Assembly: GCA_964036295.1 (NCBI GenBank)
Contig: OZ038467.1
Span: 13,465,170 to 13,529,169 of the forward strand
Reading direction: 5' to 3'
DNA length: 64,000 nt
From: Plumapathes pennacea
Lineage: Eukaryota; Cnidaria; Anthozoa; Antipatharia; Myriopathidae
The position numbers and the translations under genes were made by a program. The notes under the pieces are model-generated. The model was not told the origin of the DNA. It saw only the letters and a program-made list of their open reading frames with translations, and did not search any database. This document shows, one piece after another, positions 1-64,000 of this stretch; position 1 is the stretch's first letter; every line of letters starts with the position of its first letter.

Positions 1-4
1 TCAG

Positions 5-2198
5 GCTATATTGGCGCTGGAGCGGTTCCCGTCGCAAGCGTCACGTGAGACGTTGATGGACATCATCCTTCAGAAGGAGTGCTTCTTCCGTGTCAGGATG
101 GAAGCATGTTACTGCTTAGCCAAGGTTACTGCCTTGCTTCATTGAATAGCTTACGATTTACTGTAGAAAGTAATTGTGTGACTGCTTTGGGTTTGCGCTG
201 CTACGTTTTATCATTGGTCCAAAACGATTGAACGTATGTGGCGATGACGTTCTCTTGCAATGCTGATTGGTCATTTCTTCAAAGTAAAATCAATTCCAGA
301 TCCATTTGGCTTCTAGCTAGTTGAAAGTAAACGGTAATTGTGAAGTTGCACGTGATCGGTATCTGGTCGGTACGTGTTCCGTATGTGGTCGGTCGTGGTC
401 GGATTAGTCTAACTAAACACCCCATGTGATTGGTACTGAAATATACTTTGATTTTGGGCTTTCATTTTAACGCCGGCCGAAAATGTAATGATCATGTAAA
501 AGGTATTTTATATGGATACGACCACATTTTCTCGATACAAAGATCATGGAAAGTAAAGAACCAAAAGCCCCCCATACAAAGACTCTGTAATCCTCTGCAG
601 TCCGGTTGGAACCCATGACACTTAAGATAGATTTGTATGAGAGTACTGCTGCCTGGAGCAACCAATAGCTCAGTCGTTTCTCTCAGTCGTTCCCAAACTC
701 CCCTTGTCTGTATACTTTCTTTGATCTCGAGTTACTTTGGCAGGTACCAATACCCGTTTTGTGTCTTTCCATTGTCTCCCTCAGGTGGCGTCCGCGACCG
801 CTTCCACTTGGGCGGGACACACAGCGATGCTCAACATCTTCAGGAAGCTGTTCGGCTCTCAGTCCTGTCCACAAATAGTGCGATACAACGATTTCTCCTG
901 CTTTACATCTTACTTTATACAGAAAGTGAGTACGATCTGTTGACGAAAAGGGAAAACGTGCACCTTAAAGAAGTAACGAAGTGCAGGGTTTTCTTTTATC
1001 AAAGACCAACTAAAAAGATTGTTCTAGCTCAAAAGATATCAAGGAAGTAGTTTAGAGTTAATCCCAGGGCTCCAAGAATTCGCTAGTTCAAGGCCCGGAG
1101 CTGGCATAATTTGACATCGGGCTAGCATGAAGCGTTCGTTCTGTGCCCGACGTGCCAGTTGACTTTCTCTTTTTCATACAAGTTACGCGATACGCATGAA
1201 AAGAACGGCGTCAGTTCTTCAGTTGACACCGAGTTCCCTGAGTCTGAGCTACCACACTTGTATTATTTGCCAACCCATGGCTGTGAGGATGAAGAACATT
1301 TTTCCAGCCCTGTATCCAGGATTAACCTAACAACTGGGCCCTTACATTTTTTTCCTGTCGTTTCTCGTTCCCAGGCCTTTCCTCTTGCATTGACGTCCGT
1401 ACGGAGCGTGCACTCGCATTGTCCTGGGGAAGTGCTGCAGTTTGTGCTGGATCTCATCAAGTTTAACGATAACCGCCTGAACAAGGTACCTTATCATGTT
1501 GCTGTGACGTCACTATTTCAACCGTTCGTCTTGCTTGTTTAAATCACACACACCTTTCACTCCAAAGCTGAAAATGCAGATTCTCCCAACCTTCTAAGAA
1601 AAAAGTGTATGAGTGATGTTGTGAGAATTGATAGTTCAATCAGCTTTTATCTGAGCAAGGTATCAAAAGCCAAGTTCTCAATATTGCATGACATATTTCT
1701 GGTGTGAAACTGAAGGAGAAATTTGAAGTTGATCAATATTGTGAGTTAAGGTTGATCATATATCATTAATTGTGCGCCATTTATGTAGAATGATCTATCA
1801 ATGGCGTAAAGTCTTCCCTAACTATTCTTTGGTTTATTTTGTTGTTGTTGTTGTTTGCCCGTCAGTTCTCTGACTCTTATTACCTCAGTGCTCTTATTGA
1901 AGCACTGGGCAGGACTGTCACTCCTGGAGTTTCCATAGTGACCACTGGAAGGTGTGTAGCCTCTTTAAACCTTCGTGGAACGTCTGACACAGTTGTGTGT
2001 ACAAACACTATAAATACTTATGTGCCATGTAGATAAGTCAACGGACACCTCTCTAAGACGGACACCTGGCAGCAGTGATCCCTGCCGTTTCTTCAGCCAT
2101 TTACTCTAAATTATCTATAATACGGACACCTCTCTAAAACGGACAGTTGGAGCTGGTCCCGAGAGTGTCCGTCTTAGAAGAAGTTGACTGTATCTGTG

Positions 2199-2259
<61 letters not shown>

Positions 2260-4747
2260 GTGGATTTATATTGCGCACTTTACAAGAGATGTTTGCTCAA
2301 ATGCGCATAACAGTTGTAGTTATGTTGATGAGATGAGATCGGACGTCAGCTTGTATGGGCGCCTTAGGCAGCCGCTATCAGTCCATGTATGATCTCATCA
2401 TTATTAGACATTAGACATTAAACTTAATCCTAAATTATGGGTTTGATTGTAGTACATGAAAGCTATGGATACTGTCTGACTCCAGTTTGTGTTTGTTTAG
2501 TGACGGCAAACAAGTGGTGAAGCTCAAGGAAGAGGCCCAACAAATTCTCGGAGAAGCGACGCGGCATCTAAACTTGGAAAAGCTGCTGCCTTCCTACCGG
2601 TTTGCTGTTTCTGTCAGGTAAACATGGAAACGTAAGAAGAAGAAGAAGAAGGCTTTACCAATGAGCTTGACTTTCTCCGTTGAGCATGTTTATAAAAGAG
2701 CTTTTGGGAGACTGAATTTCTGTTCAATCAACTGAGATATATTCTGTTCAACACTTATTTCTTTAAATTCGCGGATCTCCGACGCGTCATTCACCTTGAG
2801 GTTTCGATAGTCTGGGTACGAGGGTTATATGTCCTCAAATTTTTCGTCAAAAAAAAAAACCAACCTGACTGACATCCTACATCCAGATATATCACAATGT
2901 GTTCTGGTTACATCCGGGCATTACTATACATTCCGGATACATCCGGACATCACAAGGCATTCTGCTTACATCCGGGCATTAGCGGACATTATTATTACTA
3001 TACATTCTGAGTACATCCGGGCATTACAATGTATTCTGGTCCCTGTTGCAGTTGTCTGAAGGTGTTACGCACAATGCAGATCAATGGACATGTCCCAGCA
3101 GACGCTGCGGCCTTTAAGTACTACGCCAGGTAGGCGCCAAAACTCCGGTTCTTTTGTCCCCTGTTATTCTCAATATTTTGACTTGTAATTGTCTTTTCTC
3201 ATTTTCTACACCTTCTAGTTTTGGTCACTTCGAAGATGTCCGACAAGTGGCGATCGATTGTTTGGTGGACTTTACAAAGAGTAAGAATCAACCATTGAAC
3301 AACTGCCCTAAATCCCTACTAGTGTCTCTAATGATGTTTGTTTTTGCAGCCAAAGGAAGTAAAGATGGTCTGGAGTACCTTCTTGACATTGTTGAGAAAG
3401 ACCCCGTGCCTTTTATGAGGTATTGACAGTCTGTAATATAAACTGTGGAATTGTAAGAACGAATCAGCCCAACGTAACCAAAAGCAGGGTTAGAAATTGT
3501 CCCAGGGACAAGCACACGTCATGTTTTGGTTGCCCCATTGCAGCACTAAATTGCATTTTTTTCTCAAAGCCATTGGTTGACCGCGGGATAACCATTGTAC
3601 ACTGTTTGGTTTTCCTAGCATGTTTTTGGTGTCCGGGACAACTGGACTCAGGTTTCATGTGTCGTTTGAAAGCTTCGCCGATCGGTCACATGCAGATTGC
3701 CTCAAACCAATTTTGTATTTCTTAACAGCACCCAGGCAATCAGTGGTAACCAAAGGTACTACGTGCAATTGACACCATTTCTTTTTACTTTTTCAGACAC
3801 TACACCCTGCGGTCGCTGGCCGACTGCCCGCCATTCACGCGCAAGAGCTCGTCTCCTCTGAACTCTCCGGCTCTGGTGGAAAGACTGTGGCAATTCATCA
3901 AGTAAGACGCCGCCTAGCAGTCTTTACATATTTATTAATTTATTATTAACTGCATTTTCACACCTTATATGCACCGTGCAGCTTTCATTACATTCTAGTC
4001 TACCCTCCTATACACGCATTTACATGCCTATTCTTTGACAGTCCCTTAAAGAATGCTGTCATGGTCTCGGTGGTCTTTTTAGATTTATACCAAGCCCACC
4101 CTACTTAAAATGCCACCTCTTGTCCCCAGTGAATCTACTGTTTTTTTGCTTTGTTTGGAATGTGTAACCAAAGTACATCACTGTGGTGTACATGCAACGC
4201 AAGTACAATGTTTCCTAATTTGCTGACATCACATAAAATGTACAATCGGAGCCTTAAACTTAAGCTATTCGGAGACATCATTTTGGATAACTTTCTTGGC
4301 TACTTCACAATGGGATTCTAAGTAAGAAGACCTCATTTGTGTCACTCTGTAACAGAGTACAGAAGATTTGTTAGAGCAGGGTTAATTCTCCTTAACTGCT
4401 GTTCGTGAATGTTTTTGTCAACAGTCACGATACGGCGAGCGACGCGCGCTTGCGCAGTGATGCGGTGGAGTTGTACAATGCATTATGGGGGAGGCTCACT
4501 CCAACTTGTGTGCCGGCTCAAGGAGTAAGTGTACAGCGGTCGGCATTTACGATGTAATTTAAGAAGTAAAGATCAAAAGTGTGCTAGATCGATTCGTTTC
4601 TAATGGGCAGGCCTGTTGAGGGGAATTTGGACTCCGATGTGGTTCTGGTATTGAAGACGATGAAGCTGGCGATAACGGTTTATGACGATGACAATGGGAA
4701 CCATGACGATGATATTGACGACGACAATGGTGATATGACGATGACGA

Positions 4748-4786
<39 letters not shown>

Positions 4787-5988
4787 TGGTGATGATGGTG
4801 ATGATGGTGATGAGGAGGAGGATGACGATAGCGATAAGGCGATGTAATGATGACGATGACGAAATCAGTGGGTACTTTCTAAGAAATACGTTGTAATTTT
4901 TAGCAAGCGCAGTTTAACTACGATTTTTTGGCAGATGGGTATTGTAATCGACCTAAAGGAGAGAAAAATCATGAACTTGTCTCCAATGGCCAGGCCGACT
5001 TCTCCGGTAGGTACATTCCGGGTCAGAGCGCTTTTTGTTTATCCGAATCAACCTGCATTGTTCCACGAAGCTTGCCTTGTCTGTGATCTTCCGCACTAAC
5101 TGAGGGACGTTTTCCTCCCCTTTTTTTCCGTGTAGAGCGGTTCAGCGAGCGAAGATTCTACAGTTTCCAAGAAAAGCCGCAAGAGGAAATCGCTGCATCC
5201 TTCTTCCCCGGCAGGTAAGCGTTACCTCTGTATCCATGCAGGTTCTTTATTCTTTTTTGTCGCATTCGTAAAACACATCCCGTTCCATGTGCCTTATTGT
5301 TCAATTTGCCTTGTTTCAGTTCCAGACCCCGCAGGTCATACGGATTCCCCTGGGACCCCCATGAGTGTTGAGTCGGGATGCTCTGACAGCAGCAAACTTC
5401 GCTTCAAGATCAAGGTCGGTCAGCGGTAGTACAACTTAAGCTTCCTTGCCTTATGCATTACTTTGGCCGAACGTCATCCATTCATCAACTTTTCTGTAAA
5501 TTTCAAACCTTTGTATCATTCAAAAATCAAGCCCCAAAAGTTACAAAATCAATCCCAGGGACTGTTAGTATTCGTGAGATAATCTTAATATCCTTACTGT
5601 GTGATGCTTGTAATAGTATTGTGACTTTAGGTTTCTATATTTATTTTGCTAGTCAGGGAAACTTTATATTTCCAGATTACACAGCATGTAGTCGTGTTGC
5701 ATGTACAAGTAACGGTTAGCGCATAGCGTGCGACTTTGCATCACGTGTGTAACACGTGTGACTGTGTGCATGTATCCCTTTTTTCAGCTCGGTAACGAAG
5801 AGAGCGGCGGTGAGAGCGGGAGCGAGCCGCGAGTGAAGAACGAAAACGAGAGCGGCACAGAACACAAGAAACACAAGAAAAAGAAAAAGAAACACAAACA
5901 CCGCGAAGACAAGGACCGCAGAAAACCGAGCACCAGCAGCAGTAACTATGACTCACCCATGAACTTTGATCCCACACAACTTACATAG
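5..5988 (+). CDS. TAF2: TFIID subunit 2 (TAF2), 3' portion, 14 exons
   Basis: TAF2 is a TFIID subunit that helps recognise core promoters for RNA polymerase II in the nucleus. The window starts at an intron acceptor, so the aminopeptidase-like N-terminal half is missing. Exons read by splice sites and phase: 5-124, 785-925, 1375-1485, 1866-1951, 2501-2617, 3052-3129, 3219-3280, 3350-3419, 3797-3901, 4425-4524, 4935-5006, 5136-5214, 5320-5414, 5788-5988; they give 478 residues and a stop. Family signatures are FRVRMEACYCLAK, LDLIKFNDNR, EKLLPSYRFAVSVSCLKVLR, FGHFEDVRQVAIDCLVDFTK and VIDLKERK, all collinear with human TAF2 as I remember it. The C-terminus is Ser/Glu-rich and then has a Lys/His stretch (KHKKKKKKHKHRE), as in vertebrate TAF2. 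The last codons lie inside a 45-bp tandem repeat. Family assignment is secure; individual exon edges are hand calls. Confidence 0.93.
1562..1757. repeat. ~200-bp dispersed 'ctttcactcccaagagtgatc' element (7 copies)
   Basis: Recurring words are gcagattctcccaacc, agaattgatagttcaatc, agcaaggtatcaaaagccaa and actgaaggagaaa. Other copies, in either orientation: about 15518-15729, 24952-25153, 44573-44773, 49940-50096, 51371-51572 and 61582-61853. The most complete copies have inverted ends (taaccctttcactcccaag / cttgggagtgaaagggtta), so a MITE is likely. Confidence 0.8.
2036..2193. repeat. Dispersed 'tgtccgtcttagagag' element (5 copies in window)
   Basis: Inverted ends are agtcaacggacacctctcta and gtgtccgtcttagaagaagt. 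Related copies lie at about 42371-42537, 49765-49932, 50330-50493 and 58962-59092, mostly in introns. Non-coding, about 160 bp. Confidence 0.8.
2202..2258. repeat. (TAA)n microsatellite
   Basis: An uninterrupted aat/taa trinucleotide run of about 57 bp in a TAF2 intron. Confidence 0.95.
4736..4785. repeat. (GAC)n microsatellite
   Basis: A gacgac run preceded and followed by gatgac and gatggt variants, in a TAF2 intron. Confidence 0.9.
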
Positions 5989-6095
5989 CGATGATGACGA
6001 CCTTTGAACTTTAAACCAACAGGACTTGCATAGAGACGGTGATGACTTTTGAACTTTGAACCAACAGAACTTGCACAGCGACGGTGATGCCCTTT
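5955..6095 (+). repeat. 45-bp minisatellite spanning the TAF2 stop codon
   Basis: Three imperfect copies of a 45-bp unit begin near 5961, 6006 and 6051 (each starts gaactttgaa or gaactttaaa). The TAF2 stop codon at 5986-5988 lies in the first copy. The second copy would read a similar peptide (NFKPTGLA then stop), so the 3' end of the gene has been amplified in place. Confidence 0.75.
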
Positions 6096-7912
6096 CCATG
6101 TCAATGGGCCCTTTGCACCAGGCTGCTCACATGACCAAAATCTACCACATGACTGAAAATGGAGAGAACGGAAAAAATACGTAGGAATGCAAAATTTCAG
6201 GGTAAGCATCTATAGAACGAAATGTTGGGACGCAAGCCTCAGGTGGTGAATTTTGAGTCACGTGGCGGATTTTGGACACATGACCAGCCTAAAGCAACGG
6301 ACCTATAAGAGGAACTTTCTGTAACACTAGGACAGAAAGTTTGGAGTTGAACACAGTGCAGACGTAAGGACACTGATGAAGCTGTTGGTATTTCTGAACA
6401 AGTTACGACCACAGAAAAACATGGTAACTTAGACAAGGAAACAAATTAAGACACTAAGGTATTTGAAATCACTCTCTCTTAGATCTAATTTTTATACCAG
6501 GAATTCATCAAACCATCGTGATGTATAAAGTTTTACGAACGTGCGCGCTTTACGTTCGAAAAAAGCTTTTGTTTTTCGATACAAGTATCCTATAATGGAT
6601 AAGAAAGATAGCAGTCCAATCATATCGGATTGTTTCTCAACTTGCTGTATTTCAGAATCTTAACATTAGTTTTCATTTTACACTATAAACTTTTCCAACC
6701 TTTCGGGCCGCCATGTTGTTTACTGGGCTCTCAAGTGTAACGTCTGCCGATACGTCTTGTGAGTATATAAAGTCGTTTATTTGAATATTTTGATATTGTC
6801 CTTGTGTTATTTACCACCCCATGTCCATTAGAACATGTTCTGGGGAAAACCTAATGTTGAAACTTCGCGCTTCAAAAAACCGGGTCTGACATCAGGACGA
6901 GGCGATGTTTTGAGTGCCATGAATGACGTCATAAGTGTCAAATGAAAGTTTACGTTAGTTGCACTTTTTCGTTTCATGCTTGAGACTTCTTCGCCAGCCG
7001 TAAGTACTTCCTAATTTAAGATTTTATTTGTCGTAGTTATTCTCGGTAAGTTTTAGTCCCTCTTTCCTTGCCCCCGCTTTCTCGCGACGAAATGAACCGT
7101 CGAACAAGGTAGGTACAGTGATTTTATTGAATCATTTATTGGTGTGGAGAAACAGATGGGCCATTCCTGTGAATAAGGATCACTTATGGGTCTTACCTCC
7201 GCTCATAACTGGCGAATATCACCCGTGATAAACTCGAGAGTCGTGTTTGTGTACCGCCCTTTCATGTGAACCGACTAATAATAAGGCCAGAGAGTTTGCG
7301 GTTCTAATTTTTTAAAACGACTGCGGGTTTTATTCCGACTAAACATTAAGTAGAGAAAGTCAAGACTGAGAGATGAAAGAGCAATCAAATATGTGACGAT
7401 TAATTAGCAGTAATAAATGAAAACCAGACATGTCCGTGCTTAGACCCCCCGCGCAGCAGTACCACCAGCTCCAGAACAGGTACCACAAGTGAACAGTTAA
7501 CTTGGGAATCAAGATCGAAAAAGAAAAGCACGAGTAAGTGATCATCTTACAGTCACGTTTTTTATTGTTAAATGCGGTGCGAGCTGTAATGTCGTTGAAA
7601 GCTTTGCACGGATCGGGCCCGACGCCGAGAGTGGCGGAAAACTCCCGTGATATGCCAATTATATTTATAGTTATTTTGTTACAGTGGATCATCTTGTTAC
7701 TTTTCCTTTGTTTTCCTACGTCGGAATTTTGAATCAGGAAATCTATTCTGGAGTACTACTGCAAGGGTCACTGTACTGTCGCAAAGTTATTAAATTGCAT
7801 CTTTTTCACTTCTGATTTTTGTTTTTTTTTTTTTTCATTAAAGTAGAAATAATAAATTGTAAAAAAAAGGCTGACAAGCATCCTTTCGATTTTTTGCAGA
7901 ACGCTGGGCGCC
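5989..7912. other. Intergenic: TAF2 3' UTR and upstream region of the collagen-like gene
   Basis: After the 45-bp repeats there is no reading frame with splice support or a recognisable domain. The stretch should hold the TAF2 3' UTR and the promoter of the next gene. I see no clear TATA box or conserved element. Confidence 0.5.
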
Positions 7913-10900
7913 ATGGCAACTGTCAGTCATCTCGTGATCTTCCTTATTACCATCAGCATGGTTAACAGTTATCGTCACAAGCATTTCTCCAGAGCTTCCA
8001 GCTACAAAAAGTTCAACATCGTGGCTCAAAACAAGAGTAAGGTTGGTGACAGCGAGACAGGGCACTCCGCCAATCACAGAGACTGAAAGAAACACTTTCA
8101 ACCAGTCATAGGCCAAAGTTATCTGCGGTTTGATTTTACTTTGAAGAAAGCGGTGTGAAAAAACGCCATCGCCACTTGATTGCTTGCGCAAGAAGATCGC
8201 AATCGGGATTTTTTCTTGTTCTCGATTGGCCGAGAATGCTGCCAAACGTCCAAACGCGTAACAAACGCAAAACCAAAGCAATCACGGGATTACTTTCGGC
8301 AGTCATCCGAAAACCGCTCTATTCTCAAATTAAGACGCACTCGGCCGAATCTTTGGAAGTAACAATGGCTACGATTTGCACAGTTTTTTAGTGTGCTTCT
8401 CAGTTGTTTGGCAGGGCAAAATTGCTGCAAAGAGCCAATAAATTAACGTAGCTTCTTTGAGAAAAAAAGGAGCTCAACGTTGTTGTCTATCAAAGTGATA
8501 CAAGTAAGACATTTCTGTTTGCACTTGATCAGGACAATATGTTGGTTATGATGAAAGGTAAGGATGGAGCGCCCGGTCGACAAGGAGAACAGGTATGAAA
8601 AACCCGAGAACATGAACTCAGAGCAACAACTGCCGCCTTCACTAGAACCACGTCGATCATCACCACGTCATCATCAACTTCATCGTCATAATGGCATCAT
8701 TTATAGATGAGCACTATATTGCATGCTGTCGTCGTCGTTGTCGTCTTCGACTTCAGCGTCATATTGTATTTTTAATGTCGTTACCATGTCACTATTATCG
8801 ACATGGTCCAAATCGTCAACATCACTGCAGTCATTGCTGTCATCATCGTCGTCGTCATCATCAATTTCACACATAATGGGTGCATAATTTCTTTCGCTAT
8901 CATTGACATGATCACCAGTCATCATCAACATCCACATTCAGTCATCATTACTGTCGTCATTCATGAACAACTAATCAGCGCCGATGTCATCGCTAGGAGC
9001 ACCATCCATCTCCTCATCGTCACCATCAATGATGAAAGTCACAGAAATGACAACAACAACATTGACATCCCAAAACATTCAATAGCCCGCCTTGCATACA
9101 CACGATCCTGGCTTATACAGTTAACACCTCGTCCTTGTCTCCGTCGATCCATTGGCTATTCGTTTTCCGTAAACGCCATAACATTGTTTGTACTTGTCTT
9201 GCAGGGCGACGCAGGATCAAAAGGCTCCCCGGGACCTCCTGGACCAATGGTAACTTAGCCGCTAACCGACTCTGACAATGAGTGGAAATGTTATACAGTG
9301 AAAGCTCAAATTAGGGCCCGGCGATAAAAAATTTGGACTGTGGTATCTTTTTTGGATCAGTATAAACTGACGGTTGGACAATGGGTGCAACAGGCTACTG
9401 AAAATGAGCCGTGTCAGTGTGTAGAGAAGAAACAGAAAGACGTCATTTACTGTCAGAGCTTCTAGTGCCGGTGTTTCTTTGAAGTTTTTTTCAAACACTG
9501 CTCTTCCCTAACAATATCAGTTACGAATATAAAACGATGTGCGGGTGGTTTACGTCGTTTAGCATGCATTATAGCATGCGGATACAGCTGTTTCCCATCG
9601 GGGCGCTTCCGGTTCCGGTTGGGGCACAACCGGAAGTGCCCCGATGGCAAGCGGCTGTACTCGATAAGTCTGTTACCTGGCTGCAGTGCCACAACTCAAA
9701 TGTTTCAATTTTTTTCATTATTAGGGAGACAAGGGACCGCCAGGAGTCTGCACCAAGGAGCAGGTAGAAATGTGATCAGACATATATTCCTTTGTCAGTG
9801 TTTTTCATCCGTCCAGTGTAACGACTTGGACGAATTTATCTTGTGTGATGACGGACTCGCACGATTAATTCGAGATGGATAAAACTGACTTCACTTCAAA
9901 CACAAAATTTTCAGCGTGAAAAGCGATCTTAACCTATCAGTGTGCTTGTGTGTAAAACGCGTTCCGTCCCCGTGTATTCTTTGTTTTATTTTGATCATTT
10001 GCTTGTTGGTAAAACTAAATACTACTCTGCACTTAATCGAAAAGCCAGGGAACTAGACTTCGTCAAATGCTCATGTTTCCTTGCTGTTGTATTCTCAGTG
10101 TGAATCAGCTGAATTGAAAGCTCTCATCAAGCGGCTGCAAGCCTTGGAAATCCTTGTCAACAGTGCAAAGAACAAGAGTGGTACCCCTGCTTTGCTCCAG
10201 TGCAAGACCAATGGCACTGGTGCACAAAACAATTCTAAACAAGGAAGTGCCCCTGTCGTGATAGTGTGCATCAAACCCCTTGCACCCCAGGCTCCTACCA
10301 GCCAGCCTGCTGTTGTGAAGCCTACCACCACACCAGCTGCTTCCCCTGCACCAGCTACTTCTGCTGCCCCTTCCGCTGCCCCAGCACCAGCTGCTGCCCC
10401 CGCGCTGGCTGCTTCCGCTGCCCCTTCCCCAGCTGCTTCTCCTTTGCTGGCTCCTGCCCCAGCAGCACCTGCTCCCATTACGATGCAGAACAGTGTACAT
10501 TCTCCAGTTCTGTGGGAGACCCCACCAATACCAGTACAGGTTGGGAGAAGCAAGTTACTAATCACAGGAGCACTTAAAATTTAAGGGGGGAGGGGAAACC
10601 AAAGTTTTGTACAACACTCACTGGTAGAAAGAGAAACAAGGGACTGCACCCCCCTATATGTGCCACATTTTTGCCAGAGAAGGGGTGAAACATAATAAAT
10701 GATTAGCTTAGCCATTGTAAAATTTTGTCTACCATAGTAGAGATATAGGTAAATGTGTCACTTTCTGTCTCTGGTATAAATTTTGTCCCCAGGAAAGTAC
10801 ATCTGTACAGATGCAAAGCACGCCACCACAGCCTTTGAACAGTGGCACAACAACATTCACCACAGCCATCCCAGCACCCTTCAATGTACAGCAGTATTAC

Positions 10901-11173
10901 AAACGACACGAGTAAGTACCAAACAAGGGGACCGTTTCTTCCTTATTTTTTTCTTAGATGGTTTGGGAAACTTGTATTGAGCTCAGCTGGGTATTGTGTA
11001 ATAAATATGGACCGGAAGTTAAACCCTGTCAACTCATATCCATTTTGCTCTACAGAATTGCCTCAAAGAAGAAAAACACAAAGATTCATCATCTGAGACC
11101 AAAAATAAGTAAGAAGGGCAAACTAACCTCACATCACAGAAACAAAAAGAGCAGGCATGTAAGGGGCAGATAA
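7913..11173 (+). CDS. Secreted short collagen-like protein with Pro/Ala-rich tail, 7 exons
   Basis: Exons: 7913-8041 (donor uncertain), 8533-8592, 9205-9249, 9725-9763, 10099-10539, 10793-10911, 11056-11173; the joined frame gives about 316 residues. The N-terminus (MATVSHLVIFLITISMVNS) looks like a signal peptide. Three small phase-0 exons encode a continuous run of 11 Gly-X-Y triplets (GKDGAPGRQGEQ, GDAGSKGSPGPPGPM, GDKGPPG), then a Cys pair (VCTKEQC) and a short heptad-like helix (LKALIKRLQALEILV) that could start trimerisation. A long exon adds a low-complexity Pro/Ala/Ser tail, and the C-terminus is basic (KKKNTK, KISKKGK, HHRNKKSR). The number of triplets is close to that of cnidarian minicollagens, but the minicollagen Cys pattern is absent. 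Exon 1 could instead use the stronger donor at 8037 (gtaagg), but that breaks the phase with exon 2. I do not recognise a named family; a small extracellular matrix or skeletal matrix role is inference. Confidence 0.7.
8640..9050. repeat. Degenerate CAT/CGT trinucleotide-rich tract in intron
   Basis: A long stretch of cat, cgt and tca triplets in the second intron of the collagen-like gene. It produces apparent open frames rich in His/Ile or Asp on the two strands that are composition artefacts. Confidence 0.6.
9583..9660. repeat. Hairpin inverted repeat in intron
   Basis: The left arm (tacagctgtttcccatcggg then cgcttccgg) is matched by a right-arm complement (ccggaagtgccccgatggca then agcggctgta) with a very short loop. 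This is probably the remains of a foldback element in the intron before the exon at 9725. Confidence 0.7.
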
Positions 11174-12562
11174 GACAAACATAAAATTCACACAAGTACT
11201 CAACTTTGATTTTCTATCTCAGTCAGTTTCTGGCCAGACATAGACAGCATTTGGAAATTTGTAAGAACACAAGAGATGTGAGGAGGAGCATAATGCCACA
11301 GAAATCTTATTATTCCACACAGAAGAGCTGTACAAAAACAGAGACTAAGGTCATTAGAGCCATTTTTGCATGACTGTCGAAGGTAATTGTGTGATTGTTT
11401 TGGTTTTGCTACACTTTCCAATTGGTCTTAATAAGTTTTTTGGCCAATCAAGAGCAAGTGATCATGCCGTGTTACTGCACTACTGATTTGATAGTAGAAC
11501 CAATTTATTGCAATTACTTGGTTTTGTATTTGGTTTTGCTTGTACTTCTAATTGGTCCAATTTTGACTGGCTCCTCATTGATTGGCTCTGTGATTGCTTT
11601 GGTTTTGGTTTTCGACAGTCATCCAAGAAGCACTCTACAAGGAAATATACTGTAAGCAAAGATGAATAAAAAAAGTTGATTTTGTTCTATTTTAACTCTG
11701 CCTGGCAGTTCTCTGATGCTCGTAAGGCACAGATTGTTGACGTTGATTTTATGAGGGTAGGAAACCAAGAGAAAAACTTGTCTGAATTTGTCACCTTGGC
11801 CTGGGAGAAGTGAACTTTTGGCACTATTTTCCCCAGGACTTATCTGTCCACAAAAAACAGTGCTGCAGTTGTCTCATTTCCTGCTGGAATATCACTTGGT
11901 CTTGGGTTGTATAAAATGCAATACTTGGGCGGTAAGTGCCTTTCAACCAACAGTTAATTCCTTAAATCATCTCATCCCAGCAACTTCAATTTCTAAAATT
12001 ACAGTATGCTGCGAACCTGAGAAAAAAGTCGTCTCACACAGGGCGTTTTCGCAGGCAAAGTCTGCAGATCCTAAAGACGTCGAAGCCATAATTTGATGCC
12101 CCTTCACTCGCTTGGCTGTGTCGCGTTGGGTTTCGTCGCGTTGTACCATTTGTTCCATATTGCAGATAAAAAAGACGTACCAACACAAGTTGAATGTATA
12201 CTGAGTTTAGTGAGACAGGAATTTCCTGCCTTTTTCTCTCCTCCGTTTGAGAATTCTCCGTCCGGTGCGAGATCTCATTCTGGCCAGAAAGCCATGTTTC
12301 CTTTTTCTCTGAAGGTTATTCGGCTGATATTCCATTCCAAACCTTACAAAACGACAGGGTTGTAGTATCGGTGTTACCCTCGTGATAAAGCCACCTATTC
12401 CAGAGAAATGCGTCACCGCTGGGCTCAAAATCGTCCGGAGAAAACCAGAACCAAACCACGCCGCCATGTTTGACTGCTACTCCACTCGTACCCAGGGCCA
12501 TCCGCGTGAGAAGCGCGCAGTGAGAGAACTCGTTTCCAGTCTTCCCAGTCCAGGTGTGTTTA
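11174..12562. other. Intergenic, with a dispersed repeat and the INO80E upstream region
   Basis: Positions about 11350-11620 carry a dispersed repeat marked by gattgttttggttttgct and aattggtc words, related to sequence at 150-290 and, inverted, 8215-8330. Nothing here looks coding. The last few hundred bases should contain the INO80E promoter. Confidence 0.45.
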
Positions 12563-15500
12563 ATGGCGGCCATGATGCCGGTGCTAGGTATGGTCCTTTG
12601 TAATCAGATTTTATTTTGTTAAACGACTTTGATTACTTCCAAATGAACCTTAAGCTTTGTAAGAAAGATTAATCTTTCATTTTCCAGAAACGTATTGCCC
12701 ATCTGCGTCCGTGGCCCTCTATGCTATCGTTAGTAAATATCGCTGTGTTTGATGGTCGACACAGACAAATTGTTGCGTTCGGTTTATATATACAGCTGAG
12801 TTACAGAAACTAGGAATGTTCGGAGCGGATTAAGAAGTAGTTCTGTTGTATCTAATATCTTTCCAAGTGTTGCCTCGATCAGTTTTAAAATGAAGCTAAG
12901 TGCAAAACCTCTTCTACTATGATTTATACTCAAATGTTCGTTTCCATGCAAATCAAACTCATTTTTCGTAAGAAAGGTTTCACGCTGGACTTTGTTTTGA
13001 AACAGGCAACACTATTGTCTTGGAAATGGCCTACTATTGTGACAGGGAAATTAGCAGTCTAGATAATTATTTATTTTTTAGTTATTTTTATTATTTATTT
13101 TATTATATAGACATGAGTGTTTTACTGGCAAATATACCGTGCGTAAAATCCATATGAAACTACATCTGGAACCCAAGTGGCATATTTTCCATATCCTCAC
13201 TAGTGAGGATATCGATGGCATCATTTCCTTCACAGTTGTCTGTGCATTTTCTCATGTCTATATTATAATAAAAAGAAAATTACACAGCGGCTTGAAGATA
13301 TGAATTTTATTTTCTCAAACAACAATATTTTTACTCACTCACATGGCACTCGTTCATAAATTATTGTTTTTACCACTCGAAAATAAAATTCATATCTTCG
13401 CACCACCATGTAATATCCTCTATGTAATAATTAAATAATTATGACTCAGTCAAATTTTCATTTTACATTTCAGAGCCAAATAATCACAGTGACAGCCCTA
13501 ACTATAAACAGAAGTACAGAACACTGAAAAGGAAGCTTAAGTTTCTACTATATGTGAGTATTGTATATGGCTTAATTGTACTGAATTATTCTAGTTTAGT
13601 GAGTGGGAGAACAAGAGCAGAGAACTTTTACTGTATCTGTGGCTGCTGCAGTAGAACCTCTCTATCTTGAACTCTCAAGGGAAGTAAGAAACACTCCAAG
13701 ACAGTGGGGTTCTACCAAGTTCATTTTCAAGGGAAATCAGATTCTGTTTGAGATACTTGAGATAATCAAGTTAGAAATAGTGGGGTTGTACTGTATTTAC
13801 TTTATTGAATTTGGAACTGTGCACAGTATAAGTTTTGTATTTACATTTTTTATGCTCATAGGAACAAGAATACTTTCAGGATGAGCTTCGCAGAGTACAA
13901 AAGAAACTGCTGAGGGTTTCAAGAGATAAGAGGTTTGTAAACCAAGAGTTTAACTTTGATACACAGGGGTGGGTCTAGAAAAAAATCTAACCAGTATCCA
14001 AATGCATGAATGCCGAAGGTGAAAGCCCTCTCCCTCTGACATCCCTCTTCCACCCATGCAAATATTGAGAATGCCATTTCCTACCAATTCCAAAGGCTGA
14101 GGTGTAATGATTGACCTTTCAGAAAGTCTTGCTGGTTTCCGTAAGCTGGTGTACAAACTACCTGGCACCCATCACATGCACACTGCACATGTTATGGTGA
14201 AGAGTTCTGATGATCCCTGATGTATTTTCTTCTGTTTACTTGCAGTTTTCTCCTGGACAGACTTCTTCAGTATGAAAATGTTGAAAACTCCTCTTCGGGT
14301 GAGGATTTTTTTTTTTATCAACTTCAGTTTCACGATATACATATACATGTATTGGACAGTAAGGAGAAGTTGGCTTGGCTTACTCAGATGAAGACTGATT
14401 AAACTACCAAATTCTCTCCACATGAACCTTATACATTTTCTTCTCAAAGGTTGAGAGAATCTACTGGTACATTGTGACCATTGATGTATTTACTCCCTGT
14501 CTGTAATAGATACATGTACTGTACACAAAATATTCTGTGCAGAAAAAAAAAATCATTATTACGTTGTTGTTGTAGATGAAGAGAGAACAGCATCCTCATC
14601 TGGAGCAAGTGACAATGAGGGACTTATAAAGGTAAATCTATCATCTGTGAGGTTAACAGCTTTAATAATAAATTTGTAGATCTTTGATGAACCAAAAGGA
14701 TTTCCCAAGTTCAAAAGAGTGATAATTTAGTCCTACACATTTAAATTTTTAAATTCTGGTTAATAGCATTATTTTGAATTTGGCATTCCTTCCAGGGTAC
14801 GATGGAAGAACTCCCCCAGCCAGCACCCAAGTATGTAAGCTTTAATGACCAAGAGTGACGGTTGCAAAGTAAACTTAGTTTTCCATAAATATGTAGTCAA
14901 ATATTTGTGGTTCAGTATGGAGAAAATGGCAGCCACAGGTGATCTCTTGCTTTGGTTCAAGCTGATCAGGCTTTCAATTATTCTCCTAGCATTGATCAGA
15001 AACTTTGTTCAGGGCAGGCTGGGATAATTTAGGTGATCTCAAGCTTGGTCCAAGCTGATCAGGCTTTCAATTCTCCTACACTACTCTCAACATTTTGTTC
15101 AGGGTAGATTAAGAGAGGTATGGTCTAGATATTGGGAGAGAGTAAGGTTCAGTTTCTCCCCACATTAGATGAGTGGCTCTATACTGTAGTATGAGGAAGA
15201 TTGGACTTGATCAGAGACATTGCTGTTAACATGACCAGCCTCTTCGTTTGTGTTAGGCTACAGTAGGAGATCACTAAAGTGTAATGTATGTGGATTCTAG
15301 TTTTCATTTTTGTCCTTTCAGCCCTTCCAGAGCAAAGAAGGCAAAACTTACAAATCATGAGCATCATGGAATGTACCCATCTTCAGAGGGAGGTACCAGT
15401 GGGACAGTAAGTACACAGACCATGATTGACATGAAATATTTGAAGCTGATTGAATTACTTTAATTCACAGAATTCCAGTCACTTTCCTACTCGATCTCAC

Positions 15501-17446
15501 TTTGTCACTCATACGATCAAGCTCAAAATACCAATTCTCCCAGTCTCGCAAGAAGAAAGTAGAAAATTTATATTCATGAGTAACATAGCAGGAATTGATT
15601 GTCCAATCAGCTTTCATCCTAGCAAACTATCAAGTGGCAATCTTTCCCACACTGTTTCATGTATCTCTGGTGAGGCAAAAGACCAAAGAGGAAAAAGCGA
15701 AGTTGATCATTCTTGGGAATGCAAGGGTTACAGTAATATTATATAAATGTAGTATGTACTGTTTGTAATAAAATTTGTTGTTTATTTTATGGTTCAGCTG
15801 CTGGTGCAGATATCGACCATAATTAGTATTATCTTGTTGTTTCAAGGGAACTGAAGTTGAAACAAAGAACATGGTCCAGTGCAAATACTCAAGTAATGTA
15901 AGTCAAGTAAATCTCTCTGCTGATCTACATAATTGCATTTTAACCAAACAAGTGGTTCTCCACTGCCCACCAAGATTTATCATCAGGTGACTCACCAAAA
16001 CATCTGCGCTTTGCGAACTGCGCATGATTATGAAAGTGGCTATATTGCAGTTGCATAAGATAACTTGGAAAAACCCTGGCCTTTGAACCTGTGATAACAT
16101 TGTATGTAGCATTGAAACATTGCCTAATATTCAACTGCTCATTACATAATTCATATATATAATTTGTTGGGTTATTCTCTTGGTTTTATTTGTTTACACA
16201 GGATAATCAATGTCAGGAACTGATCAGTAAACGATCCAAGTCTGGCTACTGCACTGCTCACAGAACTGTCATCAGGATATCAAAACAAGGTCTAGCACAA
16301 TACTATATTCAACATGAAAAAATCATTACGACAAAGAGCAATAATGATAATATTTAAATATTATTTGATAATTATTCATTTTATTGCCTATTATTTATGA
16401 TAATAAGCAACAGAGCAATATTCTCCCTTGGTGCATGTGATATTTGATATTTTGGGATAAAAGGCCCAAGAAAAGACTGGATGTCCAGAAGCCCTTCATT
16501 CAGTTACTCTTTGCTCACTTGTTTAGTGTCTTGCTTAGTGTCATTTGCTCTACTCACCATTCACAATTTTTTTTTTCTTAGCAATTTCTGGTTCAAAGAA
16601 GCAACAAAATCAGTTTGGGGATTCAAGGAACGAACAATCAATAGTTGATGAGGTAGATGTTGACAGCCTCTCTGTCATTAACTTGTGTCTTCAGTGGTAC
16701 TAATCCCTTCATTCATTCAGGCAGTTTCGAAATGCAATAGTGGTGTTACGACTGAACATAATACAGTATGTTTCAACTGCATCCACTAAAGCCATCAACT
16801 CTGCAGGCTACTCAGTTGCTTACCAACTCATTCCAATCTCTTATGCCCTGATTTCCTTCTTTAGCAACAGTTGCAACATCTTCGAGAACTACCAGAATCA
16901 AGTACATCAAACGAAGTACCTCATGCCACAGAACTGCCACAAGATGTATTTAACACAGAAGAAGATGAGAAGGACAGGTAAGGTTATTTAGAACTTTGTT
17001 CCCTCTAAATGAAATTTTAGGCATATATAATGGAAGTGGGAGGGAACAGAAAAGTCCCTTTGCATCAATTCACCACTTGACTTTCAAAAAATTCATCACC
17101 GAAGGCGTTTTGATTGCCAGAATTGGAAAGAATGTTAAAAATCATGCAGGAATTTAAAATTTAAGGCTCATACAGTAGCATATATATCAAATTTAACAGC
17201 ATTTTGAAGTTTTAAAATATTAAGAAGTTCTAGCAACTTTCCTCCTTAGGTGTTGCTTTTGATTTTGTGAGGTCCTAATGTAAAATTTCTGGTGTGCAAA
17301 GAATTCCTTTCACATTTCCCACTTCCTTTATCCTGGCCTCTCTCTTTCTCTTTAGTGAAAATGAGGACTCCACAGGCTCTCCTGGATTTGGTGGCGGAAA
17401 CATCTATGAAGGAGACGATGATCTTGTGATTGACTTGCAGGAATAA
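12563..17446 (+). CDS. INO80E: INO80 complex subunit E, 12 exons
   Basis: A metazoan-specific subunit of the INO80 chromatin remodeller in the nucleus. Exons: 12563-12587, 13474-13553, 13862-13932, 14246-14298, 14576-14631, 14796-14830, 15322-15406, 15847-15897, 16202-16289, 16582-16652, 16865-16977, 17356-17446, giving 272 residues. The N-terminal coiled coil is diagnostic (YKQKYRTLKRKLKFLLYEQE, then FQDELRRVQKKLLRVSRDKS and FLLDRLLQYENVE), and the C-terminus GDDDLVIDLQE matches the end of vertebrate INO80E. The middle differs: residues 147-172 have C-x8-C-x12-C-x2-H (QCKYSSN, CQELISK, SGYCTAHR), resembling half of the C3Hc3H finger of KANSL2 and INO80D, and my recollection of human INO80E lacks it. 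The start follows from the 25-bp first exon, which lies in an ATGGCGGCC context and joins in phase 1. A polyadenylation signal lies near 17770. Confidence 0.92.
13117..13430. repeat. Palindromic repeat element in INO80E intron 1
   Basis: The arms gaagatatgaattttatttt (from 13294) and aaaataaaattcatatcttc (to 13399) are perfect complements. A small palindrome, tcctcactagtgagga, lies at about 13194. Together they suggest a non-autonomous transposon just upstream of exon 2; its outer limits are estimates. Confidence 0.6.
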
Positions 17447-18187
17447 TGAACCAGGCAGCAGCTCATTCTTAACATGTTGTAACAAAATCCTCCAACCATA
17501 CTAAGGTTGAAACATGGCTCCCTGAATTTATATTTGAAACTTTATTATTCATGACATGAAAACAGCAAACATTAGGATTTTCACAGAGAGTGCTTAGGAC
17601 TACTAGAGCTGTTCTTTGCACTTTATTCATAGTCTTCTTTGCAGTAGCATGTTTCTTGATGAGATATCAGCAGTGGGACTTAAGTCCAAAAAATAGTACC
17701 ACTGCCTTTTATGTGGTATATTTGTACTTTTTGTTTATTTGCTACAACGATGCCCTTTAGTGTTGCCAAAATAAATAGTGTATATGGCAAATAATATGAT
17801 TTTATAATAACTACCTGTATGTTGATTTAGTAGGCAATTTTCTTGTTTTGTTACACCTCATTTATACTCACACAATCAGGCTTCCCTTCACACTAAAAAA
17901 AAAACAGCGACAGTAGTTGTAGAATTTAAAGGTGATAATATTAAAAGTTGCACTTATTTTGCACTTGGACTTATTTTGATTGATGCAATTACTCAATCTC
18001 CTCCGGGATGAGAGACACTCCTTCCAAAAGAATCTCTCTTCATTCCTTGGATATTAAAAAGGTCTCATCTTATTGTTCAAAACAAACATAATATTCGCGG
18101 AAACAATGATTGCTTGGAAAGGTTGTTTTGCGGTGACCTGGTACTCAGAACGCCACAGGGAAGACTGGAACGAGGAATGGATTCAAG
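17447..18187. other. Intergenic: INO80E 3' UTR and acyl-CoA dehydrogenase promoter
   Basis: Contains an AATAAA at about 17770. The next gene starts inside caagATGGCGAAC, which resembles the TISU/YY1-type start element of short-leader housekeeping genes. No other gene is seen. Confidence 0.5.
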
Positions 18188-21100
18188 ATGGCGAACACGA
18201 AAGTGTTTTGGTCCCGAAAAGTCGTGGTCGCGGAGCCTTTTAAAAGTGTTTTGAGGTCTTTCCAAAGGGCTAGTGCCAGTACCAGCGAAGTCTCAGAAGC
18301 TATCAAAGAAACGGTGATAGCAGATAATACAACAATCAGTGCAGGGTCGACTGTCAATAATTTTGCTGCTTCTCGAAGAGGGACGTTTTACCAGGAGGCT
18401 CCGGTGTTGGGGAATCAGTTCACAGGAGATGCTTTCCTACAGAATTATCTAAAAAGAGTCCTTTCTCCAAAGGTAAAGTATTAAACACTACTGGCCGTCA
18501 AACGTTTAAATCGTACTGAGACATAGCTGAATGTGAAAAAATGACAGGTGATCTCTTGCTTGGATTAATGAGACACTCATCTCTGAAGACAAGTAATTTT
18601 CTCGTGAGAATCATTGAACCGCTGACCTGTGGATGTAGTTTGTATATAATATTATTTACATTTTCCCTCCTGATAGGTTCTTCATCAAATCAGCCCTGAT
18701 TTGGAGCGGTTTGGTGAACGAGTGTCCGGAGATGTTTATGACATGGGAAGGGAGTGTGAGGTGAAGCCACCAGTGCTGGAACATTTTGATGCTTGGGGGC
18801 AGAGAGTTGACAGTATCAAGACTTGTGAGGGGTGGAGACGACTACATGATGTATCTGCTGAAGAGGGTCTGATAGCAATTGCTTATGAGAGGGAGCATGG
18901 ACAGTGGAGGTATGGTGCTCTTCTGTATCCAGATACATGTACCTAAATATAATAGGCCCTGGCCAAATGAGGGTCAAGTCGATGCAAGTTTGCAAACTTT
19001 CATGGACTTGCATTTCGTTTGGCCACCTACTTGCATGGACTTGCATCAGATTTAAACTTCCAATTTTTCATGCAAGTTGATGCAAGTTTTTCACCGCTTG
19101 GCCACCCAATGCAAGTCAATGCAAGTTGACACAAGTTTTTTCTGTTGTTAAGTTTTTGGCATTTTTAAGGTAAGGGTCCTACCACCTTTGAACAAGGATT
19201 TCTTTGCAAACATTCATAGGTTTGACTTGAAAATTACTGTGCATAGTTGACAATTGCATAGCTCCATGCAATGATGGACTATGGACTTTTATTGTTGCCA
19301 GTAATAGTTATTTATTTTTTTGCACAAGAACCCTTCTACAGTACGAAACTTGTAGTTGGATAAGTTTGCTGATTAACTTGTAGTAATCAGTTTTCACTAC
19401 AGATTTGATTTTCTCTCATTAAACTGTTTATAGTCGGATCTACCAAGCAGTCAAGTTGTATCTTTTTGCTGCTTCCTCTGGTCTATACTCCTGCCCTTTG
19501 GCCATGACTGATGGAGCTGCTAAGACGATAGAGGTACATTACAATATTGTAACACTACTCTAGAATGACAGTATATATTGACTGCTGAAGCCAAAACTTC
19601 TTCACCAATCATTTTCTGTCCAGGTTATCAGATAAGCAGGCTTGTAAAGACAGGGATCATAGATTTAGTAGTTTGCCTCACTAGCCTTAACAAGTGTGGT
19701 AGCCCAGATTCAAGGAACTAAAACAGCCCTGAGCGTAACACCTTCTAAGTGTACCATTAAAATGTCTTTTTTTTTTTTCATCTGTGTGTATCTTGCCTGG
19801 AGAAAAAGAAACACTTTTCAACTGGTGTTAAGCTGGCATATTTTTCAAGCCCTGAATGGTTTCCCTTAGTTTAAAATAAGCACATAGCTGCAAAACACAG
19901 AACTTCTAGGGAAGTCACCTTCAAGACCAGGAGGACAAGTACATAACATGGGATAATAGTGATGTACGAGATATGTTGATGGCTATACTGTACTTGGCAA
20001 TTTTTGGTGTGAGAGAATTTTTAATATCCTTGATTTGTGAGCTGTTCATTCTGCCCCCTCAAGAAAGCTCTATAATACTCCTTGGTTAGTAAAGAACTCA
20101 AGAATTATCCAGGCCATTCCTACATGTAATCTGAGTACAGTAGCATCTCTAGACATTTCCTGATGTCTAAAGCATTTCCTCTGACAGGTATCAAACTTTA
20201 CTGACAGCCGGCTTCATGAAGCATACAAAAGATTGATTTCTAGAGATTCACAGACATTCTGGACGTCAGGACAGTGGATGACAGAAAGGAGAGGAGGGTC
20301 TGATGTAGGTGAGTAGAGCTGGGTAGGTTTTTTGAATCTTCATGTTATGTTCTGAGATCATCGTGACATGCATTCATATGGTATATCAAGTCTGTCAAAA
20401 ACTCGAGGAACAACAAATTAAGAGGTTAGCCTACAAAAGCATTTATTGTTCACATTTGGCTTCCAGTTAGCCTGGATTTTTCAGTGTGAACAGGCCCTGA
20501 CACTACATGGTTAAATACAGTTTTTGTTCTTTCACAGCTAATTTGGATTTTTGTTTTAAGGCAAAAAAAGAATATATATAGGGATGGGATGATAGATAGG
20601 AATTTATATGCTTGCAGCAAAATGTTTTGAGGTGCATCCACACAGGTATATTTTTCTCTGTCTTGTGTGGAGTAGCTGTATGATGCACAAGCCATACAAA
20701 AATTAGTTTTATAACAGTATGTACATTGACTTTCTGTTTTAGCAAATGGCACGGAAACTATTGCTGTTCCACAAGAGGATGGTTCTTATGAACTGTATGG
20801 CTACAAATGGTTCAGCTCTGCCACTGACTCAGACATGTCCCTCACATTGGCAAGAATTCAAACTCCGGATGGATCTACAATACCTGTAAGTTTATATGAC
20901 CTTCTCGCTCAAGAAAGTCTTAGACTGTGTGGACATGGTGATAAAACATGATTTAAGTCAATTAAAAGTTGATGTGGGGAAAGCTAAATGCAGAAGAAAC
21001 TTTGATCTTTACTGATGAAAAAAACATGTAGTAATTTATAGTTCTCTATCTTTGTAGGGCTCCAAAGGAATAACCATGTTTTTCATGGAAACAAGAGATG

Positions 21101-24100
21101 AAAATGGGATGTTGAATAGTATTGAAGTGCAGGTATTATTGTCTCCTATTTGCTTTTTTGTCTACTTAATGATTTTAAAATATCTTATTGTCTTATCACT
21201 GACAGCAACATTCAAGTGTTTTTCTTTTGTGATTTTTTTTAGAAATTGAAGAATAAGTTGGGCACAAGACAGCTGCCAACTGCTGAACTACTTCTTCATG
21301 GATCAAAAGCTTACAAGGTCCACTTTATTTCAATATTCATCCTTTGATCACAAGGCTTCTTCTGCTTGTACTGTATTTCAATATATTCCTGACTTGTCTA
21401 ATTGTGTCTTGTAGATGTCTGAGGAAGGTCGTGGCATTGCCAGCATTTCTGAGATGTTGACCATCACTCGTATTCACAATACCATTTCAGCTGTGTCTTC
21501 CATGAGAAGGTTTGTGCTCTGGTCCGGGAACACCTCAACAGTTTTAAGTTGTTGTTCAAGAGACACATTTCTTGAAGCGTGTTGTTATTGTTGTTTGTAG
21601 GGTTCTGAACCTTGCCCAGGACTACTGTCTTAGAAGGAAGGTGTTTGGCAAGCGTCTGGTGGACCATCCTTTACACGTACAAACGCTTGCTCGTTTGGAA
21701 GTGAGTTCAGGCGGGTTTCAGTGCCACTTTTTGAGATATCTATAAACTCACTCAACCTCAAAGACCAGGGGCGGATTGTGGGCTGGGGGACAAAAAGGGG
21801 CGGAGGGGTACAGGGCCTTCCTCCCCCTCCACTGCTTTTTGTCCCCTGCCCCACGATCTGCCCCTGGGTCTCCGAGGATGAAACTTACTAGAACTCTACA
21901 TTTTAGACACATTTTTTATTTTGCTGTTATTTTTACCACTTTTCTTTATACTTTCTCTCCATCTTCACCTGTTCCTGCTCGTGGTGTTGTGTCATTTTCA
22001 GGTTCAAGTTTGGCTTATTCTATTTGTTCTTACTTTTATTCTTGTTTTAGTTGTTTTTTTATTCTTTAAGTGTTATCCGCCATGTAACACCCTCACATAT
22101 CCATTTCCAACAGTAACAACAACAGCATAAGCATGACAAGGAACATCTTATAAACTTTTCTTGATTCTGATTTTCAGGTAGAAGTACGTGCAGCTTTCCT
22201 GCTCTTGATGGAGCTCAGTCGACTGTTGGGACTTGAGGAATGTGGCCAGTGCAATCCAAAGAATCGCCATCTTTTGCGGCTCTTGACACCACTTGCAAAA
22301 TTATACACTGCAAAACAGGTAACTGGAGGGTACTATGCCTGCATCTAAGCCAAAATTAGGCCGGCCTGCAGTCTTTCTACGTGTTTTGTGGCGTTTCATT
22401 GGTAAGAGCCCCTTCAGTTTTTTGGCTTTCTTAGGTAAGGGTTCACCACCCAACACACAGCCCCCCCCCCTCCCCTCCCCCCTTGCATTTTTGTGACCGG
22501 TTTAATGTAGCACAACGGAAATATTTACAATTTGGACCTTGTATCTCCGCTGTACTGGTAACTTCTTCTTTGTCTGTTCACGTGGTAGGCGATGCAAGTT
22601 GGCTCGGAGGGCCTGGAGAGTTTTGGAGGCCAGGGGTACGTTGAAGATACCGGCTTGCCAGGACCTTTTCGTGACGCTCAGGTGATGTTTGAAAGTTGCT
22701 ATCCACCTTGTTTAATGCGAAATGTAAAGCGCGCGGGAGCCTGGGGGAGAGAAAATCAAGCGCGTGGGGTATTGTGGGAAGGAAGGCTTTCGCCCCTTCT
22801 CTCTTCCCGTCGTCCTCCGCGCACCCTCTTTATTCTATTCCACACTGCCCACTCCCGTTGGGAGCCTCTGCGTAGGAGAGAGGTGCGTGTGTCATTTTTA
22901 TTCGACTGACAACAGTGTTTGGCTCACATTCTGTCTTGATCTTCACAACTAATAGGTTCTACCCATTTGGGAAGGAACAACAAATGTGCTTTCACTTGAT
23001 GTCTTGAGGTCAATATTCAAGAGTCAAGGACAGGTATAACGGCGCGCGCGCTAATTCAGATCTTTTGCACTAAAGGTGGTGTTACACTGGGCGATTTTTA
23101 ACGACGATTTGCAGCGATACGATGTTGCGCTAAAAATCGTTGAGGTGTAACACCCCATTGCGAACGATTTTTCGCGATGTTTGCGGTGCTACAACGCGTT
23201 GCGTGAATTTGGAGCAAATTGGCGTTGCAAATCGTCCAGTGTAACGCCAGCCTAATGGACACGTGACACACTAAGATGGGGTCGATCCGAGATCACTATA
23301 CCGAGATCTGTTGGCACGCGTTCATACTGTTAAAACATCACGATCTAGGACTATTCACACTTGGCCTATCCTTATGACCAACGCGTTTCTTTTTAAGAGT
23401 GCTCCCATATCTACCTATTACTTTCGTTTCTAGAAACAGTTTTGTAGTTACACTTCCTTTCTACGTTCACTCTGTTTTCGTTTTGATCTCAATCACCTTT
23501 TGCAGGTTTTGAAAGCATTCCAGGTGGACGTTGAAGAAAAACTTTGCGAAGCAGCAACGGCACAGGCGGCCTTGAAGGATTCTTGCGAAAAGATTCAGTC
23601 TGCCGTCAACATACTTTTATCTGAAGACAACCTCGAGCTTCTTTCTCAGCCTCTGGCTGCGCGGGATCTCGCCTACAGTTTGGCCAGGATCTACATGGGT
23701 AGGTTAAGATTTGCTGGTGTCACCATCAGGGGCAAAAACAGACCATTATATAAACTGACGCAGGTTACATGAAGTATCTAGTGAACAGGACTCGCAAGGC
23801 CTTATGGGACCCTTTTAGCAGCATGGGGTGGTTTAGAATCAGTATTATTTTGTTGCATTGTAATCTAATTGACTGCGTTCACTTAGAATCGCCATTGATC
23901 CTTCCATATAAAGCAATTAAGTGTTGAGAATCCAGAGGTCCGGAGATATTCACTCGATTTTCGTTTTGCTTTCCAGCGGCACTGATGGTTGAACACGCTT
24001 CTTGGAAGGAAGCTAAAGAACACGACATTGAAGCAGCGAAGAGGTAAGTCGTTTGCTCCTTGTAGCTATTGCCCGGTGGGGGGAGGGGGGAGGAGTACTC

Positions 24101-24839
24101 ATCATAATTTTGGTGGGAGTGTGCCACCCGGTCCTGAAAACCTTTACCCTATTTCAGACCAAAATATCTGATTTACTATACCCTATTTCAGACCTAACTT
24201 TAAAAATGTATACCCTATTTCAGACCTGACATCAAAATGTATACCTTATTTCAGACCTTTTTCAGTTTTTTTTCTTTTGAAACGATTTCCGCCCGGTGTT
24301 TTCTTCCATTTTGCCGTGCAATGTCCGCGGCGACACATTTCTGTTAAAATCATACCTATCCCAGACCAGAAAGACAAAATCGATACCCTATTTCAGACCA
24401 AAAAGGCAAAATTTATACCCTATTTCAGATTGAAAATGCTTGAAAACGATACCCGTTGGGTCGGCACATACCTATTTGGCTTATATATCGGAGTACCCCC
24501 CCCCCCCCCCCCCCGGACCTATTGTGTGATCCGTCTCTCCTTCATTGTCGTGAGATTGTGAGTGGTTATGTTGTCTGTAAGTACGCATGTTTATCCTTTC
24601 ATCCGGATGATGACCGCTTCGTCACTGGTCTTCTGTCTTTGTCACCATAATGGCGATTGAAGGTTTTGAGAAACGATGAATTCCTCATTTCTCCTTTTGG
24701 TCGAACTTGTAGATGGTGTCAGCAGGACTTGGTACCAGTTCTTTCAAATTTACGTCACGGCGCATACGACAGCCGAAGTGCAGAGAATGACCTGGCACTA
24801 GTCATGGATGGGCACCCGGAGTTTTCCAGCAAACTCTGA
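18188..24839 (+). CDS. Acyl-CoA dehydrogenase, AidB/ACDH-11-like, 15 exons
   Basis: An FAD-dependent acyl-CoA dehydrogenase superfamily member. Exons: 18188-18472, 18677-18909, 19434-19533, 20188-20308, 20743-20885, 21058-21132, 21243-21317, 21415-21509, 21601-21700, 22178-22318, 22589-22681, 22956-23033, 23506-23698, 23977-24043, 24713-24839, giving 641 residues. The first ~50 residues are basic and Ser/Thr-rich, possibly a mitochondrial targeting sequence (inference). Signatures: [68 protein letters not shown] and [15 protein letters not shown]. The order and the GGSDV and IWEGTTNVL blocks fit the AidB/ACDH-11 subgroup better than the short- or medium-chain enzymes. ACDH-11 of C. elegans binds long-chain acyl groups in lipid-temperature signalling; substrate and role here are not determined. 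The start sits in a TISU-like context. Confidence 0.9.
18955..19140. repeat. Repeat built of 'gatgcaagtt' words in intron 2
   Basis: Many direct and inverted copies of atgcaagtt with ggccaaa/tttggcc ends. A related element with inverted ends lies at about 62682-62790 (tggcaaaacgagatgcaagt and acttgcatctcgtttggcca). Confidence 0.65.
23070..23260. repeat. Dispersed repeat, second copy at 46490-46665
   Basis: Both copies contain gatgttgcgctaaaaatcgt, tgaggtgtaacaccccattg and cgaacgatttttcgcgatgt in the same order. Here the ends (gtgttacactgggcgatttt and atcgtccagtgtaacgccag) are inverted, as in a miniature transposon. Confidence 0.75.
24065..24515. repeat. Tandem 'taccctatttcagacc' repeat in intron 14, ending in poly-C
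   Basis: At least five copies of a 16-base core occur in this interval, followed by an uninterrupted C run at 24496-24514. The same family appears at about 46870-47215 upstream of BUD23. Confidence 0.75.
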
Positions 24840-26507
24840 TACATAATTATTGAACAGTTGAATGGGTCACTACGGCAGTTATCAACAACAAACTCCTAAC
24901 CTATGAACTTGTATTAAGGCAGTTCACACAAGCAAACGCAAACTCAGCTGGTAGCCCCCCAAGTTCAAAATGCAGTTTCTCCGAACCATTGAAGAAGAAA
25001 ATGTATCAGTAATGTGGTAAGAATTAATACTTCAATTGGCCTTCATCTAAACGAGCTATCAAGGACCAAGTTCTCCATATTGTATGATATATCTTTGCTA
25101 AGAAACTGAAGGAGAAATGATTGATTGATCATTCTTTGGAGTGAAAGGTTTAACTGACATCGAAATGGTTCACTATGACAGACGTTGACTCTGGTTTCTA
25201 GCAGAGAGGTTAAAAGGGTAGTTAGGGTTTTTGAGTGAATTCAGTGGGTAACGTCTATTGCTCGGGTTTTTGTGGGGAAATGTGATATCAGCTTTGTGGC
25301 TGCAGTCGTAACTCTTGTAATACCAGGCATGAATAGACCCTGGTTCCAGAGGTTCCTCGCTTGCCAACGAAGAGCGGCGAAGGCTCAGCAGTGAGCGGCA
25401 AAGGCGTACGGTGGCGAGGGAACCTCTGGGCGCGCCAAGTAGCAACCTCACTTCCATGCCAGTTCTTATCGCTCGCGATCCCCATTGTGTTTGTCAAACA
25501 TTAACCAATCAGCGACGAAGTTCAGCTTAACTCATGGAAGTGAGGTTGCTATCTCGCGCGCCCAGAAGTCCTTTCCGCTCGCTTCGTCGCCGCCGTTCTT
25601 GTCGGAAAACTAATGAAGGAGTAATATAAGGATCTCTGGAACCAGGGTAGCACGAATGGGAGTTAAATAATAAAATCAGCTTCCATGCGATTAATTTATT
25701 AGGTACTCGAAAATCGTAGAAACCTTAAAGTGTGTTTTTACAGGCGTGCTTACGTGTTGGTGCTACTTCCTAAATATAATTTCTAAGGATCAATTCACCT
25801 GTGCACGTGTGTAGATTTTCAATACAAATTTACTGAAGGCGGATAAATGTGGAAAAAAAGTAGTAATAAATAGATTTTAGCGTATTTCTTTGCTTTCTCC
25901 CCTACACTTTAATGGACCCTTATCACGGTAATGGCAGTTTACTTGACCAATCACAACAACAAGACACACCAATGGAAACAGAATAGCAAAATTAGTAAAT
26001 GCACGAATTTTCAGAGTCCTAAATCAAAAATGTCGCGAAGCGCCGATATTTTCAAAACTGTTCAGTTCTGCCATACAAAACTTTAAAAAAACATTGCGGC
26101 GCTCAGCGATATTTTGGTTTATGACTCGTGAAAGTTCGTACATAGCCTAATTTGACTATCCTCTTTCCAGTGGTATGTCTTATTTTTGTCAGTGACCAAG
26201 TTTTATATAAACTGTCATTACCTCGATAAGAGTCTATGCGCACGTGTCGAGGCCATTTTTTTCGGTGACGTAACCGTGACGTCACAATACAAAAATATTC
26301 TTATTCTCAGGGCAAATCCTCCAGAGGAGGAGGGCCGTTCAGCCGTTGGGCGAAGAGAACCGCGGGAACGCGTATGAATAGATTCTCCCCTCCCGCTCCG
26401 GAGGTTGGAACCAACAATGAACGTATTGTCGCCTTCCACATCCCTGAGAGCATTCCTAACCTTTGCGAATATCAATATGAACTGTTCCTTTTCTTCTCAG
26501 AACTCAC
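24840..26507. other. Convergent intergenic spacer, repeat-filled
   Basis: Lies between the ends of the acyl-CoA dehydrogenase (+) and the modular secreted gene (-). It holds a ~200-bp dispersed element (24952-25153), a foldback (25337-25648) and GC-rich sequence near 26300-26420. Open frames around 26218-26475 have no domain and no splice partner, so I call no gene. Confidence 0.55.
25337..25648. mobile_element. Foldback/MITE-like element
   Basis: Begins accctggttccagaggttcc and ends with the near-complement ggatctctggaaccagggt. Internal arms also pair (gtagcaacctcacttccatg with catggaagtgaggttgctat). It has no coding capacity. The structure fits a non-autonomous DNA transposon of about 310 bp. 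Confidence 0.8.
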
Positions 26508-29500
26508 TCAAGGAATCTGCGGGGTGGACCCAAAATGTCTGATACAGCAGGGCGGGGCACACTGGCGCGAACACCGTTTGGCACATTCCGCGGGGCACTG
26601 GGGTCGGGGAGACCAAGGCTGTTCAAAGGGGCCTGGGTTAGAGAGTCCTGAAGGAAGGTAAGCATGAACGTATTATTTACTTTAGTACACATTAACTTAT
26701 TACAATTGTTACTTATTGACTTAATACGTGTCAACTAAGAGAGCATAATAAGGCACTTCTGTGTTCTCTTGATACGCTAGTATTACTATAAGCTTGTCTG
26801 ATTATCACCGGCTTAGTCCTTACACGCTGTTGGCTTATTCATATTGACTCGTTTCGTATTAACTTATAAATTGGTTCATTGCATATTAACTTATTAATTG
26901 GGATTATTACAGAGGTTCTCAAGGTTCAGAGACCTTGTTAATACTTATCTGTTTTAAGTTGAACAAAACAAGCGTCTGCCCCGTTGTAGCGACAGCGTAT
27001 TGATAGAAATTATAGGCCTTGTAACATTGGAGTGCCAGTACAAGACAAACGTGTATTGGCTATAAACTGAAGCAGTTTCAGTTATTTGTCACATGAGACA
27101 TCAATGTCAAAAGCCGAAGGGTAAATTGTAGCAAACCACGAGGCAATTTTCCTGCAAGTTGTCCTCGCAACGCTGACGACAGTATTGCGAGACAAGTTGC
27201 AAAATACGGGCACACGTTGCAACAAGACCATGCACGCAACGCTGTGAAAAATATAGGACTTTTCGTACAACTTGTCTCGCAATTCTTCGTTGCGTCGCAA
27301 GTTGTAAAGAGGAGGCGTCACAAGCACAATTTTGGCTGCTGCAACTTTTCTTGCAACGTCGCAAGAAAAATTGCGTCGTGTGAAATTCCCGAAGTCCCCG
27401 TCCACACTAATCCGGATAAATTTGAAAACGGGTATTTATTTATCCATTTTGGCCTCCCGTCCACACTGACCGCCGGTCACCAAAACGGAATATTTTCGAA
27501 ACGCTCTCGAAAGTGGATATTTTCGAAAACTCCGGTTTCATGTTGTAGTGTGGACGGCAAAAACGGAGCTTTTCGAAAACGCGCGACGTCATGATGATCT
27601 TGTGATCTCTGTGCGCATGCTCAATTCGAGCATTTAGCGTTTTTGGTCAGTCCAGCGTATTAGTGTGGACAGCGAAAACGGTAGTGTGGACGGAAAACTT
27701 TCGATGCGTTTTCGTGTGAAAACTCCGTTTTCAAATTTATCCGGATTAGTGTGGACGGGACTTAAGACACACTCGTGGTTCTTATTTTGTTTTCCGACCC
27801 TGACATCTCTCGGCAATCGACAACGTGATTGTACCTGAGTCTGCGCAGAATCCCCACGCCTTATCCTTGTCGAAGTTTGCGGTTATCGAACACCACCGGC
27901 GCGTGCCATCCGCGTGCAAAACACATGCATCGTACAATGTGTCTCGAAAGATGAAAGGAAAGCTACAGCAAGGACCTCGTCTGTTCATTACGTCGTATGC
28001 TCGCACACAGCTTCTTTCTTCAAGCATGCACAGCCGGAAAGCAAAAATAGAAAAGCGTAAAAGAGAACTGTTAGAAGTCTTTTCCATCTAAATTTTCAAT
28101 GTTGTTCCTTAACAAAAATGTCTTCCTGATTCTGCGGACTTTGTGAAAGGCAGTGGGCATTAGTGTAACAAGGCTTGGAAGGTAAACTTAATAAATTTCC
28201 ACTGGTTTGCCGTGGTGTGGAATCTTATTTACCACGATTTACGTCATCATGATGACGTAAATTGTGGTAAATAAGAGTCCACACCACGGCAAACCAGTGG
28301 AAATTTGTTTTTTCCACAATATTTAGAAATATACAGGAATGTTCCGTTGTATTTCGCTGCAAAGCGTGACATGCTGGCGTCAGCATCGTTGTCTGGACTC
28401 TTATTTAACACGGTAAATCGACCAATCAGAGAGCGAGAAACTAGTGTGTTGTGGTAAACTTTATAACATACCAGCGCAGGGCGCTTCAATGCATGCTCTG
28501 ATCTCCTGCAGTGGTCCTGTGCAGGTTTTTCCCTCCCGACATGTGCGGGTCCGTTTTTGGACGCCTTGTCCGCAAGAAGTGCTGCAAAGTCCAAACGGGC
28601 TCCATTGCGTCATGTTGCTGTGCTTCCTCCATTGAGAAGCTGTAGTAGACGCCGCGGATTCCATGGCGGCTTCTAACTCGTCTTTTTCGCGTATTGTCTC
28701 GATGGCTAGCGAGAAGTAGAAGTGTTTTTTTTTTTCCGATTCAAGAGATAAAAAGATAGCTTTCGGTAAAGCTTGTGCAACTATACTATGGGTTGTACTT
28801 CTTGCACTGTTCTGCTTTCTTCTATTTACTTGCCCATTGCAGGCATATTTTTCTGTACAAGTTGTGTTGTGCTGTGCTGTGTTGTGTTGTACTGTTCTGT
28901 GTTGTACTGTAAAGTACTGTGCTGTATTGTACATTGCTGTGCTGTGCTGTTCTGTTCTGTACCGTACTGTGCTGTGTTGTGTTGTGCTGTGCTGTACTGT
29001 GTTGTGCTGTATTGTACATTGCTGTGCTGTACTGTACTCTGTGTTGTGCTGTATTGTACATTGCTGTTCTGTTCTGTTCTGTACCGTACTGTGCTGTGTT
29101 GTGATGTACTGTGCTGTGATTTGCCACTATTCTGTCCTACACGTTTCTTGCATCAAGACACCCCGTTTCTAACTGGCAGAGTCAAGTGTGTGAGTATGTA
29201 CCTCTATTAGATAGCTGTCCCTTGTTAGTCAGTGCGACGGTCTTGAACGGCAGGTCGCAGACCTCTGGCTTTACATAGATGGCGTCATTGTTATTCAAAA
29301 GCACCTCGTTGTTCTTCCAATATGCGTCATGCGCATAGAAGATAACCTGGTGGTGTTTCAGGGGATGTTTGAAGACTGTGCGGAGCTTGAAGGAGTCGGC
29401 GGTGATGAGATAGCCCTCTTTCTTTATGTTGGACATGAGCTTGATGGGTCTTTTTATCTTGTTTAAGAACTTCAAACTGATACACTTCTCTGTTGGTTGG

Positions 29501-32500
29501 AAGGAAAGTTCAACAGGTCATCATCAGGCAAAAAAAGCTTGTAGTGTTATCGCTTCCTTCATTTTATTTGGATCCCTGCATGCAACCTTGCTTAATTTCT
29601 CAGGCTACGTATTTCTCTGGCTCCCTTCCATCCATCCTTCCTTCCTTCCTCGCTTCTTCTTTCCTTCGTCACTTTCTACCTATGACACTAACTTTTTCTT
29701 ACTCTCTTCCACTCCTTTGTCCTTCCTTTCAGCAATCACATTTCTCTTACTTACAATGGAGCACACAGGGATCAATTATGTGAAATATCGGTATCAACGG
29801 AACCCACTATTGATGGATAGGGCAGACTCCCAATTTGGAAGTCTAGATTTTTCATGCAGCATAGGTGACATGATTGTGCCTTTTGTTGTGTATTATCATA
29901 ATACCTTTTGTGTCTGATCTTAGTTTTGGGTTCACTGATGTTTCGCTTCCCTTTCTGAAGCCTCTGTACTTATTGAACTGCGGTTTTCCTCCGGGCTGTA
30001 GAGCATGCGCGGCGGACATGACAGAAAAGGCCGAGAGTTGTTCCAAGTGACCACGTGCAGGACCCGCGGAAAACGCTTTGCCGTTTTTCTGGAACGGCTG
30101 TTTAGAGATGGTCAGTGGATATTTTCTCGACTGAACCTGATGATTAAAACCTGCGGTAAAGTGTTGTCTATTGCCATTAATTGGTCTGAACGGCTGGGGA
30201 TGTTTTTGCTGATGAAATGCCGAATTTGCGAATGTGGCAGCTACTTGTGCTGGATGTTGCCATTTTCGTTGTTGTTGTTGTTGTTGTTGTTGTTGGTCAG
30301 GTAGAAATGACTGCTGCAAAAGTGGCCTCCTAATTAATCCTGTCATCTGTTGATGATGTCCTTGTAAGGCTAAGTCGGCATTCATTCTATTGTTATACGA
30401 GGGATATTTCCATCCACCGTTTTTCCGTGTTTGTACCTGAAGACTCTGGCCAACCCTTGCGAACTTTAAATTGGTTGGTTTTGATTGCCTTTGTTGTTGT
30501 GGTGGCTTGAAGTGTCCTCGAACCCCAGTGTTTTTCGTGTTCGTCGTCAATGTCATGCCTGGTTTGAGATTTCCCTTTACAAATGGCGCAGACGCATAGA
30601 TCGAAGTTGGCCCTCTGTTGTTTTTCCCTGACATTTCACTTTGATATGAAACAGAGTTTCCATTTGTATTTTGAAGTGTTACTTTGGGCCCAGCACCGGT
30701 TTGCTGAGGGTGAAAGCTTTTAACGAACTGTGCGGATGCATAGATCGAAGTTGGTGCTGGCATTTCATTTTGATGTGAAGCAGAGTTTCCATTTGCATTT
30801 TGAAATGTTGGTTTGGGCCTTGCATCAGTTAGCCGAGGTTGATACAATCCTTTTACAAACGGTGCAGATGCATAGATCGAAGTTGGTCCTTTGCTGCTGC
30901 TCCTCCCTGGCATTTCACTTTGATATGAAGCAGAATTTCTATTTGCATTTTGAAATGTTGGCTTGGGCCTTGCATCCGTTAGCTGAGGTTGAAACAATCC
31001 TTTTACAAACGGTGCGGACACATAGATCGAAGTTGGTCCTTTGCTGCTCCTCCCTGGCATTTCACTTTGATATGAAGCAGAGTTGCCATTTGTGTTTTGA
31101 TGTGTTAGTTTAGTGCTTGCACCCGTTAGCTGAGGTTGAAACAATCCTTTAATGAATGGTGCAGACGCATAGATCGAAGTTGGTCCTTTGCTGTGATATG
31201 AAGCAGAGTTTCCATTTGCAGTTTGAAGTGCTGGTTTGGGTTGCTGAGCTCCTTGCTGAGCTGTTGAAGGATCCATCTTTGCGTTTTTAGTCTCCGCTCC
31301 TGGCGCTGTAAAACTTCTCGTCTGATTTTGGTGCACAAGTATAATTCCTTTCCTCTCCCCATCATCTCCTGTAAAACCACCAGCAATTAATCAGTCCTAT
31401 TTTAGAATGAATATTTACAGTAAGCTTTATTTCTGCAAATATTACACTCTCGTTGCTTTCCGGCTCAATGGTCGCACAAGAGAACGCATTCTCACACGAG
31501 GCATGTGTCTCTATTCCGAAAGGGTAACAGCTAGAGTAGACTGAACAGTTGTGGCGCCAGTTTTATTCCAGGGTGCATTGAATGCATTTACTAAGACGCT
31601 GTAAATACTCCCTATATATTAGTGACCAAGACAGCCCTCAACATTAGACGGGCTGAAAGGGCCCTGGTTTTCACAAGTGCATCCCACGCGTTTGTTCCTT
31701 ATGTTTTTGCATATGTAGCCACTGTCGCTCTCTTGTGCTTTTGCGCTAATGAAAATGCGCCTTAAAAGCTCGTAATCAAGTTAATATTTGTAGAGCGTTA
31801 AAAGCGTTTTAAAATGCTCTGGGCGAATCCTGGCTTTTTTTTTTTTAACTTACCTTGTGGTTTATGGGCATTTGTTGGATTGTCCGACTCTTTCTTTCTG
31901 ATTCCTGGTTTCTGTACTACAGCCATCATGAACAGGCATTCACTCTGAAATTCTTTGCTTTGCATTCCCAGTTTCTTCGCTTGGAGCCTAAACGGGCGCT
32001 GCGTTTCGTGGCACACAAACCATCCACGATGGTTGAACAATTCCAACGCTATGATGTCTGTGCTTTCTAAGGGATGTCGTTCTAAGAATGTAGCGGCTTT
32101 CTCTGAAGCAAAGAGCGCACGTTAATTTGTAGTTGAATTCAGTAGAAGAATTTTACCGTATTTATTATGTAGAAGTGTCTTCATAGCGAAGTTTAAAGGA
32201 GCCTCTCAACCACAGTCCTTTGCGCGCCGAAAACTTTGATCCGCCATTTTTAGGGCCCCCGAAACTAGAAAAATGAATTGGCAATCCATTTCCATCAAAC
32301 TCGTTTGAGAAGAAGATTAGGTTATTTTTGCCTTGAAGCGTTACCTTCTTATTTTGGTGTTGATTTATTACGTTTTTTCTTTTTTCGTGTTAGGACCAAA
32401 TTTATCCTTCGACATTTTACAATTTTCAAGACGTAAACAAAAACATTGAATTGTCCGAGAGAGCCTGGACGAACCGAGCAGGACGACCAACTCAAAGCTA

Positions 32501-33872
32501 TACACAAAAGGGAACCCGAAATAACGTCGGTGAATTTGACGGCCTAAATCAGCATGTACAGATCATTTACCACACGAAACCAACACTAATGCAATAATAC
32601 ATACCATACATTCCCGTTGGTTGGGCTTTTTCCAAGTAGAACTTGTAATTTTTGTAGCGAAGATAGAAACCAGGCTTGCTTTGAGACTCTAGTGACAGGC
32701 TTCCCTCGACATGCTCAAATCCCGGTCGGCGCAGACGGAATACGTCTACCTGGTTACTCAGGTCTGCTGCGGTGACCTGGGCTCTAATGCCCATTCCAGT
32801 GCTCGGCAAAGCATCTTGTTGCGCGGCGGTATTGCTTAGATGAGCGGGGACTTGGAAGAGCTTCACCAGGGCTTTGATTCGGCCAGCTAAGATATAGGCC
32901 AATATCAGATAGATTAAGATAAACTGTGACATAGACCCTCAGTGATGTTACATCTTGAGGCAATGGTTACACCGCGGGAATCACTCTTTGTTGCTACTCG
33001 TGTATTTTACAGAAAGGAAAGAGTTAGTTTACTAATATTTTTTACTGTAGATTACTCTTACTCAGATGTAGTTCGCGCGGATAATACATTTAAGAGAAAA
33101 CATTGTTCCCAAAGTAGTTTTAACTAAGATGTTTTGACTCTTAAGATCATTCTTAAGTATTAAGTTAATTGGTGCAAATTGGGAATATATATTAACTGCT
33201 TAGAAATTTGGGAAAACGAACCGGCATTTTACTGTTCATGCACGGTCTCTTCATGCGAATGACGGTTTCGGATGCATAAATCGAATGTATCTGACTTTGT
33301 TGTTTTATGTTTTGACTTCAAGAAACGAGCACAAAGCAATGATCCAATGATGCAAAAAAACCTCTTCGGCTCACTATGGCTGTAGTCAGTGTTTAGACAC
33401 GGTTGACGCGCGCGCATTAATCAAGAATAACGTTTCTTTACGCGGCTCATATGTTCGCGAGGAGTGAGTTTTGTGTTACTTCTCGTAATTAGTGTACATT
33501 CTTAACTGATGGGAAAACTAGACTGCGCGCATTCATTCCTTCCTTTGCTTTGATTTCACAATTTTGTTGCGAAAACGAGCTAGGAAAAACTGTTTCTCGT
33601 GCGTTTTAGTTTGTAGACTAAGTTTATGTGGGCATTTGACGGCTAAATGCGGATAATTTGTAAACACTATTCTGCTGTTCTTGAAGGATCACTACACAAC
33701 CGCCATACATGGATTCATTCACAAGCTTGAACAACAGATTAGAACCGATAGCAACTGAATTAGTGTAAAATTAGTGTTGATTATTTTCACCTGGTAAACC
33801 TGTCATTATGGAGACTTGCCACAAAACCACCAGAGATGAGAGAAGAAGGGACTGAACGCTCACTGATGCCAT
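26508..33872 (-). CDS. Modular secreted protein: AbfB, repeats, TSP1, FN2, minicollagen Cys-rich domain (8 exons)
   Basis: Exons in transcript order: 33872-33800, 32886-32605, 32102-31854, 31368-29905, 29489-29202, 28705-28472, 28017-27835, 26647-26508; 970 residues, every intron phase 1. Residues 1-24 are a signal peptide ([18 protein letters not shown]). About 72-190 match an AbfB/CBM42 beta-trefoil ([31 protein letters not shown]). About 264-470 hold five [17 protein letters not shown] repeats, followed by Gln-rich sequence with a Gln run. 690-785 are an unrecognised two-Cys domain. 817-861 are a TSP1 repeat ([14 protein letters not shown]). 880-921 are fibronectin type II ([21 protein letters not shown]). 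Cys 942, 946, 950, 954, 958 and 959 form CX3CX3CX3CX3CC after a Pro-rich stretch, the minicollagen cysteine-rich domain of nematocyst proteins. A capsule-wall or tubule role is inferred from that domain. A shorter form starting at 32932 or stopping at 28461 is possible. Confidence 0.8.
27080..27392. repeat. Repeat rich in 'cgcaagttg/caacttgtctcgcaa', related copy at 35650-35930
   Basis: Direct and inverted copies of ttgcgagacaagttgc-type words fill this interval in the last intron of the modular gene. A related block lies at 35650-35930 in a glutamate-receptor intron. It probably is a decayed non-autonomous transposon. Confidence 0.65.
27393..27765. mobile_element. MITE with terminal inverted repeats 'cgtccacactaatccggata'
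   Basis: The left end (cgtccacactaatccggata then aatttgaaaacgg) is the complement of the right end (ccgttttcaaatttatccgg then attagtgtggacggg). Internal sub-repeats carry gtgtggacgg and ttttcgaaaac words. Non-coding; in the intron between the FN2 and Cys-rich exons. Confidence 0.85.
28193..28306. repeat. Near-perfect 114-bp palindrome
   Basis: The arm aaatttccactggtttgccg (from 28193) and its complement cggcaaaccagtggaaattt (to 28306) meet at tcatcatgatga with only a few mismatches and essentially no loop. It lies in the intron between the TSP1 and FN2 exons and could form a long hairpin in DNA or pre-mRNA. Confidence 0.9.
28858..29120. repeat. Degenerate pentanucleotide (ctgtg/ttgtg/ctgta) tract
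   Basis: Over 250 bp of variants of tgctgtactgtgttg in the intron between the unknown-domain and TSP1 exons. Apparent Cys/Val-rich and Gln/His/Thr-rich open frames here are composition artefacts. Confidence 0.85.
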
Positions 33873-34720
33873 CTCAACCTGCAGATCCCACGGGCGGCCG
33901 TTCAAGAAACGGAATCGTTCACCTCAAAGAAATGCCATTCTTTCATTTTCTTCGCAAGAACGCGTTCGCGGTTCGTGTAATGAATAATCGAAGTTTTTGA
34001 CAGTCTTTTTTAACACTTCCGTCATACATGAGTAGACCCTATATTGGTGTACCTGCTAGTCCGGACTGGTTTTTTTGAAGCCCACACTTTATTTATAAGA
34101 ATGATCTGAACCTTGACCTGATTCGTGATTATATTCCGGTGTAAACTTCTATTTGTTCAGCGTATCACGGGGTGGTTTTAATCTTTTAGTCTCGTAACAA
34201 CTTTCAGTCCAGACATTGGATGTTTTGTCTTCTTAGTTTAAAGTCGTGTAAATGACACTGTTTCTCTTTTTGACTCACGGGTCATTGCGTAGAATCTTTG
34301 GTGTGGAACCATCTCCATTGACTGCCGTAAACTTTAACCAGGATGCTTTGCGCTGAAAGAAACTTACCTGTATGCATTGCGCGCCTTCTCTTCGTCTCGT
34401 GCGTTGTGACGCGTGGCTCTATGAACGTACAACAGATCCATGATTTACTGCTAACTAGAGATGTGATATCCTCTGGAACTTGTCTAGCAAACAAAATATT
34501 TTAAACTGTCTCATAAAAGAGAGCACAAAACACCATTCTCCGCCTGGGAATACCCCGAGTTGTGGGGCTTTACTTTTTATATACATTTCTTCTCTCTTAA
34601 TCGAGGTCGCATAGTGTAATAGCCATGAAATAGCTACGAAAGCATAGCAAAACTTTTGTTCGAGAAAAAAAAAAAACGCGTAAATAAATATTTTCAATTG
34701 TCATTATTATGTTGTGCTCT
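33873..34720. other. Spacer between two minus-strand genes
   Basis: Should contain the promoter of the modular gene next to 33872 and the 3' UTR of the glutamate receptor near 34720. I see no reading frame with support and no clear core-promoter element. Confidence 0.4.
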
Positions 34721-37700
34721 CTAGTGAAGAATGATGGTTGTCGTTGAACCCGTGGATGGTGATCTACTTGCCCACGCGGCCGCTATTTGTTCCAGTGCAG
34801 TTCCTTTCCAGAAACTGAAGTGCTGACGATTTCTGGTAATTTTCTTGTGCACTAAAATTTCCAAAGTCAGAATAAAGAAACAGCCGACACAGATTAAAAA
34901 GGTGTTGAACAGAAATCCCCCGAACTCGTCCAAACCCATATTAAATGCATGCGCTGAATGGTTGCCTCGCAACTCGCACCCGATTTTCATCCATCTCTTG
35001 AACACCCTGTCGATCCCGTCCCGAGAGTTCAACTTGTGAATGGCTCTCGAGAACTCGCTCGTCCACGTGGAGTTCTTTGGCAGCGCGAAAGCGAGGCCTG
35101 CCAGATCAAACCGGTTTCCATCCAGTTTTAACCCACAGCTTCCATGCTCCAAGGCTTCGCCCGACAGAGAGGCATCGCTATCGCTAATGAATACTGTCAG
35201 CTCTCTAAAGAAGGAAAAACTTGCATGAGAATCGCTCCGACATGCAGCGACGTTAAAACCGACAAAATCAGGGACGGGTCTGTGTCCGTCCTAGACTGCA
35301 AGTCCCCCCCCCCCCCCCCCCCTTTCCCCTCCAATATCGTATTGCGAAAGCCCAGTCGCTAGCGCAGAAGAGTATGGCGCGCGGAAAATGAGGCGATACA
35401 GAGGGAGAGGCAAAGAAGTCTCGCCTCATTTTCCGCGCGCCATACTTTTCTGCGCTAGCGACTGAGCTCTGGCAATACGATTTTGGAGGGAAAAGGATAG
35501 CTTCAATAAAACGGGAGCTTCTCGTGGGTCTGCTGTCAGGAGGCTAGGAAAAGGAAATGTCCTTCCGTCCAACAGAGAGATAGTTACATAAAGTGTTGGA
35601 GAGACGGGGATAGACAGAAAAAGACAGAAACAGGCACAGAGACAGCATGAATCCATTGTTACAATTTTCCTGCAACTTACAAAGCGACGCTGACGACAGT
35701 ATTAAAAGCACTGTAAGGAGTGCTGTGGGGTCTTAGACGCTCATCAGCTTTCTTGGAACTTGCACGCAACGTTTGTTCTCCTTTCCCTGCAACTTGTCTC
35801 GCAATTTTTGTTGCGGGACAAGATGCAAGGAGGAGGTTACACGCGCAATTTCTTCTGCAACTTGTCTCGCAATGGCGACGCGTTGGAAGTTGCATGAAAA
35901 GTTGTCTCGCGTAACAGAGCCTTCAGATAGATATTGTATGTTCTCACCCAGACTGGACTTTCTTTATTCCTTCTGAATAGCTACCAACGTTCTTCATGTT
36001 GTTGTAGATTCTCTGCAGGTTGGAGTTGTTGCTCCGTTTAAAGAAGCCTTCAACACTTGAATCCCTAACCGTGCCGAACGTAAAGCCTTCTGGAGGACTG
36101 GTAAACTAATAACAAATATTAACATCAGGACTCGGTTACTCAAAGCTCGATTAAGCTAATCTAGGATTAGAAGTCCTTTCCCTCGACCTCTTGGCCATCA
36201 ATTTGCAGAGTTTTGGCCAAGGGTTGGGCGGAAAGTTTTTTCTGGCTCAAAGCATATCTGGAAAGTAGTGCTGAGAGTGAACCCCCCCCCCTCCTCCTTT
36301 TTTTTTGGGAGGGGGGGGGGGAGCTTACTTTAGACCAAATCCAGGATTAGGGCAATCGTTCTTTGAACAGCTGGGTCCGGATCTGCAACTTTCCCGCCAT
36401 CTCCGCACCCGAAGTTCTAACGTGGACATGGGGACCAAGTTGCTAAGTTTGTGTAGTTAGTAAGAAAATCTTACCTTGCGAATAGAGGCGATGCATACTT
36501 AGATTAATCGTCGCACCCACGTTTTACTTTTCTTTTTAGCACCCATGTCGTTTATACATTACCTAAAGTATGGTTTTCACGAGCGACGCAAACGCAAGCA
36601 CAATCACTAGGATCAAATATTTTGATCCTTTGTTTGCGCTTGTGTCGAGCCCGTTTTCATTGTGAAATAAGGACCTTGTGCTTGCGCTCATGCTTCCTTG
36701 CGTCGTTCGTGCAAACCAGGCTTTACCGCGTAAAATAAATGGCGCGAATCTATTAAAACGTAGCGTTTGCTAGAGCGTAAACCTTATCTTGCTAGCCTCG
36801 TTAAACTAAGCCCCTCGGTTTTAGGCGCGCTTTCACGAAAGGAAAGCATGGCACTGCTCAGACAAAAAAACTGGAACGGCTCGGATAATATATCTTTCGT
36901 GTCAACGATACTTATTGGGACGTTGTCCGTGCCACATGTATCCAGAACCATAGACGCGCTTGTAGTACCCGGATAAATACAGGGTGCCGTACCTCCTTTG
37001 ACCGAGCCGTGCCTATTTCTGAACAGTGAAAACGCGCGCTTTTATGATATTTTCTGAGCGAAAATCGATCGCAACTGCAATAGCTTTTCTCACCTTGACA
37101 TCCGCCACACCTGACACAATTGAATTCTCCTCCAGTACGATAAGCGAGACGAGTAAGTTGGCTGTGTAGGAACTGACCAACACTAATGCCCCACAGTTCG
37201 CTATCACCATCACCACCGGCACCGCAAACGTCTTGGCCGAGATTTTAGTCAAAGACACGTGAAAAATATTGCCGAACACGTAAGCAGCGAACTCAAAGGG
37301 CAACAGATAACTGCTCTTGACTTTCCTATAGTGCGTGAACTTTTCCATCAACCAAACGGTCAACGACACCGCGAAAAACGTCGCCACACAAGCGAACCAG
37401 AGCTGCATACTGAACGGCTTCATCAAACGCATATCTCCAATGGACTCAGCAAAAGTGTAGTACTTCCTCTTGTTCGATTTGACGAGAAATGTCAGCGCGG
37501 CTTCTCGGAAAGGTATCGTGAAGTCGACGAACTTCGTGCGCTCTTCGGTGATTGTTATCAGTCCGATTGCCAAGTCGGCTTCGCGTCTAGTTAAGTCGCC
37601 GATCATTCCGTTCATCTTTCGCTCATCGGGACCGTACGAGCCGTACTTGCCGTCCTTGACAAGAAACAAGGTAAACGTGAAGCCAGACAGTCGTTGCATC

Positions 37701-40654
37701 TTCAACAAAATGTCAATCCCAGCTCCGTAACAACACAGCAGAGAATGCGGCTTCTCGTCGTGGATCAGAAGCGTGGAATTCACGAACTTAGTGCACAAGA
37801 CGCTAGTGTCCGGACAGGTCGCGCCTGTCTTACCGCTGTACACTGGAGGACGGACCATCGTGAACGCCTCGTGCTCGATCGTAACGATTCTTAAGTGGCG
37901 CGGCTGCGGCAAGTCACGTGGTAGGAAGGTCTCAAAAAGCCGGGGGCTCGCGCGTGGGTCCCATCTGGTGGTGGTGCTACCAACCCTGCGCCAGTGTGTG
38001 CGCTTGCCGAGGGGCGTCATAACTTTTGAAATGATGAACTTGTAGGTGGTTCGCTCCCCGTGGGTGTTGAACTCGATTGGACCCGTCTTGCCGTCGTGTG
38101 AGCCGCTCAGAATTTCTCTGCAGCAACAAAATGTACAGCACAGAAGAGCTTAGTCATTGGTCAGATGAATGGCTCGCGGATTTTGGCGTACGGGATTCCC
38201 TGTCGTTTGGGAGTTGAACTGACCGCATAGTTTGTAACACGAAAACGAGGTGGGGCGCATTATGTGAAAAAAAAAAAAAAAAAACAGTTTCGTGATTTAC
38301 AGCTGATAAAAATGACAGCAATTTAGTAAAACGACGATCATGCACAAGTAATGTTGCACACAAAGGACGCGTTTCGCCCAATTGCCCGAACCTTGGCATT
38401 TGCCCTGAACATATGCAGTTTACATACACTTCTTCCACATACCTGTACAGATGACGCTTAAAGGAGACAAAGGGTTCTATCTGAGGACACTTCAAACACA
38501 TGGAGGACTTGATATTCAAAGTCGTGGCTAACGCGTCCTCGATCACTTGAACTGAATCGCGCAAAAGATGTTCCATCAGTAAATGCTCATTCTCGGAATG
38601 TCGATCATAGGTTCCTCCAGGCAACTGCAGCTTCGAAATACCGATGGAACCATCTGGAAACTCGTCAGCGTCGTTGTGTTTTGCTTGATCTGAAAAAATC
38701 CACACAAAATCGTCCGCGAGACGTTTCAAGTTCAACTGCTGAGCGACGAATAGAATCGTTTTGCTTTCTTCTGGCGGGCAGTGAACCACAATGACTTTGA
38801 CGCCACTCGCCGAAATCGCTGCCAGAGTAGCATAGACCTCACGATATTCTTGAATGACGAAACAACGAGGCTCAGCATTGGTACTCACGTAACGAAACAT
38901 TTGCCTCCAAAGCGCGTCGCCCTTGGCATCGTTTGTTGTGATACAGGCGAATCTACTTTGCTCATATTCGAGTAAGAGATCTTTGATGACCCTTGCTTGC
39001 AAGGCTTCTGGGGGTCGTATTGATACATACATGCTTTTCTGGTGGTGGCAGCAGATAGAGAAAATAAGGTGTTGTTAAACCTTCATCTTAGTCAAAAACC
39101 CTTTAATTGGGGACTTTCTTATCCATTATCAAAAATATATATACATAGTGGCGCGCGGGATTTTAAGTGGACTCGTATTGACCAACAGCAATCATTTGCA
39201 AGCGCTTCTGACGTTTTTTTCTCTATTTTGATGGTCCTCAAAAATTGCAAGGTACTTTACTTTCCCTTGTTTGAGGATTTGACATGAAGCTGCAGTAATT
39301 TGCGTAAGCATGTTTGTTATCGATTCTTCGTGATGCATATGAGTGAGAAGTGAACCAGTTTTGGACCTTTCAAACACGTTCCCGTATTTGGTAAACAAAA
39401 ACATTGGATCTCTACGATGCGAGCCCACTCAAATACTGTGTAACTTTAATTTGTTTAAGTCGCGAAACCGCTCTTCCTGTTGTGCAAGTTTGCTTGTCTC
39501 AACAGAAAACCAAATAGTGGTCCGCCTCAAAAACATCTGTCCTGCAAACTCTATTTACATATTGAGAGCCTTTTTGTAAAGGGAAGTTTGGACAACAAGG
39601 GAAAGACTAAATTATTTAGGCTCTTTTTTTAGGAGACGACAATGCTTTTTCTTGTTTGTCAGTGTTCCGTTTACGAAATGTTTTTAACCGAGGCTAGTCG
39701 TTTTTCCAACAATTCAGTCGTATAAGGCTGTTATCATGCGGTGAAAAAGAAAACCTGCCTTTTTGAGTAAACACAGCTTAGCATATACATATTCCTTGAA
39801 TGTTCAATAGAAACACCGGGAGAAAGAGCAGAATAAAGCCTTTTAAAGTTGGGTAAATAAAGAGAGGATGCACCACAAGCCTATACTGAAGAGACAATGA
39901 TAAGGAGAGGTTGATATTCTGCTGGTTCTAGTGATATATAATTAGACGGTGTCTATAAACAGATATGTTACTGTGCGACGGTTTGAAGCGCGGAAATGCT
40001 TGATCTAAAATCATAATTTTCACCATATCTTTAACAATAAAAGCAGCTGACATAAACACACCACAGCCATGAAAAATAGCCTTGCGCAACTTATTTTGCA
40101 ATATGTGAGGTTATAATTTGAATAAAAACGACGAAACGTTGTTTAGTTAATAGCTGTTACCCATCCTCCCTAAATCAATATTATGGTGTATAGTTGAACT
40201 AAGTTACGAAGGATAAATATAAAAAGTCCCTTACTTCCAGTGCTGTGTTCCATTGGTGAACCTCAGTGTCAATCCCGATGACAGGAATTGATGCGTCACT
40301 CAGCAGAACCAGCAGAAGTTGATTCTGCGATGAAGGAAGAAAGCTGATAACTGCGGTGACATTCAAATCAATTAGATTTTGAATCCCTGACCACAGTTCG
40401 AATAAAGATTGATTTCCGCTTTGCTCCCAGATCAGCATGACTGCCTTGAGTTGAGCTGGAATAACATTGCTAACATTGAGAAGTGTTTCAAAAATTCTCT
40501 GAAGCTCGGAGGACTGATTCTTGGGCGGCAAAACTAGGCATATTCTTACTGTTGGCGTCGAGTCTTTAGTTGTATCCACTCTTTGCAGTACGAGGAAACA
40601 AAGAGTCAACTTCAAGCAAGCTTGCAAAGGAAACGACGATCTTGTGGGCGACAT
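34721..40654 (-). CDS. Ionotropic glutamate receptor, NMDA-receptor-like, 5 exons
   Basis: A ligand-gated cation channel of the plasma membrane. Exons in transcript order: 40654-40235, 39038-38443, 38117-37094, 36105-35948, 35204-34721; 893 residues, all phases consistent. It has a signal peptide (ACLKLTLCFLVLQ), an amino-terminal domain in exons 1-2, and S1 with TITEERTKFVDFTIPFRE, whose Arg should bind the ligand carboxylate. M1 is MQLWFACVATFFAVSLTVW; the pore loop and M3 end SSYTANLLVSL. S2 carries FTFGTVRDSSVEGFFKRS, SGELTVFISDSD and the paired Cys of HGSCGLKL and MKIGCE. M4 is FNTFLICVGCFFILTLEIL and the tail is short. The FGTVRxSS block and disulphide resemble GluN1/GluN3, so an NMDA-type, perhaps glycine-binding, receptor is likely. 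The pore loop departs from the family: Ser aligns with the Q/R/N site, and Leu-Val replaces Ala-Ala after SYTANL. Confidence 0.88.
35321..35496. mobile_element. Foldback element with ~75-bp arms
   Basis: Left arm: ccctccaatatcgtattgcg, then cagtcgctagcgcagaagag and tatggcgcgcggaaaatgag. The right arm is the near-exact complement ending gcaatacgattttggaggga. The loop is about 25 bp. It lies in the receptor intron before the last exon and is preceded by a C run at 35304-35322. Confidence 0.88.
36570..36722. mobile_element. Small MITE-like element
   Basis: Ends tggttttcacgagcgacgca and tgcgtcgttcgtgcaaacca are inverted repeats, with internal tgcgcttgtg and gcaagcaca words. About 150 bp, non-coding, in a receptor intron. 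Confidence 0.7.
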
Positions 40655-41693
40655 CTCTCCAATTCTTCCCGGTTTAGTTTGTCTAAAACAATATTCCTTC
40701 CCGGAGAGGCGAATTTGAACCAAGTGCAAGAGGGCGTGGTTTAGAAGTTGGTTTCTTGACGATTTGTATAATTACGAGCATGTGATGATCTAAACAAACC
40801 GGCTACATGTGTGTAGTTGTCTCCTTCGATTTTCTTCGATTCACTGCCGGGATTTTTGCTGTACTAATGCTCGAATTGTTCGATTTTTCCAGGTTCAGTG
40901 CTGATGAGAGAGCGAACGCACGGACAGTGGTGACGAAGTAACGCGTGGAATCGTTAACTGGACGCGACTGCTGGCAGGTGTGGCAACAAAGCTTTGTCTA
41001 CCCAGTGGTAATAATCAGTCAGTTGAAAACACATGGACAGCCTCACCGCCCATTAATTTTATTGAAACGTCTCTCGCTGACTGATTTCCGTTCCATAGTT
41101 TTTTCAATAGCAATTGAAATTATCATAAGATATACAATCTATTTCAAGTCAGAAAAGCCACACAAAGGTTTTAACTATTAATTAGTCAAGAAAAATTGCG
41201 TCTTGATTTTCGAATCCAGGGTTATTTTACTAATTTATTTTTTAGGTTCTTTTTTCGAGAATGTAATCAGGATTTTTCTTTTTTGCCGCAAGCCAGACGT
41301 ATACTGGAAAATATTCATAATTAAAGACCGGTAAACTGCGAGACAGGCAGACTTCATTCGACGGCCTGAGCAATAATTATTTCTGAAGAGTGTTTAATTT
41401 ATAAGGTTAAAATTAGAATATACAGTAGCCGGATCTCCTGTCTGAGAAACTTCACGTACACTACAGAAAAGGCTTCTAGCTGAGGTATGGAATTTGGAAA
41501 CTCTACTTGCTAGTGAACTCTTTAATTGTGCATTTTACTTTCGATAGAGGCACTAATTGTCCATTTTGATGACGTCACCTTACCGCTTTTACACGTAGCC
41601 GGAGGGGGAGTAGGCTGGGGAGATACTGGCGTCAAGCGAGGCTACCAAGGCTTTGTCCAAAATAATCAGAACACAAACGACAGTTTTCTGATT
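40655..41693. other. Divergent promoter region, glutamate receptor (-) / VPS37 (+)
   Basis: About 1 kb between two start codons on opposite strands. No domain-bearing frame; it should hold both promoters and first-exon leaders. No distinct element recognised. Confidence 0.45.
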
Positions 41694-43979
41694 ATGGCGA
41701 ATTTCTACGCATCGACGCATACAGATGTGGATATATCGAATGAATTGAATCCCGAAAGAGCGTTTGAAGAAATGTCTAGCTTACTTCAGCACGTGGACAA
41801 AGGCGAGCTTCAAGAACTGATGGATAACGAAGTGCGACTCAACGAAATTGTCGGAGATCTAGAAGAGGTGAGAACGTTCATAGACAAATGTACAGTTCTC
41901 TTCATTTGTGTGTAAGTTTGGGATATTTTCCAATAGGTTGCTCAGTTTGAGTGATCTGCCGTAAACACACACGTGTATTATATCTGTTTGTGGTGCCGAT
42001 TGTTGCAATTTATCAAAGAGGAATTGTTTTATGCTGATCGATTCGCTGAGCTGTTTACAGTAAGTGAAATTTGTCATTGCAAAAGGCACTTAACTAACCA
42101 CTTTATTATTTAGGTCAAGAAGATTCAAGTTTTGCGGGAAATGATGATGGCAAAAAACAGAAGTCTTGCCGAACACAATCTAAACCTCGAACCAAAGCTC
42201 GAGAACGGGAAAAAAGAGTTAATTGAGTCACACAAGAAAAAAGCAGCTATCCAAAAAGTGTTTGAAGTTAATAAAGGCAAACTAGGTAAGGTTGAGCATA
42301 GTACAAAGTTGATAAATTCCAGGATATAATAACGCAGCTGGAATTAATCAATGCTTAGAAAGCATTACACTGTTGACTCTCTCTTAGGGAGACATCCTCG
42401 GGACTAGCATTTAGTGTCCGCCTTAGGGAGAGTTCAGTTACAGATAAACAAGGAAATCGGCAAGGACCAAATCTGCATGCTGTCCGCCTTAGAGAGGTGT
42501 CTGCTTTAGAGAGGTGTCCACTTAGACAGAGTTGACTGATACATGTACCAACTTTATGGCAACAATAGTGATTTGTGCATGCTATGAACAGTATGTTTAG
42601 TTATATATAGTACGACATGTATATGGGGAACATTATGTTCAGTTAATAGATGTACAGTACGACATATACCTTATATACAGTATGACATGTTTGGAACATT
42701 GAAAGTTGGAATCACCACCCTTTATTGCATGTCCAATGTCCACCAAATCTCTGTAGGTTTTTGAGTCTTATTGTCTTAACGTTTAATGTTCTACAGAGTC
42801 ACACTCCAGCAGTTACTCTGCAGACACAACTCTAGCTCTGCTACAGGCTGCCACAGCTCAAGCTGAGGATGAAGCAGAGGTATGGTAACTATATAATGCT
42901 AAGTTTAGAGTCGGTATGCTCACTAAAAGGAGGGGGAAGTTGGGGAACACTTTCTCACTAAAAAATAATTCTGTGCATAAGCATGTTTTTGGCTTCATAT
43001 GACCAAAGAAAGAGTGAAGAAACAATACAAAATGGAAAATACTGCTTCTTGTTTTCATGTAAGTGGCACTTTAATCTGTTTCCTTCGTTCCTTGGGTGTC
43101 AGGGTCCGATTTTCAAAGCTAAAAATCTTTGACCAACAAACCACAGAGTTTTGATCAAAGATTAACTAAAGAATGTGCTCCAGCTAAAAAAAGCAAGTAG
43201 TCTCCAAAAGGTTCCAATTTTTGGCTTTAAGTAACTACAAATTTTAGACCTAGGGTGCATTCAATTGACCAATTCCAAAATAGGAATAGCTAGAGTTATC
43301 CAAAGTTTTGCTTGTTGTGGGGGAAATTTTTTTAGGATTGTGAAAACCTTCACCTTGACATTTAGAACAGCTCCCAGTACATCTCGACATAATTCAGCTC
43401 CAAAGCAAAATATTTTAATTATTATTATTGTATTATTGCTATTCCTATTCTGGAATAGAACCAATTGAGCATGCCCCTAAATTACCTAGGATTTTAGCCT
43501 AAGCGTGCTTTGAACAACCTGGTGCAGAATGATTTAGATCATTGAGGATTATAGAAATCTATGGAAGCCACAATATTGAACATCTCTTTCACTTCTATGT
43601 TATGTATAAAATTAGTGAATGAAATTCACATGACATAATTTATTTTGATTATAAATGAATGATTGATTGAATGAATGAATGAATGAATGAATGGATGATG
43701 TGTCCTTGAGTGCCACTACTAGAGGCTACAAATTTACACAGCTCTATTCATTGCCATTTGTTTGTAATGTAATATATGGACTCATGGTTAAAAGTCTTCT
43801 ATTTTATGTTCTTTCAGCAAACAGTTGACACATTTCTTGAAGGTGGACTAAATGCTGAGGAGTTTATCCAAAAGTTTCTGACAGAAAAGACTTTGCACCA
43901 CATGCGACGCATTAAAACTGAAAAGTTGTCTGGGCTCATCAGACAAAGGGTTCCTCAGTCATACTCCTATGGCTTCTGA
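41694..43979 (+). CDS. VPS37 family ESCRT-I subunit, 4 exons
   Basis: Vps37 is a subunit of ESCRT-I, with Tsg101, Vps28 and Mvb12/UBAP1, which sorts ubiquitinated cargo into multivesicular endosomes and acts in cytokinesis and virus budding. Exons: 41694-41867, 42114-42285, 42797-42879, 43818-43979; 196 residues. The Mod(r) coiled-coil domain covers most of the protein: LQHVDKGELQELMDNEVRLN, MMAKNRSLAEHNLNLEPKL, SSSYSADTTLALLQAATAQA, FLEGGLNAEEFIQKFLTEK and HMRRIKTEKLSGLI. These line up with the vertebrate VPS37B/C/D group, but the long Pro-rich tail of those paralogues is missing. The start was chosen as the in-frame ATG preceding the domain. The gene is convergent with DNAJC30 and is part of a conserved block with it and BUD23. 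Confidence 0.92.
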
Positions 43980-45144
43980 TGTCTAGATCGGTTGTTTAGT
44001 GGTGAGAACATTAGTGCTTCTTGAGTTTTATATGCAAGTCATGGCTTTCTATGTTTTGTGTTTAGGTATAATTATTTCAAATGTTTAGAACAAATTTGTC
44101 CAAATTACTGGTAGGTACAAATTTAGTCGTCTGTTATCATCAACAAAATAATATAATTTGGTAGCTTTAGACATGGTGGACGTGGCTTTCACTGAATTGT
44201 ATTTCAGTTGTAAAAACATTCATTAAAGAGAAGTTGCAGGCTCCTGCTGTATTTAGATGTAAAGTTGCAACCTATTGCAGCGCTCGACATTAACGGTTGC
44301 CCGCTTGCCCGGGGCAACCAAAACTTTTGGTCGGGTAGGTAAATTCTGGGCCGGGCAACTAGAAATTATGAAACTTTCTATTGCTTGAAGTCAATCTACA
44401 GTCTGAAGGACAACCAACCTAAAACCTTAATGTCGAGCACTGTATTGGCAGTGTTATTTGATAGCTGAATATGATACGGAATAGATGTATCCAAATGTAC
44501 ATACAAATGTGTGTTCCATAGTTAATAAATTCATTTATAGATGCAGTTAGTGTCAAAGTAATTTACTATGGCTTAACCCTTTCACTCCCAAGAGTGATCC
44601 ACTTCAATTTTCTCCTTCAGTTTCTCACCAGAAAATATATATCATGCAGTAAGGAGAACTTTGCTTAAATATTACAGCAGATTGAACTATCAATTCTCAC
44701 TACATCATTCATACATTTTTCTCTTAAAAGGTTGGGAGAATCTGCATTTTGATCTTAGATATGAACGGGTTAACAGTATACTGTAACATAAAGAAATAAA
44801 GATAAAGATGTTTTATGCATGAAAAGACTGTTTTATGGTACCTGACATGTTTGTGCAATAGATTCTGAATAAGTGATTTATTTGAAAATACCTGTACAAT
44901 GTGTATTTGATTTTCCTTACATACAGTATGTATACAGTGGGAGAGTTTAAAATTCATACTTTTGACAAAATAGTAATGTACTTTCTTTAAAGGAGAGGTT
45001 TTACACAGGGCAAAAAGAACAAAAAGCAGAAGAGATGCCTGACTTCTGCCCATAACCTTCCCCACTGTCTCAACTCCTTTAATATTACATACTCAGATTA
45101 CATGGAGAACTAAAATTCCCTCCAGGACTTTCACTCCCATTCAG
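43980..45144. other. Convergent spacer VPS37 / DNAJC30
   Basis: Contains a 163-bp hAT-like element (44279-44441), an AATAAA at about 44524 for VPS37, and a ~200-bp dispersed element (44573-44773). No gene seen. Confidence 0.55.
44279..44441. mobile_element. 163-bp hAT-like MITE, copy 1
   Basis: Starts agcgctcgacattaa and ends ttaatgtcgagcact: 15-bp inverted ends with one mismatch. Two other copies of the same length lie at 60058-60220 and 60648-60810. The flanks here (cctattgc / gtattggc) are only a decayed match for an 8-bp target duplication. Confidence 0.8.
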
Positions 45145-45840
45145 TTATTTCTTCTCTCGACTGGTATTCTTCACTCTCCTCTCCAACACAAGGACTACAA
45201 CAACAGTCAGACAAAACACACTCAGAATGACCCATCTCTGAGATCCAACTTGAAGTTTCTGAGAATTCCTCTCGCGTTCCTCATCAGCTCTTTCTCTCAT
45301 TGATCTCTGCTTCCTTTTCAAAGCTTCGAAGTAATGTTGTTTTGTCCATTCATCAAAGTCATAAATGCTTCCCGAAGGTTTTGGAGGAGCAGGATCAAGA
45401 CTAATTTCACCACTAACAATCAGCCCTCTATCATACTGCTTCCTGAGGTCATGGTTTCCAAGAATTGAGTAGGCTTCCGTAATTTCTTGGAACGTATCAT
45501 GTGCTTTCTCGCTCCCCTTGTGTTTGTCTGGATGGTGTTTCATAGACTGTTTGTAATAGGCGTCCTTGATTTGCGATTGGGTTGCTTTCGATGACACTGC
45601 CAGGATTTTGTAGTAGTTCTTTCTGTTCGTTTTTGTAGCTGTGCTGTAGCTGCGAGCCTTCATCGACTGCAATAAAATGCTGGCGTTATCAGGAGCTCCT
45701 GGACCAAAACGTCGACAAGCACCCAGATCAACAAAATATGAAAAAGGTTGTCTTCTTGATGCCACTGATGCTTGCTCACTACGTCTGGCACATGCTAATG
45801 CGGTTTGCGTATAGGACATCGTAAATCTCCGCATTTTCAT
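45145..45840 (-). CDS. DNAJC30: DNAJC30-like mitochondrial J-domain protein, intronless
   Basis: DNAJC30 is a mitochondrial inner-membrane J protein linked to ATP synthase and complex I maintenance. This single exon encodes 231 residues, close to the human length. Residues 1-70 are Arg/Ser-rich without acidic runs, as expected of a mitochondrial presequence. The J domain (about 74-140) has YYKILAVSSKATQSQIKDAY, the HPD catalytic motif (SMKHHPDKHKG), FQEITEAYSILG and LRKQYDRGL. Downstream, SIYDFDEWTKQHYFEALKRK matches the conserved DNAJC30 middle, and WVILSVFCLTVVVVLVLE is a C-terminal membrane segment. The start is the first of several nearby Met; a start at the second or third (MRR or MSY) is possible. 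Head-to-head with BUD23. Confidence 0.9.
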   Translation of the reverse strand: MKMRRFTMSYTQTALACARRSEQASVASRRQPFSYFVDLGACRRFGPGAPDNASILLQSMKARSYSTATKTNRKNYYKILAVSSKATQSQIKDAYYKQSMKHHPDKHKGSEKAHDTFQEITEAYSILGNHDLRKQYDRGLIVSGEISLDPAPPKPSGSIYDFDEWTKQHYFEALKRKQRSMRERADEERERNSQKLQVGSQRWVILSVFCLTVVVVLVLERRVKNTSREKK

Positions 45841-47519
45841 ACGAGATTTACATGAACATGAACATGAACATGAACACTCCTGTTGCAGAACTCTTCTGGG
45901 TACGAGATTGACACTTCATTTAAGACAAAATATAAGGGCTTTAGCCCGCGCAAGCTTTTTTGAGGGTGATCGCAGACCGCAAACTTTCTTTCCAAGATGG
46001 GAAGCGAATTCCCACGTTAGGATGGTTACCCCCCCCCCCCCCCCCCCCCGCAGTCTGATTATATTATGTCAGTGGTCGCCCCACTGTATTAATAACTAAC
46101 CAAACGTGAAGCAGCGGTAATTTTCGCGCGTTGTTATGGTTTCTTTCTAGTTGCCGTTTTCTGTGTTCGTGTTAGGTAGCATCGCTCCAAAATGTAGATA
46201 AAAAAGGATGATTTGTGAATGACTCGTTACCAGCTTCCCGCAGAGGTTCACCTCAGTCCCCTCGGGGAAATGGGGACCAGCAACATTAAGCAACATGTTC
46301 TCGAGGCAAACTTTAACGAATACAATGAAATACTATCTGACAATGGCATTCACTGATATAGAGAAAATTAATCCCATTCCGTGCGTAACCTGGTAACTAC
46401 CCTCCAGCAAAGAAAATGGCGTCTACAACGGGAAGCGAATTGCGTAAGGATGGTTACCCCCTCCCGCAGTCTGATTATATTATGTCACACTGGTCAATTT
46501 GCAACGATGCGATGTTGCGCTAAAAATCGTTGAGGTGTAACACCCCATTGCGAACGATTTTTCGCGATGTTTGCAGTGCTGCAACGCGTTGCAAGTTTTT
46601 GAAAGCGATTCAAAAACTTGCAACGCCGTTGCGTGGATTTGGAGCAAATCGGCGTTGAAAATAGCTTTAGGCGAAGCACTAACATCCAAGTGAACCATTC
46701 CCGGCGATAATTCAGTTGTTGCGACTAACTCGAGCCTTGTAAAAAATGAAATCAAGTTTCTACAGCAAAACCCGCGCGATGTCCGCATCGAAAGAGATTT
46801 AAGGCTACTGCTTTTTAGGGACCACGTCGAACTGTTCATATGGGACGGTTTAGCAAGCTAGCCGTTAAAGGCTCTACCCCCCAAAACCTCTTCTCGGGGG
46901 GAGGGGGAGGGGGTGAAAACCTTCATAGTTTTGAGTCCGAGTGTTCTCAAAACCCTTGCCCTACTTCAAACTAAAACTGTACGATTTTTCGACCCTATTT
47001 AAAAATATATATTTGAGATTTTTTGACCCATTTTCAGACTGTATACCAAAAAAAGTTTTACCCTATTTCTGCAACCAAATACCAAAATATGCAAAATCTA
47101 CTATTTCAGACCAAAAAGGCAAATTGATCCCCTTTTGCAGCCTCAAAAATGTTAAAAAACGATACTACCTTTGAGGCGGCGCACTGAGTATTGATGGGAC
47201 CCTCCCCTCCCACCTCCGGGATATTTTTCTCTGATTCACGTTGATTTTACACGATTTTTCACTAAATTTACACGAAGCGTCAATTTTCTATAAAAGAGTA
47301 TTGTATGAACGTTTCAAATAAAACGCTTTAGGAACTTAGATATTTTATACTTTACGTCTTTCTTCGTACACGCTATTTCACTCCGATGTGACGTTTATTT
47401 TATATCACTGCACTTCTGTCAGTCAGTTATTACTGTTGAGGGGCGACCGCTGACATAATATAATCAGACTGCGGGAGGGGGTAACCATCCTTACGTGGGA
47501 ATTCGCTTCCCCTTCCAAG
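45841..47519. promoter_or_regulatory. Bidirectional promoter region, DNAJC30 (-) / BUD23 (+), with repeats
   Basis: 1.7 kb between divergent starts. It contains three copies, one inverted, of a segment marked ggaagcgaatt, aggatggttaccccc and gcagtctgattatattatgt: 45986-46082, about 46418-46495, and inverted 47442-47514 directly against the BUD23 start. It also holds a C run (46029-46049), a copy of the 23070 repeat (46490-46665) and the 'ccctatttcagacc' family (46870-47215). Confidence 0.6.
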
Positions 47520-47527
47520 ATGGCGTC
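47516..47527 (+). promoter_or_regulatory. TISU/YY1-like element at the BUD23 start codon
   Basis: The sequence caagATGGCGTC closely fits the TISU consensus (SAASATGGCGGC), which acts in both transcription and translation start of genes with very short leaders. The acyl-CoA dehydrogenase start has a similar context (caagATGGCGAA). Confidence 0.5.
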
Positions 47528-50500
47528 CGTAAGACGGCCAGAGCATAAGGCTCCCCCAGAAGTGGTACTAGAGAGCTTTTATTGATTTGTAGCATAGTTT
47601 TGAATGTGATATTGTATAAATGCTGACTTTGATTGCACATTTTCAGTTCTATAACGAAGAAGAAGCGCGAAAATACACTTCAAAGTAAGTGCACGTGCGT
47701 CTAGTGTTTTCTAATTCACACAGTAAATGAACTGAAAATATGATTTGCTAGTCCCTGTGAGGTTTTGATCTGTGCCGACGTAAGGAGAGATGTGTCAGGA
47801 CAAGGCGCCACGCAATCATTACGCTGCTTTACCACTATCCATGATACGTAAAAATATATTCTTCATACCGTGCTTGAAGACAGAGGCCCCCCCACTCCCT
47901 CTGGGTTCAATGTTTTTATCACAAATGTGACTGTGCTGTTCTTTTTTGTTTGTTTGTTTGTTTGTTTTTGTTTTGTTTAGCACTCGGATGATAGAGATTC
48001 AAGTCCAGTTAACACAGAGAGCTTTGGAATTGTTGAACTTGCCAGAGGATCAATCAAGTTACCTGTTGGATGTTGGGTAGGACTTTACACTTTGTTCTCT
48101 GTCATCTGTCATTTGCGTAGAAAATATCCTAGAGTATAGACTTTTGCACATTGGGCTGGGCATGATGCCAGTATCCCTCTTAATTGCCTCTTGAGTATAC
48201 AATACACTAGCATAATCAGACCTGTAAACTTCCAGTATCTGTACCACTCTCTTGCAAATTCGCAGCAATCCCCTATCTTTGCACCTTGTAACTCATGCTG
48301 ATCTCTGAATTTGAAGAACTTTTCTCTTCTCTACAATGTACGAACCTATTCCTACCCCTACCTCCACCCCCATAGAGCCTGCTCCTTGACTGATTGGGCC
48401 CTAGACCCCTGGCTTGTACTCCACAAGTAAGTCAGCAGGCTACAGCAGTACAATCTGTAGTCTTGTGTTACTCTTGTGGAAAATTGAACCATCTCATCAG
48501 GTTTAGCTGTTCAGGTACCTTGTCTTAAGGTGCTACAGCTAAACCCTGTGAGCTTGGATGTTCTCTTGAGAAAAGCTGCAATGGCTAAGTTTATTTGTCT
48601 TTGCTCTCGAAAGAGTACAAACATTTTAAAAAGTGTGATTACTTGTTGCACATCTGCTAATTTGCCTTCCTGTGCACTTATGCAGTAGTTTCCTTTTTGG
48701 TTTCATGTACAGATGTGGCTCAGGTTTGAGTGGAGAAGTTTTAACAGATGAGGGTCACTATTGGGTTGGATTTGACATCAGTCCATCCATGTTAGGTAAA
48801 GAACAGCACCTTGATAATTTACAACGGTTTATATAAAAAACAGTTCCCTTGCAAGCAAAATCAATAGGACATTTACCTGATGGTGTTATTTAGCCACAGC
48901 TACCAGAATGTGCTTTACTGCAGTCTTTGTAATGTGGGTTTGCGTCTTGCACGAGCAATTCTTTACAAAAGAAATAAATACTTAATACAATGACTTGCCT
49001 CAAAGCATTCTGGTAGTTGTAGTCAAATGACATCATTATGCAAATGTACTGTAAGAGTCAAGATTTTAGGCCTGCCTGTTCTAATGGAACAGTTTCCCTG
49101 TTGTGTATGAGTGAAGTCTTGGTCACTTTTGTGTACATCCACATGTAGCTACAGTACTTTGCTTATGTTCGTGTCCTTCCTCAGATGTAGCTCGGGAAAG
49201 GGAAGTCGAAGGAGATGTGTTTATCCATGATGCAGGGCATGGGCTTGGTTTTAGACCAGGAACATTTGATGGTTGTATCAGGTAATTAATGTGTATTTAC
49301 TGTACAGTCATGAAAGTCTAAACCAGTGAAAGTACTAGGAATAATATTGTTAGGACACATTACTGACACGGCTTTCTGTTTTAGCATCTCCGCTCTTCAG
49401 TGGTTATGTAATGCAGACAAAAAGGAACACAACCCTCCTAAAAGGCTTTACAAATTCTTCAGTTCACTTTACAGTTCTCTGGTAGGTAACTAGGTGACCA
49501 CAGTGTTAAGTTCAGTGTCTACCACTGTACATAAATTATGGTTTAAAATACATGTTCTTCCTATTTTTTTGGTGGGGGAGGGGGAGGGGAGTGAGTGTTG
49601 TGGTCTCAAGGTATTCCAAAGAAATATTTTGTTCTGCTGTTGTTGTTTTTGATGTTATTGTTTCACTTTCCAGGCCAGAGGAAGTAGAGCAGTGTTTCAG
49701 TTTTATCCAGAAAATCCACAGCAGGTGAGGGGACATACAGTAGCAGTCAACTTCAATCTATCTTCCAGACAGTTGTTTAAACTAACAATATTTCCACTAG
49801 TCGTTCCTCCCAACTAGACACCTCTTTAAGGTGGACAGCGTGCAGATTTGGTCCTTGCCAATTTTCACTTGTTTCCCTTTAACTGAACTCTCTCTAAGGC
49901 AGACACTAAATGCTAGTCCCGAGGGTGTCGCCTTAGCCCTTTTGTTCCCAAGAGTGATCAAGTTGAATTTCTCCTTCAGTTTTGGCAGTACAAATATATC
50001 ACAAAACAGCTATCAATTCTCACTACATCACTCAGACATTTTCCTCTTAAAAGGTTGGGAGATTCTGCATTTTGAACTTGGGAGTGAAAGGGTTATAGAG
50101 AGCTGCCTGTACACCACTCGTGCATTTCTTCTTGAATGGTTGGAAGAATTCATATCATGAACAAGGGAGTGGAAGGGTAAAAAGCTAAGCTGTTGGTTTT
50201 TTATTTGTTGGGTTTCAGGTGGAATTGATCACAACCCAAGCCATGAGGGCTGGCTTCACTGGTGGGCTGGTGGTGGATTATCCCAATAGTACACGAGCGA
50301 AGAAGTGAGTACAGTCTTGAAACCCTCATAACAGACACCCCTTTAAGACAGACACCTGTTAGGAGAGGTCCCAGCTGCTTCTTCAGTCATTTACTATATT
50401 AACTACCGCAAACTCTCTTTGAAGTGGACACCTCTCTAAAATGGACAGTTCAAGCTAGTCCCAGGGTTGTCTGTCTTAGAGGAAGTTGACTGTATCTCAT

Positions 50501-52433
50501 ACAAGAGTTCTTACAATGTTACTCTCAAACAAGGACCTGCGCCATAAAAATTTTTTGCCAGAAATAAAATAGTCATCTCTTATTTTCTTCAGAATATTTC
50601 TGTGTCTGTTTGCCGGTGTGGTTGCAGATAACTTGCCAAAGGTTTGTATAAAACTCAGCTGACCTTTGATAAAATTCTGAAATTCTGCTGATTTGTGCCT
50701 GTCACACGACAATAACACTTCCCCTTCCCCCTCCTATTTCAATGTTGAAAACTGAGAACCAAGACATAATGGGCCAACTTTTTTAACAAAGTCTAACATA
50801 GACCTGCTTTATCGCTAAATTGAAGTTTAGAATGCTGTAAAACAGGTTTAGCAAAACGTTAAATTGCATTTTTAGAACATGGATTAGAATTGGTTCACAA
50901 AGACAACGTTTGGCCATTGTCCGTTAAGCATGGCTATTGTTTAAATATTGTTTAGACCAGGACTTTCTTAACCACGGTCTAAACCTTGTTTAAAAAATCA
51001 GCCCAATGTGTGTGCATTGTCAATTTTATGTCTTCAACATTGTTGGAGGGGGGGGGGGGGGGGGGGGGGGTACATACTCACTCTACAGTAACCATTGAAT
51101 CTTTGGGCTTAGACCTATTTTTTCAGATACTGTGTCCCACAAAATATTTTCTAGGGTTGTAGCCCAAGAACAAGATGTTGGGAAAATGTACTGTTCTCAC
51201 TGGAAAGTCTGGTATCCCCAGGCAAGGGAATATGGCTTTCTCTGCCTACCTTATTTTATGATAAGTGAAACTGTACTGCATTTCGTGCTGATGTGTTTTG
51301 GCCTTGCAGGGCCTCGGAACAGAGGATTCTCAAGCTGCTGGGAACTCAGTTACTTACAGTGCCTCCAGGTAAAGCCAAGCTCAAAATGCAGATTCTCCAA
51401 ACCCTTTAACAGTTAAATGTATGAATAATGTAGTGAGAATTGATAGTTTAATCAGCTTTTATCCTAGCAAGGTATCAAAAGCCAAGTTCTCCCTACTGTA
51501 TCATATTTTTCTGGTGAGAAACTAAAAGAGAAAATCGAAGTGGATCACTATTGGGAGCAAAAGGCTTAACACACAGTAGCATCCCGATAACAAGCCCCAA
51601 ATAAGTTGAACTTCTCACTAACTCGAACTGAATGTCTGAATCCGCTAATTTACCCTGCAGAGTCTCGATACCTCAAACTGCTGTCCTTTATACTTTGATC
51701 GCCTTTTCTTTCAGCATCGATTTTGGTCATGTAAGGACCGCATCGGAGGCATGTTTCCGAGAAACTCGGTTCTAAGAATATGCAGTTTAAGATTGCCGTA
51801 TACTGCAACTCGCAAAGCACAAACTTACCCCACGTCCCGCTCGCTAAAGTCTAACAAATTCTGAAATAACAGAAGCTTATTGCTGCGGTATTTGACTTAC
51901 CTAAGGAATGCTACCTGGTGTTGAAAATATAACAGAAATACGACAGACGTAACGTGTAACTTCTTGAGGTTTGCGGGCTGCGGAATACAGCTATTCGGAT
52001 GCGGACTACAATAGTGTAAGATAATATGTAACGGTCTGGGTGATAGATTCTGAGTCCGATCGGCATTAACACTGGAGCGTGCTCTGGAACAGCGTAAATC
52101 AGTAGATCAGTGTAACCTTTATGCGCTGCTCAAATCCACTCAATTAGGGACAGGTTGAAGAAACAACGAGGCAAGTCATTAAAAAGTTCTAAGGAATGGA
52201 TAAAGGAAAAGAAAGACAGACGAAGACGACAAGGAAGGTGAGGTGTACTCGACCTTCTCCCCCCTCCCCCCCCCCCCCCCCCCCCAAAAAAAAAAAAAAA
52301 ACAAAAAAAAAAAAAACGCCTGAGGCAGACAGAGGAGATGGAATGCTGAGGTTAACGTTTCCATCGCTTCTTTTACAGGGAAGTTCGTCAGGATTCAAAG
52401 TACACCGGGCGGAAGAGAAAGAACAGGTTCTAA
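47520..52433 (+). CDS. BUD23: BUD23 18S rRNA (guanine-N7)-methyltransferase, 12 exons
   Basis: BUD23 uses S-adenosylmethionine to make the single m7G of 18S rRNA, with TRMT112 as partner, during 40S assembly in the nucleus. Exons: 47520-47564, 47647-47684, 47981-48076, 48713-48795, 49185-49281, 49385-49481, 49674-49724, 50219-50304, 50593-50641, 51310-51368, 52148-52237, 52379-52433; 281 residues, the same length as I recall for human. The N-terminus is [23 protein letters not shown]-binding motif I is [13 protein letters not shown], followed by [46 protein letters not shown] and [12 protein letters not shown]. The end is basic and typical ([27 protein letters not shown]). Alternating exon phases all join cleanly. 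Confidence 0.95.
50783..51005. repeat. ~223-bp dispersed repeat, copy A (copy B at 58353-58577)
   Basis: Both copies run collinearly in the same orientation (ttgaagtttag, aacgttaaattgcattttt, ttgtccgttaagcatggc, taaaccttgtttaaaaaatc). Copy A is in BUD23 intron 9, copy B in myosin intron 1, just before exon 2. Confidence 0.85.
51048..51070. repeat. Poly-G run
   Basis: An uninterrupted run of more than 20 G in BUD23 intron 9, directly after the 223-bp repeat. Similar C runs lie at 24496-24514, 35304-35322 and 46029-46049. Confidence 0.95.
52256..52316. repeat. Adjacent C-rich and A-rich homopolymer tracts
   Basis: A C-rich run is followed immediately by an A-rich run, starting about 20 bp after the donor of BUD23 exon 11. 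Length is likely variable and prone to assembly error. Confidence 0.85.
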
Positions 52434-55132
52434 ACAGGTTTCAAACGGGTTTCAAACAGGTTCCAAATATGGGCAGCTGAGTTAAATTTGCTGACTTCAA
52501 GGTGGAAAGGATGACATAGTAACATAACAAAGTGCTCAAGTGGAATTAATATTATAAATATTTGCAATCACACGGCTGAGCTCTGCTTGCAGTCCTTTCA
52601 GTTGCACCGAGAAGGAAGTGTGTTGAATCGGAATCATGCAGGAAAACACTGGAGGAAATGTGGGCGTATCCGTCGTTTACAGAATTAAATTGTGACAAGA
52701 ATGGGCCGCCGATCAAGGCGCGTACGGTGCAGGGAGTGGTGTAATACTGATGACAATGGAACGTTTCCTGTTATTTCTCCAGACAGAGAGACAGCCAGGG
52801 AATTGAGAAAATATGCCAACTGTCCAGAAAACATCTGACTGAGTTATGTGGATTAATGGCCATCACTCACAACATGCAGGACGATGCCGCCCCTGTGCGG
52901 GCCGAGTATGTTATGGGTCCGGAGTGCAAGCATTTTATCCCCGAGCTCCGCGAGAGTAATAATCACGACGCTAATGCTGTAGTATTGCGCTATTTGGAGA
53001 TTCCAAGCGGGTTGCCATCTCGAAATCTAATGTTTGTGTGTCAGTCAGTCTGGCGTACGACCTCCAGGCGAGGTTGCTAAGCCGTTTATTGAATTTGAGA
53101 AACTATAAAGCACCGATGGAAGTGGTTTTATACAAGATGTTGGTACAAGGCCAAGCAGTTCGACGGACGGCTATAAACGTCCCGGATATTTTGCCATGAC
53201 TGACACACGAACATTAAATTTCGGGATGGCGACCCGCTTGGAGCTAAACCTAGCTAAAAGATCATGCTTTAATCTAAATGGAAGCACTTCGTTACACTTG
53301 ATTTGGTCACAGAATAAGATGTTTATTTAATAAAAGTGATACGTCAATTTGATATACTGTATATCTATAATCTATAAGGGGTCGGGGAACTAGCAAACAA
53401 AACCAATACATACCATAAGTCACGCTGGCATGAAGGTATGTTGCTTTTGCGAATAAAAATTCACAGGGTACACACATCTTCGTAAAGGTTGAGCTGGCTT
53501 CATCTGGATCAGGACAAGGGGATATCCGCGAATATCGTATTTCTAGTAATATAATAATGGCCCTGTGTGGTGTGTTTCGATGCTGGGTAACAGCATAATG
53601 TAGACTGAGCCGGAACACGCCCGCCTATTTTTTTAGAATTTGCAAGTTATAACTTCGCAATGTAAAATAACGTTGCTCGAAAACTTCCTATGTTATACTT
53701 TGAAGTTCTCTGTCAATCTATGGTATTGCTTTTGAGTTTTAAAATACCCTTGTGCAGGACTATTAAACCGTCATTGCAGCTCGTAGTTTTGTTTTGTCGT
53801 TTTATACGCGTCTGTATTATCTAAAGCTACGTTATGGGTTTGTTCTCGATTCGTCTCTCGTGACCCCCCGCGAAGAGTGCGTTTGCCGTCGGTGATACAT
53901 CGTGCTCTTTATGCTTTCTTTAATTTCGGTCAAAATTTACCAAGGGAATACTCAGCTATATATTCGTAATTAAAGATCAGGGTCCGATTGTTCAAGTCCA
54001 ATTAATCCAGGACTAGCCAAAATCTTTCCCTGGACTTCTTTGCCAAATAACTGTAAGGGTTTCGTTCAAAACCCAACTAAAAAACTACGACTAAAAGCTT
54101 CTGTTAGCTCCAAACGTTTCAAGGAAGCCGAAGACTAACGAAACATTCCCTTCAGGCTTAAGAACGTTTAGGCTTAATCCAGGATTCGGGCCAAATCATG
54201 CTTTGAACAACCGCGCCCAGGGTCAAGTTCAAGCATATGTCCATTCACATTCGGGCTTCAGTGACGTCATAAAATCCATAGCCATACAAAGCTGACGCAA
54301 AGATAATTTCTAAGCGTTAAATAATTTAAGCCTCAAGGCAAAATTCTGGGTCGAAAGAAACCCATCAGCTACGGACGCTCGAACTTTGTGAAGGCAAATG
54401 TCGTTGTAAATATTTCGGTCAGCTATTCTGAGAAACTAATAAATTGAGATGTACTATTTTTATTTTCTGCGTTGGGTGGGTGATTTGTAGACTGGACGTG
54501 ATAATCATGAGATTATCTTTTTCTAGAACATTCTGCTACAGAAAGTCCAATCCAATATATGTAAATATATTTTTTACGAGTTTAAAAAATGTGTCAGATT
54601 GCTGTTTGTCGGCGAGTAATCAAACGAAAATTGATAAAAAAAAAGTTTTCCCCTGTCAGCATATGGATATTCCTTGGGAGCAACTTTCCGTACTCTTAAG
54701 TGTCATCAAAAAGGGTAAGAAAGCAATACCAAGAGCAAATTCATCGGTTTCGCTCAAAAAACTCAGTAAACCACATGAGATCTGAATGACGTCACTTAGT
54801 CAATGTTGCGGAATAGTTTGCTGGTCTGGCAATTTTCAGCTGCGCAAAGAACACATTCACTCAAAATACGGCATGTCTAGCCAACTAACGATGTTGATCG
54901 TTAAAACGAATAAATAAACCTCAACTGTGGTTTGGTGTTTGCTTTTTTTTTCTGGAGCTATACAGCGGGGGATGAATCATTGTCATTGTTGGAATAACAA
55001 TGTCATGTGATCACTTCCCCAGGCCCCCGGGGACCGCTCATGAATTAAAAATTTGGCGGACATTTGTTTGTGATTATGCTACGAACGTAAACCGTTTGTT
55101 GCTCCAATAATCCAGGAGAGTTGTCTAACACA
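52434..55132. other. Intergenic BUD23 / MYO18
   Basis: Holds the BUD23 3' UTR, an inverted repeat of about 45 bp (around 53001-53050 with 53195-53245), a repeat with tccaggat/atccagga ends (about 53985-54230), and the myosin promoter. A frame at about 52800-53080 has a faint HIRAN-like block (RESNNHDANAVVL) and may be a decayed gene fragment. No intact gene seen. Confidence 0.45.
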
Positions 55133-58100
55133 ATGTTTTCCTTCAAGAGGAAGGACAAGGACAGAGCGGGAAGCAAAGAGGAGAAACGTGAAAGAAGGAA
55201 AAAAGAGAAAGATGGAAAAGAAAAACAGAAACAGGAGAAGCGAGTGGACCATCTTTCCGACATTGTGGCTGGGTTTGAGAGCGAGGACAAGAAAGGAGGT
55301 CGTTTTAGCTTTAGGAGAAGTGACAAGCGTAAATATGATATGGATCAAGGATTTGAGGAAACGTCTGCTCCTGCAGTGGTGAAAATGGACTATGGAAGTG
55401 ATATTCGTTCTGATAGCTCGGAAAGTGCAAGCAACGGACCTTCACCATACTCTGGTTCTTCAGCGAGTGTGAACTCCAATTCGAGTTTTAAGGGAAGGCA
55501 ACAACATCCAGAAACGAGGGCTTACGAGGACGATAGATACGAAGTGCCTTCGCATAACGGCAATGGCTATACGAATTCTAATCGCCCTGATGATAGAAAT
55601 AGGCCTGTTCCAGCTCCAAGACGCAAGAAGAGTGCGAGCATAGAAATCAAACTACGTAAGGGAACCGACTCGCCAAGTTCACGAACCGGGGAAAACCTCG
55701 TGGAATACGGCAGTGATGAGATGGTGGAAGCACCGAATTACTCCAAACCTTACGAAGAACGAAGGATATCGGCTTCAACCAAACAAACTGATATTGGCGA
55801 TCGAACCGCTGCAAGTGCGAAACCCCATCGCGTTCAAGCCAATCGAGAGAGTGGAGTCGTTGAACTGAAACTTATCAACGCCGGTAGCAAACACGAGAAA
55901 ACTCCGCCCACCGCAGAGATCGATAGGTCAATAGTCGTTTCTTCGATAGTCACTGATAATTTCGCACCACCACCAGAAGAAAATATGGACGATTTCAAGC
56001 CGAGCCTTGTGATACCTCCGCAAGGAGCTGCCATTCCTATCAACGTGATCTCGCCGACAGAGAAGACCTTTGATGAGATGGGAGTTGATTTAAAGCTTCC
56101 AGAAATGAGGCCGGCAACACCAGGAATAGCTAGAGTCATTCGCATGAAGCGAAGAGCGAGTGGAGATTTTGGATTTGCGTTGCGTAGATCTACATCTCCC
56201 GGAGGGAGGACTGTTCATTTTGTTGAACCTGTGGGACCGGGTTCAGACACCGGGTTACTGCCAGGCGATCGTTTGATCGAAGTGAACGGCACAAATATCG
56301 AAAGTGAAGATCGAGAGAAAATCATCGAAATGATCGCCATGTCGGGGAATGAAGTGATGATCAAAGTTATTCCTGTGCCAGAGTTGTCGGAGTTAAGCGT
56401 TCGCAGTGGACTCGATGGTTCCACTGTTCAGCTGGACGAATCTAATGTCCGCGCTGGAACTCTTGCTCGAAGTGGCAGCAAGCGAATGAAGAAGAAGGTA
56501 AGTTTGAGCTAGACTTTATTCAAACAAAGTTAAACGCGAGTTTAATGTATTTATATAATCTCATTAGAAAAGCAGCGCCCATCCCGAAGCTTCCGGTCAG
56601 TTATTTGGCTGTTTTGTTTATCACGTACCCCCGCTGTGTAGCTGTATTAAGTAGTTTTTGCTTTCCATCGTACAGATATATGTACAGCACAGTATTCTTA
56701 TTTCGTGATGTTTGGTGATTCCATGCGAATCTAGTATTTCTGTCGTCATATTGCATTTTTGCCCTTTGTTGTAGAGTTTATATTTTAGGCATCTGTGTAT
56801 GTATGTGTGGTCATCCATACCATTGGGACTATACATAAAATATACATTGTTCACATAAGCTTGGCATAATGCATTTAATTATAATGATGTAACTTGCAGT
56901 GTCCGAAGTTGTTTTGGAATTGTACGAATGTATCAAGTACATGTATAGTTTTGTTTGCTAAATTTGTCAGTAATGTGACGACTGTTTCTCTGTTTCTACA
57001 AACTATTTTTGCTTTTCATATTAAGATTGTTGTATGATACTTTTGAGTGCGTTACAGTGTGGAACATTCTTTTGATCTTTTTGATGTTTAGGCATACTGT
57101 TCATTTCCTTGATGGACCATGGCACTGTTGAAAATAGTTTGACAAATGCTGATACTTTTTTCGAGGGAACCACTGCCATATTAATTTCTTATATATTTTC
57201 ACAGCTTTGTATGGTCTGCACATTTTACATATTTATAAGTTTAAATGCTTTGTTGAAGCTGGTTCTCATAGGTCAACAGATGTTCCTTCTCAATGTTGTT
57301 TATTTTACAAAATTAATTATCTTAGACTCAAGATCAACAGTCTAAATTCCTGAGAAATGTTTTCACTTGTGAAGCAGAACCATACAGTAAAATGTGTGGT
57401 TTATACAAGGAATTATTTTAGTGCTGAATCCTGAAAAGGAAAGTGCAAATCTGAATTCATCCTTCCAATTTTGGTGAAATAAATGTTTGCAGTACATTGT
57501 CAATGAGGAATTCTGTATTATATGTCAGGTGCCACACTGGAGTATATTTAGCTTTACTCAGATCTGAGTACAGTATGTGACAATTTGGTCATCAGCTTTA
57601 CCAAACATTTAGCCCTGCTATGTTCATTCTGGTATTCAGAAATGCAAATAATCCTTGCTGTCATTATATTGCTTTAGTGATAATCTCATTGGCAACATTG
57701 GTTTTCAGTTTTGCAGGAGGTTTCTATGATGTGCACTGCAGTAAAAATAGAAAAGTTCATAAGGAAATAGATAAAATACTGCAGTAGAATCCTGATAACT
57801 TGAACCCTTGATAACTCAAACCTCGTGATACAGTATCTCAAACCAAAAGTCAACATTTCTCTTTGATTTGCTAATGCTGTAATTTTACTCTCGATAACTT
57901 GAACCAATTTTTGTTACCTTTGGAGGTTAGAGTTATTTGGCACTATATACTATAAAGAGGTTATTACACGGGAAGGAGTGCAATACGGCGGAGTATTTTT
58001 ACAAGTCAGTTTTATTTTTTCGAGCCTGCTTCAGGCGAGAAAAAATAAAACTGATGAGTAAAAATACAGCCGTATTGCACGACTTTTCATGTAATAAATT

Positions 58101-61100
58101 GTTTATTATACGACAAACGAAGCAGGGCAAACGTTCTCGCCGCACGCAAAATGGAACAAAAAAAATGACGCGTTCGTAAGCTTTGCTTGCGAAAATTGAT
58201 CACGTAAGCTAATAAACCAGTTGATCTGGTTCCTGACGAGTGCAATACGCTCCCATCTTTGCACTCGTTTTGGCCCGTATTTGCACTTGAAAATGTGAAG
58301 TTGTGTAATAAATGTATTTATAGCCTTAGAACTAAAAGGGTTCAGTTTTAAACAAAGCCTAACTTAAGACTGGTATATCGCAAAATTGAAGTTTAGATGG
58401 ATGCCATAAAACAGGGTTAGCTGAACGTTAAACTGCATTTTTTAGAATGTGGATCAGATTTGGTTCATAAAGGCAACGTTTAGCCAATGTCCGTTAAGCA
58501 TGGCCATTGTTTAAATCTTGTTTAGACCAGGACTTTCTTGATCGCGGTCTAAACCTTGTTTAAAAAATCAACCCAAAGGGTGGACGAGAGAAATGATTGT
58601 GCTATTGTACATTGTTGCAGGTGAAATCTGAAGAGGAGGTTTCGTCGCAGAAGGCTTGGCTTGATGCAGAGAAGGTTTGGGTGGTACATAAGGCTGGGTT
58701 TTCAGGGGGCAGAGTACAAAAGATCAAGCGAACAGACAACGATGATGAACCCCCCATGTGCAAAGTAAAGCTGGATCATGGAGGAGAAATTATAACTGTA
58801 GAGGAAGACAGCATTGAAAAGGTATATTTATATATTACAATATAGTTACAATATAGTTACAGTAAGGTATTAGATTACTTGAATACCTCAAAGTATACCA
58901 TAAATCCTCGAATAATCAGCGTTTATTCAAGGTGGGTGCTTATTGAGGATTGACAGTACAGTCAATTCCCTCTAAGACGGACACTCTTGGACCAGATTCA
59001 ACTTTCCGGTTAAGAGAGGTGTCCATTAGAGTAAATGACTAAAGAAATGGCAGGGACCACTCCTAGGTGTCTGTTGTTAGATGTGTGTTTGTTAAGTTAG
59101 TTATATAGTAAGAGATTACATGTAGATTATCAAAATACCTCAAATTATAAATTCACAATTCACAAGAAGAAGAAAACATTTTACTATAAATATGCTGTCT
59201 GTGATCCCCATGGGAAAACAAAGAATTTGCACAACATGTCTGTCTGTTTCTGTGCATTTTAGTGGTTGCCATAGCAGCCAAATTTTGGAGAATTTCGTCA
59301 GTAGTTTTCACATTTTCAAATCCAGGACACAGATTTAATTAGTAGTCATAGAAGGTTGGGTCTCGTGGAAGAGCTACGTTATAGTACTGGTTTCCAAAAC
59401 AATTTTTGGGTCTGACAAAGGACTGACGCTCATAACGTCAGCCAGCACATTCTTTAGGGCAGTCAGTGTATCCACATCAACCTTAAGTGGATATCAGTAT
59501 GTTTCACAGCTAAGCTCATGCAGACTTGTTGGAACCAGTATTCCGAATTGTTCCGAAAAAAACAGCAAAATATGAAAATTCAGGTACATGGTTTTGGAGA
59601 CCTTTTATCAGTAGAGGAGAGGGCTTGAAATAGACTGGAGTGGTATGTACTGTAATGCTTCAGCTGTGGTTTAACCAGCATTGCATGTTCTTGCTCTCTT
59701 CTGAATCCACATCATGTTCATCTCAAGTCTTATTGTGTGTTTATTATTCAGGCCAACCCTCCTCAATATGACAGAGCAGAAGACCTGGCTTCTCTGCGCT
59801 ACTTGAATGAGTCCAGCTGTCTGCACACCTTAAGGCAGAGATATGGCAGCAATCTGATCCACACATATGCTGGACCAAACCTGATTATCTTTAATCCTCA
59901 ACAGCAGTTGTCAATCTACACTGAGAAAGTAAGTGATGTGACAGTAGAATAATACACTGTAATAATTATTGATGGTATGCATGAAAAAAAAGCATAGTAT
60001 TTGTTGCAAAACAACTTCCTAAACCTGTCTTACTTTCAAAAGGATTCTAGAAAAACCAGTGCTCGACATTAACGGTTGCCCACTTGCCTGGGGCAACCAA
60101 ATCTTTTGGTCGGGCAGGTAAATTCTGGGCCGGGCAACCAGAAATTATGAAACTTTCTATTGCTTGAAGTCAATCTACAGTCTGAAGGGCAACCAACCTA
60201 AAGCCTTAATGTCGAGAACTGAAAAAAAAAAATCAAATTCACATACACAGTGATTTTAGTGAGCTGAAAACATGACATGTATGTAGTTTCATTGCTGTGC
60301 AATTCAGATGTCCCTAACTCCCCAATTCAGAACTTTGTGTGGATGCTTAATTCATGATGTATCATCTGTATGGAGAGACTACCTTCATATTGAAGCAATA
60401 ACACAGGTATTGTGATTTCTTTTTTAAGGTTATTCAGATGTTCAGAGGCTGTAAGCAGGAGGACATGCCCCCGCATATCTTTGCCGCAGCCCAGACAGCC
60501 TATCGTAACATGTTGGCCACACGGACAGACCAGTCAGTTGTGTTGATGGGGAGCAGTGGGTCTGGCAAGACTGTAAACGCCAGGCATATCCTGCACTATT
60601 TGACTGCAGCGGCGTCTGCACAACACTCAGCTTTGACAGGTAATACCAGCGCTCGACATTAACGGTTGCCTGCTTGCCCGGGGCAACCAAAACTTTTGGT
60701 TGGGCAGGTAAATTCTGGGTCGGGCAACTAGAAATTATGAAACTTTCTATTGCTTGAAGTCAATCTACAGTCTGAAGGGCAACCAACCTAAAACCTTAAT
60801 GTCGAGCACTGTAATACCATGATATTTGGTTGCTCCAGCGCATTTTTGGTTGTCCGGGACAACCGTTAATTTCAAACCCTGGCATTCTTTGGGACTCTTC
60901 TCCGGAATAGTCAATACCATAATAATTATGGTTATAAATATATATATAATTATTATGTTCTTTTGGGTCCTATTTTGATGCCCCTGATAGCATATCGTAC
61001 CATATTCAGAATGGACAGATAAATTGCGTTCTTTTGTTTTTTTTTGTTTTTTTTTTTTTTTCTTTTTTCTGTTTTTGGAATAGTGCAAAGTCTGTTCTTT

Positions 61101-64000
61101 TTGGAACTTGTATTTTGTTATTCTTACCTGGAGAAAAAATAGACAGAATAGTTCCAAAAGAACACACCCTTGGTTTATGATTTGGCATCTTGTTGTTTGA
61201 CTTCTGGTAAAGAAACTCAAAATTTAGACATTAAAATAGTTTTGCAGTATCTTCAAAGCCAGATATATATTTTTTATTTAGAATTGATAATAACTACATA
61301 TTTTCATGCACTGTTTTATGTTATTGCTTGTTATCTTTCTACAGAGCAAAAGCTGGAGGCTATTTTTGCCCTGCTGGAAGCCTTTGGCAATGTTTCCACT
61401 GTAATGAACAACAGTGCTTCAAGGTTTACTATGCTCTTTAGCATGGACTTTGATTCTGCAGGACTGTTAACATGTTCAGCTATCCAGGTACAGTATGGTT
61501 TATTTACCTCATGTTGAGTGAAGTACATGTCAGTCAATTATTTTAAGAAAACTTTGGCCTGGATTTCAGAGATGACCCCCTTTACTCGCTGGAGTGATCA
61601 ACTTTCTCATTCAGTTTCTCACCAGAGATATCAATCATGCAGTTTAGATAAGCAGGCTTTTCGAAGCTTGCTCAGATGAAAGCTGATCAAATATCAATCT
61701 CATACAGTATGCATCTACAGTGTATCGATAGTTCACATGCAAGATCCTAACAGGACAATCCATTAGCTGCAAGTTTCTTCCACCACGTTACATATTTTTG
61801 ACTGGTTGGGAGAATCTGCAATTACTGTATGAACATGGGAGTGGAAGGGTTGAGGAGATATTATACATATTTATACATATTTCTTTGATTTGTAGACTTT
61901 CCTGTTGGAAAAGTCCAGAGTGGTCCGTCAGCCAGAGGGAGAGAGTACATTTAAAATCTTCCATTACTTCATTGCTGGCTGTGACTCCAAGCTGCGGTAT
62001 GTTAACTTCAGTAAGAGCTTCATGATAGCAAAATTATAGCATGTGAATCTCGACTTTCTGTGGAAACTTTTGTGAATTGTGGCCCTCAGGTTTTTATGGA
62101 GATGCTTGTACTGTACTAGCTGAAGCTCTCAATATTGTGTTGACTCGTCCTCCTTTTTTCTGATTGCAGGAAAGAGCTACACCTTGATGTAGCAGTGAAT
62201 GAACCTAATGACTTCATGATGGCCTTTGATCCAAAGGTACTGCTCTCTCTCTCCTTGTCATATTTCGGACTGCTCTTTCCGGAATCAAGGGCTTGGTTAC
62301 ATTGAAGTCTTTGAGAAACTTTTTGGATTAATAATCTGTTTTTTGTTTTTTTTTTGTTTTTTTTTTTGTTTTTTTCCATCTACTCACTATCTTGTCTGAA
62401 CTGCTTCTATGTTTCAGTTAACTGAAGATAACCAAACCTTCTCTGACAAATGGACAGAGATTGAGTTTGCACTTCAGGTGTTGGGCATCTCTCAGGAAGA
62501 GGCCAAAGGCATCTGGTCAGTCCTTGCTGGCATTTATCATCTCGGCTCTGCAGGAGCCACTATTGGTATGTGCATCTCACTTGAAGGTAGTCTTGTTTAT
62601 CACTTATTCCGGAATACGGTCAATCGAACGCACGCTTAGCCCTAAAACGAATATTGATCAGCGTGTTCTGTTATTCTAAAGCCGTGGCAAAACGAGATGC
62701 AAGTCGACGCAAGTTTTCAAACTTGAGTCTCGTTGGCCAGCCTTTCACAAGTCGATGGAAGTTTAACTTGCATCTCGTTTGGCCAGAGCTAAAGATGTAA
62801 ATTTCTATCCTCTTTCTCTTTACCTTTTTTGTTTCCTATCTTTTACTGTTCTCTTTTCTTTTCTTCTGTTTGCTCCTCTCCTGTTTTTGTTTTATCTCTT
62901 CTCCTTTTCTTTCCTCTCTTGTTCTCTTCCCTTCTCTCCGCTCTCCATTCTTTTCACTCTCTTCTCTTTCTAATCACCATGTCCCTGATCAGGTGCAGAC
63001 AACAAGCCACGCTTCTCAAATCCCGCTGCTGCCCAGAGAGCTGCTCAAGTCTTGGGCACAACCCCGGAGGAAATTGCAGAGATTGTCTTTTCTCCACCAC
63101 CTGTCAATCAATTCATGGTGAAAATGCGTCGGTCATCCGAGCTGGGTGGATCACCAACCAGCTCCGCAGAGGGGTCCCCAGAGAAGCAAGCCAAAACTGC
63201 CACGTTGGGTTTTGTTGAAGCCCTGGAAGGATTCGCAATGGGATTTTACCAGGAAGCTTTTGCTTCTGTCATCCGATTTATTAACAGGTGAGCACCTGGG
63301 TTATTAGGGGTTCATGGGATTTTACCAGGAAGCTTTTGCTTCTGTCATCCGGTTTATTAACAGGTGAGCACCGGGGTTATAAATGGCTTCTGTGCGCACG
63401 AGAGAACTACAGTCACAGTACAGTACCACCAACAGCATCCACGATAACTCCAATGCTAACAACAACAAAAACACTCAGCTACAACGAAAGAAGCAGCAAA
63501 AAGAAACACGACTTTATACCGTATCACAGCGCACTCACAAGAAGCAAGTCTTCATCGCAGAAGTGATATTTTTTGTTTGTTTGTTTGTTTTTGTCTTTGA
63601 GTTCGTGTTAAATGTGTTTGCATTTGTGTTCAGGTTTTGTGTTTGTGTTGTTTTTGTGTTCGGGTTCGGGTTTGTATTTGTGTTCAGTTTTTAGTTCTTT
63701 GTTTGTGTTCGTGTTTGTGTTTGTGTTTGTGTTTGTGTTTGTGTTTGTGTTTGTGTTTGTGTTGGTTTTTGTTTTTGTGTTTGTGTTTGTTTTTGTGTTT
63801 GTTTTTGTTTTTGTGTTTGTGTTTGTCTTTTGCGCGGCGTAACCTTTACAAACTTGTCTATCGTCCCACAGTACTTGCACGTTTTATTCAGGGCTGGCTG
63901 GAAGAATTAAGACCCCGATATTTCATGGCTCAGTGGAGTCACCAGTTGTTATTCTTGTTTTGTGCAGATCGTTACAGTGCAGTGTGAGGAGTGTGTCATC
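55133..64000 (+). CDS. Unconventional myosin XVIII (PDZ plus motor), 5' part, 10 exons in window
   Basis: Myosin XVIII is a PDZ-bearing, low-ATPase relative of myosin II that binds actin and scaffolds contractile or Golgi-associated structures. Exons: 55133-56497, 58621-58821, 59752-59928, 60429-60639, 61345-61487, 61896-61996, 62170-62236, 62418-62565, 62993-63287 and 63968-64000 (cut by the window end). Exon 1 encodes a Lys/Glu-rich start ([20 protein letters not shown]), a disordered stretch, and a PDZ domain at about 330-410 ([28 protein letters not shown]). An SH3-like segment ([17 protein letters not shown]) leads into the motor. The P-loop is GSSGSGKT, the MYO18 variant of GESGAGKT; switch I is [35 protein letters not shown] and [20 protein letters not shown] follow. 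The phase-2 end of exon 9 joins the last exon to give [13 protein letters not shown]. Single ancestral gene versus MYO18A/B assignment is not decided. Confidence 0.93.
57961..58098. repeat. Foldback element in myosin intron 1
   Basis: Arms starting ttattacacgggaaggagtg and ending gacttttcatgtaataa are complementary, including cgagcctgcttcaggcgag as a small internal hairpin. It looks like a degenerate foldback transposon. Confidence 0.75.
60058..60220. mobile_element. 163-bp hAT-like MITE, copy 2
   Basis: Same length and ends as the copy at 44279 (agtgctcgacattaa to ttaatgtcgagaact). Flanks gaaaaacc and gaaaaaaa agree at 6 of 8 positions, consistent with an old 8-bp target duplication. Confidence 0.85.
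60648..60810. mobile_element. 163-bp hAT-like MITE, copy 3, at a splice donor
   Basis: Ends agcgctcgacattaa and ttaatgtcgagcact, flanked by a perfect 8-bp direct repeat gtaatacc at 60640-60647 and 60811-60818. An 8-bp duplication is typical of hAT transposases. The left duplicate is the donor of myosin exon 4 (exon ends 60639). Confidence 0.92.
62682..62790. mobile_element. Small inverted-repeat element ('tggcaaaacgagatgcaagt')
   Basis: The ends are complementary (tggcaaaacgagatgcaagt / acttgcatctcgtttggcca), with internal gtcgacgcaag words. Related to the repeat at 18955-19140. Confidence 0.75.
63238..63380 (+). repeat. 76-bp tandem duplication of a myosin exon end with its splice donor
   Basis: 63238-63304 and 63314-63380 are nearly identical (atgggattttaccaggaagc through ttaacaggtgagcacc), offset by 76 bp. 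The first copy contains the end of exon 9 and its donor at 63288; the second has an intact donor at 63364 inside the intron. 76 is not a multiple of 3. Confidence 0.92.
63600..63836. repeat. TTTGTG/TTTTTG hexanucleotide tract
   Basis: About 230 bp of tgtttgtgttcg and tgtttg variants just upstream of the next myosin exon (63968). Open frames here (Phe/Val or Asn/Thr repeats) are artefacts. Confidence 0.9.

Follow-up and report, generated by a model that had tools for sequence, protein, structure and literature searches.

A gene of eight exons on the minus strand of the window (the whole stretch of 64 kb which was analysed; all positions refer to it) extends from 33872 to 26508 and encodes a protein of 973 amino acids with a minicollagen-type cysteine-rich domain (CRD) at its end. 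Its design is conserved in five hexacorals and in the species of the window, Plumapathes pennacea, and makes the protein a strong candidate for an as yet unstudied building block of the stinging or sticky capsule.

Gene model and modules

All seven introns are of the GT-AG type and of phase 1, and no internal stop interrupts the 973 codons when the exons are joined. The features are:

33791..33872, minus strand: exon 1, with the start codon and a hydrophobic leader which is probably a signal peptide
32605..32886, minus strand: exon 2, AbfB (CBM42-type beta-trefoil) module, part 1 (PF05270, 1.3e-9; PDB 3akf, 1.5e-9)
31854..32102, minus strand: exon 3, AbfB module, part 2, joined in phase 1
29905..31368, minus strand: exon 4, long low-complexity Q-rich spacer with five PTSIY repeats
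29202..29489, minus strand: exon 5 (E5), all-beta domain without a Pfam family
28472..28705, minus strand: exon 6, thrombospondin (TSP) type-1 repeat (PF00090, 1.9e-8)
27835..28017, minus strand: exon 7, fibronectin type II (FN2) domain (PF00040, 4.1e-14)
26508..26647, minus strand: exon 8, consisting of a Pro-rich lead, the CRD of minicollagen type and the stop codon (TGA, 26508-26510)
26544..26597, minus strand: CRD proper, within exon 8

The end of exon 1 at 33791 yields ...MTGLPAGRIK, in agreement with the LPA(G/S) which the leaders of orthologs reach at this place. The intron between exons 7 and 8 has a length of 1.2 kb and contains an inverted-repeat element (27397-27759).

For the Pfam scan a model of 970 amino acids was used, which was three residues short at the end of exon 1. 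The AbfB module scored 38.7 bits with PF05270 (curated cut-off 22.8; E 1.3e-9), and TSP1 and FN2 were likewise above their curated cut-offs; the same was found for all three modules in each of five orthologs. A family profile of FN2 matched MMP-9, MMP-2 and fibronectin in the PDB. These scores and the open frame bear out the arrangement of AbfB, five PTSIY repeats, an unknown domain, TSP1 and FN2 which had been proposed by a sequence-only reading.

The AbfB module would be of a sugar-binding type, with putative binding of an arabinofuranose-type or other sugar. No enzyme domain was detected in the protein by Pfam. The first repeat reads LRY in 6/6 full-length members, whereas solved CBM42 modules (PDB 3akf, 3kmv) have LRH; at a further repeat residue the orthologs have Asp (EKDATF or EKDSTF) and the window protein has Ala (EKAATF). 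Some presumed residues of the sugar pocket are altered.

Five PTSIY repeats are present as described, in a tandem unit of 147 bp at 30757-31193, where they had been listed among the parts of the protein. To judge from the spacer of exon 4, which is only 17-21% identical to those of four orthologs, they belong to this species and not to the protein.

The domain of exon 5, which had been called unknown, has no Pfam family. It is 48-64% identical to its counterparts in four orthologs, and its structure model looks like the VHL beta domain, at a sequence identity of 10-16%; the domain is probably VHL-beta-like, with moderate support. In a search with 12 copies of E5, PF01847 (VHL) was absent from the two families reported at E ≤ 10, a range in which HMMER filters discard most weak matches. 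With a sequence profile of E5 nothing was obtained from the PDB, the best E value (0.11) belonging to an unrelated hydrolase. In contrast to VHL, the context here is apparently secreted, and the VHL alpha domain was not seen. For the ortholog from Nematostella, the AlphaFold model over the full length was discarded (pLDDT 28).

The cysteine-rich tail

Exon 8 is entered in phase 1 from the FN2 exon and its tail contains exactly CX3CX3CX3CX3CC, as had been claimed; the strict motif occurs once in the window, compared to 1.9e-4 expected from triplet frequencies in six frames of 64 kb. A looser Cys pattern gave four matches on the plus strand, all of which, at 28863-29030 inside a TGTGC tandem repeat (28863-29118), are low complexity; in another count, 9 of 11 plus-strand matches in the window were in this repeat. 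The lead is Pro-rich as noted before, but modestly so, with 5 Pro among the 17 residues ahead of the CRD. The window protein has this one CRD, with none at the N terminus, and its longest Gly-X-Y run is 2 (1-4 in the five orthologs), so that a Gly-X-Y stretch is absent.

A profile made from five CRDs of the family was compared with 177,635 PDB sequences; the only matches at E ≤ 10 were 1SP7 (0.083) and 1SOP (0.099), both of which are minicollagen CRDs. Outside the cysteines the likeness is small. Random peptides with the same Cys frame equalled the score of the window CRD in 30% of cases, i.e., no signal, and those of Montipora, Exaiptasia, Stylophora, Actinia and Nematostella in 21%, 10%, 7%, 3.5% and 3.3%, respectively. 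A proline at position 11 of the CRD has been described as conserved (PMC4863159); the window CRD has Arg in its place and also lacks Pro14. Pro11 is present in Exaiptasia, Actinia and Nematostella, is missing in Montipora and Stylophora, and occurs in 12 of 25 peptides (1SP7 and 24 genome matches, with one poly-Cys artefact retained in the score table). Except at its Cys positions, the CRD of the window protein appears to be derived. Since the signal at the other positions is weak, and nil for the window, assignment as a CRD is based on the spacing of the cysteines, on the position of the exon, and on the orthologs and paralogs.

Related genes in hexacorals and in the same genome

Protein searches, in line with the suggested check of other cnidarian proteomes for the same domain order, yielded five full-length orthologs, all of them uncharacterized database proteins, from Montipora, Stylophora, Exaiptasia, Actinia and Nematostella (LOC5506570). 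Module order and all six cysteines of the tail are kept in 5/5, and the exact Cys spacing is found in 6/6 full-length members, including that of the window, while the window tail as a whole is just 25-29% identical to those of four compared orthologs. The proposed phase-1 join of the CRD exon to the FN2 and TSP1 exons is supported by this order and by the GT-AG splice sites. P0007 and P0008 (fragments stopping before the tail) and P0009 (only AbfB shared) were left out as orthologs.

The full-length relatives found are all hexacorals. Absence outside Hexacorallia is weak evidence, since the protein searches required shared words of five residues, and one of them scored only 7,996 candidates; octocoral or medusozoan relatives may have been missed. 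A Lys-Arg end of the pro-peptide was reported as conserved across diverse nematocyst proteins (PMC4321713); it was dropped as a nematocyst mark, since Lys-Arg is present within the first 110 residues in only 2/6 members (Exaiptasia, Actinia).

The gene is not isolated: at least eight genes in this genome pair AbfB, E5 and CRD-type motifs. E5 was found at a minimum of eight places, one being the window gene and the other seven lying in tandem on contig C11; AbfB is upstream (weak in two) and a CRD-type motif downstream in all eight, which makes the tail very probably a real CRD. The motif is strict in three genes and has the spacing CX3CX5CX3CX3CC in five; in the latter the terminal exon is located 1.2-1.9 kb downstream and is entered in phase 1, as is the CRD exon of paralog gene B. 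In two of the C11 paralogs the number of strict CRDs is five, and their linkers are Pro-rich.

Matches to the narrow Cys pattern on C11 numbered 16 on one strand and 0 on the other, a count which is a description and not a blind test, since the pattern was set after the matches were known; nine plus-strand matches to the looser pattern on C11 are in Ser/Cys-rich or overlapping frames. A query of 18 amino acids from the CRD gave no match in the genome, which reflects only the limit of that search. AbfB alone is no mark of the family, since two AbfB matches at C6:7.43 Mb had neither E5 nor a CRD-type motif within the 7 kb examined. In gene C on C11, E5 and CRD were not found; it contains AbfB (4057 kb), a Q-rich frame, TSP1 (4051 kb) and an ShK frame (4052 kb).

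Proposed role and comparison with capsule proteins

The protein is probably a secreted modular structural component of the cnidocyst, i.e., of the wall, tube or matrix of the capsule. By virtue of its leader it would enter the secretory pathway and, if made in a cnidocyte, reach the vesicle of the growing capsule. CRDs cross-link capsule proteins (PMC4863159; PMC4321713), and the CRD of this protein could enter the disulfide exchange which links minicollagens, NOWA, cnidoin and CPP-1, and anchor it there. The AbfB, VHL-beta-like, TSP1 and FN2 modules on their long flexible spacer might then grip glycans and collagen-like chains; a NOWA-like plan (lectin plus CRDs) would have been made from other parts. 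What speaks against this role is the missing signal of the window CRD outside its cysteines, its lack of Pro11 and Pro14, the single CRD, the absent Gly-X-Y stretch, the rarity of Lys-Arg among the members and the Ala of EKAATF.

Spirocysts are sticky and are restricted to Hexacorallia. A narrower form of the cnidocyst reading, which would appear rather unlikely, is an adhesive or structural component of the spirocyst and not of penetrant nematocysts, the CRD linking adhesive modules to the thin wall or tube. The modules are of adhesion type and the five full-length relatives are hexacorals, but the word-based search may have overlooked others among octocorals or medusozoans. Spirocysts have been called anthozoan-specific, with NvNCol-3 and -4 common to other capsules (PMC3145756), and a minicollagen set of their own is described for spirocytes (PMC12549020). 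An ordinary protein of extracellular matrix, mucus or glue from epithelium or gland cells, in which the tail is a disulfide knot resembling a CRD, is considered unlikely. Matrix proteins typically have modules such as TSP1, FN2 and lectin-like ones, and there is little signal at the non-Cys positions; yet the exact Cys spacing in every full-length member, the two paralogs of the same genome with tandem CRDs and Pro-rich linkers, and the restriction of PDB matches to minicollagens argue against it.

It is very improbable that exon 26508-26647 was mis-joined, i.e., that it is part of a different transcript while the FN2 exon has its end at some other place. The model was made from genome sequence alone, and an intron with an inverted-repeat element parts exons 7 and 8; on the other hand, FN2 is followed by the CRD tail in five database gene models, the splice sites are GT-AG and in phase, and phase-1 entry of a CRD exon recurs in paralog gene B and five variant-CRD genes. 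A bolder extension of the cnidocyst reading, which is unlikely, would be that AbfB, E5 and CRD define an undescribed family of hexacoral cnidocyst cross-linkers: the CRD would be covalently bound in the minicollagen network, the VHL-beta-like domain (a hydroxyproline-reading fold) and FN2 would hold hydroxyproline-rich minicollagen or polyproline, and the seven tandem copies on C11 would have diversified by capsule type, including the spirocyst.

For the stinging capsule, few CRD proteins are named in the cited literature (minicollagens, NOWA, cnidoin, CPP-1). If the structural role is correct, a conserved family with this clasp, attached to modules which bind sugar, collagen and matrix, would account for the incorporation of other materials in capsule or tube, and LOC5506570 in Nematostella, where knock-downs are done, would be a named gene for testing the assembly of hexacoral cnidae, including sticky ones. 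No description of this protein was found among the literature matches listed (titles and abstract openings, with few subscription papers covered); a paper on the anemone matrisome (PMC12549020) has neither AbfB nor FN2 in its main text, and 0/6 query terms were found in PMC13345560.

The protein is neither NOWA nor a minicollagen. NOWA is described as a C-type lectin with C-terminal CRDs (PMC10014300); what the two have in common is a sugar-binding-type domain together with a minicollagen CRD at the C terminus, and probably disulfide polymerisation. The differences are the AbfB, E5, TSP1 and FN2 modules, the lack of a Pfam match to a C-type lectin domain in the window protein and five orthologs, and the single CRD compared with eight reported for NOWA (PMC10014300); those two paralogs on C11 which have five CRDs come nearer still to NOWA. 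Minicollagens share the terminal CX3CX3CX3CX3CC, but the protein lacks their central 12-16 or so Gly-X-Y triplets, the pair of CRDs (one at each end) and the flanking polyproline, and the window CRD has no Pro11. CPP-1 and cnidoin of Hydra resemble the protein in carrying CRDs on a non-collagen core, and differ in that this core is polyproline or silk-like, with CRDs at both ends; adhesive modules, as present here, are unmentioned in the descriptions given of them (PMC4321713, PMC6910907). The N-terminal CRD of CPP-1, from the Hydra capsule wall, is reported with the spacing CX3CX5CX3CX3CC (PMC6910907), which is that of the five variant paralogs. Within this one genome, the eight genes show the CRD in a terminal exon, in arrays and with altered spacing.

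Structure of the gene and its domains

The gene under study (minus strand, 33872 to 26508) consists of eight exons; its seven introns are all of the GT-AG type and all in phase 1, and the spliced frame of 973 codons has no internal stop. The sequence-only reading had proposed a candidate nematocyst protein, in which a minicollagen-type cysteine-rich domain (CRD) is joined in phase 1 to FN2, TSP1, an unknown domain, PTSIY repeats and an AbfB-like trefoil, and this arrangement is found in the open frame.

Exons of the gene, in order of translation
Exon 1, minus strand: hydrophobic leader (by sequence)
Exons 2-3, minus strand: AbfB module (PF05270, 1.3e-9)
Exon 4, minus strand: Q-rich spacer carrying five PTSIY repeats
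Exon 5, minus strand: all-beta domain without Pfam family (E5)
Exon 6, minus strand: TSP1 (Pfam, 1.9e-8)
Exon 7, minus strand: FN2 (Pfam, 4.1e-14)
Exon 8, minus strand: short tail with an 18-residue six-cysteine motif [18 protein letters not shown], followed by the stop codon

The pattern CX3CX3CX3CX3CC (strict CRD) is present exactly as claimed in the last exon, and it is the sole match in the six frames of the window, compared with 1.9e-4 expected by chance.

The introns flanking exon 7 contain two MITE-like elements (27397-27759 and 28190-28309), one with 35-bp perfect inverted repeats spaced 293 nt, the other a 2 x 60-nt palindrome of 95% complementarity. A TGTGC-type tandem repeat of 256 bp (28863-29118) lies between exons 5 and 6 and gives rise to spurious Cys-rich plus-strand frames. 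By eye, frames resembling an ionotropic glutamate receptor were seen immediately upstream of the gene (34721-40771, minus), as well as a DnaJ-type protein (45145-45915, minus) and a PDZ-like frame similar to myosin XVIII (55091-56512, plus).

Orthologs and the nature of the tail

When the spliced model served as protein query, the search yielded Montipora foliosa P0002 (99% of the query aligned, 32% identity). The C-terminal part of the Montipora protein then brought in Stylophora LOC111335454, Exaiptasia LOC110252396 and Actinia LOC116301362, and a third search, for which these four were aligned, brought in Nematostella LOC5506570; two fragments and one AbfB-only protein from the third search were not counted. 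All five full-length orthologs, which are database gene models listed as uncharacterized proteins, have AbfB, TSP1 and FN2 above Pfam cut-offs and end in a strict CRD (6/6 with the window protein); apart from the PTSIY repeats, the claimed domain order recurs in all five. Exon 5 is the most conserved part (48-64% identity between the window protein and four orthologs). The spacer is not conserved (17-21% in the same comparison), and therefore the five PTSIY repeats, which are indeed present, are peculiar to this species and not shared by the orthologs.

The window tail is 25-29% identical to those of the four orthologs compared, with all six cysteines invariant; the values were 21-28% when Montipora or Stylophora was compared with Exaiptasia or Actinia. 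A profile of five family tails, run against 177,635 distinct PDB sequences, gave two matches at E<=10, both minicollagen CRDs (1SP7, E 0.083; 1SOP, E 0.099). The non-cysteine positions of the window tail carried no signal, since 30% of random peptides with the same cysteine frame scored as high; the corresponding values were 21% for Montipora, 10% for Exaiptasia, 7% for Stylophora, 3.5% for Actinia and 3.3% for Nematostella. Pro11 of the CRD has been described as conserved (PMC4863159). It is kept in the three anemones and missing from the two corals and from the window CRD, which also lacks Pro14; the simplest reading of these sequences would be a loss of Pro11 in the coral-like line.

Possible role of the protein

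Minicollagens possess a Gly-X-Y run and NOWA a C-type lectin domain. The window protein has neither, and only a single CRD, and was thus ruled out as a member of either group. No description of it was found among the literature matches listed, whose coverage is limited, which agrees with the earlier statement that no described protein was known to have this domain order. It is a candidate capsule protein, CRD-anchored and lectin-like, but assembled from other modules than NOWA.

In capsule proteins, CRDs are described as the units that form disulfide cross-links (PMC4863159, PMC4321713, PMC6910907). NOWA, a C-type lectin with C-terminal CRDs, enters the invaginating tube, where it may bind chondroitin (PMC10014300), and nematogalectin is reported to link glycans with minicollagens (PMC9205923). 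By analogy, the window protein is most likely a tether: presumably expressed in cnidocytes and secreted, it would be inserted by cross-linking of its CRD into the polymer, while AbfB, E5, TSP1 and FN2 would face glycan and collagen-like partners. A role in the spirocyst is a serious alternative, since the full-length relatives found in the protein searches were hexacorals without exception, and spirocytes possess their own minicollagen set (PMC12549020, PMC3145756).

Paralogs and other CRD loci in the genome

The window protein belongs to a larger CRD family. In the 290-Mb genome, where the window is part of contig C6, E5 matches at E<=0.01 occurred at no fewer than eight (i.e., at least 8) places, namely the window and seven on contig C11 (3.96-4.04 Mb). 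HMMs from the six proteins detected AbfB upstream of each C11 copy on the same strand, weakly in two (domain E 0.003 and 1e-4). Two C11 genes, A and B, continue past E5 with FN2-FN2-five strict CRDs-FN2; a polyproline frame separates E5 from FN2 in gene A, and Pro-rich linkers lie between the CRDs of gene B. Phase-1 candidate acceptors were present in 9/10 of their exons examined and phase-1 candidate donors in 6/10; the CRD exon of gene A had no candidate acceptor under the filter used. In all five remaining genes, a short CX3CX5CX3CX3CC exon with phase-1 entry lies 1.2-1.9 kb downstream of E5 and reaches its stop 5-8 codons past the last cysteines. The N-terminal CRD peptide of CPP-1, a Hydra capsule-wall protein, has the same spacing (PMC6910907). 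A CRD-type motif, strict in three genes and variant in five, is therefore present in all eight E5 genes found.

A narrow cysteine pattern including the variant spacing, composed after the C11 matches had been seen, gave 16 minus-strand and 0 plus-strand matches over 120 kb of C11, and none in any of 40 simulated sequences. With a looser pattern, 9 matches on the plus strand of C11 were added, in low-complexity or overlapping frames. In a tree of E5 domains, one branch (99/98) parts the window and five orthologs from the C11 set; long branches were flagged, and placement inside each side is unsure.

On C11 (3976-4043 kb, minus), Gly/Ala-rich, silk-like frames lie ahead of AbfB in the five variant-CRD genes and gene A. 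Three frames farther upstream resemble PA14 by eye; a Pfam search with one of them gave nothing at E<=0.1. On contig C10, a single open frame (2706090-2707019, plus) with six strict CRDs and one near-match lies directly downstream of several EGF-like frames (2697-2704 kb; one Pfam-confirmed, the others by eye), and together these represent another modular CRD protein; two frames further downstream gave no convincing Pfam family. Contig C1 (5410-5419 kb, plus) carries a cluster of minicollagen-like frames, in which Pro11 is kept in 7/7 strict CRDs listed and Pro/Tyr-rich or Lys-Pro-Ala repeats adjoin some of them.
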